Shown: positions 1 to 64,000 of the stretch, piece by piece | Layout: the number at the start of each line of letters is the position of its first letter | Numbering within the stretch: the first letter of the stretch is position 1 | Assembly: GCA_024742875.1 (NCBI GenBank) | Contig: JANSXP010000001.1 | Coordinates: 310,001-374,000, forward strand | Direction of reading: 5' to 3' | DNA from: Planctomycetaceae bacterium | Lineage (GTDB): Bacteria; Planctomycetota; Planctomycetia; Planctomycetales; Planctomycetaceae | Length of the DNA stretch: 64,000 nt | Translations under genes and position numbers: made by a program | The notes under the pieces: generated by a model | What the model was told of the DNA's origin: nothing | Databases searched by the model: none | Seen by the model: the letters and a program-made list of their open reading frames with translations, nothing else

Positions 1-168
1 TCCCGCAGCGACCGCTGTGCAGGCGCACATGTGAAGTCGGGAAAAACGGACGAATGGCGGTTCCCGTGCTCTTCGTTCGTTGTGACGGGCGGTGGCGTCC
101 GCGTACCGTTTGCCATCACTCATCGCCCCGGATCGAGGGGCCCTGTCAATGCTCCTGGAATCGTCTCC

Positions 169-612
169 ATGAAGAACGTGCTTTCACTGTCTCTGATTTT
201 GCTCCTGTTCGGCTGCGGTGAGACGCAGGACATCCCGGTTGGCGATCCCGATGACCCCGTTGTGGCGGTCAGTGTGAACGATCCGGAGATGGCGGCCGCC
301 GAAGCGGAAGCTCAGCGAACACTGGATGACTTCATCAGCGCATTAGAGACGCCCGCGCCCGGCCAGTCGCAGTTCGGTGTCAAATACTGCTTCACCGAAG
401 GCAGCGAGGCCGAACATATGTGGATCTCGGATTTGACGTACAGCGACGGGCAGTTCTCCGGTCGCCTTGGCAACATACCGGCCGTCCTGACACAGATCAA
501 AGAGGGCGATCCGGTCAGTGTTCCCCGCGCAGCCGTGGAAGACTGGCTTTATTTTGACGGGGAGGACCTCGTGGGAGGCTTCACCGTCAAGGTGCTGATG
601 GGCCGCGAGTAA
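169..612 (+). CDS. DUF2314 lipoprotein
   Basis: This is a predicted 147-residue lipoprotein. It opens with a short hydrophobic signal (MKNVLSLSLILLLFGCGE) whose LFGC fits a lipobox, so Cys16 would be lipidated after signal peptidase II cleavage. The mature part resembles DUF2314: a Phe-x-Val-Lys-Tyr-Cys-Phe strand, then EHMWISDLTY, a Gly-Arg-Leu-Gly-Asn-Ile-Pro turn and a DWLYF strand before GGFTVKVLM. The frame is open upstream to position 31, but the ATG at 169 sits exactly at the signal peptide and is preferred. DUF2314 proteins have no established biochemical role. It is convergent with proS and there is no clear terminator in the 64-base gap. Confidence 0.8.
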   Translation: MKNVLSLSLILLLFGCGETQDIPVGDPDDPVVAVSVNDPEMAAAEAEAQRTLDDFISALETPAPGQSQFGVKYCFTEGSEAEHMWISDLTYSDGQFSGRLGNIPAVLTQIKEGDPVSVPRAAVEDWLYFDGEDLVGGFTVKVLMGRE

Positions 613-676
613 TGGGGCCGAGTTCAGCGTTTGATCTGAGCGATGATGAACGGGCACTCGATGGCAGCCCCCATAC

Positions 677-2401
677 TCACTGGACGCCGGCTTCAATCAG
701 TTCCTGCACGCGGGCGACCGCTGACTCCAGCGGCACCTTTGTGGCTTCGCTGTCGGTTCGCAGCTTGATTTCCGCGTTGCCCTCTTTCAGCCCCTTTCCG
801 CCGACGACCACCCGCACAGGCAGGCCGATCAGGTCCGCATCTTTGAACTTGAAACCGGGACGCTGGTCGCGGTCATCCATCAGGACGTCAACGCCGGCGG
901 CCGTCAGCTCGTTGTAAATCTTTTCGGCGGCCGCCATCACATCAGCGTCCTTCACGTTCAGAGGAATCAGCTCCACTGTGTAAGGTGCGACCGACATCGG
1001 CCAGATGATTCCGCCATCGTCGTGGCATGTTTCCACAATGGAGGCCACCACACGGCTGACGCCAATGCCATAGCACCCCATGATGATGGGGTGCTTCTTC
1101 TCTTCACTGTCCAGGAAGCTGGCGTCCAGAGACTGGCTGTACTTCGTGCCCAGCTTGAACACATGGCCAATCTCGATGCCATGCACTATTTCCAGCGAGG
1201 ACTCGCAGCGAGGGCAGGGGTCTTCGGCCGCCGCATTGCGCAGATCAAACGTCTCCGTCAGTTCAAAATGCGTGCCAGGGATCACGCCCGTCAGGTGGAC
1301 GTCTTTTTCGTTGGCGCCGGTGACCGCCGCGGCGATGGCCCCTACATCGTGGTCTGCGATGTAATCGCACGAAATCCCCACCGGCCCCGCAAAGCCGACC
1401 GGTGCGCCCGTCACTCGCTCGATGGTGGCTTCGTCTGCCAGGCTGACATCCGTTCCGTTCAACGCGCGGCGAATTTTGCCTTCGTTGGCTTCATGGTCGC
1501 CCCGCAGCAGCACGGCGACCGGCTTCTCGTCCACGATGTAGATTAGCGTCTTGATAAATATGTTGGCCGGCGCTTTGAGCATCTGACTGACGTCATCGAT
1601 ACTGCCGGCGTTCGGCGTGTCCACTTTTTGCGGTGCGTCTGCATCGGGCACAGCTGCTGGCAGCGCCTGAGATCTTCCCGTGTCCGCGCGTTCCTGATTG
1701 GCCGCGTAGCCGCAGGCGCCACAGCGAACCACATAGTCCTCACCGTTGTCGGCGGGCGCCATAAACTCGTGCGAGGCATCACCGCCGATGGGGCCGCTTT
1801 CGGCCTCCACGGGAATGTACTCCAGTCCGCAGCGTTCGAAGATGCGGCAGTAGGCGTTGTACATCGCGTCATACGCGTCGTTGAGCTGCTCCACCGAAGT
1901 GGAAAAACTGTAAGCGTCTTTCATCAGAAATTCGCTGGTACGCAGAACGCCAAACCGAGGCCGCTCTTCGTTACGGAACTTGGTTTGAATCTGGTACAGC
2001 GTGATGGGCAGCTGCTTGTAGGTTTTGATTTCGCGGGAAATCAGATCGGTAATAACTTCTTCGTGGGTGGGACCCAGCGCGAAATGCAGCTGACGATCGC
2101 CGCGGCGGGTTTCAAAGTTGAACAGCACGTTGCCAAACGCTTCGCGACGACCAGTCCGCTCGAACAGCTCGATTGGCTGAATGGCGGGCATAAACAGTTC
2201 GACGGCACCCGCACGGTCCATCTCCTGACGGACGATTTCCGACACCTTGCGGATGACGCGGTATCCCAGCGGCATAAACGTGTAAGCGCCGGCCATCAGC
2301 TGACGGATCAGTCCGGCCCGGAGCATCAGCTGGTGACTGGGCACTTCGGCGTCTGAAGGAACTTCCTTCATCGTGGGAATGAATGTCTTTGTCCAGCGCA
2401 T
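677..2401 (-). CDS. proS: prolyl-tRNA synthetase
   Basis: This class II aminoacyl-tRNA synthetase charges tRNA-Pro in the cytoplasm. At 574 residues it matches the bacterial-type ProRS, which carries a YbaK-like editing domain inserted between motifs 2 and 3. The N-terminus reads [17 protein letters not shown], the ATP-binding motif 2 region is [20 protein letters not shown], and motif 3 appears as [16 protein letters not shown] near residue 430. The anticodon-binding domain forms the last 110 residues ([19 protein letters not shown]). The insert spans roughly residues 220-400. The gene is transcribed divergently from the DHPS-like gene and appears to be monocistronic. Identification is secure. 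Confidence 0.97.
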
Positions 2402-2633
2402 ATCGGTTCAACCGGTGTTGTCAGGGTGTGAGACCAACGGTGTGAGAAATGTCAGTCGTGGGTGCGGATCGTAACGCAGATTTCACAGGAGGCAACGGCT
2501 GCCAAAGCAGGAATAGCTTGAGTCGCCAATCCCGAGCGATACGATGTCTGCCGACTGTTGTCCCCGTCCAAGATCACCCTGGGCCGACCGCCCTGCCGGT
2601 TCTGCCCTTCAGCTGTCTGCGGAAGAACGTTCG

Positions 2634-4016
2634 GTGTCTGCTCCCGAAAAGATTCTGTTTGTTACCGGAAAACTGTCGGTTGCCAGCCTGCGGGAAGTCG
2701 TGGAGCCGATCGCCGCCCGGCTGGGATTTTCGTTTGAGGTTGCCGTGCCCGGCGTTCAGGTGGCCGCGCTGCTGCACACCGGCCTGTTGCGCAGCCGGCT
2801 GAAGATCGATGCAGAAATTGACCGGGTGATCGTCCCTGGCTGGGTGCAGGGTGATCTGGAGGAACTCGCAGAGTACTTCGGTCGCCCGTTCGATCGGGGG
2901 CCCAAAGATCTGCATGACCTGCCCGAATACTTTGGCCTGGGCAAACGGAAAAAAGCGGCACTGGATCGCTACTCCATTGAGATCATCGGAGAAATCAATC
3001 ACGCCACGCGAATGCCGCTGGAAGCCGTGATTTCATCGGCGCAGTCGATGGCGGCTGCCGGCGCCAATGTCATTGACGTGGGCTGCGTTCCCGGAGAGAG
3101 CTGCGACCGCGTCGGGGAAATCGTGGCCGAACTGCGGCAGTGTGATCTGCGCGTCTCTGTGGACAGCTTCGACCAGCAGGAAGTCCGGCAGGCTGTGTCG
3201 GCCGGAGCGGAACTGATTCTGTCGTGCAATCACTCCAATCTGGACTGGGTGACAAAGCTGGGCACGGAAGTGGTGGTCATTCCCGATACGCCGTCTGATC
3301 AGGAGTCTCTCGATCGACTGATCGACAGCGTCTCGGCGGCCGGCATCCCATTTCGCATTGATCCGATTATCGAGCCGATTGGCATGGGGTTCACTCGCTC
3401 GCTGGAGCGGTATATGACGATGAGGCGTCGCTATCCGCAGCTGGCCATGATGATGGGTGTGGGCAATGTGACGGAACTGACGGAAGTCGATTCGGCCGGC
3501 GTGAACATGCTGCTGGCCGCCATCTGTGAAGAACTGGGCATTCAGAGCGTGCTGACCACGCAGGTCATTAACTGGTGCCGCACGGCAGTGGCCGAATTCG
3601 ACGTGGCGCGGCGGCTGGTGCACTATGCCGTGACCAATCAGGTGATCCCCAAACACATCAATTCCTCGCTGACGATGCTGCGCGATTCGCGGCTGAATCA
3701 GCAGACGGACAACGCGCTGAACTCTCTGGCCGATGCTTTGACCGATGCCAATTTTCGCATTTTCGCCGAAGCCTCGGGACTGCATCTGATGAATCGCGGG
3801 CGGCACGTTTCGGGTGAAAATCCGTTTGATGTGTTTGCCGAAGTTCTGCAGGAGCAGTCGGTCGACGCGGGGCATGCGTTTTATCTGGGTTACGAAATGG
3901 CGCGGGCGGAAGTGTGTCGCCTTTTGGGCAAGCAGTATCGGCAGGATGAGCCCATCGATTTTGGCGTGGCCGGGCAGTTACCAGGGTCTGCGTCTGTGCA
4001 TCATGACCTGCCCTGA
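2634..4016 (+). CDS. DUF6513 / dihydropteroate synthase-like protein
   Basis: This 460-residue protein has an N-terminal DUF6513-like region (KILFVTGKLS onward, with an aspartate-rich HTGLL/VIVPGW section) and a central TIM-barrel resembling dihydropteroate synthase (EIIGEINHATRMPLE, GANVIDVGCVPGES, LRVSVDSFD, GAELILSCNHSN). Related proteins occur in methanogens, methylotrophs and planctomycetes and have been linked to tetrahydromethanopterin-type C1 cofactors, so a role in pterin assembly is a reasonable inference, not shown here. The GTG at 2634, preceded by GGAAGAA, is preferred. An in-frame ATG at 2544 would add 30 Arg/Pro-rich residues unlike the family. The next gene, pabB, makes the p-aminobenzoate precursor, which supports a pterin role. 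Confidence 0.75.
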   Translation: MSAPEKILFVTGKLSVASLREVVEPIAARLGFSFEVAVPGVQVAALLHTGLLRSRLKIDAEIDRVIVPGWVQGDLEELAEYFGRPFDRGPKDLHDLPEYFGLGKRKKAALDRYSIEIIGEINHATRMPLEAVISSAQSMAAAGANVIDVGCVPGESCDRVGEIVAELRQCDLRVSVDSFDQQEVRQAVSAGAELILSCNHSNLDWVTKLGTEVVVIPDTPSDQESLDRLIDSVSAAGIPFRIDPIIEPIGMGFTRSLERYMTMRRRYPQLAMMMGVGNVTELTEVDSAGVNMLLAAICEELGIQSVLTTQVINWCRTAVAEFDVARRLVHYAVTNQVIPKHINSSLTMLRDSRLNQQTDNALNSLADALTDANFRIFAEASGLHLMNRGRHVSGENPFDVFAEVLQEQSVDAGHAFYLGYEMARAEVCRLLGKQYRQDEPIDFGVAGQLPGSASVHHDLP

Positions 4017-4138
4017 TCGGGTGAGCGTTTTGGGGGGGCGGTGACGGATTCGCCCCGGAGGGCGTTCCGCGCGGATGAGACGGATCCTGGCTTGACATCG
4101 TTTTTCAATGCAACCAGCCGGGCGCTGGACTCTGGTCT

Positions 4139-5710
4139 GTGATCGACTACAACCGCGTGCTCGCCGGTTCCGGCAATCTGATATCTCCGTCAGGTGCGAT
4201 CCTGCCAGGTGGAATCTTGTTACCCGCACTTCACATCGAGTCCATTGAACCTGCTGACGCTGGCGAAATGGTCGGCACAGTCGACATTGCCGATGTCGTC
4301 CGTCGTTTCGCTCACGAGCGCTGTTTAATCGTGCTCGAAAGCGCGGCCCACATCCGCGATCAGGACGCCCGCTATTCTTTTTTGACGGCCGATCCGGTCG
4401 ACGTGATCCGCGTGGACCAGGCGGTCTCTGGCGAGGATCCTTTCACGCGACTGCGTCAGGCACAGCAACGGTGGCCGACCGTGGAATCGCCCGTGCCGTT
4501 TTGTGGTGGTCTGGCTGGCCTGATGAGTTATGAACTGGGACATGCGTTTGAGCGGCTCCCTGAAGCCGGACAGGACACGTTTAGAACGCCCGCACTGCTG
4601 GCAGGACTGTTTGACTGGACCATTGTCTGGGATCATGTGGACAACTCCGTGCGGCTGTGCGTGCTCCGGCTGGATGGTGACAGTGCTGAGGCTGTGGCCC
4701 GACAGCAGCAGCGGCTCACCTGGCTGCGGGAGCGGCTCGCGCGAAAGCCAGTCGCGGAAGCGGTCGGACCTTGCGCCGGCGTCACGTCGGATGTCCGCAG
4801 CACGGCCGAACAGAGTGGCCCAAACTCAGGGCTGCTCGCCGAGCATCGCCTGCCCGCAGCGGCCGATGTCAGGTCGTGCTTCACCAGCGAGGCGTACCAG
4901 CAGGCGGTCGAGCGGGTGATCGATTACATTCGCGCGGGCGACATTTTTCAGGCCAACTTAGCGCAGCAGATGACGGCTCCGTGGGATGAGGGTCCGTTTT
5001 CTTTGTACCGGCGGATTCGCGAACACAATCCGGCGCCGTTTTGTGGCTGGCTGAAGACCGATCAGTTTTCCGTCATCAGCGCATCGCCGGAGCGTTTTTT
5101 GCGCGTGACAGCGTCCGGGCACGTGGAGACGCGACCGATCAAGGGCACGCGTCGGCGTCATCGCTCTCCGATTGCCGATTTGTTTACCGGCGATGAGCTG
5201 TCAGCCAGCGAGAAAGATCGGGCGGAAAATGTGATGATCGTGGACCTGCTTCGCAATGACCTGTCCCGCGTCTGTCGACCCGGATCGGTGAAGGTCACCG
5301 GGGTTTGTGAGATCGAAGTGTTCGAAACCGTACAGCACCTGGTGTCCACGGTGGTGGGTCAGCTGGGCGAGGGGCGTGACGTCTGGGATCTGTGTGCCGC
5401 GGCGATTCCCGGCGGTTCCATTACCGGTGCCCCCAAAATTCGCGCGATGGAAATCATCGCCGAACTGGAACCGATCGCTCGCGGCGCCTACTGCGGCAAT
5501 CTGTTTTATCTGGGTGCAGCGGGTGAATTCGACAGCAGCATTCTGATACGTACGTTCACGCTGCAGGATGGCGTGGTGCAGTTTCCCGTCGGCGGCGGAA
5601 TTGTGGCGGATTCGCAGCCGACGGATGAGTATCAGGAGACACTGCATAAGGCGGCCGGCATGCTCAAAGCGCTGCAGCATCCTGCGGAGTCTGACGGAAA
5701 CCTTCGCTAA
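4139..5710 (+). CDS. pabB: aminodeoxychorismate synthase component I
   Basis: This enzyme combines chorismate with ammonia from a glutaminase partner to give 4-amino-4-deoxychorismate, the precursor of p-aminobenzoate for folate or other pterins. The chorismate-binding domain fills the second half: GDIFQANLAQQM, SASPERFLRV, RPIKGTRRR, ENVMIVDLLRNDLSRV and PGGSITGAPKIRAMEII. The PIKGT motif carries the Lys typical of PabB, where TrpE has PIAGT. No PabA or TrpG glutaminase and no PabC lyase lie nearby. The GTG at 4139 gives 523 residues. The ATG at 4268 would give 480 residues and keeps all recognisable domains, so the start is uncertain. The gene lies 122 bases after the DHPS-like gene, in the same direction. 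Confidence 0.88.
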   Translation: MIDYNRVLAGSGNLISPSGAILPGGILLPALHIESIEPADAGEMVGTVDIADVVRRFAHERCLIVLESAAHIRDQDARYSFLTADPVDVIRVDQAVSGEDPFTRLRQAQQRWPTVESPVPFCGGLAGLMSYELGHAFERLPEAGQDTFRTPALLAGLFDWTIVWDHVDNSVRLCVLRLDGDSAEAVARQQQRLTWLRERLARKPVAEAVGPCAGVTSDVRSTAEQSGPNSGLLAEHRLPAAADVRSCFTSEAYQQAVERVIDYIRAGDIFQANLAQQMTAPWDEGPFSLYRRIREHNPAPFCGWLKTDQFSVISASPERFLRVTASGHVETRPIKGTRRRHRSPIADLFTGDELSASEKDRAENVMIVDLLRNDLSRVCRPGSVKVTGVCEIEVFETVQHLVSTVVGQLGEGRDVWDLCAAAIPGGSITGAPKIRAMEIIAELEPIARGAYCGNLFYLGAAGEFDSSILIRTFTLQDGVVQFPVGGGIVADSQPTDEYQETLHKAAGMLKALQHPAESDGNLR

Positions 5711-5965
5711 CCCGAACAACCGGTATAGTCCTCGGTGTTTGCCCGTCCCGATGCAGGCTGAGATTTCGCCCGGGATTCCTCGGAGTGCTCCGTCATGAAC
5801 GACCATTTCATGACGTCAGAGTTCCGATAGACCACATGGGGGCACCAGCGTTTTTTCGGTGCGCTGCTGCGGGCGCCCGGCCGACGAAAAACAGGGCTCG
5901 CCTGCGGCGATGTGATCCGGTCCACCCGGTCTTTTCTGGACTTCCTCTGCAAACGGAATCTGCTC

Positions 5966-6766
5966 ATGCTGAAGTTTCACATTGCTGCTGTTCTGGCTCT
6001 TGTCAGCATGACCACCGTGCAGGCCGGCGAAGGCTGGTACGAGTCGTTTGAAGAAGCGCAGTCTGCCGCCGCCGCCAACGACGTCCCGCTGCTGATTCAC
6101 TTTCACGCCTCGTGGTGTGGCCCCTGTCGGCAAATGGAAAGTCAGGTGCTCTCACGCGCCCAGGTGCAGGGCGCACTGCGTCGCGGACTGGCGGCCGTGG
6201 AAGTGGATGTGTCACAGCATCCCGACATTGCTCAGCAGTATGGCGCAACGACGGTGCCCCGTGACGTCGTTGTCATGCCTGACGGTTCTTCCCGCACACT
6301 GAACGTGGGCTTCAAATCTGTATCCGGTTACATGGGTTTGCTGCAGGGCATTGCTCAGGTCAAAAAACCGGTTCAGCAAACGGTCTCCAGTACAAGCATT
6401 GTGGGCCTGGAAGGCTTTTGTCCCGTGAAGCTGCTGGCCGATCGCAAGTGGGTTTCGGGCAGTGAAAAACTGAAAGAGACTTACCGCGGCGTCACGTACT
6501 ATCTGAGCAGCCAGGAAGCGCTGGAGACATTTCGGAAAGATCCCCGTCGTTACTCTCCACAGAACCTGGGCTGTGATCCTGTGGTCCTGCTGAAGGATCA
6601 GAAAGCCGTGACTGGCAAAATCAAATACGGTGCCTTCTTTGACAATCAGCTGTTCCTGTTTGACAGCTTTGAGAACCGCAAGGCCTTCAAGCAAACACCG
6701 TTGAAGTTCACTCGCATACAGCACGCCATCAAGGTGGATGAACTGGCCGGGCAGCGATTCAACTAA
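5966..6766 (+). CDS. secreted thioredoxin-fold protein with two YHS-like modules
   Basis: This 266-residue protein starts with a cleavable signal peptide (MLKFHIAAVLALVSMTTVQA). It continues with a thioredoxin domain whose active site reads FHASWCGPCRQM near residue 50, so it is probably a periplasmic or envelope disulfide oxidoreductase. After residue 150 there are two related modules, GFCPVKLL...YYLSSQEALETF and GCDPVVLLKD...LFLFDSFENRKAF. Both resemble YHS domains, which are often associated with metal handling. The ATG at 5966 sits at the signal peptide; an upstream in-frame start at 5912 would bury it. It follows pabB in the same direction after 255 bases and probably has its own promoter. 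The substrate is unknown. Confidence 0.75.
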   Translation: MLKFHIAAVLALVSMTTVQAGEGWYESFEEAQSAAAANDVPLLIHFHASWCGPCRQMESQVLSRAQVQGALRRGLAAVEVDVSQHPDIAQQYGATTVPRDVVVMPDGSSRTLNVGFKSVSGYMGLLQGIAQVKKPVQQTVSSTSIVGLEGFCPVKLLADRKWVSGSEKLKETYRGVTYYLSSQEALETFRKDPRRYSPQNLGCDPVVLLKDQKAVTGKIKYGAFFDNQLFLFDSFENRKAFKQTPLKFTRIQHAIKVDELAGQRFN

Positions 6767-6891
6767 GTTCAGAAAGCGGACCAGGCATCGTGCGGGAAGC
6801 AGGCCGGCCGTCATCTGATGAGACCTTCCGGGGTGTTCGGAATTTTTGACAAATCCCCGTAAAATGTGGCGTTCGATCTTCCAGAGATCGA

Positions 6892-6920
6892 TTGACACGG
6901 CAAACTATTGAGTTAATACT
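6892..6920 (+). promoter_or_regulatory. candidate sigma-70-type promoter for rho
   Basis: A perfect TTGACA (6892-6897) is followed after 17 bases by AATACT (6915-6920), a 4/6 match to the -10 consensus. A second TTGACA at 6845 lacks a good -10. Nothing else on the plus strand lies between this and rho, so it would give an mRNA with a leader of about 520 bases. Consensus match only. Confidence 0.5.
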
Positions 6921-7446
6921 AGTTTGGTTGGCCCGGAACTCGCCGAGACGGCACCGGGCAACATCTGGTCAATCTTCGCGTATTGCGGAGCCGCTCTGTC
7001 CGAGCTGACTCCACCTGCTGACGACTTCCCCAGGCTGTTCGGTGCCTCAAATACCGGAAGGTGACTGTCTGTCTGCGTTTTTTGTGCGCTTCAGACGGCA
7101 ACCAGTTGAGTCGGGAAGTTTTGTCACAACCTGTTTCAGGGATGCGACTGTCTGCTGATTTGCCCCGTCGTGGCAATTCAGACGCCTCGGGATTGGAACC
7201 GAGTGACATGAATCCCTTTTTTCTCCCGTAGAGGGTTCGCTCATCGAAGCCAAACAGGCTCGTTGGTTTAAAACCAGTGTGAAGACTCAGTGACTGTAGC
7301 GGTCCGACTCCGCCACCATCAGCGCTGAAAATTTGCCAAAACATGACGCAGCAACGAGCAGTTGCATCCGGCGTGTCCCCCCGTTTCCGGCTGGGCCGCT
7401 TTTCCTGCTCATCACTGCGTATCCGTGATTGGAATCAGGATCTCTC
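6921..7446 (+). other. long rho 5' leader, no supported gene
   Basis: This is about 525 bases between the candidate promoter and the rho start codon. I see no conserved CDS. An ATG at 7343 opens an 85-codon Arg-rich frame that overlaps rho in another frame and looks like a shadow. Rho genes in other bacteria are autoregulated by Rho-dependent attenuation in their leader, so a regulatory leader here is plausible but inferred. Confidence 0.35.
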
Positions 7447-9264
7447 ATGCCATCAAGCAGTTCCAGTGCTGAAGAGTCAACGCCAAAGACTCGTCGCAAA
7501 AAAGCGACCAAGGCGACCGCCAGGAAGAAGGCGACTAAAAAGAAGAAGAAAGTCGAGGAGGATCCTGTCCTGTTTGATGACGAATTTGGTGACGGTGTAG
7601 ACGACGTCGAACCGGCCCCCAAACCGAAAAAGAAGGCCAAAAAGAAAGCGGCCAAAAAGAAAGCCAGAAAGAAGAAGGCGGCCGTGCGGGACGAAGAACC
7701 CGTTTCTGTCGACACAACACCGATGGACGACACGTCTGCCGTGATGGAAGAAGCGCGAGCCTCGCGTTTCGAAGACGACCTGTCGGACATTGGTGACTAC
7801 TTCAGCATGGGTGGTTCAGATCTGGACGGCGAAAAGTCCGAAAGTGAGAAATCGGACGGTGAGGCGTCAGCGGCGGAGAATCGCGACCGTCGGTCGGACA
7901 GTTCTGATTCCGACTCTGACGAGGAACGCCCGCGTCGTCGTCGTCGTCGCCGTCGTCGCGGACGATCCGATAATTCGGCAGACGGCGGACGCGACAATGG
8001 TGGTCGGGGTCGAGGCCGCGGTAACGATGGCGGCGGAGGACGTCGCGGTGGTCGCAACTCCCGACAGAATCGTCAGGGTGGCGGCGGCGGTGGTGGTCGC
8101 GGAGGTGCATCAAGCCGCCGGGGTCGCAGTGTGTCTTCCAGTGTTGAAGTCATCGAAGGCACATTCGAAGGCGTACTGGAACTGCACCCCAAAGGGTATG
8201 GCTTCCTGCGTGATCCGAAGAAGAATTATGCGGCTGAGGATTCCAACCCGTTCGTCTCCAGTTCTTTGGTCGAAAAGTATCGCTTTCGTGAAGGCGTGCT
8301 GATCAAGGGCGAAGTCGGCGCCGGTTCGCGGAATCAGGGACCGCGTCTGCAGGAAGTGGAGCTGATTGACGGCTACACGCCGGAAGAATACGAAGAGATC
8401 AAGCACTTTGACGATCTGACCCCAATCAATCCATTTGAGCAGATCAAACTCGAAATTGGCCCCACCCCCATCACCATGCGGGTCATGGACCTGCTGTGTC
8501 CGATTGGCAAGGGGCAGCGTGCACTGCTCGTGGCCCCGCCACGCACCGGCAAGACGATGCTGCTGCAGGACATTGCCAACTCCGTGACACAGAATCATCC
8601 GGAAGTGCACCTGATGGTGCTGCTGATTGATGAGCGTCCGGAAGAAGTCACAGAAATGAGCCGCAGTGTCCAGGGGGAAGTGATCGCTTCCTCGCTGGAT
8701 AACGATGTGGAAAGCCATGTCCGCATTGCTCAGTTGATTATCGAACGTGGCAAGCGACTGGCTGAAGAAGGCCAGGATGTCTTTATTCTGCTGGACAGCA
8801 TCACGCGACTGGCGCGGGCGTTCAACAAATGGGTCAATCCCTCGGGCCGAACAGGACGTGGGGGGCTGGACATCCGGGCGCTCGACGTTCCCAAGAAACT
8901 GTTCGGAACAGCGCGTCGCTTTGATGAGGGCGGCTCTCTGACGGTCTGCGGCACCGCCCTGATCGAAACCAACAACGGCATGGATGAGGCCATCTTCCAG
9001 GAGTTTAAGGGTACGGGCAACATGGAGATGGTGCTCAGCCGCGATCTGGCGGACCGTCGAATCTGGCCCGCGATTGACATCAGTCGATCGGGCACACGGC
9101 GCGAAGAAAAGATCCTGTCGCCCGAAGTTCTTGAAGGGGCCACCATGCTGCGTCGCAGCCTGATCAGTCTGACGCCGGTTGATGCGATGGAGCAGTTGAC
9201 CCGTACACTGCAGAAGTTTGGATCCAACGCCGAGTTTCTGACGAAGATCAAAGCGGTCCTCTGA
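7447..9264 (+). CDS. rho: transcription termination factor Rho with long low-complexity N-terminus
   Basis: Rho is the hexameric RNA helicase that releases RNA polymerase at factor-dependent terminators. The last 370 residues of this 605-residue protein are canonical: a cold-shock-type RNA-binding domain (GVLELHPKGYGFLRDP, around residue 240), Walker A APPRTGKTM near residue 363, Walker B VFILLDSITRLARA, and the Q- and R-loop region FGTARRFDEGGSLTVCGTA. The first 235 residues are atypical: lysine-rich AKK-type repeats, an acidic linker, then Arg-rich and Gly/Arg (RGG-like) tracts. Such insertions are known in Rho from several phyla and may add RNA binding or phase behaviour. The ATG at 7447, with AGGA upstream, is preferred over a TTG at 7429. 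Confidence 0.95.
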   Translation: MPSSSSSAEESTPKTRRKKATKATARKKATKKKKKVEEDPVLFDDEFGDGVDDVEPAPKPKKKAKKKAAKKKARKKKAAVRDEEPVSVDTTPMDDTSAVMEEARASRFEDDLSDIGDYFSMGGSDLDGEKSESEKSDGEASAAENRDRRSDSSDSDSDEERPRRRRRRRRRGRSDNSADGGRDNGGRGRGRGNDGGGGRRGGRNSRQNRQGGGGGGGRGGASSRRGRSVSSSVEVIEGTFEGVLELHPKGYGFLRDPKKNYAAEDSNPFVSSSLVEKYRFREGVLIKGEVGAGSRNQGPRLQEVELIDGYTPEEYEEIKHFDDLTPINPFEQIKLEIGPTPITMRVMDLLCPIGKGQRALLVAPPRTGKTMLLQDIANSVTQNHPEVHLMVLLIDERPEEVTEMSRSVQGEVIASSLDNDVESHVRIAQLIIERGKRLAEEGQDVFILLDSITRLARAFNKWVNPSGRTGRGGLDIRALDVPKKLFGTARRFDEGGSLTVCGTALIETNNGMDEAIFQEFKGTGNMEMVLSRDLADRRIWPAIDISRSGTRREEKILSPEVLEGATMLRRSLISLTPVDAMEQLTRTLQKFGSNAEFLTKIKAVL

Positions 9265-9298
9265 CACGCGACAGTTTTTGATCTGACAGTACGAGCAG

Positions 9299-9324
9299 AA
9301 AGCCGACAGCGATGTCGGCTTTTT
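9299..9324 (+). terminator. intrinsic terminator after rho
   Basis: GCCGACA and TGTCGGC form a 7-bp stem, extended by flanking A/T pairs, around a GCGA tetraloop, followed by TTTTT. It lies 35 bases past the rho stop. The A-run on the other side may let it also stop transcripts from the convergent Hsp70 gene. Confidence 0.85.
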
Positions 9325-9482
9325 GTATGCGCCCTGTTCAACGTCAACTTCACCTTCGGAATCCGTTCGGCCAGATATTCGGCCAGCCTTTTCGGCCACC
9401 ATTTGGGGTCCGGATTCTGTCGGCCAGGCTCATCTGCCCTGGGAACCCGGCGACGACGCGACTGGCCGCACGTCGCGTCGTT

Positions 9483-11411
9483 TCAGCGGGATGACTTCTT
9501 ACGTCGTCCTTTTTTCTTTTTGACAGTCGGGCGGGCGGGATGCTTCGCTCCGCAGAAGCTGCATGAGCCGTCCGGATTCAGCGCTTCGCCGCATTCGTTG
9601 CACAGGACAACCGGCTCCACGGCTTCGTCAATGGCCGGATCAAAATGAAAGTCTTCGAACTCGGCCAGACGATCCGTCACCAGGTCCCATTCGTCGCTCA
9701 GGCTGCGATCTGTTTCCTGAGCGGTGGGCGGCTGCTCGGTCATGGCCGGTTTTGCTGGCGCCGGTTTGGCCGCAGGCGTTCTTTCGGCAGACACTTTCGC
9801 TGCAGGCGTTTCTGCTGCAGGTTGAGCCTGACGGGCGGCTTCCGGTTTGCCGGCAGCCGTCTTCCGTGGAGTGTCCGGTACGGGAACCTCCTGCAACTGG
9901 GCGGTGAGGTTTTCGTGCCGAATGATCTCTGTTTCTGCGCGGCGTCCACTTTGGGGCTCCACGGCGGTGACCTGCACCCTGGCTGAGGCGTTGTAGCTGA
10001 TGGTGACTTCCACCTCGGTGCCCTCGGGAAGATCCGTGGGCAGGTCGCTGATGTGGCAGTCGCCCAGAATCGTGTGAGGTTTGCCTGGTCCCGCGCCGGA
10101 TTCCACAATCCGCACGTGGACTTTGGTCTGGCGATCAACCACAGTGCCAAAGCGATGAGTCCGCGATGTGGGCAGGGTGGTGTTGGGCGGGATCAGGTAG
10201 TGCGGCACCCGTTTGGAGCTTTCCGCGTCGCGAATCAGAATGCCCAAAGCTCGTGCGTTCACGCTGTGCTGCTTTACGTTCTTCAGGCGGGTGGAAGCTT
10301 CGGTATTGAATACCGTTCGGGCATTGAGCTGATTGCTCAGCAGCATGCCCGCATAGTAAGCGGCGCCGTGCGCGATCGACTGATCGGGGGACAGTGAAGA
10401 ATTGAGCGTGCGGCCACTGAGCTTCTTCAGGCTGTTGCGGACCATCGGCATGCGGGACGAACCACCGGTGGTCAGCACTTCATCCACATGAGCCCATCCG
10501 AAGCCGTTGTCGGACAGAATGCGTCGCGTGATGGATTCGGAACGTGTGAGCAGTCGGGCACTGCGGACTTCAAATTCCTTCTTCTCAATCTGGTAAGTTC
10601 GTCGCTGGCCCTCGTGCTGTACGGTGACCGCCGCGCGGGGGCGCACCGACAGACTGCGTTTGGCCTGTTCGGCCTCCAGGGCGAGGAACTGATGGCTTTC
10701 CGGTTCGCTGCGGGGATCAAGCTGAAAATCCTCAATGAATTTCTCGGCCGCCATATCGACAATGACCTGCGTCCAGTCCAGACCACCAAGCTCAAGGTCT
10801 CCGTCAGAGGCCACCACCCGTACTTCGTTGGAGGCATACTTCACGATGGCCAGGTCGAGCGTACCGCCCCCAAGGTCGTACACCATCAGCTGCTGATCGG
10901 CCGCCAGTTCGGTGAACGCCAGGCCTTCACTGCCCAGCACGTGGCACAGCGCGGCGGCCACCGGTTCATTGATGATTTCCACTTTGCTCAGTCCGGCGGC
11001 GTGTCCCGCTTTGATGGTGGCGTGTCTCTGGGCGTCGCTGAACTGCGCGGGAACCGTGATGACCGCTTCCGTGATTTCTCCCAGCTGCTGCTGTGCGGAG
11101 CCAATGAGCTTGCGCAGAATGAGGGCCGAAATCTGCACCGGCGTGAGCCGCTTGCCGTCGATTTCCCATGACTTGGCAGAGTGCCCCATGAAGCGTTTGA
11201 CGTTCTGCACCACGCGTTCGGGGCGAGCAATCGCGTTGCGCAGTGCCTCGGTTCCGATGATGGCCGTGCTGTCTTCGAAGAACACGACAGAGGGCGTCGA
11301 CAGCTCGCCTTCCTGGTTGGGAATCGTGACCGGCTGTCCGTGTTCGTTAAGCCACGCAATGCATGAGTAGGTGGTTCCAAGGTCGATGCCAACAGCGTGG
11401 GTCTTGTTCAT
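9483..11411 (-). CDS. Hsp70-family protein with C-terminal zinc ribbon
   Basis: This is a 642-residue Hsp70/DnaK relative. The actin-like ATPase domain is intact at its signature sites: GIDLGTTYSCIAW at the N-terminus, VMVYDLGGGTLDLAIV-like phosphate 2 region and TTGGSSRMPMVRNSL. A beta-sandwich substrate-binding region follows (residues about 390-520). In place of the DnaK lid there is a Pro/Ala-rich linker and then a zinc ribbon, Cys604-x2-Cys607 and Cys617-x2-Cys620, ending in a Lys/Arg tail (KKKKGRRKKSSR). It is therefore not the canonical DnaK, and no dnaJ or grpE is adjacent. The ATG at 11411 starts directly before the ATPase domain; the frame extends upstream to 11552. The partner proteins are unknown. 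Confidence 0.85.
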   Translation of the reverse strand: MNKTHAVGIDLGTTYSCIAWLNEHGQPVTIPNQEGELSTPSVVFFEDSTAIIGTEALRNAIARPERVVQNVKRFMGHSAKSWEIDGKRLTPVQISALILRKLIGSAQQQLGEITEAVITVPAQFSDAQRHATIKAGHAAGLSKVEIINEPVAAALCHVLGSEGLAFTELAADQQLMVYDLGGGTLDLAIVKYASNEVRVVASDGDLELGGLDWTQVIVDMAAEKFIEDFQLDPRSEPESHQFLALEAEQAKRSLSVRPRAAVTVQHEGQRRTYQIEKKEFEVRSARLLTRSESITRRILSDNGFGWAHVDEVLTTGGSSRMPMVRNSLKKLSGRTLNSSLSPDQSIAHGAAYYAGMLLSNQLNARTVFNTEASTRLKNVKQHSVNARALGILIRDAESSKRVPHYLIPPNTTLPTSRTHRFGTVVDRQTKVHVRIVESGAGPGKPHTILGDCHISDLPTDLPEGTEVEVTISYNASARVQVTAVEPQSGRRAETEIIRHENLTAQLQEVPVPDTPRKTAAGKPEAARQAQPAAETPAAKVSAERTPAAKPAPAKPAMTEQPPTAQETDRSLSDEWDLVTDRLAEFEDFHFDPAIDEAVEPVVLCNECGEALNPDGSCSFCGAKHPARPTVKKKKGRRKKSSR

Positions 11412-11693
11412 GAAGCTGCTTTCAAGCGGTCGTCGGATGCGTTCTGTGATCCGGCGAAACAGCGTGGGAACGCAAAAACAGAAGACAGGAGTCAAAGGCG
11501 CAGTGCGTGCGATGGGACGTTCATCGTAACAGGAGCGATGCCGAGTCTCCACGGGAAACAGGCTCGCCGTGATGGCGGACGAGGCGATTGGAACACCTCC
11601 GGTGGTGCCCGCCTGTCGTCGGTATCATAATGACGCCAAAGTCTGTGTAATGACGTCCCCTATGCTGAAAACGTCCGGCCGGAGAGTCTGTCC

Positions 11694-12875
11694 GTGTACC
11701 GTGTGCAAAATCTGGTGAATTGGTCACATGGGCGGCTGCCTGGAGCACTCGCCGCTGTCACGATCTCCGCCGTACTGCTGGTCGGCGTGTCGGGTGACGA
11801 ACGTGCGCGCGATGACCAGTCCACGGCCTACCTGTCCGGTGTGAAGCTGCTTGACGCTCTCCAGCAGCGTCGCGGAATTACGTTTGATGGCTCGCCGCTG
11901 CGCAAGGTGGTGTCGGAACTGCAGCGATCGTGTCGTGTGCCTATTGTCATCGATCGGCGTATTGATCCGGATCAGCGCGTGACGATTCGGACCGATTACG
12001 TCACGTGCCGCACCACGCTGGTGACCCTTGCCGGCGAGGTGGGGGCCCGGGCGTCGTTTGGCCACGGCTACGTCTACATTGGTCCGCCGGCCAGCGCCGT
12101 TTTACTACAGACACGCGTGGCGCTGCTGGAGGAACGTGTGCGGCAGCTCAGAAAGGAAATGGACCCTGAACTGTACCGCGGCCTGACAACTCGGTTTGAC
12201 GGATCGTGGGGTCGGCTGTCCGCGCCCCGCACACTGCTGCAGGAGCGGGCCGGCCAGCTTGGACTTTTGGTCTCTGAGCCCGACAAGGTGCCCCATGATC
12301 TGTGGAGTGCCGCTCGGTTGCCCTCGATGACGTTTGCGGATTTCGCCACTCTGATTTTGACGCAGTTTGATCTGCAGCTGAGTGTGGCTGCATCCGGAGA
12401 ATTGCAGTTCGCCCCCCAGACGATGGATGTGGCGGTGGAGCGGAAGCATCGTGTGCCGCTGCGTGACAAATCGGACGTGCTCAGGCGGTGGCGTCAGGCG
12501 CTGCCCGATCTGCAAATCACGTGGCGCGGCAGCACGGCAACGTTGTCGACCACTGTGGAGAACCATGAACGGCTGAAGCGACTGGCCAAAGGGCAGCAGG
12601 TTCCGTCGGATGAACCGGGGGGACTGCTGTCGCGAACAATGGAGTTTCGTACGCCCCCGCGAACACGTCTGGGTACTGTGCTGGCATCGCTGCGAATAAG
12701 CGTGCCGATTCGGCTGATCGGCAAAACGGAGGCGGATCTGCAGCAGGAGCTTAACCAGTTTGTGGAGATCAACGAGGTGGGGACCCCCAGCGCCGAGTTC
12801 TTTCCCAAGGCGCTTGCAGGGTTGAACGGCAAGGTAGAGGTGACAGATCAGGAAGTCACCGTGACGTTTGATTGA
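11694..12875 (+). CDS. secreted STN-like hypothetical protein
   Basis: This is a 393-residue protein of unknown function. It starts at a GTG, and a hydrophobic segment at residues 17-33 (PGALAAVTISAVLLVGVSG) looks like a signal peptide or anchor. Residues about 58-125 (ITFDGSPLRKVVSELQRS, then VPIVIDRRIDPDQRVTI and GYVYIGPP) resemble the STN/secretin N-terminal fold seen in envelope proteins of this phylum. The rest is mixed alpha/beta, ends in short beta repeats (LNGKVEVTDQEVTVTFD), and contains a second similar module (MTFADFATLILTQFDLQLSV). It may be a periplasmic or cell-surface scaffold. It is divergent from the Hsp70 gene. Confidence 0.6.
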   Translation: MYRVQNLVNWSHGRLPGALAAVTISAVLLVGVSGDERARDDQSTAYLSGVKLLDALQQRRGITFDGSPLRKVVSELQRSCRVPIVIDRRIDPDQRVTIRTDYVTCRTTLVTLAGEVGARASFGHGYVYIGPPASAVLLQTRVALLEERVRQLRKEMDPELYRGLTTRFDGSWGRLSAPRTLLQERAGQLGLLVSEPDKVPHDLWSAARLPSMTFADFATLILTQFDLQLSVAASGELQFAPQTMDVAVERKHRVPLRDKSDVLRRWRQALPDLQITWRGSTATLSTTVENHERLKRLAKGQQVPSDEPGGLLSRTMEFRTPPRTRLGTVLASLRISVPIRLIGKTEADLQQELNQFVEINEVGTPSAEFFPKALAGLNGKVEVTDQEVTVTFD

Positions 12876-13467
12876 CGCGGTAACTCAGGGCGGCCTGTGA
12901 AGCGTTGGTGAAGCGTCACGGCCGAATGCCCGATTGCTGAAAACGAGAATGCCCATTCCAGCGTGTGCGCTCGCTGTCGGGCTTCCAGGCGGCATTCTGT
13001 GCAGGTAATGCATCAGCTGTTGCACGAGGATTGTCCGGCCTGCCCGTCGACTGCCGAAATGCCCGGTTTTGTTCGAGGATCCGAATGGATCTTCCGATGG
13101 TTGTTTTGAATTCGCGGTGGACACTTCTTACGATATCGGCGGTCGGTCCCAGGCGGCGAGGACGCCTCAAATGAGTGAGTGCGGGGCAAAGAGCGCGGCT
13201 GTGATGACCGTCCACGGCCCCAGATGGTCCTGGTCTCAGACTGCGACAACTGCTCATTGCAGCCCGCAACGGCGGACTGCGAAAAATGCGACGAAAGTCG
13301 GCTGCAGTGTCCTGCAGTTTTTGATCTCGCGGATCAGCCAGTGGTGGCGAAATGTTCGTCCACCGACACATCCCGCCGAAGTTCGGCAACGTTTTTGCGT
13401 GACCGGTCCGTAAGTCGCTCACAGCCGCGAGCGACGGCCCGACCGGGTCAGAAGGAAGAACCAGACA
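12876..13467. other. 592-base intergenic region, nothing recognised
   Basis: Several frames of 60-170 codons cross this stretch, but all have biased compositions (Arg, Ser, Pro, Cys) and none resembles a known family or begins with a good ribosome site. I see no strong hairpin or repeat. It probably carries the promoter of the kinase gene that starts at 13468. Confidence 0.4.
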
Positions 13468-14544
13468 ATGCTAGATATTCAACCCGCCGGAACCGCTCTC
13501 GATTTCGTGTCTCTCGGAGCGCTTGTCAATCGCCTGGATCCCGGGCGCATTCCGTTTCGCAAGGCGAACCAGCTGGCTGTTCATGTGAGCGGTGGTGAGT
13601 TCAACTGCTCCGCCAACCTGTCCGACTGCTTCCAGCTGAATACCGGTGTGGTGACCGCCATGATCGACAGTCCGCTGGGAGGGCTGATTCATGAGCGAGT
13701 GCGGGCGATGGGTGTCACGCCGTTCTACAAGCACTTTGAGCACGACGGTGTGCGTGGACCCAACATGGCCACCGTTTACAGCGATCAGGGCTGTGGCGTA
13801 CGAGCCCCCGTTGTGTTCTACAATCGCAGCAATGAGGCGGCCGCTCAACTGAAGGCGGGTGATTTCAACTGGGACGAAATCTTTGCCGGTGGCTGTCGCT
13901 GGTTCCACAGCGGTGGCATCTTTGCCGCGCTGTCGCCGACAACGCCGGAAGTCATCATCGAAGGGATGAAGGCGGCCAAAAAGGCGGGCGCTGTGACCTC
14001 TTTTGACCTGAACTATCGCGCCAAACTGTGGGCGATCAGCGGTGGTCTGGATAAAGCCCAGGAAACGCTTCGCAGCATCGTGGAACACTGTGATGTTCTG
14101 GTTGGCAACGAAGAGGACCTGCAGAAAGGTCTGGGTCTGGAAGGTCAGGATGTGGAGAAGGCCAGCAAGCTCGATCCGTCAGCCTTCTTTGGCATGATGG
14201 AGTCGGTCGCCAAAGATCTGCCCAACGTGAAGGCTGTGGCCACCACGCTTCGCGAAGTGATCAACACTAATCGGCACAACTGGAGTGCCGTGCTGTGGAT
14301 GGACGGTCAGACCTACCAGGCACCGGAAGCAGAACTGAGCGTCCTCGACCGCGTTGGTGGTGGTGACGGATTTGCCTCCGGCCTGATCTACGGCCTGCTG
14401 GGCGGCCGTGACCCTCAGACCGCACTGAACCTGGGCTGGGCTCATGGTGCTTTGCTGACGACCTATCCGGGCGATACGACGATGGCCTCCATTCCAGAAG
14501 TGGAAGCTTTTGCTTCCGGTGGTTCGGCCCGCATTCAGCGCTGA
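13468..14544 (+). CDS. kdgK: PfkB-family sugar kinase, probable 2-keto-3-deoxygluconate kinase
   Basis: This is a ribokinase-fold enzyme of 358 residues that would phosphorylate 2-keto-3-deoxygluconate with ATP. Family marks include the early VSGGEFNCSANLS sugar-binding loop, SFDLNYRAKLW (seen in KDG kinases), VGNEEDLQKGLG and the C-terminal DRVGGGDGFASGLIYGL, in which GGGD replaces the usual GAGD anion hole. The start ATG has GGAAGAA nine bases upstream. It precedes gnd in the same direction, and both handle six-carbon acids of the gluconate/Entner-Doudoroff area, which supports the assignment. The exact substrate within the PfkB family is inferred. Confidence 0.72.
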   Translation: MLDIQPAGTALDFVSLGALVNRLDPGRIPFRKANQLAVHVSGGEFNCSANLSDCFQLNTGVVTAMIDSPLGGLIHERVRAMGVTPFYKHFEHDGVRGPNMATVYSDQGCGVRAPVVFYNRSNEAAAQLKAGDFNWDEIFAGGCRWFHSGGIFAALSPTTPEVIIEGMKAAKKAGAVTSFDLNYRAKLWAISGGLDKAQETLRSIVEHCDVLVGNEEDLQKGLGLEGQDVEKASKLDPSAFFGMMESVAKDLPNVKAVATTLREVINTNRHNWSAVLWMDGQTYQAPEAELSVLDRVGGGDGFASGLIYGLLGGRDPQTALNLGWAHGALLTTYPGDTTMASIPEVEAFASGGSARIQR

Positions 14545-14715
14545 TGCGCGTGCAGCGTGCAGCGTGCATTCACTGTGAATGCTGCTGAGGCCTCATGACG
14601 CGGCGGCGACGGATCGATGTCGACTGTCGCCGCCCTACGTGATTCCTGCCACTGGCCGGAATCGTTACGACACCGGTCGGACTTCCGGCCTTCCTGAAAA
14701 ACGAATACGCAAACA

Positions 14716-16182
14716 ATGGCAAAGCACGATATTGGACTGATTGGTCTGGCGGTGATGGGACAGAACCTGGTCATGAATATGGCCAACAAAGGGTTCAACG
14801 TAGCGGTCTACAACCGCACCACCAGCAAGATGACAGACTTTGTGGACGGCCTTGGCAGCCGACCGGAAGGTGTGGTGGAAGATGGTGCGGCCGAGCGTAT
14901 TCACGGCTATGAGTCTTTGGAAGACTTTGTGAACAGCCTGGAGTCTCCCCGACGTGTTATGATCATGGTGCAGGCCGGCGGACCGTGTGATGCGGTGATC
15001 AACCAGCTGAAGCCTCTGCTGGATCAGGGCGACATCATCATCGATGGTGGCAATGCGGACTATGTGGACACCAATCGTCGTCACGAGGAACTGGCGGCCG
15101 AAGGCTTCCGCTTCATTGGCACGGGTGTGTCCGGCGGAGAAGAGGGCGCGTTGAAGGGCCCCAGCATCATGCCCGGCGGTCATCCGGAAGCCTGGCCGTT
15201 TGTCAAAGACATTCTGCAGAAGATCAGCGCCAAAGTCGGCGAGAACGACGACATCCCCTGCTGCGACTGGGTGGGCGAGGCCGGAGCCGGTCACTATGTC
15301 AAGATGGTGCACAACGGCATTGAATACGGCGATATGCAGCTGATCTGCGAAGCCTATTACATTCTCAAGCACGGTCTGGGTCTAACCAACCAGGAACTGC
15401 ACGAAGTCTTCAAAGAGTGGAATGAAGGTGACCTGGACAGCTATCTGATTGAAATCACGCGTGACATCTTCACCGTGGGTGACAAAGAGACGGACAACGA
15501 TCTGGTCGACATGATTCTCGACACGGCTGGGCAGAAAGGCACCGGTCGCTGGATGTGTCAGCACGCTCTGGAACTGGGTGTCCCCACGACACTCGTCACA
15601 GAAGCCGTCTATGCTCGCTGCCTGTCGGCTCAGAAAGAGGAGCGGGTGCGAGCGGCTGAGCTGCTGTCCGGTCCTGAAATCAAGTTTGAAGGCGATCGTC
15701 AGCAGTTTATCGACGACGTGCGTCAGGCACTGTATGCGTCCAAGCTGGTCAGCTACGCCCAGGGTTATGTGCAGCTGAACGCGGCCGCCAAAGAGTTCGG
15801 ATGGAAACTGAACAATGGTCCCATCGCCCTGTTGTGGCGCGGTGGCTGTATCATTCGTTCGGTCTTTCTGCAGGACATCAAGAACGCGTTTGACAAGAAT
15901 CCTGAGTTGGAAAATCTGCTGCTGGACGACTTCTTCAAGGACGCGATCGACAAGGCTCAGCCGTCATGGCGACGCGTGGTGGCCGCGGCCGTGCAGTTTG
16001 GGCTGCCGGTTCCTGCCTTCAGTGCCGCGCTGACCTATTTTGACGGCTACCGTCGGGCCACACTGCCGGCCAATCTGCTGCAGGCTCAGCGTGACTATTT
16101 CGGCGCCCATACTTATGAACGCACGGATAAGCCTCGCGGCGAGAAGTTCCACACCGACTGGATCCGCGAACGCACGCTGTAG
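14716..16182 (+). CDS. gnd: 6-phosphogluconate dehydrogenase, decarboxylating
   Basis: It oxidises 6-phosphogluconate to ribulose 5-phosphate and CO2 with NADP+ in the oxidative pentose phosphate pathway. The 488-residue length fits the long homodimeric class. The Rossmann start is IGLIGLAVMGQNLVMNMA; the substrate signature appears as GTGVSGGEEGALKGPSIMPGG, the catalytic Lys/Asn region as GHYVKMVHNGIEYGDMQ, and the C-terminal region includes RGGCIIRS and the tail near THYE-like HTYERTD. It follows the kinase gene after 171 bases and ends at a bidirectional terminator. Confidence 0.97.
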   Translation: MAKHDIGLIGLAVMGQNLVMNMANKGFNVAVYNRTTSKMTDFVDGLGSRPEGVVEDGAAERIHGYESLEDFVNSLESPRRVMIMVQAGGPCDAVINQLKPLLDQGDIIIDGGNADYVDTNRRHEELAAEGFRFIGTGVSGGEEGALKGPSIMPGGHPEAWPFVKDILQKISAKVGENDDIPCCDWVGEAGAGHYVKMVHNGIEYGDMQLICEAYYILKHGLGLTNQELHEVFKEWNEGDLDSYLIEITRDIFTVGDKETDNDLVDMILDTAGQKGTGRWMCQHALELGVPTTLVTEAVYARCLSAQKEERVRAAELLSGPEIKFEGDRQQFIDDVRQALYASKLVSYAQGYVQLNAAAKEFGWKLNNGPIALLWRGGCIIRSVFLQDIKNAFDKNPELENLLLDDFFKDAIDKAQPSWRRVVAAAVQFGLPVPAFSAALTYFDGYRRATLPANLLQAQRDYFGAHTYERTDKPRGEKFHTDWIRERTL

Positions 16183-16220
16183 CCGACGGCCGCCCACGGC
16201 GACGCACAGCAAATCCACCG

Positions 16221-16252
16221 AAAACCTCGCGCCACCAGCGCGAGGTTTTCTT
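16221..16252. terminator. bidirectional intrinsic terminator between gnd and the next gene
   Basis: AAAACCTCGCGC and GCGCGAGGTTTT form a 12-bp stem around CACCA. Because the outer pairs are A/T, both strands have a U tract, so it should stop gnd on the plus strand and the convergent gene ending at 16251. Confidence 0.8.
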
Positions 16253-17003
16253 ATGCGCGGCCTGAGGATTCCACAGGAGCCTCTGGAGAAGATGCGTCAG
16301 GCGATGGCTGAGCCGGTTTTCCAGCGGCTGTCGTCTCCAGTGGCTGGGCCCGCGTGTAGCGCGCAACGGGGATGGTGATCAGCCGACGGCACACCCGGCC
16401 GGTGGCTGTGACAAAACCGGCGCCCGCATCGTTCAGAAAAGCGAAAGCAAAAATCGTCAGTGAAGCGCTTAGGACCAGCAACCCGTTGCGGAGTGGGCCG
16501 TCCGTGGCAACACGTCGGGTGGCTGTCAGCAGCAGCCCGTCCGACGGCAGTTGGCCATCTGGTGCAGGTGTGCCTGCGGCCGCCTCCGCCTCGCTGTCTG
16601 CCTGTCCGAACAGCAGACTGCCACTGACCGGGATGAATTCTGCGTGGTCGTCCTGCTGTCTGTTGCCCGTCATTCGCTGCAGAAATTCCGGATCGGTCTG
16701 CAGTGCCTTGTCGACCCGTTCCAGGTATTCGACATCTTCTTCCAGGGCAACCAGCTGTCTGACGTTCTGCTGATATTCAGCACGCACGGTCTGCCAGACG
16801 GCCAGTTTGGGAGCCAGCGCGACGGTGCCGTAAATCATGGCAGCCGCGAGCAGCGTGCACCAGAAGCAGAGAGATACCGCCATGGTTGAGACCGCCAGCG
16901 TGGCGTCGTTCGCGGTGTCACTCGTGGCGTGCCGGCGGTCAGGCTGGGCACTGCTGTCCTCCACGGCCGGATCGGATGCATGCTGCGGCGTGGTGGCGGA
17001 CAT
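16251..17003 (-). CDS. two-helix membrane protein with FtsB/DivIC-like coiled coil
   Basis: This is a 250-residue protein of unknown function. Residues about 35-62 form a membrane segment (VSLCFWCTLLAAAMIYGTVA), followed by a coiled coil of the FtsB/DivIC type (QNVRQLVALEEDVEYLERVD) ending in LQTDPEFLQRMTG, which is close to the end of septum-initiator domains. A second hydrophobic helix lies near residues 190-210 (LLVLSASLTIFAFAFLNDAG), then a Pro/Ala-rich tail. A role in cell division or envelope assembly is possible, but many planctomycetes lack FtsZ, so this is speculative. The ATG at 17003 is chosen because the longer frame (to 17117) would read through the eno terminator. Confidence 0.55.
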   Translation of the reverse strand: MSATTPQHASDPAVEDSSAQPDRRHATSDTANDATLAVSTMAVSLCFWCTLLAAAMIYGTVALAPKLAVWQTVRAEYQQNVRQLVALEEDVEYLERVDKALQTDPEFLQRMTGNRQQDDHAEFIPVSGSLLFGQADSEAEAAAGTPAPDGQLPSDGLLLTATRRVATDGPLRNGLLVLSASLTIFAFAFLNDAGAGFVTATGRVCRRLITIPVARYTRAQPLETTAAGKPAQPSPDASSPEAPVESSGRA

Positions 17004-17018
17004 GAAGTTCTCACGAAC

Positions 17019-17045
17019 AAAAAAAGCCCGGCTGATAAGCCGGGC
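17019..17045 (-). terminator. intrinsic terminator after eno
   Basis: On the minus strand GCCCGGCT and AGCCGGGC pair around a TATC loop and are followed by a run of seven T. It lies about 95 bases beyond the enolase stop and immediately before the start of the next minus-strand gene. Confidence 0.85.
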
Positions 17046-17138
17046 GTGGTTTCTGCTGACGGGTGCCAGCTGTGCAGATGGTTTTGAGACTGCTCCAGGC
17101 GGCGTGCACAGATTCACGCCGCTCCGGAGGTCGTGAAC

Positions 17139-19065
<1,927 letters not shown>

Positions 19066-20169
19066 ATGAAACGTTTCGCTAAGGCTGTCGTCGCCGCCAC
19101 ATTGCTCTGTATCGCCACCAGTCAGTCCACCGCCATGGCCCAGTTTCGCTTTGGCAAAAGCGGCGGATCCAAAGGCGGAAGCTCGAGCAGTCTGTCACGC
19201 GGGGGCAGTTCATCCCGCGGTCAGTCCAGCAGCCGATTTTCCTCCGGATCCAATCGTTTTCACGGTTCGTCCAGCAGCAAAGGGATCAGCAACAGTTCTC
19301 GCGTCGGTCAGTGGAGGCCCCAGAACAGCCGGGTGCCTCAGATCGGCAAGCCCGGTGGGCACAGCAAACTGCCCACCCACAGACCACAGATCACAAAGCC
19401 CAGCTGGGGCAAAGTCCCTCAGGTGACCAAACCTGGCTTTAACAAACTGCCGCAGACGGGCAAGCGACCACAAATCGTGCGACCCGACAGTTTGAACAAG
19501 CTGCCATTGATCGGAAAGCCATCGACGAAGCTGCCTTCGACGAAGGGGCCGCAGATCGTGAAACCCGGTGGGAGCGGCAAGCTGCCTCTGAACAAACTGC
19601 CACAGATCAACAAACCGCAGAATGGTCACCCACTGTTGAACGGTGGCATCAAAGGGCAGATTCAAAAGCACGTCACTCAGAAATTTCATCGTCCGGCCAA
19701 CTGGCAGAATCTGGTGCACAACATCATCCAGCACAACCGACGGCACTGGTGTCACACTCGACCAGTGGTTTGCCACTGGTGGGTCAGCTACTGCACCCCC
19801 ATTGCTCACTGCAGCTTCAGTGATCTGGTGGTCTGCGACTGGAATCGCGTGCAGTGTGCTCCGATCGTTCAGGTGGGTACTCCCGTGCAGGATGTGCAGT
19901 GGTACCTTGGCATGAAGGGCATCCTGCTGCCTGGTCGAGGAATTGGTATCGATGCTGTTGAGCCCAACTCTCCGGCCGAACAGGTAGGCCTGCGACCTGG
20001 CATGGTCCTCACCGTCTGCAACGGGATTCCCATGACCGATGAAACGGCGATGGCCGAAGCGATCCGAATCTCGGGCGGTGTGCTGAACATGACCCTGCTG
20101 TCAGAAGACGGCACTCAGGTTCTGGAAGGCACTGTGCGAATGATTCAGGCGGCCCCTGTTTCCTTCTGA
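19066..20169 (+). CDS. secreted repeat protein with C-terminal PDZ domain
   Basis: This 367-residue exported protein has a signal peptide (MKRFAKAVVAATLLCIATSQ, ending near AMA). A Gly/Ser-rich stretch follows, then about 120 residues of imperfect basic repeats built on Lys-Leu-Pro-x-[Ile/Thr]-x-Lys-Pro (PQIGKPG, PQITKPS, PQVTKPG, PQIVRPD, PQIVKPG, PQINKPQ). A Cys/His/Trp-rich section (HWCHTRPVVCHWWVSYC) follows. The C-terminus is a PDZ domain (IGIDAVEPNSPAEQVGLRPG). The basic repeats suggest binding to a polyanionic cell-surface polymer, with PDZ for protein contact; this is inference. GGGAGAAG precedes the ATG at 19066. A strong terminator follows. Confidence 0.7.
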   Translation: MKRFAKAVVAATLLCIATSQSTAMAQFRFGKSGGSKGGSSSSLSRGGSSSRGQSSSRFSSGSNRFHGSSSSKGISNSSRVGQWRPQNSRVPQIGKPGGHSKLPTHRPQITKPSWGKVPQVTKPGFNKLPQTGKRPQIVRPDSLNKLPLIGKPSTKLPSTKGPQIVKPGGSGKLPLNKLPQINKPQNGHPLLNGGIKGQIQKHVTQKFHRPANWQNLVHNIIQHNRRHWCHTRPVVCHWWVSYCTPIAHCSFSDLVVCDWNRVQCAPIVQVGTPVQDVQWYLGMKGILLPGRGIGIDAVEPNSPAEQVGLRPGMVLTVCNGIPMTDETAMAEAIRISGGVLNMTLLSEDGTQVLEGTVRMIQAAPVSF

Positions 20170-20206
20170 CAGACGTCGGTAAGGCAGCCCACGGCTATCC
20201 GATCAG

Positions 20207-20237
20207 AGCGGACTCATCAACGGATGAGTCCGCTTTT
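20207..20237 (+). terminator. intrinsic terminator after the PDZ protein
   Basis: A 12-bp perfect stem (AGCGGACTCATC / GATGAGTCCGCT) with AACG loop is followed by TTT. It lies 37 bases past the stop codon. Confidence 0.85.
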
Positions 20238-20358
20238 GCATGCGCTGTGCGAAAATACTCGTCCGGCAGTTCACGGGGACCGCCGCGCTTTGCCAGCGCC
20301 GACCGTTCGTTGTTACGATAGACAGGTTCGCACCATTTTCTGATCAGAGGATTGCTCT

Positions 20359-23300
20359 ATGAAATCGTCGCTGTGTTTTCTGTTGACCGGTGCTCTGGTG
20401 GGATCCTCGGCGATGGCGGGCGGGCCTGAACGGGCTGCCGATTTGCTAAAACAGTCCGGCATTTCGGCCGGCTTTTTTGTGCATCTGGGAGCGGGAGACG
20501 GCTCTTTGACGGCCGCCCTGCGGAGCCACGAATCGATTCAGGTACACGGACTGGTGCGGAATCCCGACTTGCTCGATATGGCCCGAACGACGGTGCAGCA
20601 GCAGGGCGTTTATGGCCACGTGGCCGTGGATCTGCTGACCGGACGGCAACTGCCCTATGTGGACAACCTGGTCAATCTGCTTGTGGCCGAACAACTGGGT
20701 GAGGTGTCGGAACAGGAGGTTCTCAGAGTGCTGGTGCCCAATGGTGTCGCCTTGATTGGTCCTGCCGGACAGCGACGGAAGATTGTCAAGCCACGGCCGG
20801 AGAACATCGACGAATGGTCCCACTATCTGCACGATGCCAGCGGCAACTCGGTTGCCCACGATGATGTGGTGGGCCCACCCCGGCATCTGCAGTGGGTGGG
20901 CAGTCCGCGGTGGTCACGCCATCACGACCGCATGGCCAGCATGAGCGCTCTGGTGTCCACCAATGGCCGCATGTTTTACATCATGGACGAGGGAAGTCGC
21001 GTGTCGATTCAGCTGCCACCCAAATGGAAGCTGATCGCCCGTGATGCCTTCAATGGCTCGGTGCTGTGGAAGCGTGAGATTCCGACATGGCAAAGTCATC
21101 TGTGGCCTCTGAAAAGTGGTCCGACGCAGTTGAGTCGTCGCCTGGTGTCCAGCGATGATCGTGTGTTCGTCACACTGGGAATTGATGCGCCACTCACCGC
21201 ACTGGATGCAGCCACCGGTGACGTCATGGTCACCTACGAAGGATCAGATGCGACCGAAGAAATTATCCATCAGGACGGACTGCTGTTTCTGGTGGTGCGC
21301 AAAGGCAAAGCCGAACTGGCCGACTACACACCCCTGAATGGGCGTACGGGCGATCAGGCCAAAGTGCGTGAACTGTTTTGGAACGAGGAACCACGAGTGG
21401 TGATGGCGTTTGAGGCAGCCAGTGGTCGACAGCTGTGGGCTCGACGAACCAAAGTGGCCCCTTTAACGATTGCCGCAGGTGACGGTCGAGTGGTGTTTCA
21501 CGACGGCGAAAAGGTTGTGTGCGTGGATCAGCAAACGGGAGAACCTGTGTGGACATCCCAGCCCGTCACGCGTCGTAAAACGTTTACATTCAACTTCGGC
21601 CCGCGCCTGGTGGTTTGGCAGGATGTTGTGCTGTACGCCGGGGGCGACGGCAATATGGTCAGCCTCGATGCGGCCTCCGGCGAAGAACTGTGGACAGCCA
21701 AACATCCCAACTCGGGTTATCAGTCGCCTCAGGACCTGATGGTGCTCAACGGACTGGTCTGGTGTGCGCCGACCACTTCCGGCAAAGACAGCGGAGTGTT
21801 TACCGGTCGTGATCCGCGGACAGGAGAAGTGCAGAAAGAATTCAAGCCCGATGTGGATACCTACTGGTTCCATCATCGCTGCTACATTGCCAAAGCAACC
21901 GACAACTTTCTGATGCCCTCACGCACGGGCATCGAATTTGTGGACCCTGAAAAAGAGCACTGGGACATTCATCACTGGGTTCGCGGAGGTTGTCTGTACG
22001 GAGTGATGCCATGCAACGGCCTGACCTATGCGCCGCCGCACAACTGCGCGTGCTATCCGGAAGCCAAATTGTTTGGCTTCAACGCTTTGGCGCCGTATGC
22101 CAGCACACGCCCCGTGCCCGGCAAAGTGCCTGATACGGGACGTCTGCAGAAAGGCGCTGCTTACCGGGATGGTCTGGATGGCGTGAGCGCAGACCGAGAC
22201 GACTGGCCCACTTATCGGGGCGACATGGGCCGCAACGGCACAACGCGGGAACAGGTGAATGCCGCCATCAGCCGTCGATGGGAAACGGAACTCGGTGGAC
22301 GCATCACGCCGCCAGTTATCTCGGAAGGACGTGTGTACGTCGCTCAAACAGATCGCCATACCCTGCACGCGCTGAACGAAGACACCGGGGACACCCTCTG
22401 GACGTACACCATTGGAGCACGTATTGACTCACCTCCCACCATCGAACAGGGACGCGTCGTGTTCGGTGGTGCGGACGGCTGGGTGTACTGTCTGCGGGCG
22501 TCCACCGGACAGCTTGCCTGGCGATATCGGGCCGCCCCGCTGGATCGCCGCACCATGGCGTTTGAGCAGTTGGAGTCCCTGTGGCCCGTCCACGGCAGCG
22601 TGCTGATTCGGCAGGGGGTGATCTTCTGCGTGGCTGGTCGGTCGAACTTTCTGGATGGCGGCCTGCGGATGCTGCGACTGGACCTGAAGACCGGGGAGAA
22701 GCTGTCTGAGACCATCATGGATGAAACCAATCCAGAAACCGGCAACAACCTGCAGGAGGTGTTGCAGGTGCTGCAGATGCCGGTTGGCCTGCCTGATATC
22801 CTCAGCGCGGACGAAGACTATCTGTACATGAAATCGCAGAAGTTCGACTTTGAGGGGAATCGTCTGGAAATCGGACCCAACTCCGGAGACTTTGCCACCC
22901 AGGCCTCCAAACATCGAGGCAAAGGCGCTCATCTGTTTGCACCGATGGGCTATCTGGATGACACATGGTTTCATCGTTCTTACTGGGTCATGGGGCAAAG
23001 CTTTGCGGGCGGGCACGCGGGCTACTATCAGGCGGGCCGTTTCGCGCCATCGGGGCGTCTGCTGGTGAACGGCAACGGCTACACGTATGGCTATGGACGC
23101 AAGCCGGAATACCTGCGGTGGACGACCACCCTTGAGCATCAGCTGTTTGCCGCATCGCCCGAAGCGCCCGAAATTCCCGAAGGCTTTCTGAATAAAGGCA
23201 AACGTCCATCAGGAGCCGGCAGCGCGGTCACTTTTGGCCGGCCGCCCTCATTGAATCCCAGGGGCAAGCCCATCACCGTGGAGGCCTGGATGACGTCCAC

Positions 23301-24234
23301 GCGTCCGAAAGGCACGATCATCGCCCGTGGCGGCCCCACGGATGGTTTTGCGCTGACGCTGGAAGGCGGTCAACCCTGCTGGCACGTGCGCTCAGGTGGT
23401 GCGCTGAAGACAGTCAGGGGTAAACAGCGGATCGTTGGCGGCTGGCATCACTTGGCAGGGGTGCTGCAGGCCGATCTGACCATGACTTTGTATGTTGATG
23501 GTAAAGCAGTGGCTTCTGCAGAGGCTCCCGGGTTACTGAAAAATGATCCCGTGCAGGGGCTGGAAGTGGGGGCCGACAATCAGACGGCCGTTGGCGAATA
23601 CCAGTCGCCAAACGGACTGACGGGAATCGTGGATGAAGTGCGGCTGTATTTCACTGCGGCGACCGCGGAGCAAATTGCCGCACGCTATGCGGCGGGTGAT
23701 GAACTGAGCCCGGAACCGGTGCTGGTCGTGGGCTTTGATGATGAGTCCGCACGGGATCTGTCGACCTACCGGAACAATGGCACGCTGCAGGGAGCGAAAG
23801 TGGTTGCCGGCAAGCAGGGCTGGGGAGTGCAGTTCACCGCGCGGGTGAAAAAGGGCAAAGCGTCCACAGCCAAATCCGGCAACAGCCTCGTGAAGCCCAA
23901 ATGGACGGCCGACATCCCGATTTACGTGCGGGCGATGGTTCTGGGCGGACAGAATCTGTTTGTCGTTGGTCCGCCGGACACCATTGACGAAGAATCCACG
24001 TTTCAGCAACTGACCGAAAAAGACCCTCAGGTGCAGCAGTTGCTGCTGTCGCAGGATGAAATTCTGGAGGGCAGGGACGGCAGCCTCTTGCTGGCTGTTG
24101 ACATCGACACCGGTGAGATTGAGCGACGCATTGAGCTGCCACAACTGCCTGCGTGGGATGGGCTGGCGGGGGCCAATGGCTGTTTGTATCTGTCGACAAA
24201 AGACGGACGCGTAATCTGTTTCGCGGGCGAATAA
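20359..24234 (+). CDS. secreted PQQ-type propeller protein with methyltransferase-like and LamG domains
   Basis: This is a 1291-residue exported protein (signal peptide MKSSLCFLLTGALVGSSAMA). Residues about 25-140 look like a class I SAM-methyltransferase fold (VHLGAGDGSLTAAL as motif I, then LVAEQLGEVSEQEVLRVLVP). Next come two blocks of PQQ-dehydrogenase-like blades with repeated Ala-x-[Asp/Asn]-x-x-[Ser/Thr]-Gly-x-x-x-Trp turns (TGDTLWTYT, GSVLWKREIP, SGRQLWARRT, TGEPVWTSQ). Residues about 957-1098 form a LamG/concanavalin jellyroll (ITVEAWMTSTRPKG, GWHHLAGVLQ, LYVDGKAVASA, GIVDEVRLYF), and one further blade closes the protein. Catalytic function is unknown. AGAGGA lies 11 bases before the ATG. 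Confidence 0.8.
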   Translation: MKSSLCFLLTGALVGSSAMAGGPERAADLLKQSGISAGFFVHLGAGDGSLTAALRSHESIQVHGLVRNPDLLDMARTTVQQQGVYGHVAVDLLTGRQLPYVDNLVNLLVAEQLGEVSEQEVLRVLVPNGVALIGPAGQRRKIVKPRPENIDEWSHYLHDASGNSVAHDDVVGPPRHLQWVGSPRWSRHHDRMASMSALVSTNGRMFYIMDEGSRVSIQLPPKWKLIARDAFNGSVLWKREIPTWQSHLWPLKSGPTQLSRRLVSSDDRVFVTLGIDAPLTALDAATGDVMVTYEGSDATEEIIHQDGLLFLVVRKGKAELADYTPLNGRTGDQAKVRELFWNEEPRVVMAFEAASGRQLWARRTKVAPLTIAAGDGRVVFHDGEKVVCVDQQTGEPVWTSQPVTRRKTFTFNFGPRLVVWQDVVLYAGGDGNMVSLDAASGEELWTAKHPNSGYQSPQDLMVLNGLVWCAPTTSGKDSGVFTGRDPRTGEVQKEFKPDVDTYWFHHRCYIAKATDNFLMPSRTGIEFVDPEKEHWDIHHWVRGGCLYGVMPCNGLTYAPPHNCACYPEAKLFGFNALAPYASTRPVPGKVPDTGRLQKGAAYRDGLDGVSADRDDWPTYRGDMGRNGTTREQVNAAISRRWETELGGRITPPVISEGRVYVAQTDRHTLHALNEDTGDTLWTYTIGARIDSPPTIEQGRVVFGGADGWVYCLRASTGQLAWRYRAAPLDRRTMAFEQLESLWPVHGSVLIRQGVIFCVAGRSNFLDGGLRMLRLDLKTGEKLSETIMDETNPETGNNLQEVLQVLQMPVGLPDILSADEDYLYMKSQKFDFEGNRLEIGPNSGDFATQASKHRGKGAHLFAPMGYLDDTWFHRSYWVMGQSFAGGHAGYYQAGRFAPSGRLLVNGNGYTYGYGRKPEYLRWTTTLEHQLFAASPEAPEIPEGFLNKGKRPSGAGSAVTFGRPPSLNPRGKPITVEAWMTSTRPKGTIIARGGPTDGFALTLEGGQPCWHVRSGGALKTVRGKQRIVGGWHHLAGVLQADLTMTLYVDGKAVASAEAPGLLKNDPVQGLEVGADNQTAVGEYQSPNGLTGIVDEVRLYFTAATAEQIAARYAAGDELSPEPVLVVGFDDESARDLSTYRNNGTLQGAKVVAGKQGWGVQFTARVKKGKASTAKSGNSLVKPKWTADIPIYVRAMVLGGQNLFVVGPPDTIDEESTFQQLTEKDPQVQQLLLSQDEILEGRDGSLLLAVDIDTGEIERRIELPQLPAWDGLAGANGCLYLSTKDGRVICFAGE

Positions 24235-24477
24235 CAGACTGTGCCGACGTGTCACCGTCAGCCGAACCGACAGGTTGCAGCTGTATCACGTGGCGCGATT
24301 GTTCAGCACTTAGCGAATGTAGGCGACTTGACGCTGCGTGAAAAATGCAGGTAGGGCCGCGCTGAGCCCGTACGGCAACCTATGTTTCCGCAATGCATCT
24401 GGTCCGCGCCGTCGCGCTATCACGCTTATGTGGTCTGTGGATCAGTGACGTCTGTCATCATATTTCGGGCCCAATTC

Positions 24478-25707
24478 ATGTCGACTGTCGAAACTCCCAC
24501 GGCACCAGCCGCTCAGGAAACCTGTCCCCGCTGCCACACAACCGAGCCATGGGGCCAAAGTTCGTGGTGCCCCGTGTGCAATTATTATCCTGTGGTCGAT
24601 GCGGGAGCCGCTGAGGGACAATCATGGTCGGAAGACCTGCCGGAGACACCTCAGGAAGAGGTCGATAACCGCACTGCGCTGGAATCCATTCCGGGCTGGT
24701 TCTGGGGCATGCTGGTTGGCGTTGTGGTTATTGCCGTGGCCAGCGTTGGCGTCCGAATGTCATTCGCCGAAGACGAAGGCACACGCGGTCTGATTGCGCT
24801 GATCCAGTTGAGCGTTGGTTTGGTGTCGATGATCACCGCCCACGGAATTGCCTCAAAGCTGGCCTTTGCGACGGATCGCCGTACGAATTTCAATGACGTG
24901 CTGCTGTCGTGGTTCAGCATCTGGCAACCGACGATCGGCCGTCTGCCGGCCAGTTACAAGCAGGTCTGGGCGGCGATCTGGGGGGCAATCGCCGTCATCA
25001 CCGCGACTACGATCATTGGCGGGATCGATTACAGTGCGCCGTTTCGCACCCACAAGAAGCCGGATTTGAAACCCATGAACGTCATCGGCAAAGTGGCGGG
25101 AGCCGCTCGCGCCGGTGCGGCCAACGCAGAAAAGAAGGATCTGGATGAGGCCTTTGGCGATCTGGCCTCCGAAGTGGAAGCCGCTGAAGAAGCGATGGGC
25201 GGCATCGAAGACGGGCCCGCCAAATCCATCGAAGACGCACTCAACGAAGTGGGCGACATGGACGAAAAACTAAACGGCCTCAAAGACAACCTGGATGCTG
25301 ACGGCATTTCCTCACTGGAAGACGCCAAAAACCGGAAGCCGGAACGTGATCTGGAATGCTTCGTGTACGGTGTCGTGATTGATGAGAAAAAGGCTCCCGT
25401 CGCGCTTCTGTTTGCTGCCAATACACGAGGGCAGGATCAGCACGTGGCGGAAATCAAAGCCGAGGATATCCCGAAGAAAAAGTTTCGCGACATCGCGCTG
25501 ACGCTCTACAGGAAGGTGCAGCGAAATTCCGAAGTCCCAACCACCCGCGAAGCTGTGTGGGTGAAGCCGGACGTCTATTGTCGGCTGAAGTTCGTTGACT
25601 TTTCCAAAGAGGGTGAGCTCAACGGAGCCGTGTTTGATGCTGTGGTGGTCAATCAGCGGAGCAGTCGCGACGCGGCCTCCAGTCTGCGGAGCCGCCAGTT
25701 GCAGTAG
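24478..25707 (+). CDS. zinc-ribbon membrane protein with a DNA-ligase-OB-like C-terminus
   Basis: This is a 409-residue protein. An N-terminal zinc ribbon (CPRCHTTEPWGQ, then WCPVC) precedes three predicted membrane helices near residues 72-90, 103-125 and 160-180. An acidic, Ala/Glu-rich coiled-coil region (residues about 200-295) follows. The last 110 residues (CFVYGVVIDEKKAPVALLFA, then REAVWVKPDVYCRLKFVDFS) resemble the OB-fold domain that ends ATP-dependent DNA ligases of the LigD type, but no adenylation domain or KxDG motif is present, so it cannot be a ligase by itself. The ATG at 24478 is chosen over an upstream in-frame start at 24382. Function unknown. Confidence 0.6.
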   Translation: MSTVETPTAPAAQETCPRCHTTEPWGQSSWCPVCNYYPVVDAGAAEGQSWSEDLPETPQEEVDNRTALESIPGWFWGMLVGVVVIAVASVGVRMSFAEDEGTRGLIALIQLSVGLVSMITAHGIASKLAFATDRRTNFNDVLLSWFSIWQPTIGRLPASYKQVWAAIWGAIAVITATTIIGGIDYSAPFRTHKKPDLKPMNVIGKVAGAARAGAANAEKKDLDEAFGDLASEVEAAEEAMGGIEDGPAKSIEDALNEVGDMDEKLNGLKDNLDADGISSLEDAKNRKPERDLECFVYGVVIDEKKAPVALLFAANTRGQDQHVAEIKAEDIPKKKFRDIALTLYRKVQRNSEVPTTREAVWVKPDVYCRLKFVDFSKEGELNGAVFDAVVVNQRSSRDAASSLRSRQLQ

Positions 25708-25753
25708 CTCATGCCGCAGCGCGTTGTACGTCTGGACTTCTGTGCGGGAGCCG

Positions 25754-26794
25754 TTAGTCCCAGCGGAACGTCACAATCGCAATTGTAAAGCTGAGGCTTC
25801 CCCACACAACGATCAACAGCAGCGAAGGCGCGACGGCCAGCAGGCCGGCGCCTTCCAGCATGACCATCCGCAGGGAGCGGATCACCGGGGTCAGCGGCAG
25901 CAGACTGATCACCGGCTGGGCGATCTCCGGAAAACGGTCGGGCGAAAAGAAGATGCCTGATCCAATCCACATGGGGACCATCACGAGATTCATGAGTCCG
26001 GAAACGGCTTCCACCGTTTTTGCCCGACTGGCCACCAGCAGTCCGATGCCGCCAAACTGCAGTGAGGCAATGATGACAATCAACCCCACCAGCAGATAGC
26101 TGCCCTGGCTGACGACGCCGAACAGCAGCCACGCGATAAACAGGATGAACAGCGTTTCAGGAATCATGAACAGCAGGCGGCTGCCCATCATAGCGGCCAG
26201 AAAATGGGGCCGCTTCATGGGCGTTCCCATATACCGTTTGAGCAGCTGTCGAATTCTCATATCCGTTACAGCAAAGCCGACACCCCACAGTCCGCCTCCC
26301 ATCAGTCCCATGCCGATCAGGCCGGGAATCAGAAAGTCGATATAGCGACTGCCCGCTTCGTCCATTTCCACGTCGCTGGTGCTGACCACATTTTTCCTTC
26401 CGGCCGCCGTCTGCAGGACATCATCGGCAGAGTTTCGAGCCAGCAGGCTGCCAGGTCGCGTGGGATCAAATGTGTAGTTGTATTCACCGGTGACGTCGCT
26501 GGCAGCGATCACCAGTTCAGTTTTGCCCACCCGCAGTCGTCGCTGCGCTTCGCCAACTGGAGAGACGGTCACTTTGAATCGCTCATCACTCTGCAGCGAG
26601 GCCGTGATCGATTCCGACAGTGCGCCCTGTTCGACATCGACAAGAATGGTCTCCACGCGGTCACTGCGAAACGCCAGCCCCAGCGCAACAATCATCACAA
26701 GAGGAAAAATGAACACCCAGAAAATGGCTTCCGGTGTGCGCCACGTTTCTCGCACGCGGCAGATCAGAAGTTGCCAGAAAGGATGAGGATTCAT
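25754..26794 (-). CDS. ABC-2 type transporter permease
   Basis: This membrane subunit of 346 residues belongs to the ABC-2 family. An N-terminal helix (AIFWVFIFPLVMIVALGLAF) is followed by a large extracytoplasmic domain (residues about 45-155) and then five or six membrane helices (IPGLIGMGLMGGGLWGVGFA, LFILFIAWLLFGVV, LLVGLIVIIASLQFGGIGLL, SLSFTIAIVTF). This arrangement is typical of drug or lipid exporters of the DrrB/YadH kind. Its start overlaps the stop of the ATPase gene by four bases, so the two are translated together. The substrate cannot be told. Confidence 0.9.
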   Translation of the reverse strand: MNPHPFWQLLICRVRETWRTPEAIFWVFIFPLVMIVALGLAFRSDRVETILVDVEQGALSESITASLQSDERFKVTVSPVGEAQRRLRVGKTELVIAASDVTGEYNYTFDPTRPGSLLARNSADDVLQTAAGRKNVVSTSDVEMDEAGSRYIDFLIPGLIGMGLMGGGLWGVGFAVTDMRIRQLLKRYMGTPMKRPHFLAAMMGSRLLFMIPETLFILFIAWLLFGVVSQGSYLLVGLIVIIASLQFGGIGLLVASRAKTVEAVSGLMNLVMVPMWIGSGIFFSPDRFPEIAQPVISLLPLTPVIRSLRMVMLEGAGLLAVAPSLLLIVVWGSLSFTIAIVTFRWD

Positions 26795-27738
26795 GCTGAG
26801 ACCTCCGCCGTTTCTTCCAGGTGTCGACCGGTCAGGCTCACGAACACATCTTCCAGTGTCGCCTGTCGGGTGCTGAGGCTGGTCAGCGTCAAACCATCTG
26901 CCTCGATGCGATCCAGCAGGGCGGGAATGGCGATGTGAACCTGCTCCACAGACAGGCTGTGAACGCTCCCTTCTTTGGCCACCGCCGTGACGCCAGGCAG
27001 ATCGGCTCCAAACGATTCGGAAAGCGTGTCTCCAGCGACCGAGAATTCGACGAAGTGTTCAGCCGCCAGGCCGGCGATCAGATTGCGGGGGGTGTCCAGT
27101 GCGAGGATCTTTCCATAATCAAAAATGGCCACGCGATCACACAGCCGTTCTGCCTCATCCATATAGTGCGTGGTGAGCATGACCGTGCCGCCCGTGGCCT
27201 GGAAGTCGGAAATGACGCCCCACAGTTCGCGACGCGAAGCCGGGTCCAGACCCGTCGTGGGTTCGTCCAGAAACAGCAGTCTGGGATTACCGACCAGCGC
27301 TGTGGCTACCGCCACGCGCTGCTTTTGTCCGCCGGAGAGATGCTTCAGGCGGCTGTCTGCCTTCTCTCCCAGAGATACGCGATCCATGGCCTGCTCGGCC
27401 GACAGTCCCTCACGGTAAAAGCTGCGAAACAGGGTGAGTGTTTCCAGAACGGTCAGCTTTTCGGAAAGCCGCGTCTCCTGCAGGGTCAGTCCAATCTCCT
27501 CACGAATGGCAGCAGCGTCACTGTCCCACGATTTCCCCAGCACGCGGGCTGTGCCTTCGGTGGGGGGCAGCAGGCCTTCCAGGATCTCAATGGTCGTTGT
27601 TTTGCCAGCGCCATTGGGGCCCAGCACACCAAAACACTCCCCCTGTTCGACAGCCAGATCGATGCCTCGCAGTGCTTCGACCGGAGGTGACGACGGATAC
27701 GTCTTCTTCAGACCTTCACATTCAATTGCATACGGCAT
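26791..27738 (-). CDS. ABC transporter ATP-binding protein
   Basis: This 315-residue ATPase partners the permease encoded immediately downstream. Walker A is GPNGAGKTTT, the signature motif is LSGGQKQR, and Walker B reads LLFLDEPTTGLDP. The H-loop is present as TTHYMDEAERLCDR. The last 90 residues form the extra domain common in DrrA-type exporter ATPases (VTAVAKEGSVHSLSV, then LTSLSTRQATLEDVFVSLTG). The four-base overlap with the permease indicates an operon. Confidence 0.93.
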   Translation of the reverse strand: MPYAIECEGLKKTYPSSPPVEALRGIDLAVEQGECFGVLGPNGAGKTTTIEILEGLLPPTEGTARVLGKSWDSDAAAIREEIGLTLQETRLSEKLTVLETLTLFRSFYREGLSAEQAMDRVSLGEKADSRLKHLSGGQKQRVAVATALVGNPRLLFLDEPTTGLDPASRRELWGVISDFQATGGTVMLTTHYMDEAERLCDRVAIFDYGKILALDTPRNLIAGLAAEHFVEFSVAGDTLSESFGADLPGVTAVAKEGSVHSLSVEQVHIAIPALLDRIEADGLTLTSLSTRQATLEDVFVSLTGRHLEETAEVSA

Positions 27739-27834
27739 CGAGTGTTCCCTGGTTGCTGCGAATTTCAGTCAGAGGATCGTAGGCAGACAGCGGGCGCCGA
27801 CCACCAGTGTGATCATTCCGCCCGCCCCAGTGTG

Positions 27835-28821
27835 TCAGGACTTTCTGTCGAGCACAAACAGTCCGCAAATCGAGAGAGCAATTCCCACAACCAGCGGCGT
27901 GGAAACTGCTTCACCGAAGATCAGGACAGCGGCAATCGCACACATCGCGTTTTGTGATGCGTTAATCACGTTGACCTGGCTGATGTTCATCAGCTTCAGT
28001 GCGTTGGTGATGCAGAAGAAGGCAAACGCATTGCAGATTCCGGCAGCCAGCATCATGCTCCATTCCGGCAGTGTGATGGCGGCAATGCGATCGGGGCCCA
28101 GTAAAACCAGGCCAATTGCCGTGAGGCTGATCAGCCCTGTCGAACTGTAAATGATGAGCATCGATTCGATCGGCAGCAGGTCGCGGGAAACACGACGAAT
28201 GACGACTCCGTTAACGCCGTACGACAACCCGGAAATGATTGCCATCATCACGCCCAACCAGGCCACCACATGAGGCGATGTCTCCTGCGAGGCATTCAGT
28301 GTTGCCGCCCAGGAAAGCAGGATGATGGCGATCGTCATGATGGCCATCGACAGGATCGTCCGCAGCGACACGCTGTCACCGAGGAATGCTCTGCCCAGCC
28401 CCGCTCCTGTGCAGATGATGAAGGCAAAAACCAGAGGGACGGCGATCGCCAGTCCCACATGAATCAACGCAATCTGGAAACCCAGGTTGCCCCCAAACTG
28501 CATCACAAAAGCGGCGACGATCAGTGCCGGAATCGGACGGCGAGTGGGGTAAAACGGCTCCGCACGTCGCCATCGCCGCGTCAGCAGAAATATCGACAGC
28601 ACGACCGTCGGCAGTGCTTTCATTGCGGTCACCCACACGGCCCAGGAGAGCGTTTCATCGCGGCCGGACAGGCCCCGCAGCGACAGATTTGCGGCTGAGT
28701 AGCCAACAGCCGAGAGGGCTCCGAGCATCACCCCCCGTCTGCGGACGCTACTGTCAGGCTGCTCGGCGGGCGTGTCGGCGGGCGCGGGGGCGTTCGGTGT
28801 CTGGTGAGGGGAGTGGGCCAC
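27835..28821 (-). CDS. EamA/DMT-family transporter
   Basis: This polytopic protein has about ten hydrophobic helices in two EamA-like halves (ALSAVGYSAANLSLRGLSG; ALIVAAFVMQFGGNLGFQIA; VPLVFAFIICTGAGLG; AIISGLSYGVNGVVI; AAGICNAFAFFCITNALKLM; GIALSICGLFVLDRK). Members export or import small metabolites such as amino acids or nucleobases; the substrate is unknown. The N-terminus before the first helix is Pro/Ala-rich. Starts are a GTG at 28821, a TTG at 28872 or an ATG at 28728, none with a convincing ribosome site, so the first 30-50 residues are uncertain. Confidence 0.8.
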   Translation of the reverse strand: MAHSPHQTPNAPAPADTPAEQPDSSVRRRGVMLGALSAVGYSAANLSLRGLSGRDETLSWAVWVTAMKALPTVVLSIFLLTRRWRRAEPFYPTRRPIPALIVAAFVMQFGGNLGFQIALIHVGLAIAVPLVFAFIICTGAGLGRAFLGDSVSLRTILSMAIMTIAIILLSWAATLNASQETSPHVVAWLGVMMAIISGLSYGVNGVVIRRVSRDLLPIESMLIIYSSTGLISLTAIGLVLLGPDRIAAITLPEWSMMLAAGICNAFAFFCITNALKLMNISQVNVINASQNAMCAIAAVLIFGEAVSTPLVVGIALSICGLFVLDRKS

Positions 28822-29033
28822 GGTTCTGGTTGGCGATTGCTGAGCAACTGCCAGGCAAAGCGGCAGTCGCAAACAGTCGCAGGAAAAAAAAACGCAAACA
28901 GCGCTTCATTGGGGTGATGAAAATGTGACGATGGTGTCAGATCTGTGCGGAGCGTTGCAACAGTTTCACGGCTGATCGCCCTGAGGCTGGCACGAAGCAT
29001 CGACAGGGAGGGAGTATCACAACGGGCCGTCGT

Positions 29034-29669
29034 TCAACAGGTCTCCGGTTGCAGAATATCGAGTATTTCTTCAGGGTGGTCGACAACAAAGGTAGGCTGC
29101 TCCGATCGCAGCAGTTCCTCGCTGTTGAGCCCCCACGTGACCGACGCAATATCCAGGCCTGCGGCGCGGGCCGCCTCAATGTCCCGCACTTCGTCGCCGA
29201 TGTACAGCACGTCAGGCGGTCTGACGCCGCACTGTGACATCGCTTTCCTGATGCGTCGTTCCTTCCCGAAAATACGTGATGTCCCGCTGACGTAGTCGAA
29301 GACATCGGCAATGTGATTGGCGTCCAGACACGCCTGAATCGTCTGCGTGTCGTTTGAAGACACGATTCCCTGCGCGACGCCTCTGCCGGCAGCTTCGCGG
29401 ACAGTCCTGGCGATTCCCGTGTTCAGTCGGACTTCGGGGGCCAGTCTGCGAAGCTCTCGCAGGAATGTGTTGAAGGCAAATGGCACATGCCGAGCGGCGA
29501 CATTGTGCGTCTTCAGGAACTCTCTTATCCCCATGCCGCGGACGGCATCCGGATCGCTGATGGGACGAAAACTGCGTTTCGCGGCCATGCGGTTGTAAAT
29601 GCCAAGAGCGATGCTCAACGTGTCGGCCAGAGTGCCGTCAAAATCCCAGAGCAGCAGCTTGTAGTTCAT
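29034..29669 (-). CDS. HAD-superfamily phosphatase, phosphoglycolate-phosphatase-like
   Basis: This is a 211-residue haloacid dehalogenase hydrolase. Motif I is LLWDFDGTLADT with the nucleophilic Asp, motif II GIVSSNDTQT, motif III Lys in FGKERRIRKAM, and motif IV VLYIGDEVRDIEAARAAG. A helical cap of type C1 sits between motifs I and II. This set fits the Gph/PGP group, which removes phosphate from 2-phosphoglycolate or similar small metabolites; the substrate is not determined by sequence. The small gene upstream overlaps its first 32 bases, so the two are probably translationally coupled. Confidence 0.85.
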   Translation of the reverse strand: MNYKLLLWDFDGTLADTLSIALGIYNRMAAKRSFRPISDPDAVRGMGIREFLKTHNVAARHVPFAFNTFLRELRRLAPEVRLNTGIARTVREAAGRGVAQGIVSSNDTQTIQACLDANHIADVFDYVSGTSRIFGKERRIRKAMSQCGVRPPDVLYIGDEVRDIEAARAAGLDIASVTWGLNSEELLRSEQPTFVVDHPEEILDILQPETC

Positions 29670-29895
29670 GGCGGAAGACAGAGTGGGGCAGAATCAGTTC
29701 TGTGCCCATCATACCCAGCCCTTGCGGCAGAACGCGACGCAATTGTTGCCCGATCCGGAAGGCGGCCGATTCCTCGATCTCGCTGCACGATTTGCCCAGT
29801 CGCGGAGTGTTGGGCATGCCCACGCAGGCACGTCCTGCGTGGTCTCCTGAGAGCAGTCTGAAGTAGATGCAGTTGGCGTCTTTTGGTCGGATCAC
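29638..29895 (-). CDS. small conserved-looking hypothetical protein (85 aa)
   Basis: This 85-residue frame begins with GTG and reads NCIYFRLLSGDHAGRACVGM, then PRLGKSCSEIEESAAFRIGQ and GLGMMGTELILPHS. The composition is that of a folded protein rather than of a shadow, with no Arg/Ser/Pro excess. It lies on the same strand as the LuxR gene upstream and overlaps the HAD phosphatase start by 32 bases. The frame stays open upstream as far as the LuxR stop, but there is no other recognisable start codon. I do not recognise a family. No Shine-Dalgarno sequence is evident. Confidence 0.55.
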   Translation of the reverse strand: MIRPKDANCIYFRLLSGDHAGRACVGMPNTPRLGKSCSEIEESAAFRIGQQLRRVLPQGLGMMGTELILPHSVFRHELQAAALGF

Positions 29896-29964
29896 CGGGG
29901 GAAGCGGGAAACGACGCCCATCGGGATCGATTCGCTGAGCCGTGGAGGCGACCGAAACTGTGAT

Positions 29965-30630
29965 TCAGCGTTGTTTGCGATCCGCTTCCTCACCCAGCCG
30001 GGCTTCGCACACGCAGCGAATCAACTGCGTGGAGTTACGAATGCCCAGTTTCTGCATGATATTCGAGCGGTGCTTTTCGACCGTTTTTTCGCTGATTTCG
30101 GACCGCAGACCAATCGCCTTATTGGTCAGTCCCTCAAAGACCAGATCCAGAATTTCTGACTCGCGAGGGGACAGCACATTAAGACGGGCGCGGGATTCTT
30201 TCAGTCGCTTCAGTGTCTCCTGTGAAAAGGGCGCCACTGTGACTGGATCGAACGTCAGCATCCGACCAGTCGGCTGTCCGCTGGCATTCAGTACGGTCTC
30301 TGCTGAAACCTGCAAAAACATGCGATCATCAATCCGCACACTAATCTCGCGGCCGGACGCAGTCGTGGCCGAACTGCCCAGGTGACGAATCGAATCCGGA
30401 GGAACGCCGCGCTGCCCAAAGGCATCCAGAACTGCCTGGTCGGTCAGGGAATAATTCAGATCGTGCGCAGCAGTTCTCAGCAATCCGAAGTACTCGCGAA
30501 ATCCCGGCGAGCACGATGTAATCGCGTCGACATCCACCGGAATAAAGCACCAGATCACGCCCTGTGACGGCTCTGGAAAACGACGGTTTTGTGCGGCAGT
30601 GGTGGCCTCTAAAGGAAGACGTGGATCCAT
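29965..30630 (-). CDS. LuxR-family regulator with PAS-like sensor and no receiver
   Basis: This 221-residue DNA-binding regulator has a C-terminal LuxR/GerE helix-turn-helix (LSPRESEILDLVFEGLTNKA, SEKTVEKHRSNIMQKLGIRN). The N-terminal 130 residues are PAS-like (GVIWCFIPVDVDAITSCSPG, ADDRMFLQVSAETVLN-type strands) and there is no phospho-acceptor receiver domain, so it probably senses a small signal directly. A second regulator at 46260 has the same plan. The ATG at 30630 is chosen over a TTG at 30645; neither has a good ribosome site. An inverted repeat upstream (30774-30790) could be its operator. Confidence 0.8.
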   Translation of the reverse strand: MDPRLPLEATTAAQNRRFPEPSQGVIWCFIPVDVDAITSCSPGFREYFGLLRTAAHDLNYSLTDQAVLDAFGQRGVPPDSIRHLGSSATTASGREISVRIDDRMFLQVSAETVLNASGQPTGRMLTFDPVTVAPFSQETLKRLKESRARLNVLSPRESEILDLVFEGLTNKAIGLRSEISEKTVEKHRSNIMQKLGIRNSTQLIRCVCEARLGEEADRKQR

Positions 30631-30773
30631 TTTTTGCAAATTCAATGAGGTGTATCAGGGTGTTGAGTGCACCCCACAACCTATCGCAGCCCACCTGAGG
30701 ATCCGGACCCGCAAAACAGCAAAAAAGACATTTTTTGTGTCGTGACAGACTGTTCGGTCGTCGTTTTGTGGAG

Positions 30774-30790
30774 TTTGCAACAATTGCAAA
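30774..30790. promoter_or_regulatory. candidate operator TTTGCAA-CAA-TTGCAAA
   Basis: A perfect 7-bp inverted repeat with a 3-base spacer lies 144 bases upstream of the LuxR start. A related TTTGCAAA occurs at 30633-30640 just upstream of the start codon. Two copies flanking the leader suggest a protein binding site, possibly autoregulation. No protein is shown to bind it. Confidence 0.35.
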
Positions 30791-30933
30791 TCTGCAGGTT
30801 GGGTGTCTACCAGCCTGAATTCCCGTACCGGTTTCGACGCGCGTCTGATTTGGGGATGCGATGGCAAGCCGCCCATCCGTCCGTCGTCTGTTGACGGCAG
30901 CTGAGTCAGGGCGAGCCGTCTCTCGAGAGGCGA

Positions 30934-31860
30934 TCAGCCGTGCAGGGCGGCGAAGCGGTCGCGACAGCGGTCAATGTCCGCGCGGATCTGAGCGATGAGT
31001 GCTTCGGTGGTCTCGAACGAGCGGACGTCTCGCAAATGCGCATCGAGGTTTACGCTCAGCGGCTGATCATACAGATCCGCATCGAAGTCAATCAGATGGC
31101 ATTCTACCTTGTGATCGTCGTCGGCAAACGTGGGGTTGCCGCCGATATTGACGGCCACCGGGTAGTGACCACCACCCACATGGCAGTCACCGCTATAGAC
31201 TCCCGGTGGCGGCAACAGTTCCGGGATCCCGTGGAGATTTGCTGTGGGGATGCCGATTCCTGAACCTCGACCAGCGCCGCGTCCCACGTGGCCAGTGATG
31301 GTGTAGGAGTGCCCCAGGTAGTCGACAGCCTCCGACAGATTTCCAGCTGCGATTGCACCGCGTATCCGGGTGGAGGAAATCAGCAGATCGTCCGCTGTCA
31401 CAGGGGGAAACACGTGCAGGCCGATGTCGGCCTCAGCGCACATTTCCTGCAGCAGTGCACAGTCGCCAGCGCGGTCTTTGCCAAACCGAAAGTCGACTCC
31501 CTCGATGATGCCCTTCGCCTTCAGTTGATCGACAACCACGCGGCTGAAGAACTCGTCAGGCTGCATCCCCAGCAATCCGGTACCCACGGGAAGCACGACG
31601 ACTTCATCCGCCCCGTAGGACCTCAGCAACGCCGTCCGGGTGGCGATGGATGTCAGTCGAGGCAGACTGACATCCGGTCGCAGCACGGTGATCGGATGCG
31701 GGTCAAACGTCACAATCACCGTGGGGCAGTCCGCGGCCACAGCGCGTTGCTTCACTTCGGACAGCATGGCCTGGTGACCCCGATGGACGCCATCAAAGTT
31801 ACCAATCGAGAGGAAGCCGCCCGTTGCAGACGGGGGAACATGCAAGCCTGGCACTGCCAT
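30934..31860 (-). CDS. ribF: bifunctional riboflavin kinase / FAD synthetase
   Basis: It makes FMN and then FAD from riboflavin and ATP. The N-terminal adenylyltransferase domain has SIGNFDGVHRGHQAML, TFDPHPITVLRPD, VDFRFGKDRAGD and the ISSTRIRGAIAAGN motif; the C-terminal flavokinase domain has GRGAGRGSGIGIPTANL, GVYSGDCHVG and NIGGNPTF. The 308-residue length is normal. The upstream neighbour is the DUF2780 gene on the same strand, 63 bases away, so they may be co-transcribed. Confidence 0.96.
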   Translation of the reverse strand: MAVPGLHVPPSATGGFLSIGNFDGVHRGHQAMLSEVKQRAVAADCPTVIVTFDPHPITVLRPDVSLPRLTSIATRTALLRSYGADEVVVLPVGTGLLGMQPDEFFSRVVVDQLKAKGIIEGVDFRFGKDRAGDCALLQEMCAEADIGLHVFPPVTADDLLISSTRIRGAIAAGNLSEAVDYLGHSYTITGHVGRGAGRGSGIGIPTANLHGIPELLPPPGVYSGDCHVGGGHYPVAVNIGGNPTFADDDHKVECHLIDFDADLYDQPLSVNLDAHLRDVRSFETTEALIAQIRADIDRCRDRFAALHG

Positions 31861-31923
31861 GAGAACGCTGTGACCGCAAACGGCAAAAGGAAGCGGGCTG
31901 GCTGCAGCCCGAGCAAACAGCGA

Positions 31924-32337
31924 CTATTTATCGCCACCGAGCAGATCGGGCAGTTGGCCGGCGATCTTACCAAACAAATCGTCGCCCAGCTTGCCTTTGA
32001 GAAACTCCACCAGAGCTGACAGGAATCCCCCCGCCTTGTCCAGGCCGATGCCCGCATTGCCCAGGGCCTGTGCCACGCCGCCAATTCCGCTGTCGCCACC
32101 CATCAGTGACCCGGCCATAGACGTCAGCGATCCCATCAGGCCACCACCAGACCCAGCTTCGCTCTGCTCACCGGCAGTCAGCAGGCCTTCCGCGCCTGGC
32201 AGTTTCTCCATCATGGTGGAGAATGTGGAGTCGTCGAGCTGGTCTTTGATCAGGTTCAGAATGCCTCCGGTGGCTGAGCGACCCTCGCTCGCGCCGATAC
32301 CCAGTTGCTGCGTCACCATTGAAATGAATTCTTCCAT
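31924..32337 (-). CDS. DUF2780-like protein
   Basis: This is a 137-residue protein with the pattern of the DUF2780 family: MEEFISMVTQQLGIG, then a GLLT...GGGLMGSLTSMAGSLMGG glycine-rich middle and a GGFLSALVEFLKGKLGDDLF C-terminus. The family's role is unknown. AAGG lies eight bases before the ATG at 32337. The upstream in-frame extension to 32487 would run through the clpP terminator and is rejected. Co-directional with ribF. Confidence 0.75.
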   Translation of the reverse strand: MEEFISMVTQQLGIGASEGRSATGGILNLIKDQLDDSTFSTMMEKLPGAEGLLTAGEQSEAGSGGGLMGSLTSMAGSLMGGDSGIGGVAQALGNAGIGLDKAGGFLSALVEFLKGKLGDDLFGKIAGQLPDLLGGDK

Positions 32338-32430
32338 TGCACCTTGCCTTGAAAAGAGGGCCGCTTTGATGGCTGCACGCGGATAATAAGTCTGACTCTG
32401 GTCCGTGGCAAAGCGCGTGATCCGGAGCGC

Positions 32431-32466
32431 CAAAAAGAAAGCCCGATCCGGTGACCGGATCGGGCT
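32431..32466 (-). terminator. intrinsic terminator after the clpP pair
   Basis: A 13-bp perfect stem (AGCCCGATCCGGT / ACCGGATCGGGCT, one base in the centre) is followed on the minus strand by TTCTTTTTG. It lies 35 bases beyond the stop of the last clpP. Confidence 0.9.
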
Positions 32467-32500
32467 GTTGAGCTCGCACTGGTGCAATTGCGCACCTTGC

Positions 32501-33088
32501 CTATTCCAGTTTCTCCAGAACGGTGTCGATCAAACTGTACTCCAGGGCCTCTTCGGCCGTCATGAAGTTGTCGCGATCGGTGTCCTGTTCAATTTTTTCC
32601 AGTGTCTGACCGGTGTGTTTGAGCAGGATCTCGTTCATTCGCTGCTTGATACGCAGCACTTCTTTGTAGTGGATTTCCAGTTCGGTCGCGGTTCCCTCAT
32701 AACCGGCGAGCGGCTGATGAATCATGATGCGGGCGTTGGGCAGGGCGTGGCGTTTGCCTTCCGCACCGGCTGTCAGCAGCACGGCCCCCATCGAGGCTGC
32801 CTGACCAATGCAGTATGTGGCCACATCGCAGCTGATGTACTGCATGGTGTCGTAGATCGCCATGCCGGCTGTGATCGAGCCACCCGGGGAGTTGATGTAG
32901 AAGTGGATATCCGCTTTGGGGTCATCAAACTGCAGGAACAGCAGCTGGGCGACGATGCTGTTGGCGACGTCATCATTGACACCGCTGCCCATGATGATGA
33001 TGCGATCCTTCAGCAGCCGACTGTAGATATCCATCGAGCGTTCATCACGCCCGTTTTTTTCCACTACGTAAGGAACAAGAACTGTCAT
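32501..33088 (-). CDS. clpP: ATP-dependent Clp protease proteolytic subunit (canonical paralogue)
   Basis: This 195-residue serine peptidase forms the proteolytic chamber used by ClpX or ClpA/C. The catalytic Ser is in [11 protein letters not shown], His in [11 protein letters not shown], and Asp in QDTDRDNFM. The [20 protein letters not shown] segment fits the substrate-binding strand. It lies 82 bases downstream of the second clpP in the same transcription unit and ends at a terminator. No clpX follows, unlike the classical tig-clpP-clpX order. Confidence 0.95.
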
Positions 33089-33170
33089 TGTGTCATCCGT
33101 TTGACAGAGGATTCAGAGTCAGGCCACGGCAGTCAGATCGCCGGTAAAGCCCCAGGGGACCGACGTCCGG

Positions 33171-33776
33171 CTACTTCTTGGCGGCTGGCTTTTCCAGCAG
33201 CTCATCGACCAGACCATACTCTTTGGATTCCAGAGCCGTCATGTAGTAATCGCGCTGAGTGTCTTCCGCAATCTGATCCACTGGCTTGCCTGTGTGGCCG
33301 GCCAGAAGTTCGTTGAGAAGTTCACGCGTCTCAATGATGTCCTTGGCCTGGATCTCAATGTCTGAGACCTGGCCGCCCACCTGTCCGTGTGGCTGGTGGA
33401 TCATCATTTTGGAGTGCTTCAGCGCGAAGCGTTTGCCGGCTGTGCCACCAGCGACCAGGATGGCCCCGCCGCTGGCCGCCAGGCCCACACAGTAGGTGGC
33501 CACATCGCATTCGATAAACTGCATAATGTCGTACACGGCCAGAGTGGCGGTTACTGAGCCACCGGGCGAGTTGACATACAGATGAATGTCCTGATGTCGG
33601 TTTTCAGACTGCAGGAACAGCATCTTCATCACGATGGCGTTGGCACTGCCGTCGTGGATGGGGCCGTCCAGAAAGATAATGCGGTTGTCCAGCAGCAGAT
33701 CGCCAACTGTCATCTGCCGCTGCGCGGCGTATTCGCGAGCCAGCGCTGGCGAGTACTCAGATCGCATATCCGTCAT
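33171..33776 (-). CDS. clpP: ATP-dependent Clp protease proteolytic subunit (divergent paralogue)
   Basis: This is a second ClpP of 201 residues with NSPGGSVTATLAVYD, GLAASGGAILVAGG (the Ser is kept but the usual Met is Gly), SKMMIHQPHGQVGG and EDTQRDYYMTAL. It has a longer N-terminus than its neighbour. Paralogous ClpP subunits commonly form mixed or alternative rings, as in cyanobacteria, mycobacteria and chlamydiae; the same is inferred here. It follows tig by 97 bases, so the order is tig-clpP-clpP. Confidence 0.93.
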   Translation of the reverse strand: MTDMRSEYSPALAREYAAQRQMTVGDLLLDNRIIFLDGPIHDGSANAIVMKMLFLQSENRHQDIHLYVNSPGGSVTATLAVYDIMQFIECDVATYCVGLAASGGAILVAGGTAGKRFALKHSKMMIHQPHGQVGGQVSDIEIQAKDIIETRELLNELLAGHTGKPVDQIAEDTQRDYYMTALESKEYGLVDELLEKPAAKK

Positions 33777-33873
33777 TCGCTTGATCCTGTTCGTCCGTGG
33801 TCTGGTCGGTCGTACCGTCGGTAATGGTTGTCGGTCGTTGGTTTGTCGGCTGTCTGACAGTGCCTGCCGTCGA

Positions 33874-35337
33874 TTACTCTTCGGTCGGTGTGTCGTCCAC
33901 CAGGCTGGAAGTCATATTGCCGCAGATTGCGAAGGCAGCTGCCGTTACCGTGTTCTCAGCGGCCGGTTCACGCTCTACGTCATTGAAGGACGCTTTCTCG
34001 AGGATAAAGTCAACCGCCTTACGCTCTCGCAACTGGGCTTCCATGTTTTCGATCATGCCCGACTTGACCATGCGGGCACGGATGCGTCGCAGCGGCTCGC
34101 CGCTCTGGAACGACATCAGCAGCAGTTCGCGATCGATGTCTTCCTGCTCGCACTCTATGTTTTCATTGGTCGCGATGCGGTCAAGGACAAAATGTTCCTT
34201 CAACGCCTGACGCGTGTTCTCAATGGCGTTCTGTCGGATCTCGTTCTCACGAGCGGCGATCTGCTCACGCGTGAAACCAGCCTGAGCCATCTCCAGAGTC
34301 TCACGACGCAGCGCGTTTTCGGTCTGCTGCTGCACGAGAGATTCGGGTAGATCCCAGTCCGCAGAGTCGGTGATCTTTTCCAGCACCTGTTCGCGGGTCT
34401 TCTGACGCTGCTGGAAATCGACCTGACGCTCCAGTGCGGAGCGGATCTGCTCATCCAGCTCTTCGGCCGTTTCTACGTTGACCTGATCCAGGAACTCTTT
34501 GTCCAGTTCCGGCGCCACGTGCTCGCGGACTTCTTTCACGGCGAATTCCACGCCCACGGATTCGCCACGCATCTCCACAATGGAAGACTGCACGGAAATC
34601 GTGACCTCCGCGGTGCGTGAATCACCAGCCGCGGCGCCATCCAGGAGCTTGTCGAAACCTTCCAGCATCGCGTCCTGAAAACGCAGCGTTGGACGCAGTC
34701 GCAGGGACAGGTTTTCGGATTCGCGGATCTCTTTGCCGTCGTGTGTGAACGTCACATCGCACAGGACCGAATCGCCGGCCGCTGCCGTACGATCCACTTT
34801 CTCCTGTTTCGAGTAGGACTCCAGAAACTCATCGCGAAATGCGGCGAATTCTTCGTCTGAGATGTCGCCGGTCGGACGATTGATCTCGAACTTGGTGTAG
34901 TCCGGCAGATCAAATTCGGGGCGGACTTCCACGTCGAATTCGTAGCAGAAGTCACCTGAATCCGGGATGTCCAGGCTGTCCACATCAATGTCGGGCTGGT
35001 TAATCGGATCGATTTCATCTTCGTCCGACATCTGCTCAAGGCTTTGCAGCAGCACCTTCTGCTTCACCTGATCGGCCAGCTCGTTTTTGAATCGCTTCTG
35101 CAGCAGGTCACGTGGCACGCGGCCAACGCGGAATCCGGGAACCTCGGCGCTGTCCGCAAATTCGTCGATCGACAGATCGCGGATCATGCTGATGTCTTCC
35201 TGAGGCACCGTGACAGAAACGTGCTTGCGGCACGGACCGATGGATTTCACTTCCACGGTGAGGTTCAGTCGCTGCTGTTCTTCTTCCAGCAGCCCGCCGA
35301 CTTCCTCTTCCACGGCGGTCGAATCGGTTTCGCTCAT
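33874..35337 (-). CDS. tig: trigger factor
   Basis: It is the ribosome-associated peptidyl-prolyl isomerase and holdase that meets nascent chains. The 487 residues are longer than the usual 430-440. The ribosome-binding signature near residue 70 reads GFRVGRVPRDLLQKRF, and the C-terminal chaperone arms are helical (QAGFTREQIAARENEIRQNA). The N-terminal 60 residues are acidic and the C-terminus ends in an unrelated tail (SLVDDTPTEE), which explains the extra length. A tRNA-Gly gene lies 73 bases upstream on the same strand. Confidence 0.92.
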   Translation of the reverse strand: MSETDSTAVEEEVGGLLEEEQQRLNLTVEVKSIGPCRKHVSVTVPQEDISMIRDLSIDEFADSAEVPGFRVGRVPRDLLQKRFKNELADQVKQKVLLQSLEQMSDEDEIDPINQPDIDVDSLDIPDSGDFCYEFDVEVRPEFDLPDYTKFEINRPTGDISDEEFAAFRDEFLESYSKQEKVDRTAAAGDSVLCDVTFTHDGKEIRESENLSLRLRPTLRFQDAMLEGFDKLLDGAAAGDSRTAEVTISVQSSIVEMRGESVGVEFAVKEVREHVAPELDKEFLDQVNVETAEELDEQIRSALERQVDFQQRQKTREQVLEKITDSADWDLPESLVQQQTENALRRETLEMAQAGFTREQIAARENEIRQNAIENTRQALKEHFVLDRIATNENIECEQEDIDRELLLMSFQSGEPLRRIRARMVKSGMIENMEAQLRERKAVDFILEKASFNDVEREPAAENTVTAAAFAICGNMTSSLVDDTPTEE

Positions 35338-35410
35338 TTTCTAGCCTTTGACACTCCGGTATGGCTCACGCCTGCAAACGTCTTGCGGCAAAATCAGGCC
35401 ATAAAAAAAG

Positions 35411-35482
<72 letters not shown>

Positions 35483-35760
35483 ATAGGTGGCGCCGCAAAC
35501 GCCGCGATCGAATTGTTACCGCCCATAAATCACTGCGGCGGTAAGACGGAGGATTATGGACGAATAGTTGGTGTCGTCAACCGAATCGACGACAAATCAC
35601 ATCGGAAAACTCACGTCGTATCTTTGGTGAAATCAGGCCAGAATCGGACAGCCAGCGGGGATTGTGATTCCCCGGGCGCCCGACGTGATGTGAGACGCCT
35701 ATCTGACGCCCGGGCCGTCAGACTGACAGGCCCACTGTTCATTTTACAGTGCTACGAATG

Positions 35761-35788
35761 ACCCGTGTGGCACCCGTGCCACACGGGT
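35761..35788. repeat. perfect 13-bp hairpin, ACCCGTGTGGCAC-CC-GTGCCACACGGGT
   Basis: This 28-base palindrome has a two-base loop, is GC-rich and has no T tract, so it is not an obvious terminator. It marks the start of a 330-base non-coding stretch that ends in a strong plus-strand terminator. It may be a genome-wide repeat or the 5' stem of a structured RNA. Confidence 0.6.
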
Positions 35789-36120
35789 GTTGCTCCTGTG
35801 CATCGGGGGTGTAAGTCCCTGCCAGCAATATGTTTACGGTGGGACTTGGAAATGGAACGGCCGTGTTGCGATCCCGAAGGGCGTCAGGTCGTTACAAGCT
35901 GTATGACCGGCTGGGCCCTGGTCTGGCGCCTAACAGGCTTCATGGTAATCACTTACGTCTTCTGGCTGACTGGAGGGACTTTCGGCACGGTACATGCAAT
36001 ATCGACTCTCATAACCCCCCCCCCGGGGACTGATTTCGGCAGCAAGGTACCTAACCCCCACCGCGCTGCCTGACCCCCATCAGTCTCCCAAGAAGCCGGA
36101 CGAAAGTCCGGCTTTTTTTT
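35789..36120 (+). ncRNA. candidate structured non-coding RNA ending in a terminator
   Basis: There is no plausible CDS on the plus strand from 35483 to 36178, yet a strong rho-independent terminator stands at 36093-36120 with no plus-strand gene upstream for many kilobases. The interval contains GTGTAAGTCCC, GTGGGACTTGG, GAGGGACTTTCGG and further short complementary blocks (AGTCCC / GGGACT), plus a C10-G4 tract. This looks like an RNA fold. The GTGTAAGTCCC phrase recalls the 5' part of group II-type introns, but I see no domain V or reverse transcriptase. The 5' end and identity are unknown. Confidence 0.4.
36093..36120 (+). terminator. intrinsic terminator with no CDS upstream
   Basis: AAGCCGGAC-GAAA-GTCCGGCTT gives a 9-bp stem with a stable GAAA tetraloop, followed by T7. 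It is the strongest evidence that something non-coding is transcribed rightward here. Confidence 0.9.
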
Positions 36121-36178
36121 GCGCGGTCCAAAGTGCTAACGTATCTGAAGACATCCGGTCGGGCGGCCGTTTTGGTTC

Positions 36179-37294
36179 TTGAGATTTTTCGCGAGACTTC
36201 CCATCCGCATTACGTTCGTTATTCCCACTTTGGATCAGTCCGGCGCCGAACGGCAGTTGTGGCTGCTCGCCTCACAGCTTCCCGATCATTTTGATCCGGA
36301 AGTGGTGGCCCTGTCGCGAGGTGGATATTTTGCCGACCGGTTGACGGAATGCGGCGTTCCGGTGACTGTCCTCGAAAAACGATTTCGCTTCGATCCATTG
36401 ACGTGGTACCGACTAAGAAGGCATTTGCACCGGCGCCAGCCGGACGTAATTCAGTCGTTTCTGTTTGCTGCCAATGCCTATGTGCGTTTGCCGGGCGTGG
36501 CGCCCCGCAGTGCTCGGGTGGTGATCAGTGAACGTTGTGTGGACAGCTGGAAGAGTGGCTGGCAGCTGGCTATGGATCGCCGGCTGCGGAGTAAGATGAA
36601 CCGAATGACGGCCAATTCGCAGGCCGTGGCCGATTTTTATCGACAGCAGGTTGGGCTCAGCGCGGCGGACATTGACGTCATCCCCAATGGCGTGCCAGCG
36701 CCGGCCAATGACCGAGTCGGCGATCAGGTAAACCTGCGGCAGGAACTGGGGCTGCCGCCCGACAGTCGACTGGTTGGATTTGTCGGCCGACTGGCCGTGC
36801 AGAAGCGCCTGAAGGATTTGATCTGGGCGTTTCATCTGCTGCAAAGTGCGCTCGAGAATGTTTACCTGGTTGTGATGGGAGAAGGAGACCAGCGACAGCC
36901 GCTGGCCGATTTGGCGCGCGACATGGGGTGCCGTGAACGGATCTTCTTCACTGGCCATTCGCCCCACGCCGGTCGGCTGATTCCGCAGCTGGATGTCTTT
37001 TGTCTTCCCAGTGAGTTTGAGGGTATGTCGAACAGCCTCATGGAAGCACTGTCGAGCGGTGTGCCGGTCGCCGTCAGTGACATCGCGGCGAATCGAGAGC
37101 TGGTGCAATCCGAAGAAACAGGTCTCGTGTTTCCGCTGGGAAATGGCCCGGAAATGGCACGGGCGCTGAAACGACTGCTCGAAGACGACGATCTGGTGCA
37201 GAAGTTGACGCAGAATGCGCAAACGCTGATTCGTGATCAGCACAGCGTGCGGCAAATGGTGAATCGTCATGTGGATCTGTATCAGCAGTTGTAG
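36179..37294 (+). CDS. glycosyltransferase family 4 (GT-B)
   Basis: This 371-residue retaining glycosyltransferase would add a sugar to a lipid-linked or surface glycan. The N-terminal domain begins IRITFVIPTLDQSGAERQLW with the family's GGAE-like loop, and the C-terminal domain has VGFVGRLAVQKRLKDLIWAF and the nucleotide-binding EFEGMSNSLMEALSSGVPV with the E-x7-E pair. The only usable start is a TTG at 36179. It leads a co-directional trio with an AsnB-like amidotransferase and an AMP-forming ligase. Confidence 0.85.
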   Translation: MRFFARLPIRITFVIPTLDQSGAERQLWLLASQLPDHFDPEVVALSRGGYFADRLTECGVPVTVLEKRFRFDPLTWYRLRRHLHRRQPDVIQSFLFAANAYVRLPGVAPRSARVVISERCVDSWKSGWQLAMDRRLRSKMNRMTANSQAVADFYRQQVGLSAADIDVIPNGVPAPANDRVGDQVNLRQELGLPPDSRLVGFVGRLAVQKRLKDLIWAFHLLQSALENVYLVVMGEGDQRQPLADLARDMGCRERIFFTGHSPHAGRLIPQLDVFCLPSEFEGMSNSLMEALSSGVPVAVSDIAANRELVQSEETGLVFPLGNGPEMARALKRLLEDDDLVQKLTQNAQTLIRDQHSVRQMVNRHVDLYQQL

Positions 37295-37380
37295 CCGAGC
37301 CGGCGACTGTCTGCCTTGGGACTGTCTTCGCGACAGTCTGAGCGGGCCGCCGGCCGCCATTTTGTTGATGGGAATTTGAT

Positions 37381-39321
37381 GTGTGCGGGATCACGGGGTC
37401 AGTCTGGTGGCATTCAGAAAAAGCGATCGACGTCTCTGCGCTGAAGCGGATGACGGACGCCATTTCGCACCGTGGTCCGGATGCGGACGGTCAGCTGCAT
37501 CGCCCGCAGGCCACCGACAGGCCAACGGGCGTCGCCCTCGGCCATCGCCGACTGTCGATTATTGATGTCGCCGGCAGTGCCCAGCCTATGGGTAACGAAG
37601 ACGGTTCGGTGCAGATCGTCTTCAACGGCGAGATCTACAACTACCGGGAACTGCGGGATCCGCTGGTGCAGGCCGGCCATCAGTTTCGTACGGATGGAGA
37701 CACGGAAGTCATCGTGCATCTTTATGAGGAGCACGGGCTGGAGTTTGTCGATCATCTGCGAGGCATGTTCGCTCTGGCCATCTGGGACGCCCGGCAGCAG
37801 CGACTGGTCATCGCCCGCGATCGCATGGGTCAGAAGCCTTTCTTCTATCGCCTGGAAGAGGGCCGCTTTTCGTTTGCCAGTGAGCTGAAATCTTTGCTGC
37901 AGATTCCAGGCGTGCCGCGGCAGCTGGATCATGCCAGCGTGCTGCAGTTTTTGACGCTGCAGTATGTCCCCGCTCCGTTCTCCATGCTGCAGGGGTTTCA
38001 GCGACTGCCGCCGGCGACGATCGGCGTGCTGCAAAACGGACGGCTGGATGTCCGACGATACTGGACGCCACCATATGATGACTGGGATTCCAGCCGCACC
38101 AGTATCGCCGACTGGAAGGAAGAGCTGCGTCATGAACTCACTGAAGCTGTCCGGCTGCGGTTGCGCAGCGATGTGCCGCTGGGCGCGTTTCTGTCCGGTG
38201 GTATCGACTCCACGGTTATTACCGGATTGATGCAGGAGCAGCTGGACCGTCCCGTGCAGACGTTTTCCATCGGCTTTCCCGTGAAAGCGTTTGATGAACG
38301 GCACTATGCCCGTCAGGCGTCAGAAATGCTGGGAACTGATCATCGCGAAGCAGTCGTGGAGCCCGATGCGCTCAGCATTCTGCCCGAGTTGGTGTGGCAC
38401 TATGACGAACCGTTCGGAGACAGTTCGGCGATTCCGACCATGTACCTGTCCCGCATGGCGCGTGAGCATGTGACCGTCGCACTGACAGGCGATGCGGGTG
38501 ACGAACTGTTTTGCGGCTACGATCGTTATCGGGCTGTCCGCATGATGCAGCGCATGGCGCGGATGCCCAAATGGGCGCGACGTCTGACGGCCTCGGCGGC
38601 CGCGAAGCTGCCAGCGTCGGTGCGACAGAAATCCGTGCTGCGGCGTGGTAAGCGTTTTCTGGAATCGCTCGCCATGGATTCTGAGGAGCGTTACCTGAAC
38701 TGGGTGACCATCTTCAATCGACACCGCCTGCAGCAGCTGGTGACGCCGGAACTGTGGCGGGAGGCTGCCGACAGGAATCCGGCCCAGTGCATTTTTGATG
38801 CCTACACCATGTTTCCGCAGCGGGACTTTGTGACCCGCACGACGGCCGTGGATGTCGAAACCTATCTGCCGTTCGATCTGTTGACCAAAGTCGATATCGC
38901 CAGCATGAGCGTCGGGCTGGAATGTCGCAGTCCGTTTCTGGATCACAAAGTGGTGGAACTGGCCGCACGGATGCCGCTGGAGGTCAAGCAGTCGATGCAA
39001 CAGGGCAAACTGGTGCTCACGGAAACCTGTCGCGATCTGATTCCGCCCGATATCCAGACACGAAAGAAGATGGGCTTTGGCGTGCCCATTGATCACTGGT
39101 TCCGTGCAGAACTGAAACCTCTGCTGCACGACATTCTGCTCTCGCCCCGTTGTCTGGACCGCGGTCTGCTGAATGCAGACGAAGTGCGGCTGCTCGTGGA
39201 GCAGCACACGTCGGCGCAGTTCGATCACGCTTATCGCCTGTGGCATCTTTTGGTGCTGGAAGTCTGGCAGCGAATGTATCTGGATGCCCCGCCACCCCTG
39301 TCAGCACCGACCACTGTTTGA
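37381..39321 (+). CDS. asnB: asparagine synthase-like glutamine amidotransferase
   Basis: This is a 646-residue Ntn-type amidotransferase. It starts at GTG to give MCGITGSVWW, so Cys2 is the glutaminase nucleophile. The glutaminase domain runs to about residue 210 (LGHRRLSIIDVAG, VFNGEIYNYREL, ARDRMGQKPFFY). The synthetase domain has LSGGIDSTVITGL as PP-loop and TGDAGDELFCGYDRY. AsnB makes asparagine from aspartate and glutamine, but relatives in surface-polysaccharide or exosortase gene clusters amidate other acceptors. The context here (glycosyltransferase and AMP ligase neighbours) favours such a specialised role. Confidence 0.85.
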   Translation: MCGITGSVWWHSEKAIDVSALKRMTDAISHRGPDADGQLHRPQATDRPTGVALGHRRLSIIDVAGSAQPMGNEDGSVQIVFNGEIYNYRELRDPLVQAGHQFRTDGDTEVIVHLYEEHGLEFVDHLRGMFALAIWDARQQRLVIARDRMGQKPFFYRLEEGRFSFASELKSLLQIPGVPRQLDHASVLQFLTLQYVPAPFSMLQGFQRLPPATIGVLQNGRLDVRRYWTPPYDDWDSSRTSIADWKEELRHELTEAVRLRLRSDVPLGAFLSGGIDSTVITGLMQEQLDRPVQTFSIGFPVKAFDERHYARQASEMLGTDHREAVVEPDALSILPELVWHYDEPFGDSSAIPTMYLSRMAREHVTVALTGDAGDELFCGYDRYRAVRMMQRMARMPKWARRLTASAAAKLPASVRQKSVLRRGKRFLESLAMDSEERYLNWVTIFNRHRLQQLVTPELWREAADRNPAQCIFDAYTMFPQRDFVTRTTAVDVETYLPFDLLTKVDIASMSVGLECRSPFLDHKVVELAARMPLEVKQSMQQGKLVLTETCRDLIPPDIQTRKKMGFGVPIDHWFRAELKPLLHDILLSPRCLDRGLLNADEVRLLVEQHTSAQFDHAYRLWHLLVLEVWQRMYLDAPPPLSAPTTV

Positions 39322-39470
39322 GCGTGACTATGGCAACCGCCGGACCGCAGGGTGTGTGGTCTGTTCGCCTGCCGTCGATTTGAAGAATCCGACGGCTCAA
39401 ATCCGACTGGCGGGGGGCAGTTGCTAAACTGCAGCCGCTTTCCGTCGCCATTTTCTGATTCCGCGGATTC

Positions 39471-41135
39471 ATGAGCAGCCAATACCTGAACATCTCTGAT
39501 CGATTGAGTGAGTCCGCCAGGCTGGTGCCGCATCAACGGGCGGTCGTGTTTCCGGAAGGCCGAGACACCGCGGGGCGTGTCAGCTACACACAGCTGACGT
39601 TCGCCCAGCTGGATGCCGAAGCCACCCGTATCGCCCGCGGGCTGATCAAACTGGGCGCTCGGCCTGGCAGTCGACTGGCCATGTTTGTGCCGCCGTCCCT
39701 GGAGTCCATTGCGCTCACGTTTGGCGTGTTTCGTTCCGGCGCCGTGTGCACTTTGATCGATCCAGGCATGGGGCGGCAGAACGTGTTTGGCTGTCTGGAT
39801 CAGTGTGCTCCGCAGGGGTTCATTGCCATCCCGATTGTGCAGATGGTGCGGTGGCTGAAGTCGCGGCGATATCCCGACGCGAAGCTGAATATCGTGGTGG
39901 GCCCGCAGAAAAATCGTGTCGGTTGCACGTCTTATCAGAACCTGCTGCAACTGGGGGACGATGAGTCCATTAAGATTCCCCTCACCAAATCGACCGATCC
40001 GGCTGCCATCATTTTCACCAGCGGCAGCACGGGGCCGCCCAAAGGGGTGCTCTACGAACACGGCATGTTTGATGCACAGGTGGATCTGATTCGTGATCGC
40101 TTCGGCATCGCACCTGGAGAAGTCGACCTGCCCGGGTTTCCGCTGTTCGCGCTGTTCAACATCGCCATGCAGGTGACGACCGTCATTCCCGATATGGATC
40201 CTACGCGGCCCGCCAATGTGGATCCGGTGAAGATTCTGGAAGCGATTCGCAATCAGAATGTGACTCAGGCGTTTGGATCACCCGCGTTGTGGAACACGGT
40301 CGGGCGTTACTGCGATGAGCACAACATCAGGCTGCCAACGCTCAAACGCATTCTGTCAGCTGGTGCTCCCGTACCCAATCACGTGCTGCAGCGGATGCTT
40401 CGGGCTTTGCCCGAAGAAGCGGACATCTTCACGCCGTACGGCGCGACGGAGTGTTTGCCGGTGGCCGCCATTGGCGGTCGACAGGTGCTGTGTGAAACGG
40501 CCGGCCAAACAGCAGCGGGCGCTGGCACGTGTGTGGGCACTGTGTTTGACGGCATGCAGGTGAAGATCATCGAGATTGGTTTTGATCCGATTGCGGACAT
40601 CAACGGCACCACCGAATGTCCGCCAGGAGAGATTGGTGAGATTATCGTCAAAGGGCCGGTTGCCACGCGGGAGTATTTCCAGCGTCCTGACGGCACCGCG
40701 CTGGCCAAGATTAGCGATGGGGATACGTTCTGGCATCGTATGGGCGACACGGGCTATTTTGACGAGGCCGGACGACTGTGGTTTTGTGGTCGCAAAGCGC
40801 ACATGGTGTTCACGCCCACCGAGCGGCTGTTTTCTGTCCGCTGTGAGGCAATCTTCAACCAGCACGAACGCATCTATCGCACCGCCCTGGTAGGACTGGG
40901 CGAACGCGGACAGCAGACGCCCGCGATTGTGGCGGAACCGGAAGCCGGTCAGTTTCCCGAGTCGGCTGCTGCTCAGCAGACCCTTAAAAACGAACTGCTG
41001 GCACTGGGGCAGGCCAGTGAGCTGACGCGTTCTGTGCAAACCGTGATCCTGCATCGCTCACTGCCGGTCGACACACGGCACAACGTCAAAATCAACCGCG
41101 AAAAACTGGCCATCTGGGCGGCCGATCAGGTGTAG
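39471..41135 (+). CDS. AMP-forming ligase, OleC-like
   Basis: This is a 554-residue adenylate-forming enzyme. The ATP loop reads IIFTSGSTGPPKGVLY, the motif A5 region is IFTPYGATECLPVA, and MGDTGYFDEAGRLWFCGR gives A7-A8, with late Lys in HNVKINREKLAIW. The stretch FPLFALFNIAMQVTTVIPDM matches the OleC group of fatty-acyl ligases, which make beta-lactones in olefin biosynthesis. No oleA, oleB or oleD is adjacent, so the pathway is not established. The ATG at 39471 follows the amidotransferase stop by 149 bases. Confidence 0.8.
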   Translation: MSSQYLNISDRLSESARLVPHQRAVVFPEGRDTAGRVSYTQLTFAQLDAEATRIARGLIKLGARPGSRLAMFVPPSLESIALTFGVFRSGAVCTLIDPGMGRQNVFGCLDQCAPQGFIAIPIVQMVRWLKSRRYPDAKLNIVVGPQKNRVGCTSYQNLLQLGDDESIKIPLTKSTDPAAIIFTSGSTGPPKGVLYEHGMFDAQVDLIRDRFGIAPGEVDLPGFPLFALFNIAMQVTTVIPDMDPTRPANVDPVKILEAIRNQNVTQAFGSPALWNTVGRYCDEHNIRLPTLKRILSAGAPVPNHVLQRMLRALPEEADIFTPYGATECLPVAAIGGRQVLCETAGQTAAGAGTCVGTVFDGMQVKIIEIGFDPIADINGTTECPPGEIGEIIVKGPVATREYFQRPDGTALAKISDGDTFWHRMGDTGYFDEAGRLWFCGRKAHMVFTPTERLFSVRCEAIFNQHERIYRTALVGLGERGQQTPAIVAEPEAGQFPESAAAQQTLKNELLALGQASELTRSVQTVILHRSLPVDTRHNVKINREKLAIWAADQV

Positions 41136-41235
41136 TTTTCCGACAGCGTGGGCGCTGTGTCCTGTTTTGACGACTGGACAGCCAGTCTTGTTGATGGAGT
41201 ACTCAACGGTGACACGTTGGGAAATTCTGTTGTCG

Positions 41236-42021
41236 TCAGTCACGAAAAAACTCCTCAACGGCTGTTGTCACGCTGTGGACAAGCTCCGGGTCCATGAACT
41301 GATAGTCATCCGGAATGTCGAGAACATGGATTGTCGCCCAGGCCGTTTCGCCGGGGAATCGCGCGCGCAGTTGCTGTTCGTGTTTGCGTTCCATCACCAG
41401 GATGACGTCTGCCCAGCGAATGTCGTCCGCTGAGATCGTCTGCCGTGCCTTGCGGCTGGTGCCTTTCGACCGCGCCACGATGTGCTCGTGTCGGGCATAG
41501 ATTTTTTCGGCCGTGGGACTGCGCCACCGATTCATGGAGCAGACGAACAGGACATTCGTGGGAGTGGCACGCTGATTTGAGGTGGCCTTCGATACTGGAT
41601 GTCGGACGCTGCGATTGACGGCGTCCAGGGCCATGGGATACCAGTCTTCGTCAATCCAGTGTTCTCCAATGGGCAGCAGGCGCTGCACCGTCCAGCCGGC
41701 ATCACGCATGCTGTAAAGCATGGACTCCGCGGCGATCGAGTTGGTCGAATGAATGAGCGCCGGGCAGAGCGGGGGCTGTGCACACAGAAAGTCTGACACG
41801 TCGCGACCGTCACCGGGGTCCGGTTCTTCGGGTGTGTCGGTGAACAGGTCATGGTCCAGACAAATCAGATCCGGGGTGGCGTCCCGTTGTTGCCACGCAG
41901 CGATGAAATCCGGAGCCGTGCGGGCATTGACAATCTGAGCAGTCGGATGATGGCGGGAGATGATCGCCGCAAATCGGCGGATCCGATCGTGCTCGTCTTC
42001 GAGCATGAACAACAGCTTCAT
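41236..42021 (-). CDS. cREC receiver fused to low-molecular-weight tyrosine phosphatase
   Basis: This 261-residue two-domain protein begins MKLLFMLEDEHDRIRRFAAI, matching the cyclic-phosphate-processing receiver (cREC) family; its conserved acidic site is probably LICLDHDLF (Asp56/Asp58). Residues 156-261 match the small phosphotyrosine-phosphatase-like family: NVLFVCSMNRWRSPTAEKIY carries Cys161-x5-Arg167, with the VILVMERKHEQQL and DIPDDYQFMDPEL segments typical of it. The ATG at 42021 is chosen because the upstream extension to 42117 lies outside the cREC domain. The two domains are normally separate genes. A link with RNA repair or signalling is suggested by the cREC family but unproven. 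Confidence 0.8.
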   Translation of the reverse strand: MKLLFMLEDEHDRIRRFAAIISRHHPTAQIVNARTAPDFIAAWQQRDATPDLICLDHDLFTDTPEEPDPGDGRDVSDFLCAQPPLCPALIHSTNSIAAESMLYSMRDAGWTVQRLLPIGEHWIDEDWYPMALDAVNRSVRHPVSKATSNQRATPTNVLFVCSMNRWRSPTAEKIYARHEHIVARSKGTSRKARQTISADDIRWADVILVMERKHEQQLRARFPGETAWATIHVLDIPDDYQFMDPELVHSVTTAVEEFFRD

Positions 42022-42180
42022 CAGCGTTTCCTGTGGCTCAATCGATGTGGGAGAAAAATCTTCCGCCAGTCGCTGCAGCAGACCGTTGGGAAATCGGTAT
42101 GTCAATGACGACAGCACCTGCCTGTGGCACGTTCATCGTTGACGTGTCTTACGATAGCGCCATGCTGGAATACTGCCAGC

Positions 42181-42225
42181 CGGGGCAGATCGGGGCAGAT
42201 CGGGGCAGATCGGGGCAGATCGGGG
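42181..42225. repeat. 10-bp tandem repeat CGGGGCAGAT x4.5
   Basis: Four exact copies of CGGGGCAGAT run from 42181 to 42220, followed by a partial CGGGG. The array lies in the 290-base region between the divergent cREC-phosphatase gene and the small membrane protein. Ten bases is close to one DNA turn, so copies would sit on one face. Copy number may vary between strains. Confidence 0.9.
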
Positions 42226-42311
42226 TGAGCTGCTGTGGGCTGCCTGTATTGTGGCGGCGCACCAGCCATGATCGTTGGCGGCGTCTTCTGAAAAATTCAC
42301 GGAGAGCTGAT

Positions 42312-42665
42312 GTGTCAGAAGGTAAGTCGATTCGCTGGATTGTGATTGCGAGCATGCTGTTCGTGGCGTATCTGGGCTGGGGCTTTATGGCGGGGTCCTA
42401 TGCGGGCAGCGCGAATGCCGATGGCGTCGTGATCGGCCGTCGCGGAACCGCGGGGCTCACACTGATGGCATCGGCCATCTACTCGTTTATCGCCACGAGC
42501 GTCATGCAGTTGCCCGCGTTTTTTCAGGTGATCTCGTGGCACTTCTCCCATCGCATCTGGCTGCCGATTCTCATTGTGCTGGCCGAAATTGGAATTGCGG
42601 TCGGCGGCGTGGGCCTGAAGCGTTTGGAAGAGAATCTTTCAAAGCCACCCAAACGCCGCCGCTGA
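42312..42665 (+). CDS. small membrane protein with three predicted helices
   Basis: This is a 117-residue integral membrane protein of unknown function. It starts at GTG, with GGAGAG five bases upstream, as VSEGKSIRWIVIASMLFVAY. Helices are near residues 8-27, 48-66 and 78-100, and it ends in a Lys/Arg-rich tail (KPPKRRR) that should lie inside the cell. The longer frame from 42033 reads through the tandem repeat and has no family character, so it is rejected. The 10-bp repeat lies 87 bases upstream. Confidence 0.7.
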   Translation: MSEGKSIRWIVIASMLFVAYLGWGFMAGSYAGSANADGVVIGRRGTAGLTLMASAIYSFIATSVMQLPAFFQVISWHFSHRIWLPILIVLAEIGIAVGGVGLKRLEENLSKPPKRRR

Positions 42666-42819
42666 GTGGTCACGCTGTGCGGCTGTTGCCGGACACGTCA
42701 CTGTGTCCTGGCGGTGTTGGTTTGCTCGCATTTGCTGCCGGCAACACGAAAAACGGGTAACAAACTCTTTGGTTCTCCGCTCTAAAGATCAGACCAGCAC
42801 ACCCGAGCGGGAGAACGTC

Positions 42820-42939
42820 ATGAACACCGAATCAAAAAGCAGCCAGACCCAGAGTCAGCCACAGCCGCGCTCTGCAGACAGTGAGCTCAAGCAGCTGGAA
42901 CGTTTGTTGAACGCGTTTTTCGCCAGCACAGGAATCTAG
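42820..42939 (+). CDS. small hypothetical protein (39 aa)
   Basis: This short protein begins ATG at 42820 with a good purine-rich site (GCGGGAGAAC) upstream. It has a Gln/Ser/Pro-rich polar half (MNTESKSSQTQSQPQPRS) and an amphipathic C-terminal helix (ADSELKQLERLLNAFFASTG). The Shine-Dalgarno spacing and helix make it plausible, but length and lack of family mean it could be spurious. Confidence 0.4.
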   Translation: MNTESKSSQTQSQPQPRSADSELKQLERLLNAFFASTGI

Positions 42940-43035
42940 CACGGAACGTCGGCGTCAGCCGGTCATCCTGATGCTCGCATGAGCCGGCGGGCTGCAATAT
43001 CAGAGCAGAACCCACCAGCCTGTGGCTCTTTACCT

Positions 43036-43734
43036 CTACGAGGACGAGGTTTCCTCTGGCGGATTGCGCAGAGCGACGAGCAGAGGGCAGCTGCGTGGTA
43101 CATCATCGCCCTGACGATAGGGGACAAGCAACCGTCTTGACTGCTGAGCCAGCTCCCGTCGCACTTCACGTCTGCGGCCTTTGATCCGGGCGATTTTCAT
43201 CGTGTCGTACGCGGTTGTCTGATGCCGCATCCAGGCAATGACGGCCGATTCGGCCCGCTGCTCGACAGGGATCCGCTGTGTGCGGGCCACCGTTCCACTG
43301 CCGACGGGGGTGGCATGGGCGGCAATGCGATCGGCCAGCTGCTCGGCCAGTTCGGTGTAGCGGCCATGAAATCGCAGAAAGTGGAACACCGCCTGTCGAA
43401 AGGTGACCACATAGTCCTGCTGTTTTTTCTCCCTTCGCACGCTGTCGGCCGCGCGACGTTTGGCGTAGCTCTCGGTGGAGCGTTCCGCTTCCAGGTCAGT
43501 GCGGATTTTAGCGATGACCGCCGCGCTGGCGTAGACACCGCGGGAGAAGGTTCGTCGCCCTTTTTTCTCCTTGACCGTCCACGAAGGGCCGGCTGCCTTC
43601 ACCCGGCGTGTGAGTCCCGCATCACCTGGCGGCAGCAGTTCCCAGTCGGCCGGGACGTCCTCAACGCGGCCGCCGGGAAAGACGACCGTGCGTTCACGAA
43701 TGCCGGGCGAGACTTCCTGGGACTGACTGGCCAT
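43036..43734 (-). CDS. DUF2293 domain protein
   Basis: This is a 232-residue basic protein. The C-terminal half resembles DUF2293: RAESAVIAWMRHQTTAYDTM preceded by HATPVGSGTVARTQRIP, then a Lys/Arg-rich run (RIKGRRREVRRELAQQSRRL). The N-terminal half has a Trp-containing short domain (ADWELLPPGDAGLTRRVKAA). The high positive charge suggests nucleic-acid binding, but no function is established. It starts 39 bases after the sucD stop on the same strand, so it is probably read from the sucCD transcript. Confidence 0.7.
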   Translation of the reverse strand: MASQSQEVSPGIRERTVVFPGGRVEDVPADWELLPPGDAGLTRRVKAAGPSWTVKEKKGRRTFSRGVYASAAVIAKIRTDLEAERSTESYAKRRAADSVRREKKQQDYVVTFRQAVFHFLRFHGRYTELAEQLADRIAAHATPVGSGTVARTQRIPVEQRAESAVIAWMRHQTTAYDTMKIARIKGRRREVRRELAQQSRRLLVPYRQGDDVPRSCPLLVALRNPPEETSSS

Positions 43735-43772
43735 GAAACGACGGTCCCCGAGGCGACGCGTGCAAACAACCT

Positions 43773-44663
43773 TTAGCCGATGGCTTCTTTCATGGCGTCA
43801 CCCATGCCAGCCGGGCTGTCAGAGACAACAACGCCTGCCGCACGCAGTGCCGACATTTTTTCAGCCGCCGTACCGCCACCTCCGGAAATGATGGCACCGG
43901 CGTGGCCCATACGCTTGCCTGGAGGGGCCGTCTGACCGGCAATGAATCCCGCCACAGGTTTGGTGACGTTCGACTTGATGTAGTCGGCTGCTTCCTGCTC
44001 GGCACTGCCGCCGATTTCACCGATGACCAGAATGGCTTCCGTCTGCGGATCGTTCTGGAACATCTCCAGCAGGTCGATGTAGTTGGTTCCCGCAATTGGG
44101 TCGCCACCGATGCCAACAGCCGTGGACTGTCCCAGGCCCACCCGACCCAGCTGCCATGCCGCTTCGTAGGTGAGCGTGCCGCTTTTGCTGATGATGCCCA
44201 CAGAACCTGGTGAGTGGATGTAACCGGGCATGATGCCGATTTTGGCCACTCCGGGCGTGATCACACCCGGGCAGTTGGGACCGACCAGACGGGTTTTTGA
44301 ACCCTGCATGGCGTCACACACCTTGATCATGTCCACCACAGGAATGCCTTCCGTGATGGCGATGACCAGATCCATTTCTGCGTCCACCGCTTCCAGAATG
44401 GCGTCCGCACAGAAAGGAGGCGGCACAAAGACCATGGACGTGTTGGCGCCCGTCTTCTCTTTGGCTTCCCGCACGGAATTGAAAACGGGAAATCCGTCTA
44501 CGTCGCTGCCGCCTTTGCCGGGCGTCACGCCGCCGACAAACACGTCTGCGCCGGGACGGCATTCCTGGGCGTACTCACGACACTTCTGGCTGTGGAACAG
44601 ACCTGATTTGCCGGTGATGCCCTGGCAGATCACTTTGGTTTCTTCGGTGACAAGGATGCTCAT
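43773..44663 (-). CDS. sucD: succinate-CoA ligase alpha subunit
   Basis: The alpha subunit carries the phosphohistidine and binds CoA in the TCA cycle step between succinyl-CoA and succinate. At 296 residues it has the normal length. Signatures are [52 protein letters not shown] and [21 protein letters not shown], which contains the active-site His. It lies 76 bases downstream of sucC and upstream of a DUF2293 gene. Confidence 0.97.
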
Positions 44664-44739
44664 GTCGGAAACTTTGATGAAGATTGAATGTTCGAGTGGA
44701 AGGAGGAGAACCGTTCAGCTGGACGTCCAGTCAATCGGC

Positions 44740-45927
44740 TCAGGCAGACAGGGAGCTGACCACTTTCTCGGCCGCATCGGTCAGATCAGCCGCCGTGATG
44801 ATGTCGCGACCGCAGCCATCGAGCATCTCACGTGCTTTCTCCACATTGGTTCCTTCCAGGCGCACCACCAGTGGCACGGTGATGCCCACTTTTTCGTAGG
44901 CTTCCAGCAGGGCTTCCACAATGACGTCACACCGCATGATGCCGCCAAAAATGTTCACCAGAATGGCCTTCACGTTGTCATCCGAGAGGATGATACGAAA
45001 GGCCTCAGATACCTGATCGACATTGGCACCACCCCCCACGTCCAGGAAGTTGGCCGGCTCTCCACCGTGCAGCTTGATCAGGTCCATGGTGCTCATCGCC
45101 AGACCCGCACCGTTGACCAGGCAGCCGATGTTGCCGTCCAGATTGACGTAGCTCAGCCCTGCGTCTCCCGCTTGCACTTCGGAAGGATCTTCTTCCGACA
45201 GGTCGCGAAGTTCGACAATGTCTTTGTGGCGGAACAGAGCGTTGTCGTCAAAGCTGACTTTGGCATCGAGTGCCAGCAGTTGACCTTCGTCGGTCAGCAC
45301 CAGCGGATTGATTTCCGTCATGCTGCAGTCCAGGTCCACAAAGAACTGGCACAGCTTCGGCAGGAATTTTTCGGCACTGCGGACGGCCGTTTTGTCAAAG
45401 CCCAGAGCATAGGCCAGCTTGCGGGCCTGATACGGAAACAGGCCGGCGTTCAGATCGAACGGTTCCGTCAGGATTTTTTCCGGACTGTTGTGAGCCACTT
45501 CCTCGATCTCCATGCCGCCTTCAGACGACATGATCAGCACCGGGCCGCCCACTTCGCGGTCGACAACAATGCCCAGGTACAGCTCCCGGGCAATATTGAG
45601 TCCCTGTTCCACAAACAGCGTATTGACCTGCTTGCCTTCCTCGCCCGTCTGAATGGTGACCAGCGTGTTGCCCAGCATTCGCTCGGCGTTCTCCCGCGCT
45701 TCCTGGGCCGAGCGAACCAGCACCACGCCCGCCTGCTCGGGTTCTTCCTTGAATCGCCCTTTGCCGCGACCGCCGGCGTGAATCTGCGATTTGACGACAG
45801 CAATCGCTCCGCCGAGGGTGTCATAGGCGGCCGCCACTTCGTCAGCCGTCCTGCAGACAATGCCTTCGGGTACGGCCACCCCCGCTTTTTTCAGCAGAGA
45901 TTTGGCCTGATATTCGTGGATCTTCAT
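44740..45927 (-). CDS. sucC: succinate-CoA ligase beta subunit
   Basis: This nucleotide- and succinate-binding subunit has 395 residues. The start [20 protein letters not shown], the ATP-grasp [19 protein letters not shown]-like [33 protein letters not shown] and [20 protein letters not shown] are family signatures. A TATAGT (46007-46012 on the minus strand, 5/6 -10 match) about 80 bases upstream of the start could be its promoter, although no -35 is clear. Confidence 0.97.
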
Positions 45928-46120
45928 TCGGAGTTTCCGAGACGCATGCGTTGAGGAAGTTCGCTAAAACGTTCGCCCTGCCGGGTCCACCGTCGGGCGA
46001 TTCGAGACTATAGCGAGCGGGCGAGAGTCGTTCGAGCCACGCCATAACGGCGTTCGGTGGAATTCGGCAGATTGCGGTATTCCACTTGTCGACGGCAGGA
46101 TGACAGTTTGCGGCGCACGA

Positions 46121-46149
46121 AAAAAGCAGCCTGCCAGGCAGGCTGCTTC
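46121..46149 (-). terminator. intrinsic terminator after the second LuxR gene
   Basis: On the minus strand a perfect 11-bp stem AGCAGCCTGCC / GGCAGGCTGCT with one central base is followed by TTTTTT. It lies 110 bases after the stop of the regulator at 46260 and well upstream of the sucC start, so it isolates the two units. Confidence 0.85.
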
Positions 46150-46259
46150 TGTGTCGCTGCGATGTCCGTGTCACCTTCCGTCACTCAGAGATGGACCTCC
46201 CCGGCACGGCCGCCGATGTGCGGTGTCTGCAGGGGGAGGGCTCACGAACGCGTTTTCGC

Positions 46260-47057
46260 TTAGTCGAATCCCGGGCTCGCCGGTTCTTCGCTGCGGTGTT
46301 TGACATCCGGGCCCTTCTCTTCGGCAATCACGGCGATGCGGACCATTTCCGGCGTGCTGCCCACGCCCAGTTTGCGGGTCGCATTGGCACGATGCTTTTC
46401 GATCGTTTTGACGCTGATGTCCAGTTCCCGCGCGATGCTCTTGTTGGGCAGGCCGTCAGAAACCAGTGACACCACCTGATGCTCACGTCGCGACAGTCGT
46501 GACATTTTCTGGCGCGCCCGCTCGCGGCGTTCCATCCAGCCAAAGAACTGCTGCGCTTCTTCACTGTCCACAACCGGCTGAGGGTTCGCGTGTCGGAACA
46601 GCGACTCCAGCCCCGGCAGGGAATTGCTCAGGTCAGCGATGTTGACCACAGCGCCAAGAAACTCTCCCTTGGCGTTGCGCAGGATTGTGCCCACCGCGGC
46701 GATGCACTGCTGATGGACGGGAAAGGCGACGGAAATCGCCGGCTTGTTGGTCAGTGACGCTTCGGCTACATACTGCCCGATCTTTTCGCAGATGGTCTGC
46801 CAGACGAAAGCGACCGGCTGGTCGACCCCGCCGGCAGATGCGGGTTCGGACAGCTTTTCCCGTAACGCGTCGTTGAGCAGAATCGGGGCGACCGTTTCCC
46901 CAAACACGATCACCGGGTGATTGCAGTCTGCAATGTACTGCTGCCACGTGGCTTTCTGCTGAGCGGTCAGCTGGGCCGGCGGCGAGTTCACCGAGTAGGC
47001 ATTCGGTGCACTGTTGGGGAATGTGAAGGCGGAGTGAGACCTGTCGTAAGTTGTCAT
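46260..47057 (-). CDS. LuxR-family regulator with PAS-like N-terminus and no receiver
   Basis: This 265-residue regulator shares the plan of the protein at 29965: no receiver domain, a PAS-like N-terminal region (HPVIVFGETVAPILLNDALR, AVVNIADLSNSLPGLESL) and a C-terminal LuxR helix-turn-helix (SRREHQVVSLVSDGLPNKSI, VKTIEKHRANATRKLGVGST). The ATG at 47057 has AAGGA eight bases upstream; the frame also runs to 47093. A perfect TATAAT lies about 165 bases before the start. Target genes and signal are unknown. Confidence 0.8.
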   Translation of the reverse strand: MTTYDRSHSAFTFPNSAPNAYSVNSPPAQLTAQQKATWQQYIADCNHPVIVFGETVAPILLNDALREKLSEPASAGGVDQPVAFVWQTICEKIGQYVAEASLTNKPAISVAFPVHQQCIAAVGTILRNAKGEFLGAVVNIADLSNSLPGLESLFRHANPQPVVDSEEAQQFFGWMERRERARQKMSRLSRREHQVVSLVSDGLPNKSIARELDISVKTIEKHRANATRKLGVGSTPEMVRIAVIAEEKGPDVKHRSEEPASPGFD

Positions 47058-47218
47058 GAGAGTGTCCTTCAGATCAGAGTCAAGAGGTGTCAATCATTGG
47101 TGTAAATGGTGAGACGCTGGCGGATCTGAGCACCGGCGCCCCACTTCGTCTTCGGAATACACACCAAATAGCAAGAACCCGAACACCTCAAAAACCGGCT
47201 CTGATGGTCTGAATCAGG

Positions 47219-47224
47219 ATTATA
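47219..47224 (-). promoter_or_regulatory. candidate -10 box TATAAT for the LuxR gene
   Basis: A perfect TATAAT on the minus strand stands about 162 bases before the regulator start. No clear -35 hexamer (best is ATGGGT at 17 bases) accompanies it, so an activator-dependent or extended promoter is possible. Confidence 0.4.
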
Positions 47225-47630
47225 CTACGGGGCGTTTCACTACCCATCTGTTTATGCGTTCAGAGATCGGCTCAGGGCAATACTGAATAGAGCCCACATG
47301 CATACACGGGTGGTATTTTTGCTAGTCGTGAAGCTCACCAGGCTGGGGATCCAACTCGCAGAACGGCAGAAGTTCGCAGGGTTGCAGGTGGTTCCAGCGA
47401 ATTGCGAAGTCCAACGCACGGCTGCGAGTTTTCATGCACGCAGCGGTGGTCCGGAAGACGTCGTGGCGCGCCAGTTGATGTCAGTGCACGCGTCGCGCAC
47501 CGGAGCCCTCTAGCCGACGCGCGGGGGCGCCTGGCGTGAGGTCACGGCTGTTGCCGCACCGCTGGCTGCACGGAATTCTCTACTCATCAGGCCGCCATCC
47601 TGGGGGGGCGAATTCCGCAGCTCACCCGGT
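47225..47630. other. intergenic stretch between purA and the LuxR promoter, nothing recognised
   Basis: Short frames on the plus strand have shadow-like composition and no ribosome site. I see no terminator beyond the purA stop and no repeats. Confidence 0.3.
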
Positions 47631-48944
47631 TCAGATATGGATGGTCTGTTCCCGGTCGGGGCCCACCGACACGATGGAGACTTTCCGTCCGATCAATTCC
47701 CCAGCCGTACGTACGTATTCCTGGGCAGCTGCCGGCAGATCCTCGAACGTGCGGGCGGTGGTGATGTCTTCCGACCAGCCCGCAATACGCCGCAGCACGG
47801 GTTTCGCCGCTGCCAGATCTTCACATCGTGACGGCAAATCACGCGTGATGGTGCCATTGATGTCGTAGGCTTCGCAGATAAACAGTTCGTCAAATCCGCT
47901 GAGGACATCCAGCAGGGCGATGGTGATGCTGTCCACGCCACTGATCCGCGCGCTGTACCGCGTGGCGACTGTGTCCAGCCAGCCGCATCGTCGCGGTCGC
48001 CCGGTCACGGTGCCGTATTCGTTGCCGGCGTCGCGAATCTTCTGACCCACCTCGTTGTCCAGCTCCGTGGGGAATGGTCCGCCGCCAACGCGCGTGGTAT
48101 AGGCTTTGGCCACGCCAATCATGTTGTTGATGTAGCGTCCTGGAATCCCACTGCCGCTGTGAATACCGCAGCCGGAACTGTTGGAAGACGTCACAAACGG
48201 AAACGTGCCGTGATCCACGTCCAGCAGGCATCCCTGTGCGCCCTCAAACAGGATCTTCTGATCGGCGTCGACAGCATCCAGCAGCCACGCGGTCGTATCT
48301 TTGACCATCGGGCGAATGCGCTCCGCGCACTGGCCATACTCTTCAATGATCTGATCGGCGTTCATCTGTTCGCCGTCGGGATTGAGTGCGTTGAGGATTT
48401 TCTGTTTGAACGGGACAATCTCTTTCACTCGTGCGGCGAACACGTCGCGATCCACCAGGTCACCGACGCGAATCGCGTGTGAGCGTCCCACTTTGTCACG
48501 GTAGCACGTGCCGATGCCCCGCATGGTCGTTCCGATGGCCTCACTGCCACGCGCCGCTTCGAGGGCGGCTTCTTCCAGCAGGTGCCACGGGCAGATGACG
48601 TGCGCACGATCGCTGACGAACAGCCGGCTGAATCCGTCCTGACCGCTTTCTGCCATGCCGTCCAGCTCTTTCAGCAGAGCGTTCGGATTCACAACGACGC
48701 CTGGGCCAATCACCGACTTGACGTGCTCATGCAGAATGCCGGTTGGCAGCAGGCTCAGCTTGTAAGTGTTCCCATCGAACTTCACTGTGTGGCCGGCGTT
48801 GTTACCGCCCTGATAGCGAACCACGATCTCGTGATGCTCAGTCAGCAGATCAACCACTTTTCCCTTGGCTTCGTCGCCCCACTGGAGCCCAATCACTGAT
48901 GTCGCCGGCACAGTTTTCTCTCGCGTTTGGCGACCCCGTGGCAT
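47631..48944 (-). CDS. purA: adenylosuccinate synthetase
   Basis: This GTP-dependent enzyme makes adenylosuccinate from IMP and aspartate in AMP biosynthesis. The 437-residue sequence carries [17 protein letters not shown] (the P-loop-like GDEGKGK is GDEAKGK), [52 protein letters not shown] and [12 protein letters not shown]. The ATG at 48944 adds an 11-residue basic lead; a GTG at 48911 with GAGAGAAAA upstream would start the protein right before the P-loop and may be the true start. Confidence 0.96.
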
Positions 48945-48970
48945 ACGAGTCGCGGAATATCAACAGAACA

Positions 48971-49004
48971 ATAAGAAACCGGACGTCGTCACCACGACGT
49001 CCGG
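48971..49004 (-). terminator. intrinsic terminator after trmL
   Basis: On the minus strand CCGGACGTCGT pairs perfectly with ACGACGTCCGG around a 4-base loop, followed by TTTCTTATTG. It sits between trmL and purA and probably ends the trmL transcript. Confidence 0.65.
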
Positions 49005-49128
49005 CGCATGCGGGGACAGATTCTACCGACTGTCGGCCGATACCGAAGTCTGACGTCCACGTTTTATGAAAAGCCGGCGTAGTGCGAAAATCGCCTGCTG
49101 CGTGCGGGAAACGCAGCGAATTTGTTGG

Positions 49129-49602
49129 TCACTCCGGCAGCAGTCCGCCGAACTGGCGGATTGCCTCGTACGCAACAGTGTTCACGGTGCTGGCCAGGTT
49201 GAGGCTGCGAACGCGTTCGTCCATGGGCAGTTTCAGTTTGTGAGCGGGCGTCTCGTTCAAAATCGAGGCCGGCAGTCCGCGTGATTCGCTGCCGAACAGC
49301 AGGATGTCGCCCTTCTGAAAAGTGGCATCCCAAACGAGTCGCGTGGCGGTTTTCGTCAGATACCAGATACTGGACTCTGGCAGTCGCTCACGGACTTCGG
49401 TCCAGCTGTCGACGGCCTCCCAGTCCAGGTGCTGCCAGTAGTCCATGCCGGCCCGCTTCAAATAGCGGTCGTCCAGCTTGTAGCCCAGCGGGCGAATCAG
49501 CCACAGCTTGGCGCGAATGGCGACGCACGTGCGGCCGATGTTTCCTGTGTTCTGTGGAATTTCCGGTTCGTGCAGCACGAGGTGCAGACTGGGAGAAGAC
49601 AA
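49129..49602 (-). CDS. trmL: tRNA (cytidine(34)-2'-O)-methyltransferase
   Basis: This SPOUT-fold enzyme methylates the wobble ribose of certain leucine tRNAs. The segment [20 protein letters not shown] is the first signature, [17 protein letters not shown] the second and [20 protein letters not shown] the knot region. A TTG at 49602, with AGGA seven bases upstream, gives 157 residues, the length of the E. coli protein. The longer frame (to 49797) adds 65 residues without family resemblance. The start is therefore inferred. Confidence 0.88.
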
Positions 49603-49774
49603 ACTGAGTTCCTGGGCGAAAAGAGGGGGTGATCGAACCCTTACGTTTCGATTGGGTCCTGCGAGTATCATATCAGTCCGATGGGAGCTGCACAGGCGGA
49701 CGTGAGCCGCCCGTCCATTCCCCGTCGATTCCCCGTCCATTCGGTTTGGCACATGCCTTTGCAACGGGTCAGTC

Positions 49775-50161
49775 ATGAGCAGACAGCGGATTTCCACTGG
49801 GACCGTCTGGGAGCAGTCGGTCGGTTACTCTCGCGCGGTGCGGGTGGGCGCGATGATCTTTGTTTCCGGCACTACGGCCACGGATGCTGACGGCAGCGTG
49901 GTGGCTCCTGGCGACGCCGGCGCTCAAACCCGCTTTATTCTGCAGAAGATCAGCACTGCACTGGAAGAAGCGGGCGCCTCCCTGCAGGACGTCGTCCGAT
50001 CAAGGATGTTCGTCACCAGCATCGAACACTGGGAAGCGATCGGCGCCGCTCACGGTGAGTTCTTCCGCGATATCCGACCGGCTGCCACGATGGTGGAAGT
50101 CAGTCGGCTCATTGACGCCGACCATCTGGTGGAAATCGAAGTGGACGCCTGCCTCGGATGA
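49775..50161 (+). CDS. RidA (YjgF/YER057c/UK114) family protein
   Basis: RidA proteins hydrolyse reactive enamine/imine intermediates from amino-acid metabolism, usually as trimers. This 128-residue member has [20 protein letters not shown] at the start, [20 protein letters not shown] in the middle and [20 protein letters not shown] with the conserved Arg105-like residue near residue 104. Its end overlaps the convergent kinase gene by 53 bases. The substrate is not known. Confidence 0.9.
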
Positions 50162-51899
50162 CGGTCGCTTTTGCGCCGCAGTTGTCAGTGCCCAGCAGGA
50201 TTGTCTTCAGTTTGCGTGTCAGTTCAAAAGCCGAGCAGGGTTTGCGAAGCACGCCGCTGGCGCCCAGCTCGCGATAGTCGTTCAGCGACAGGGACCGGCG
50301 TCCGCACCGCACGAGCACAACGGCATCTGTCTGACAGCGCCTCAACTCCAGCAGCGTCTGCACGGTTTGGAGTTCGGAGTGTTCCGCGTCCAGCAGCACG
50401 GCATCGATATCGGCCCATGCCTGCTCAAAGAGCTGGCAGGCCGCGTTTGCATCCACGGGGGCGTCGACCCGGTAGCCGGCTTCCTGCAGCACCCTCTGAG
50501 TGGACTGCCGCACCGTGGTGTCCGCGTCGACCAGGAGAATGCGTCCCTCTCCGCGTACGAGTTCACTGCGGCGGTAAATGGAAGGTCCCGCAGTGGAGGC
50601 CGCCGCCACCGGCAGAAAAACGGTCACCGTTGTGCCGCTGGGGCGACTGGCCACCGCCAAAGCGCCGCGATGTCGCGTGACGATCTGCCGCACCATGGCC
50701 AGGCCGCTGCCCCGATCCGCCGCCCTGGTGCTGTAGTCCGCGTCCAGCAGACGACCTGCGGCCTCGGGGGGCACGCCGATGCCGTTGTCGTGCACGTGGA
50801 TGGCAAAGTAGCTGCCTGGTTGAGCGGCGTCGGCAGCCAGCAGCTCCGTAAGACGGTCTTCGCTCAGGTGCGCCTCAGTGACATCAATGGAGATCTGCGG
50901 TTCTCCGTCCGATACCGCCTCGGCCGCGTTCTGGCAGAGGGCCCGCAGGCAGCATTCGAGCTGACTGCGACTGCCCGACACATCACCCACAGCCGAGCAG
51001 GAATACTCCAGCCGCGCCGCGGGCAGTTCCTCGGACAACCATGTCGGCAGTGTGTGAACGAATTCTTCGATGGCAAAACGATGGTCACGATGCAGTCCGT
51101 CGGCATGACGGGACATCGTGCCGCAAAGTTCAGCCGCGACGTCGGTGTGGGCCACAATTTTATCCAGATGCTCGTGCAGTCCGGAATCCTCGGGCAGCTG
51201 CTGCGCGATAAAGGCAGTCTGCGCGACAATCGGCGCGAGCAGCCGGCTGACGTCTTCGGCAAATCCACCGGCAATCGAACCAAGCGACTGATGGTGGTTC
51301 GCCAAACGCTTCTGCTGGGCTCGCCGCTGTGCTGCAAACTCGGCCGCCTTCTCCTCGCTCACATTACTCAGGGCAATGCGAAGGGCGGGGCCCGAGTCTT
51401 CGCTGCGGGAAATGACGTCCATCAGCAGGCGCACGTACACGGAAATACCGCCTGCGTTCAGCCGCACGTCACAAGTCTGATTCTCTCCTGACTGGCGAGT
51501 CTGGCAGAGGCAGTCGGTCAGATCTTCGTGAAAATGTCGATCGACATGTTCCTTCAGGAAACTGCCGATCACCCGTTCCCGCGGCACCTGAAACAGCTCA
51601 GCCGCCACGAGGTTGGCGGCTACGATGGCATCACTCGAATCGACTGACAGGTAGCCGGTGGGAGCAAAGTCGTAGAGGTCGGAATAGCGATCGCGGGATT
51701 CTTCCAGTTCACTTTGCAGGCGCCGCAACTCGTCGTTTTGCTCTTCCAGTTCGGTTTGATACAGCTGCAGTTCGCGGACCAGATCCCTGACGTCGGCGGG
51801 GACGTCACTGACTTCGCCGACTGATTGCCGCAGCAAACGCGCGGCTTCCTGCCGCAGGCGCTCTCGATCCCACTGGTCACGCGTCATGACGGGTCCCAT
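50109..51899 (-). CDS. hybrid PAS sensor kinase with missing phospho-accepting His
   Basis: This is a 596-residue cytoplasmic signalling protein. An N-terminal coiled coil (residues about 40-70) leads into a PAS domain (71-190). A dimerisation segment GSIAGGFAEDVSRLLAPI follows, aligning with the usual GGIAHDFNN motif but with Glu215 where the phosphorylated His should be. The ATPase is intact: LCQNAAEAVSDG (N-box, Asn324), VHDNGIGVPP (G1) and DRGSGLAMVRQIV (G2). A receiver domain ends the protein, with Asp504 (AVLLDAEHS) and Lys553 (VLRKP) kept. It should bind ATP but not autophosphorylate in the normal way. Overlap with RidA is 53 bases. Confidence 0.85.
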   Translation of the reverse strand: MGPVMTRDQWDRERLRQEAARLLRQSVGEVSDVPADVRDLVRELQLYQTELEEQNDELRRLQSELEESRDRYSDLYDFAPTGYLSVDSSDAIVAANLVAAELFQVPRERVIGSFLKEHVDRHFHEDLTDCLCQTRQSGENQTCDVRLNAGGISVYVRLLMDVISRSEDSGPALRIALSNVSEEKAAEFAAQRRAQQKRLANHHQSLGSIAGGFAEDVSRLLAPIVAQTAFIAQQLPEDSGLHEHLDKIVAHTDVAAELCGTMSRHADGLHRDHRFAIEEFVHTLPTWLSEELPAARLEYSCSAVGDVSGSRSQLECCLRALCQNAAEAVSDGEPQISIDVTEAHLSEDRLTELLAADAAQPGSYFAIHVHDNGIGVPPEAAGRLLDADYSTRAADRGSGLAMVRQIVTRHRGALAVASRPSGTTVTVFLPVAAASTAGPSIYRRSELVRGEGRILLVDADTTVRQSTQRVLQEAGYRVDAPVDANAACQLFEQAWADIDAVLLDAEHSELQTVQTLLELRRCQTDAVVLVRCGRRSLSLNDYRELGASGVLRKPCSAFELTRKLKTILLGTDNCGAKATVIRGRRPLRFPPDGRRQ

Positions 51900-52243
51900 T
51901 GTCGCTCAATGCCAATTTGCCGCTGGCTGTCAGTTTTCGGTGAAATACAACAGAAACCACTGTGGTCATCCGAATCCGTCATTTGCGTGAAAGCACTCAC
52001 GTGTTGTGGGTGTTTAGGAGTCGCTGCTGATGGGTTATCGAGTGCTGGGCACCGTGGTGTTGCCTATCGTTATGGTGAATCATCCGCCCGCTGAAATGTC
52101 TTTCGGATGAATGGCATCCGTGGAATACCCCAAGCAACGTTTTCCGCGTCGGTCCGCAGGTCTCGCCGAATGGCATAGGGCAAACCTGAATCTTTCGCCG
52201 ACTACGGGGTCGGGATTCCAGGGGGATCTGAGGCTGCCGTCGG
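51900..52243. other. 344-base intergenic region
   Basis: This lies between the kinase start (leftward) and the methyltransferase stop. No ORF of interest, terminator or repeat is recognised. It probably holds the kinase promoter. Confidence 0.3.
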
Positions 52244-53233
52244 CTAAAGCGACCGGATGCCCGTCACGTTGACGCCACTGCCGATGAGCAGACTGTTGCG
52301 GTAGGCCCAGTCATAGAACCGGCCCGATTTTTCCGGGGGCAGGGCCCGCACCTGTTCGAATCCTGCGGCGGAAAACCAACCCGTTAGTTCTTCGACCGTG
52401 TGGTGGTACTGATATTGGGGCGCCCACCAGTCAAACGTATCGCATACGCGATTTTCGTAGCTGGGATGAGCACTGAAGTTGACGACCTTGTTCAACGTTC
52501 TGTTGACCACAGGCGTGCCGCCCAGCACGGCGCCCAGGTGACAGAATGGCTTCAACAGGGGCGCGGGTGTCCGCGTCGTAATCGCCCGCAGCCCGGAGTT
52601 GATTGCTTCCTGCCACCACTGGTTGCGGCGATACAGCCAGACAGAATATCGACCACCGGGTCGCACAAAGCGAGCCACAGCATCGAAGACCCGGCGGGTG
52701 TCGGCATCGTGGTGCATCACGCCGATGGAAAAGACAAAGTCAAAGCTGGCCGGTGCCAGAGGCAGACGCTTCAGGTCGGCCTGCACAAACTGCACATCGT
52801 CCAGGTGGGCACACAACTGGGTGGCTTTGTCGACGGCGCGGCTGTGATCGGCGCCGGTCACGGCGGCGCCGGCTTCGCCGCAGATTCTGGAATATCGCCC
52901 GCCTCCGCAGCCGGCGTCCAGGACTTTCCGGCCAGCCAGTTCTTCCAGCGAGCAGCCCGTCTTGGCGGCAAACGTGGCACGATCTTCCTCGTCGTGGGCC
53001 ACTTCATAGGTTGTCCACTGATCGCCAAAACTCTTGAGATGTTCGTCGCTGACGAATCGGGGAATCCCATCGATCACAGGCCACGCGGTGGTGCCATTTG
53101 ATTTGGCGGTGATCTGTGTCCCGTCGTCACTGAGCGTCAATTCCGCGCCACTCTCGGGATCGCGCAGGCCGCGAACCAGCGTCTGGAGTCGCTTGTGATC
53201 AATCGTGCTGCCGTTGGCGTCACCTGCGGCCAC
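52244..53233 (-). CDS. SAM-dependent methyltransferase with Trm112-like N-terminus
   Basis: This is a 329-residue class I methyltransferase. Residues about 12-55 look like a Trm112/zinc-ribbon-like segment without Cys (LVRGLRDPESGAELTLSDDG, WPVIDGIPRFVS), followed by motif I KVLDAGCGGGRYSRICGEAG, motif II GADHSRAV, motif IV FDFVFSIGVMHHD and motif V RPGGRYSVWLYRR. This layout occurs in methyltransferases of glycan and lipid pathways. The GTG start has AAGGAAAT just upstream. It starts 23 bases after the MBL-fold gene, so the two form an operon. Substrate unknown. Confidence 0.8.
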   Translation of the reverse strand: MAAGDANGSTIDHKRLQTLVRGLRDPESGAELTLSDDGTQITAKSNGTTAWPVIDGIPRFVSDEHLKSFGDQWTTYEVAHDEEDRATFAAKTGCSLEELAGRKVLDAGCGGGRYSRICGEAGAAVTGADHSRAVDKATQLCAHLDDVQFVQADLKRLPLAPASFDFVFSIGVMHHDADTRRVFDAVARFVRPGGRYSVWLYRRNQWWQEAINSGLRAITTRTPAPLLKPFCHLGAVLGGTPVVNRTLNKVVNFSAHPSYENRVCDTFDWWAPQYQYHHTVEELTGWFSAAGFEQVRALPPEKSGRFYDWAYRNSLLIGSGVNVTGIRSL

Positions 53234-53256
53234 AAAGATTTCCTTCCGACACGACC

Positions 53257-53997
53257 TCAGAATTCGATTTCCAGAAGATCCTCAGCCAGCTGTGCATTTG
53301 GCACGCTCGCGCGAATCTTCTGAATATCGATGGGGTCATCATGCGTGTTCTGTGGATCCGCGTGAACAAGATACAGGCGGTTGGCGCGGGACTGCTGGGC
53401 CACCTGAGCGACGGCAGACGCAGAACTGTGGCCCGTTTTCTCGGCCCAGTCCTGCATGTCGTCCGGGAAATAGCACTCGTGAATGAGTACGTCGACATCC
53501 TCGATGAACGCCAGGTAATTCCCCGGTGCGGTCGTGTCCGTGATATAGGCGAGTGATCGATCGGGCCAGTCGATGCGGTAGCCAACAGAACCACCGGGGT
53601 GTTCCAGAGTCGTCCACGTCAGTCGGCCGCCATCGGCCACCGGCAGGCTCGTGTCCGGCTGCAGTTCGCACCATTCAAACGGGGGATCCACGGGAAACAG
53701 GGCCGGAGCAAACAGGTGTTCCCGCACGGCGCGCAGGACCTCTGGCGTCCCGTGAATTCGCACACGTTGGACGTCTCCCCGCATCACGGGCACCAGAAAA
53801 AATGTCAGACCGCAGACATGGTCCAGGTGGGCGTGAGTCAGGAAGACGTCCAGGTGCGGGGTTCGCAGATGATTCTGAACACGGAAAAAAGCTGTCCCCG
53901 CATCAAACGCCAGCCCAACGTCCGGCAGCAGCAGGCTGGCCGTATGTCGGCGTTCGTTGGGGTGATAGCCACCGGTGCCCAAAAAAATCAGTCGCAT
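53257..53997 (-). CDS. MBL-fold metallohydrolase, RNase Z-like
   Basis: This is a 246-residue metallo-beta-lactamase-fold hydrolase. The metal site motif is THAHLDHVCG (His55, His57, Asp59, His60), with an N-terminal LIFLGTGGYHPNERRHTASL like that of RNase Z and related enzymes, a later Asp in YITDTTAPGN, and His in VDVLIHECYF and GHSSASAVAQ. It lacks the long exosite of tRNase Z, so the substrate is uncertain and may be a phosphodiester or phosphonate. It precedes the methyltransferase in a two-gene operon. Confidence 0.85.
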   Translation of the reverse strand: MRLIFLGTGGYHPNERRHTASLLLPDVGLAFDAGTAFFRVQNHLRTPHLDVFLTHAHLDHVCGLTFFLVPVMRGDVQRVRIHGTPEVLRAVREHLFAPALFPVDPPFEWCELQPDTSLPVADGGRLTWTTLEHPGGSVGYRIDWPDRSLAYITDTTAPGNYLAFIEDVDVLIHECYFPDDMQDWAEKTGHSSASAVAQVAQQSRANRLYLVHADPQNTHDDPIDIQKIRASVPNAQLAEDLLEIEF

Positions 53998-54273
53998 GGA
54001 ATTTCAACGCAGGGACGTCATCGTGATCCGTCAGACAATAGCAGACGCAGCCGGGATTTCGAAACCTGGGACGTGTGGCTTGCCGCGGACAACCGTGACT
54101 CGTCGCCCTGATCGTCCGCTCAATCAGCGATCGGTTTTTTCCGTTCGGCTGGACATGGGGCGGCATTCGGCCGAACCTGCAGCCACTGGCCTGGCTCTGT
54201 CAGGGAAAACTCTTCCGCCGATGGTCGCGGAATCGCCCGGATTACCAATGCTTCAAGCCCTCAGGGAACCTCT

Positions 54274-54678
54274 ATGCGCCCCAAATCACAGGTCAATCGC
54301 GTATCGGCCGCCACGTCCGCCGCGGCCGTCGATCACTTTCAGCGGCGGCTGGCATTTGAAACCGATTGCTGGGACGTGCATCATGCCATCAGCCATGAGT
54401 GCGCTGATTTTGTCCTGCTGGACGTCCGTTCGCAGGAACTGTACGACGCAGGGCACGTGCCCACAGCCGTGCACCTGCCGCACAGTCGGATCGATACGGC
54501 GACGTTGCCCGACCTGCCGGATGGTCACATTTATGTGGTGTACTGCGCGGGGCCTCACTGCAACGGTGCCAACAAAGGGGCATTGAAAATTGCTCAGCTG
54601 GGCCTGCCCGTTAAGGAGATGATTGGCGGTGTGGAGGGGTGGAAAGATGAGGGGTTTTCGCTGGCATCCCTTCAATGA
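54274..54678 (+). CDS. rhodanese-like sulfurtransferase domain protein
   Basis: This 134-residue single-domain rhodanese has the DVRSQELYDAGHVPTAVHLP segment and an active-site loop starting CAGPHCNGAN with Cys91 as the persulfide carrier. The loop length fits sulfurtransferases more than Cdc25-type phosphatases. AGGGA is just before the ATG. The esterase gene follows 133 bases later, in the same direction. It probably shuttles sulfur, but no partner is visible. Confidence 0.85.
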   Translation: MRPKSQVNRVSAATSAAAVDHFQRRLAFETDCWDVHHAISHECADFVLLDVRSQELYDAGHVPTAVHLPHSRIDTATLPDLPDGHIYVVYCAGPHCNGANKGALKIAQLGLPVKEMIGGVEGWKDEGFSLASLQ

Positions 54679-54811
54679 GATCAGGGCGGTTGTGCTCTCT
54701 CCTCTGTTGTGTGACGATGAATGAACAGGGAAATGCTGACCCTCGTTTGGTGTTCTGCCTCCGCCCACCCACAATCTGGCTCTTGAAAGTGCCTGCGAGA
54801 TTGAGTGATCC

Positions 54812-55687
54812 ATGAAGCGTGTTGCTGCCGAGTTTCTGCACCTGTTGCCGTGTGTTCTGATGGTTGTGACGACCAGCCTCTGCGAGCCAGCGGCCGCACA
54901 GCAGGCCACCTACGTCACGGCCGGGGACCTGTTGTATCGCTCGGGCGACGGCCTGTCCGACTATCAGAAATCGCAGTGTCGGCTGGATGTTTACTATCCC
55001 AAAGACACACCCCGATTTGCCACCGTCGTCTGGTTTCATGGGGGCGGTCTGAAGAGTGGCAATCGAAAAGTGCCTGAAGGCCTGCAGAAACAGGGTGTGG
55101 CCGTGGTGGCGGTCAGCTATCGTCTGCATCCGCAGGTCAAAGCGCCCGTCTACATTGAAGATGCGGCCGCCGCTGTCGCCTGGACGATGGATCACATCGC
55201 AGATTTTGGCGGTGATCCGCAGCGAATTTTTGTCAGTGGGCATTCGGCCGGTGGTTACCTGACCAGCATGGTCGGGCTGGACAAACGCTGGCTGGCGGCC
55301 CACGGTAAAGACCCCGACGATTTGGCAGGTCTGATTCCCTACAGTGGCCACACGATCACTCACTTCACGGTCCGTCAGGAACGCGGCATCGACGGGAAGC
55401 AGCCCATTGTGGATGACTTAGCGCCCCTGTTTCATGTTCGGGGCGACTGTCCCCCCATCCTGTTTGTGACGGGTGATCGGGAACGGGAGATGCTGGGCCG
55501 CTACGAAGAAAATGCGTACATGTGGCGGATGATGCAGGTGGTTGACCATCCCGATGCGGAGCTGTTTGAGCTGGACGGCTACAACCATGGTCAGATGGCC
55601 GAGCCCGCACACCCGCTGCTGCTGCAGTTTGTGCGACGCATCATCAGTCAGGAGTCCGATGCCCGAACAGGCGACCGCTCTCGCTAA
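54812..55687 (+). CDS. exported alpha/beta-hydrolase esterase
   Basis: This 291-residue protein begins with a signal peptide (MKRVAAEFLHLLPCVLMVVT, cleavage likely near AAAQQ). The oxyanion hole WFHGGGLKSG (residues about 75-83), nucleophile elbow VSGHSAGGYL with Ser145, and late DGYNHGQM with His complete a catalytic triad of the hormone-sensitive-lipase/BD-FAE style. It probably hydrolyses short-chain or carbohydrate esters outside the inner membrane. It is convergent with the HExxH peptidase gene. Confidence 0.87.
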   Translation: MKRVAAEFLHLLPCVLMVVTTSLCEPAAAQQATYVTAGDLLYRSGDGLSDYQKSQCRLDVYYPKDTPRFATVVWFHGGGLKSGNRKVPEGLQKQGVAVVAVSYRLHPQVKAPVYIEDAAAAVAWTMDHIADFGGDPQRIFVSGHSAGGYLTSMVGLDKRWLAAHGKDPDDLAGLIPYSGHTITHFTVRQERGIDGKQPIVDDLAPLFHVRGDCPPILFVTGDREREMLGRYEENAYMWRMMQVVDHPDAELFELDGYNHGQMAEPAHPLLLQFVRRIISQESDARTGDRSR

Positions 55688-55772
55688 GAGCGCCGGGGCC
55701 ACCAGGTGCGTTCAGCCACCAGAACTGTCCGCGTCTGAGCGGGGGCTTCTGTGCGACAACTCTCGTGGCCGC

Positions 55773-56543
55773 CTACCGGTCGCCCGAATTGTCGGAGACG
55801 CTGGCAGGATCGTTCCAAAGCTTTTTGAACAGATGCCACGCATCCGGGTCGTGTTTTTTCAGCTCTGCCTGGTTGAAGGGGAAAAAATCGTTCTTACCGA
55901 ACAGAGCTTCTGAGCCTTCAGCAAAATATTCGCGGGCATTGGACATCGCGTAAGCTTTGTCCTGGATAAAGCGCCGCCCCGTGAATCGTCGGACCGAATC
56001 ATAAGTGCCTGACGCTTTGGCCTGCTGGAACGTGGCTTCGATGGCCGGGTGACTGAAGCCCAGCACGCGGTCGTGATAGGCGTGGGCCAGTTCGTGCAGC
56101 ATCAGGTAGGGCATGCGTTTGTGCTCAAATTCGAACATGCTGACATTGGTGACCTCCACGGCTTTGGCCATCACCGGATCTCGCCCGTTGTTCCTCAGCC
56201 ATCCGGCTCCCGGGTGGTATTCAGCACGGGGCGCGGCGCTGGCGTATTTGGGATTCACCCAAATTGGCACCTTTCGCAGCTGGGCGAGAGCTTCCGGGGG
56301 GATGACGTCAGCCACACGTTTCAACTGAACTTTCATCAGTCGCATGGCTGTGTCCGTTTTTTTGGGCGAATCCTTCAGCAGGTCGCCGTGCAGGTGGACC
56401 GTCCAGCCTTCCACGATGCGGATTTCGTGCCGGGGTTCGGCTTTGAGTGACTCGGACGCCCCGGCGACAGGGGGCGTTGATTCGTCGGGCTGTGTTGGCA
56501 ATGACAGTCCGCACACGCAGATCAACAGGGAAAGGTGGTTCAT
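55773..56543 (-). CDS. exported zinc metallopeptidase-like protein
   Basis: This is a 256-residue protein. The N-terminus MNHLSLLICVCGLSLP is a short signal or anchor. The zinc-binding motif YLMLHELAHAYHDRVLG gives His150, Glu151 and His154, with a downstream Glu in NAREYFAEGSEALFG (205 or 209) as third ligand. This gluzincin layout resembles anthrax-lethal-factor-like peptidases. The RRFIQDKAYAM segment could help orient substrate. The target protein is unknown. The stop faces the esterase gene, about 85 bases away. Confidence 0.8.
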   Translation of the reverse strand: MNHLSLLICVCGLSLPTQPDESTPPVAGASESLKAEPRHEIRIVEGWTVHLHGDLLKDSPKKTDTAMRLMKVQLKRVADVIPPEALAQLRKVPIWVNPKYASAAPRAEYHPGAGWLRNNGRDPVMAKAVEVTNVSMFEFEHKRMPYLMLHELAHAYHDRVLGFSHPAIEATFQQAKASGTYDSVRRFTGRRFIQDKAYAMSNAREYFAEGSEALFGKNDFFPFNQAELKKHDPDAWHLFKKLWNDPASVSDNSGDR

Positions 56544-56774
56544 ATTTCAGGCCCGATGGGGACACACGTTTTCTGGCGAAAAGTGCAGGGGAATGTAGTG
56601 GGGACGGCAATGAAATCGTAAACGCCTGATCGCGAATTGCGAGGCTAAACACGGCTGCGGTGTGCTGTTGAGCTGACCTCTGGCCTGGGCGGGAATGAGA
56701 AAACAGGTCCGCTGGTGATGGCAATTCGCACAGGCGTGCCGCACAATGCCCGGCCGCTTTTTGAAGGACCCGCC

Positions 56775-57365
56775 ATGTTATCAGAATTTGCCGTCACTGC
56801 GTCTGACCTGGTACGTGTGAATGTGGTGGGCGTCAGTGGTAGTGGCAAGTCCTGGTTTGCGTCAAAGCTGGCGGCCGTTCTGGGGACGCCCTACCTGCAG
56901 ATGGATCAGCTGTACTGGCAGCCGAACTGGACCGAGCCTGCGGTCGACGAGTTTCGAGAGATTGTCAAACAGGCCATCGATCAGGAGGCCTGGGTTCTGG
57001 ATGGTAACTACCACAGCAAGACCAAAGATCTGAAATGGGAAGTGACCACTCTGGTGGTCTGGATTGACCAGTCGTTTGTGTCCACGATGTGGCAGGCGGT
57101 CACCCGTGCTGTTCATCGCGCGTGGACAAAACAGGAGCTGTGGCCGGGTACCGGCAATCGGGAGTCGTTTCGCCGATCGTTTTTTAGCACCGAAAGCGTG
57201 GTGTTGTGGACGCTGACAACGTACCACAGTGCCCGTCGTCGCTACCTGTCTGTGCAGGCCGATGCCGACCGAATGCCGTTTGCCTTTGTGCGTCTGCGGG
57301 GACGCAGAGCGGTGGCGAAGTTTCTTGAATCGGCGCGTCTGCTTCATCACGGTCAGTCGTCGTGA
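56775..57365 (+). CDS. P-loop kinase-like protein (adenylate-kinase/FlaR type)
   Basis: This is a 196-residue P-loop NTPase. Walker A is VNVVGVSGSGKSWFASKLA near residue 20, followed by GTPYLQMDQLYWQPNWTEP with an Asp-rich substrate loop and the lid-like GNYHSKTKDLKWEVTTLVVW. The plan matches topology-modulation protein FlaR and small adenylate-kinase relatives. The ATG at 56775 has AAGGA seven bases upstream; an earlier ATG at 56715 adds only 20 residues and is less likely. Its stop is 10 bases from the convergent LURP-one gene. Confidence 0.75.
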   Translation: MLSEFAVTASDLVRVNVVGVSGSGKSWFASKLAAVLGTPYLQMDQLYWQPNWTEPAVDEFREIVKQAIDQEAWVLDGNYHSKTKDLKWEVTTLVVWIDQSFVSTMWQAVTRAVHRAWTKQELWPGTGNRESFRRSFFSTESVVLWTLTTYHSARRRYLSVQADADRMPFAFVRLRGRRAVAKFLESARLLHHGQSS

Positions 57366-57374
57366 GCCGTTCGT

Positions 57375-57884
57375 TCAGTCAACGCTGCTGGCGCCACCGC
57401 TGTTTCTGGAATTGTGGCAGGCCAGATCAATCACGATGGCACTGGCCAGGATCAGCACGTCATCCTCACCGGGATTGACGTCAACGCCGTAGGTGTCTGT
57501 CCAGCTGAACCATTTTTTGGACACGCGAGCGACCGTCTCGCCGTCCCGCGTGAATTTGTACTCATGATCCAGCAGGCTGCCTTCGGCCAGCAGGTCATCG
57601 GGACCGGGAATGTCCACTTCAAACTTGCAGCGCAGGAAAGTGAACAGTTTCTTTTTTACGGTCGCGTAGTGCTGACCCCGGATGTAGACGTGATAGGTGG
57701 GCCCCCAGGCGAGCAGCTTTTGAGAAATGAAGGCCAGTTCGTTGCCCTCCATGTCCTGAAAGGACAGCTTGTCCTTCAGGCTTAGCGCTCGGCCCTTGAC
57801 GAAGAAGACGTCTTCTCCGTCGCTGTTTCTGATGAAGTACTTGTCGCCAATAGACAGCCACTTCTGCTTGATCACGTACCGCAT
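57375..57884 (-). CDS. LURP-one-related (LOR/YxjI) protein
   Basis: This 169-residue beta-barrel protein begins MRYVIKQKWLSIGDKYFIRN, continues FFVKGRALSLKDKLSFQDME and ends with FSWTDTYGVDVNPGEDDVLI, typical of the LOR/YxjI family, whose members resemble a phospholipid-scramblase-like or Tubby-like barrel. Function in bacteria is unknown; binding to a lipid or nucleic acid is possible. AGGAGA precedes the ATG. It is convergent with the P-loop kinase gene. Confidence 0.85.
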   Translation of the reverse strand: MRYVIKQKWLSIGDKYFIRNSDGEDVFFVKGRALSLKDKLSFQDMEGNELAFISQKLLAWGPTYHVYIRGQHYATVKKKLFTFLRCKFEVDIPGPDDLLAEGSLLDHEYKFTRDGETVARVSKKWFSWTDTYGVDVNPGEDDVLILASAIVIDLACHNSRNSGGASSVD

Positions 57885-58022
57885 GAGGTCTCCTGAGAGG
57901 AATCTGCCGGATGCTGTGATAACGAATCCGGGGGCGGTCTGGATCTTACGGTCTGCCCAGTTTCAGGCCGTTATCCGCCCTTTTTCTGCCGCACAGCAGC
58001 CGTGCTGCGTTTTGCTGTTGTT

Positions 58023-58499
58023 TTATTGGCCGCGTTTTTTCTTAGCCGCTCTCTTCTTCGCAGCTTTTTTGAAGACAGCCTTCTTTGGGGCTGCCTTCTT
58101 TTTGGGCGTCTTCTGTTTGGCCGTTTTTTTCGGGGCCGCTTTCCTGCCGGCTTTCTCTTTGATGCGTGCTGGGGACTTCCCGGCCGTCGCCAGTGAGTAG
58201 CTCTCGTTCAGCCACTTTTGCCACAGCCGTTTCGGCAGTGGTTTGTCGGCAGAAAAGCGAGCGGTCACCCACGCCGTGGAGGCGACCTGAAAATCGTCCG
58301 GCCGTTCGGCGGCCAGTTGTTCTGCCTGGCCGCGACTGGCGGCGAGTTTGAACATCGCTTTGTAACGTCCCCCCTGTGGCCCAATGTACAGAAAGCCGTT
58401 TCCGCACGCTTTGAAGGACGCCTGCGTGCACGCTGTGCCTTCGTCCACCAGTGGGAAAGCGGCGGCCCGCTCACAGATTGCTGCGGTGGGGTCTGGCAT
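58023..58499 (-). CDS. MmcQ/YjbR-type protein with histone-H1-like tail
   Basis: This is a 158-residue protein. Residues about 1-105 look like the MmcQ/YjbR DNA-binding fold (ICERAAAFPLVDEGTACTQA, YKAMFKLAASRGQAEQL, DDFQVASTAWVTARF). The last 45 residues are a lysine/alanine-rich tail (AGRKAAPKKTAKQ, then KKAAPKKAVFKKAAKKRAAK) similar to bacterial histone-H1-like proteins. The ATG at 58499 is preferred; the frame runs on to 58598 with an Arg-rich lead that may also be translated. A chromatin role is plausible but not shown. Confidence 0.7.
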   Translation of the reverse strand: MPDPTAAICERAAAFPLVDEGTACTQASFKACGNGFLYIGPQGGRYKAMFKLAASRGQAEQLAAERPDDFQVASTAWVTARFSADKPLPKRLWQKWLNESYSLATAGKSPARIKEKAGRKAAPKKTAKQKTPKKKAAPKKAVFKKAAKKRAAKKKRGQ

Positions 58500-58693
58500 G
58501 TCGGACTTTCTTTGTTCCAGCCAATCGCGAGAATCTGCACGGCGACGTCTGTGTGCAGAAATCCGCCGTAGTGTGACCGATTTATTCACGATTTTCATGT
58601 GCTGCGTACTTCTGGCACGTTGCGCTGATCTGCCAGCTGCATTTGTACGTTCTGAATTTCACGCCTGTTGTTTCCCTCTTAGCACCAGTGTTT

Positions 58694-60619
58694 ATGTTTG
58701 ACCCACTGCCTGACAGCCTGTCTGCCGCGCTATTCGATTCCCTGGATCTGCTGGCTCAGGCAGGTGGTGGAGGTAAGTACGGGGGCAGCGGCCGCAGCGG
58801 TGGCGGAGGCTTTGGCGGCGGCGGCAGCAGCGGAGACGGTGATGGCGCCCTGCTGATTTACTACCTGTTGCAATTCACGTTTCGCTATCCGGTGATTGCC
58901 ATACCCGTCTGGATCGTGGTGGGCTTTGTCGTCTACTACAGCAAAAAGTCGGGCACGGACTATCACGTGACGCGGACGATTCGCCGTGGCCGTAAGCTGC
59001 AGGAAGAGAGCCTGCGCAGTTCTTCGCTGGGTCTCATTCAGCAGCGCGACCCGGATTTCACGCTGGACGTATTTCTGCGACGCGTCCGCAATGCCTTCGT
59101 GGCCACCCAGCGGGCCTGGAGTGAGCAGGACCTGCGGTCATGTCGGGCGTTTATTTCTGATGGCGTGCGGGAGCGATTTGAACTGTACATTGCCATGCAG
59201 AAGGCGGAGAACATTCGCAATCGCATGGAGCACGTGCAGGTGGTTGATGCCGAGGTGGTGACGATCACCACGGACGAACATTTCGATACGATCCATGTTC
59301 GCATCACCGGTTCCGCGATCAGCTATGACGAGGATTTGACCAGCGGTCGGCGTGTCGGCGGAGCCAGTGCCAGTGCGCCCATCGAGTTCACTGAGATCTG
59401 GTCGTTTTCACGGCGGCCCGGCGTGGCCACGAATCCGGAAGTCTCTTTGCTGCAGGGCCGCTGTCCCAACTGCGGCGGTCCGGTCGATATCGTCGACAAA
59501 GCGCAGTGTCCGCACTGTCAGGCGGCCATCAACTCCGGGCAGTACGACTGGGTGCTGGCAGAGATCACGCAGGATGAAGAGTGGGTGGTGCCGCCCGCTC
59601 AGCATGCGGTCATCGGTTGGGAGCAGTTGCAGAAAACAGACCCGGGACTGAACTTTCAGCATCTGGAAGATCGCGCCTCGGTGATGTTCTGGCGGTCGAT
59701 GATGGCCGTCTATTTTGAGGACCCTCGCTACGCGTCTCCCATCCTCGCTGAAGGTCGCGATACTGTTCCGTCTCTGTGGAATCGGCCTGGGGAATTCTGG
59801 AAGACGCCAGCTGTGGGTGTGGTCGAGGTGTCTGGCTGTCTGCCGGCGGCCGACGACGATTTTGATCGCATTGTGATTCTGGTCCGCTGGTCGGCCACTC
59901 GCGCGACGGGTGATCGCCGACAGCCGAAGCTGCGAGGGCTGCAGACCATTCATTCTCATGCGATGGTGCTCAAAAGAAAACGGGGTGCCACGAGCAATGC
60001 AGATATGGCGTTCGCTTCTTTCAGCTGCGGCAGTTGTGGTGCCCCCATTGAAGTGGGAACCGAAAGCCTGTGCGCCTTTTGTGGGACCGCTCTGAATGAC
60101 GGATTTCGCGACTGGGTGCTGGAAGACGTGCGGCCCCACAGCATGATTGCGGATCTGAAACGAGAGGAACGTCTTGACGATCAGGTGGCCGCGCTGGGCG
60201 GCGTGGAACGGCTGGAGGCAGATCGGTTTCTCAACGAGCCGGAACTGCTGACAGCGCTGTCCCGAATTCTTGCCGTGGACGGAGAGCTGCATGAGAAAGA
60301 ACGCGCTCATATCGTGGCCATGGCAGAAAGTCGGGGTGTTGACAAACAGCGGCTGAAAACCATCTTTAACACGGCGTCCGCTGATGATGTGCCCATTCAG
60401 CTTCCCCAGGATCGCGGGCAGGCGGACCTGTTCATGGATCATTTGCTTCGCGCTGCACTAGTGGACGGCAAAGTCACACGTTCCGAATATGATCTGTTGT
60501 TGAAGACCAGCGAACAGCTGGGCTGGACAAAGGTGGACTTGAAGATGGCCATTGCCAAAAACCGACGAGAGCTGTTTCAGCAGGCCAGGCAGATTATCCG
60601 GAACCGCCGCCGGTCCTGA
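58694..60619 (+). CDS. membrane protein: Tim44-like, two zinc ribbons, TerB-like domain
   Basis: This is a 641-residue protein. A Gly/Ser-rich region (residues 24-50) precedes a membrane helix at about 52-82 (YLLQFTFRYPVIAIPVWIVV). A Tim44-like domain follows at about 115-240 (LDVFLRRVRNAFVATQRAWS, FIAMQKAE-type segment), then zinc ribbon one (Cys257, Cys260, Cys272, Cys275), a middle domain (residues 280-430), zinc ribbon two (FSCGSCGAPIE, then CAFCG) and a C-terminal pair of TerB-like helices (LLTALSRILAVDGELHEKER, HLLRAALVDGKVTRSEYDL). Tim44 in mitochondria tethers the import motor. A tether or stress sensor role is inferred here. Confidence 0.75.
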   Translation: MFDPLPDSLSAALFDSLDLLAQAGGGGKYGGSGRSGGGGFGGGGSSGDGDGALLIYYLLQFTFRYPVIAIPVWIVVGFVVYYSKKSGTDYHVTRTIRRGRKLQEESLRSSSLGLIQQRDPDFTLDVFLRRVRNAFVATQRAWSEQDLRSCRAFISDGVRERFELYIAMQKAENIRNRMEHVQVVDAEVVTITTDEHFDTIHVRITGSAISYDEDLTSGRRVGGASASAPIEFTEIWSFSRRPGVATNPEVSLLQGRCPNCGGPVDIVDKAQCPHCQAAINSGQYDWVLAEITQDEEWVVPPAQHAVIGWEQLQKTDPGLNFQHLEDRASVMFWRSMMAVYFEDPRYASPILAEGRDTVPSLWNRPGEFWKTPAVGVVEVSGCLPAADDDFDRIVILVRWSATRATGDRRQPKLRGLQTIHSHAMVLKRKRGATSNADMAFASFSCGSCGAPIEVGTESLCAFCGTALNDGFRDWVLEDVRPHSMIADLKREERLDDQVAALGGVERLEADRFLNEPELLTALSRILAVDGELHEKERAHIVAMAESRGVDKQRLKTIFNTASADDVPIQLPQDRGQADLFMDHLLRAALVDGKVTRSEYDLLLKTSEQLGWTKVDLKMAIAKNRRELFQQARQIIRNRRRS

Positions 60620-60774
60620 ATCACTCACCCGCAGTGCTGGAAATCTCCATGGGGGTTGCCACCGCATTCGGCTGTGCCGCGAACAACTCTGCTAAGTTGG
60701 CGAGCATCGACGTTACACTCATCCCGGGGCCGTCGAACGTCGCCATCGTCCATCAACCACTCAGTCGCTGAACG

Positions 60775-61758
60775 TTGCCAGTGTTATTCACCCGTTTGGT
60801 CGCAAGACCCTTCCTGACTCTGCTAATTGCGGTCGCCTGTGCTGTCGGTGACGAGCCGCTCAGAGACCCGCCCGTCCCCGACCAGCCAGTCGAACTGCTG
60901 CCCGACCTGCAGGAATCTGAACGGGCGCCTGACGGCCTGGCGAACGTCTATGCGCCGGACATTGTGACCGTGGGAAATCAACTGTGGATGTATTACGGTG
61001 GTCAGGGGCAGGATGGGCACGATCGCATCCACCTCGCGATTTCCGAAGATGGCACGGCATGGCAAAAGCAGGGAATTGTGTTTGCCCCCGAGGGTGTCAA
61101 TCACGTCAATGACCCGTCCGTTGTGTTGTTCGACAATCGTTTTTACCTGTTCTACACGCGCGCCAACGCGGGGGTGACGGACACCATCGGGCTCGCCCTT
61201 TCCGATGACGGCCGCCACTGGGAGGATCGAGGCCCCGTTTTGAAGCCCGCCGCCGATGCCTGGGACTCTCTGCTGGTTGGCCGCCCCAGTGTGCTGCATG
61301 ACGGCACCAAATTTCGCCTGTGGTATGACGGTCGGAAAGACCTGCCGATGGGAGCTCCGGATCGCACGGCCCCTCAGTCGCATACCTCACGCCGGTATGT
61401 GGGGTATGCCGAATCCGTCGACGGTGTCATGTGGCGACGACACCCCAATTACGTTTACTCCCACGATGCTGGGGGTGTTCACGTCAGTCGCGTGAGGGAT
61501 GCGTGGATCATGGTGAGCGAATCTCGGGAGGGCACGCGGTGGGCCGCCAGTACCGACGGGATTGCCTGGGAGGATCGGGGTCTGCTGGCACCCAAAACGC
61601 AGGCGGCTCCGTTTGGTCATGTGACCCCATTCCTGCGACACAGCTCGGAGAAGGCGACCGTCTATTTTGGCGCCGCGCGATCCGTCCACTGGGACCGCAA
61701 TACGATCATGAGCGTGGAAGTGCGCCTTTCGAATGATGACGCTGCTCCGTCGCGCTGA
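60775..61758 (+). CDS. exported five-bladed propeller of glycoside-hydrolase family 43/32 type
   Basis: This 327-residue exported protein has a signal segment (RPFLTLLIAVACAVG). Propeller features repeat: YAPDIVTVGNQLWMYYGGQG, HLAISEDGTAWQKQG, NDPSVVLFDNRFYLFYTRAN, GLALSDDGRHWEDRG and RPSVLHDGTKFRLWYDGRKD. Two Asp residues in the APD and NDPS turns match the acid/base positions of the family, so it may cleave or bind a plant or algal glycan. Whether it is a hydrolase or a binding relative cannot be told. The TTG at 60775 or the GTG at 60781 may be the start. Confidence 0.7.
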   Translation: MPVLFTRLVARPFLTLLIAVACAVGDEPLRDPPVPDQPVELLPDLQESERAPDGLANVYAPDIVTVGNQLWMYYGGQGQDGHDRIHLAISEDGTAWQKQGIVFAPEGVNHVNDPSVVLFDNRFYLFYTRANAGVTDTIGLALSDDGRHWEDRGPVLKPAADAWDSLLVGRPSVLHDGTKFRLWYDGRKDLPMGAPDRTAPQSHTSRRYVGYAESVDGVMWRRHPNYVYSHDAGGVHVSRVRDAWIMVSESREGTRWAASTDGIAWEDRGLLAPKTQAAPFGHVTPFLRHSSEKATVYFGAARSVHWDRNTIMSVEVRLSNDDAAPSR

Positions 61759-61786
61759 CAGGCCGTCGTGCTGACAGGCCGTCGTG
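61755..61786. repeat. 16-bp tandem duplication at the end of the propeller gene
   Basis: CTGACAGGCCGTCGTG occurs twice head to tail. The first copy contains the propeller gene's TGA stop (61756-61758), so the second copy lies just outside the gene. Looks like a recent slippage event. Confidence 0.9.
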
Positions 61787-61886
61787 CTCAAGTGCAGTAA
61801 CGTGGATCTGCAGTAAAGCTGATCTGCCGTCACTTGCTCCGCCATCAATCCGATTTCGCCCCACATCGCTTCGCGGCCGTCTTCGC

Positions 61887-63917
61887 TCAGGCTCCATCCC
61901 ATTGCAGGATGCAGAGAATCGGATCGTGATCAGACACAACCGGCTCATCGACGATGATTGTCTCGACAATCCTCCAGCGGTCTGATTTTCGCAGGAGGAT
62001 GTAGTCGATACGGGAATTCGGGGCGACCGCATCCGTCCAGTCTTCCCGCAAGACGCCCATGGCCTCGCTGTCCGGCCGGGCGTTCAGGTCTCCGGCAAGG
62101 ATCACGGGGGTTGGATATTTCCCAAACAGACTGTGCAGCTGCTGTGTTTGTTCGATGCGCGTGTCGCTGCTCTGATGGCACAGGTGCGTGCCGACGAAAC
62201 AGAACTCCGGCAACCCGTTGTCAGGCAGCACATTCACCGACAGTGCGCATCGTGGTTCGTTGCCAAAACGAAAGGGCAGGTGATGGGCGCGGGGCTGCTC
62301 AAGCGGGAAACGAGACAAGATGGCCTCACCGTACTGACCGCCTGCGTAGAACAGAGCATTGCCAAAGACGTGATTCATGCCGAGTCGTTTTCCCAGTTCG
62401 GCCGCCTGGTCGATGCCCGCGGCTCGCTGAGTACTGTGATCCACTTCCTGCAGTGCAATGACGTCCGGTTTGAGTTTGGCGATCGTGGCCGTCAGTCGGT
62501 CGTAGTCAAATTTGCCATCCATCGCTTCCCCATGATGGATGTTGTAAGTGAGCACGCGGAGTGTGGGCTGCGGCACAGTTGCGGCGGCCACTGCCGGATC
62601 GTCACTCAGTCTTGCAATGACCGTATCCCCACGACCGGTTTCGTCGGCGATGCTCTGAATGGTCCACAGATCTGTGTGGTTGTCACCATCCACAACGCTG
62701 CCGCTGTAATCGCCCCAGGCACCGCCTTCGGTGGCCGCGCGCCCTTCGCCCAGACTGATCGCAGGGCGCAGTTGCCCGGGCGGATCGTCCGCACGACGAA
62801 ATGCCAGTCGCGGGCTGATGAACATCTCCGGACTGGTCTCCTGGAAGCCCACAAGCACGTCCAGGTGTTTGTTGACCGCCAAAGTCGTCTGGATATAGCT
62901 GCTGGTGTCTGAGCAAAGCAGGCCGCTTTGCACAAATTTTCCATCCGTCAGCCGCACCTGATGCCACTGGATACCCGCGCGGCCGTTGCAGTTGACCGTC
63001 TGTGAGAACCACAGGTGGCCGCTTTGCACAACCAGGTTCTTGGGGTTGCGATCACCCGAGGCCGTCCGTTTGTCAGTCCCTTTCTGAGGCGATTGAGGGG
63101 GCCAGCCAAAGTGCGGAAAATTGTGCGGGGCGCGGACGAGCAACTGTGCGACCGGACGCCCGTCTGCCGACTCGCTCACTTTGGTAATGACAATGTCGCT
63201 GCGTTCGAGTTTGACAAACAGCAGTTCGGCCGTGGCATCCTGGGTGGCCACCGGGTGTCCCAGATTACCCTCGAAGTGATAGACGGTGGCCGGCTTTCCC
63301 GCTTTGGCATCGGCCGTTTTCAGCACAAACGTCTGCGCGTCTCCGCCGGGGAACGAATAGCCGATCCACTGTTTGCTGTAGCCAATACCGCCCCCGTCAC
63401 GGCCGCCAGGAGCGGGGACGGGATAAGTGTGCCAGACGCCCGTGGGATCCTTGGTGGCCGAAACCGAAATGTTGACCGGCTTGAGTTTCTCGCGGTCCCA
63501 GGGATTCCACAAATCGAAACCGAAGACCTCGTTGTGGGCATCGTAAAAGAGCTTGGGGTCGATGCCGCCGTTGAAGCACTGCTGCGAAACTCCCTGAACA
63601 AACTCGCCCGCCCTGGTGTAAATGATCAGTCCATTGTTGGTGGCATGCAGCACATGGTTGCCGCCGACGGCGATCTGCGGATCGACCTGACGGTTGCCGT
63701 CACTGGCGCCATCGAAAACGAGCAGACCATTGACCGTTCGCGGGTTGCCCCCCTGTCGACGCTCTCGGCATTGACCATTTTTGTTGAACGAGTCATTGCG
63801 AATCGGCGTGATGATTTCCGATCGCAGTGGTGTTTGCGACTGCCCGCGGACTGCGGGCACAAGGCCAGAGGCAATCAGAGCGACGAACAGAAGTCGAAAG
63901 GTGGGAGCGATATTCAT
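61887..63917 (-). CDS. exported propeller fused to an EEP-family phosphatase/nuclease
   Basis: This is a 676-residue exported protein (signal peptide MNIAPTFRLLFVALIASGLV, ending near GQSQ). Residues about 50-440 have beta-propeller features (VAGGNHVLHATNNGLIIYTR-type strands, YSFPGGDAQTFVLKTA, AWGDYSGSVVDGDNHTDLWT). The last 230 residues match the endonuclease/exonuclease/phosphatase superfamily: RVLTYNIHHGEAMDGK, DVIALQEVDHST, VGTHLCHQSSD, VILAGDLNARPDSEAM and VVSDHDPILCI complete the metal-binding Asn, Glu, Asp and His set. It may act on phosphodiesters such as DNA, nucleotides or lipid head groups outside the cytoplasm. Confidence 0.8.
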   Translation of the reverse strand: MNIAPTFRLLFVALIASGLVPAVRGQSQTPLRSEIITPIRNDSFNKNGQCRERRQGGNPRTVNGLLVFDGASDGNRQVDPQIAVGGNHVLHATNNGLIIYTRAGEFVQGVSQQCFNGGIDPKLFYDAHNEVFGFDLWNPWDREKLKPVNISVSATKDPTGVWHTYPVPAPGGRDGGGIGYSKQWIGYSFPGGDAQTFVLKTADAKAGKPATVYHFEGNLGHPVATQDATAELLFVKLERSDIVITKVSESADGRPVAQLLVRAPHNFPHFGWPPQSPQKGTDKRTASGDRNPKNLVVQSGHLWFSQTVNCNGRAGIQWHQVRLTDGKFVQSGLLCSDTSSYIQTTLAVNKHLDVLVGFQETSPEMFISPRLAFRRADDPPGQLRPAISLGEGRAATEGGAWGDYSGSVVDGDNHTDLWTIQSIADETGRGDTVIARLSDDPAVAAATVPQPTLRVLTYNIHHGEAMDGKFDYDRLTATIAKLKPDVIALQEVDHSTQRAAGIDQAAELGKRLGMNHVFGNALFYAGGQYGEAILSRFPLEQPRAHHLPFRFGNEPRCALSVNVLPDNGLPEFCFVGTHLCHQSSDTRIEQTQQLHSLFGKYPTPVILAGDLNARPDSEAMGVLREDWTDAVAPNSRIDYILLRKSDRWRIVETIIVDEPVVSDHDPILCILQWDGA

Positions 63918-64000
63918 GCTGATCGATCGGTGAGGGTGGGAAGGAGGTCAGTGGAGGGACGCTGGCGACGGAACACCGTCCGCCAGCGGTCGTGACATCG

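Follow-up and report, generated by a model that had tools for sequence, protein, structure and literature searches.

Sigma-54-controlled small RNAs are a known kind of regulator. Qrr1 of Vibrio follows a sigma-54/activator logic (PMC10162802), and its Qrr siblings as well as GlmY of E. coli are sigma-54-dependent small RNAs (PMC4211561). A second relevant system is LhrC of Listeria, a multicopy stress-induced small RNA that binds lapB at its G-rich ribosome-binding region through three C-rich sites (PMC4132741). For planctomycetes, PMC12316311 places predicted sigma-54 promoters upstream of genes for stress responses, chaperones, proteases, and CsrA, and a table in a review (PMC9029176) lists 8 annotated small RNAs for the whole PVC group vs. 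345 for Proteobacteria.

Here, we analyzed a 64-kb window (the whole stretch of planctomycete DNA under study) and found that one of its intergenic regions probably harbors a free-standing gene for a sigma-54-dependent, trans-acting small regulatory RNA, about 112 nt in length (Table 1). Like Qrr and GlmY, the window RNA would be short and intergenic, combining a sigma-54 promoter with a presumed upstream activator logic and an intrinsic terminator, but it has no sequence or Rfam relation to these RNAs and comes from another phylum. With the C-rich-loop small RNAs (LhrC, RsaE, and others) it shares several unpaired C-rich sites that are predicted in loop, linker, or tail. In contrast to the window RNA, LhrC is controlled by the LisRK two-component system in a low-GC Gram-positive host and its motif is UCCC, whereas the window RNA has plain C runs.

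Table 1. Features of the intergenic region between tRNA-Gly and the glycosyltransferase gene (window coordinates)
Feature	Position	Strand	Remarks
tRNA-Gly(gcc)	35410..35482	-	Divergent neighbor and synteny anchor; tRNA search
Sigma-70-like promoter of tRNA-Gly (TTGACG, 16, CATAAT)	35553..35580	-	Promoter scan; surrounding block aligns in 7/7 genus relatives
Upstream motif ACTTACG	35951..35957	+	Proposed activator site; part of imperfect palindrome GTAATCACTTAC, 35945-35956
Sigma-54 -24/-12 promoter, cGGCACggtacatGCa	35983..35998	+	Identical spacing in 5/5 orthologs
Predicted small RNA, about 112 nt	36009..36120	+	Start predicted 12 bases downstream of the -12 C
C10 run of the 5' tail, predicted to be unpaired	36015..36024	+	Mean unpaired probability 0.99
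Hairpin with C5 in loop (36055-36059) and C5 in bulge (36074-36078)	36025..36088	+	Predicted fold
Intrinsic terminator, GAAA loop, T8	36090..36120	+	Stem 36090-36101/36106-36117, T-run to 36120
Glycosyltransferase gene	36179..37294	+	Downstream neighbor, outside the RNA unit

Gene calls together with profile and tRNA searches over the window placed two clpP genes, tig, and tRNA-Gly to the left of the terminator, all on the minus strand, which bears out the statement of an earlier note on this DNA that no plus-strand gene lies upstream. To the right, a glycosyltransferase, an asparagine synthase, and an AMP-binding enzyme (Pfam) follow on the plus strand. Since all left-hand genes are on the minus strand, the terminator lacks a preceding plus-strand gene, and because these genes diverge from the plus-strand genes on the right, it should end a transcript originating inside the 700-base gap. 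Two open reading frames of the gap (102 and 67 amino acids) overlap the interval that the earlier note had marked (35789-36120). Neither of them matched a Pfam family, and tblastn of the seven corresponding intergenic regions of genus relatives yielded no credible counterpart (best E 0.038 over 11 residues). On these grounds a coding sequence was rejected, as the earlier note had expected. A repeated element was also rejected, since at E<=0.001 the source genome returned only the query and the palindrome within it. A plasmid piece was rejected, too. Two further observations concern the gap outside the RNA. The tRNA-Gly promoter region (35543-35630, minus strand) is its best conserved non-coding block (BLASTN, 7/7 genus relatives), and conservation there extends beyond the need of a bare promoter. 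Positions 35762-35787 form a perfect palindrome (arms of 12 bases, center of 2 bases; CCCGTGTGGCAC..GTGCCACACGGG), which has no T-run behind it on either strand and the core pattern of which is absent from every other locus fetched.

The intrinsic terminator had previously been placed at 36093-36120 with a GAAA loop and seven T. Its hairpin and loop were confirmed, with somewhat wider limits and a run of eight T; folding and a second scan listed this hairpin and a simple hairpin scan omitted it. When we folded the entire marked interval, the structure was moderately beyond chance (z -2.64, 1/100 shuffles as good). Folding of 36008-36120 gave a strong signal (-48 kcal/mol, z -7.41, 0/200 shuffles as good), and the start was placed near 36009 because promoter and conservation put it there. 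From the sequence comparisons, the terminator appears to be real and to end a real transcription unit, which is shorter than the marked interval and probably comprises about its last third. The claim of a structured, untranslated plus-strand RNA ending at the terminator was upheld by comparison with relatives, and the idea that all 330 bases form one RNA was not. The AGTCCC and GGGACT words do exist, the former once (35814) and the latter three times (35841, 35975, 36026) instead of twice. The block 35813-35847 (AAGTCCC/GGGACTT) is able to pair and aligns in no relative examined. Similarly, the 5' half (35789-35950), including the supposedly group-II-like words GTGTAAGTCCC, did not align in any relative examined, and BLASTN of 35789-36125 in 57 relatives found nothing convincing, with short matches only (best E 0.009 over 23 bases). 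Lack of conservation, which the earlier note had named as speaking against its proposal, holds for the 5' half and is untrue for the region from promoter to terminator. Immediately behind the T-run we often observed a GCG-containing word (GCGCGG, GTGCGC, ATGCGC, AAGCGC), namely in the window (36121 on), in the genus relatives G003-G006, and in several units of the GGCCCGC-loop RNAs described below.

The promoter block reads TTTCGGCACGGTACATGCAA in the source genome, and GGCAC and GC were found at the exact -24/-12 spacing in all five genomes that carry the unit. In each of them the box starts 99-130 bases ahead of the T-run, the right distance for a sigma-54-dependent small RNA, and the ACTTACG motif precedes the -24 GG by 33-36 bases. 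The unit is free-standing and non-coding with an intrinsic terminator at its end, and sigma-54 itself is encoded in the source genome (rpoN, PF04552, 214.5 bits, cut-off 22.8). Boxes were scored out of 20 with weights set from background knowledge. Nine sites of the window, the box of the window RNA included, scored 18 or more, indicating that a good box alone is not rare, and for this reason the case for the promoter rests on recurrence. In dinucleotide shuffles of each gap, an equally good box occurred at that place in 0.1%-0.45% per genome, and a box plus an upstream ACTTRC motif was obtained in 0/2000 shuffles in each of the five genomes. Across the eight genomes of the genus (the source genome and G001-G007), a loose box-plus-T-run pattern gave no excess over its reversed-pattern control (54 vs. 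53 rows); a tighter box (TTYGGCACGNNNCATGC, one mismatch allowed) gave 97 vs. 34. Taken together, it is very likely that the -24/-12 promoter with its upstream motif drives the RNA, with a presumed enhancer-binding activator acting from ACTTACG, and that transcription starts near 36009 and stops at the intrinsic terminator.

The neighborhood of tig and tRNA-Gly is widely kept: tig was found in 162 of the 170 family genomes, and tRNA-Gly(gcc) was present at 25/25 further tig loci scanned. As DNA sequence searches had found nothing convincing, we compared the gap upstream of tRNA-Gly by position. Here, a strong plus-strand terminator was detected in five of the eight genus genomes (source, G003, G004, G005, G006), with the T-run 518-650 bases from the tRNA, and these five have the same order of parts, which is motif, sigma-54 box, C-rich RNA, and strong terminator. 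BLASTN of the window gap against the other seven aligned the tRNA-promoter block in 7/7 and the terminator in 3/7 (G003, G004, G005); a 17-base box block (35981-35997) aligned in G005 only (E 0.61), and there was one 17-base chance-level match in G002. G001, G002, and G007, which form one clade in the tig tree (100/100 support), have neither strong terminator nor box at the corresponding place. They carry weak hairpins only (-7.0 to -7.4 kcal/mol), and box-like sites scoring 17.0 lie elsewhere in G007. A TTACG-like word is retained in all three, which would fit loss of the unit. For G012 the contig ends 504 bases past the tRNA, so that no presence call is possible.

In the predicted fold of the window RNA the C10 tail is followed by the hairpin with its loop C5 and bulge C5, both with an unpaired probability of 1.0, and then by the terminator. 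Folding was beyond chance for all five units (z -3.3 to -7.4; four orthologs -3.3 to -6.3), and the fold of G005 is almost wholly terminator. Each species has at least one C-run with a predicted unpaired probability of 0.8 or more, which is the unpaired C-rich site typical of LhrC-like small RNAs; in G006 the C-runs ahead of the terminator are only CCC. The RNA cores contain 36%-46% C and 16%-22% G, and the upstream gap contains 22%-30% C and 21%-31% G; in G004 there are C-runs upstream of the box as well. Alignment of the five RNAs gave no shared fold beyond the terminator. Since unpaired C-runs recur and no fold other than the terminator can be aligned, the recurring feature appears to be exposed C together with a stabilizing hairpin rather than one fixed fold.

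The search with all Rfam models that the earlier note had proposed returned no family over the gathering threshold for the RNA, and a known Rfam RNA was rejected on this basis. The tRNA is the sole Rfam match in the window, to which a permissive search adds two chance-level matches. BjrC1505 reached 17.7 bits against a gathering cut-off of 50. SorX reached 31.0 bits against a cut-off of 46.6 in the G004 ortholog, on a stretch ending in the G004 terminator.

The box-plus-T-run search of the eight genus genomes, which also returned the five window-type units, led to a second recurrent RNA that consists of a sigma-54 box, a hairpin with the loop GGCCCGC, and a terminator. A covariance model (R1), built from four of these RNAs with the promoter bases left out, gave 17 matches in 11/170 family genomes. 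Both the loop and a sigma-54 box (score >=18 of 20) are present in each of the 12 top matches, 8 of which were new; the five weakest lack the loop and were dropped. In the alignment of 13 sequences, pairing holds in 97.8% of the cells, and for 23 of the 26 pairs both partners vary. None of 500 shuffles reached any of the five measures and slid structures fell to 47%-63%, although the alignment, having been fitted to the model, leans toward such values. A further model (R2) matched 10/397 class genomes, all within the same family, and this tally is a lower bound, as G002 is absent from it despite a copy with a local score of 49 bits; at least one match is probably due to chance. Of the four genomes newly matched, G116 and G184 show the loop together with a box (scoring 19.5 and 16.5, respectively), G060 has an altered loop and no clear box, and the match in G120 is probably due to chance. 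The units of G085 and G129 scored 32.0 and 29.8 bits with R2, that of G010 was weakly matched (16.6 bits, E 0.047), and the units of genus g71 were not significant (E 1.6 or more, or absent from the matches); the g71 units were assigned to the family solely on the basis of loop, box, and layout.

The source genome carries four copies, two of them in tandem (L189:3787-3871(-) and 4330-4415(-); L187:1601-1686(-); L208:1501-1585(-)), and further loci are L188, L190, L191, L192, L195-L199, L206, L214-L222, L226, and L228. When ten loci, six with GGCCCGC-loop units, were compared with Rfam 15, no family matched these units. Judged by sequence, the GGCCCGC-loop RNAs would represent a multi-copy sigma-54 RNA family with strong covariation, absent from Rfam 15. 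The accessible parts of the literature searched, including PMC12316311, PMC9029176, and PMC2754498, contained no publication on them or on the window RNA. By eye, units without ACTTACG often show GAAAA...TTTTC-like words about 30-60 bases before the box GG (L193, L196, L197, L207, L208), which are perhaps the site of another activator.

In layout the window RNA and the GGCCCGC-loop RNAs are alike (sigma-54 box, hairpin, terminator). However, the window RNA and its four orthologs lack the loop and match neither R1 nor R2, and membership in that family was rejected. What is shared is the control region of one sub-type. ACTTACG occurs at the spacing of the window RNA in GGCCCGC-loop members of several other genera. 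A pattern of motif, box, and T-run derived from window-type units and run on 170 family genomes recovered four of the five window-type units (the window copy was missed, as its spacer of 115 is just beyond the pattern limit) and 10 other loci. Nine of these 10 carry a GGCCCGC-loop RNA and that of G143 does not; six of the 10 are near-identical RNAs of one genus. The row count showed little excess (16 vs. 10 in the reversed-pattern control), and the weight of such loose pattern searches lies in what recurs and not in counts. As the nine loci were chosen by the motif, only L226 and L228, which belong to the same sub-type and were found by the RNA model alone, test the link independently; both have TTAC at the motif place. 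Of the 24 distinct GGCCCGC-loop units tabulated, the remaining 13 are without TTAC there. By motif and spacing, the window RNA has a control region in common with one GGCCCGC-loop sub-type, while its RNA falls outside that family.

Several other explanations were weighed. The unit might be the 5' leader of the glycosyltransferase operon, with the terminator acting as attenuator behind the sigma-54 promoter. In the source genome the glycosyltransferase starts some 60 bases past the T-run, and in G003 and G006, too, it is the gene behind the unit. In G004 and G005, however, the unit still adjoins tRNA-Gly and the next gene is convergent and unrelated (chlorite dismutase and DUF2007, respectively); in G004 the glycosyltransferase is some 60 kb distant, and a search of G005 at E<=1e-40 did not find it. 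Given this different downstream gene, the unit is not simply a glycosyltransferase leader, and G001, G002, and G007 conversely have the gene without the unit. We rejected this unlikely reading. More remote still is a group II intron remnant, which the earlier note had suggested, or a longer RNA covering the whole marked interval. The AAGTCCC and GGGACTT words can pair, but no alignment of the 5' half was obtained with any relative examined, and the only promoter-like site for a longer transcript is a 9-of-12 sigma-70-like one (35723-35750). The closest approach to group II was a 13.8-bit match of a plastid domain V (cmscan, E<=10), which lies on the terminator itself. No domain V exceeded the cut-off in window or genome, as had been noted before, RF00029 gave one 24-bit match elsewhere in the genome vs. 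a cut-off of 40, and a group II remnant was rejected.

A chance coincidence of an unused box and an unused terminator in a non-coding gap would be in keeping with the frequency of sigma-54-like boxes and with the fact that the RNA is known here from sequence alone; because five diverged genomes have the same arrangement, and box plus motif arose in 0/2000 shuffles of each, we regard it as improbable. The main rival keeps the sigma-54 small RNA and lets it act as decoy for a C-run-liking RNA-binding protein instead of pairing with mRNAs, in the manner of CrcZ, which is a decoy for a protein with A-rich sites. Recurrence of unpaired C-runs in surroundings that do not recur speaks for such a decoy, but the C-runs are equally suited to pairing with ribosome-binding sites, and we rate it as a minor possibility.

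For the preferred reading, a trans-acting small regulatory RNA, the predicted fold would hold unpaired C-runs in tail, loop, and bulge. By analogy with C-rich-loop small RNAs such as LhrC, these C-runs might then pair with G-rich stretches of distant mRNAs, most likely ribosome-binding sites, and lower their translation, which we judge an even prospect. Comparison with relatives supports promoter and terminator. The fold is a prediction, and activator, expression, targets, and direction of the effect are inferred.

At the level of the family, there is about an even chance that Planctomycetaceae possess a sigma-54 small-RNA network of at least two families, the multi-copy GGCCCGC-loop RNAs and the genus-level C-rich window RNA, the latter under an ACTTACG-type promoter like the one that drives a GGCCCGC-loop RNA in other genera. 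The window RNA may then be what this lineage itself produces under a common activator, acting post-transcriptionally within the sigma-54 response in the manner of Qrr or LhrC. More surprising than another sigma-54-controlled small RNA are the GGCCCGC-loop family with its covariation and the control motif common to one of its sub-types and the window RNA. If true, these findings would supply defined RNA genes, each with its promoter, fold, and conserved control motif, for a phylum with few described small RNAs. They would also add a covarying RNA family beyond Rfam 15 and would make post-transcriptional control in planctomycetes directly testable.
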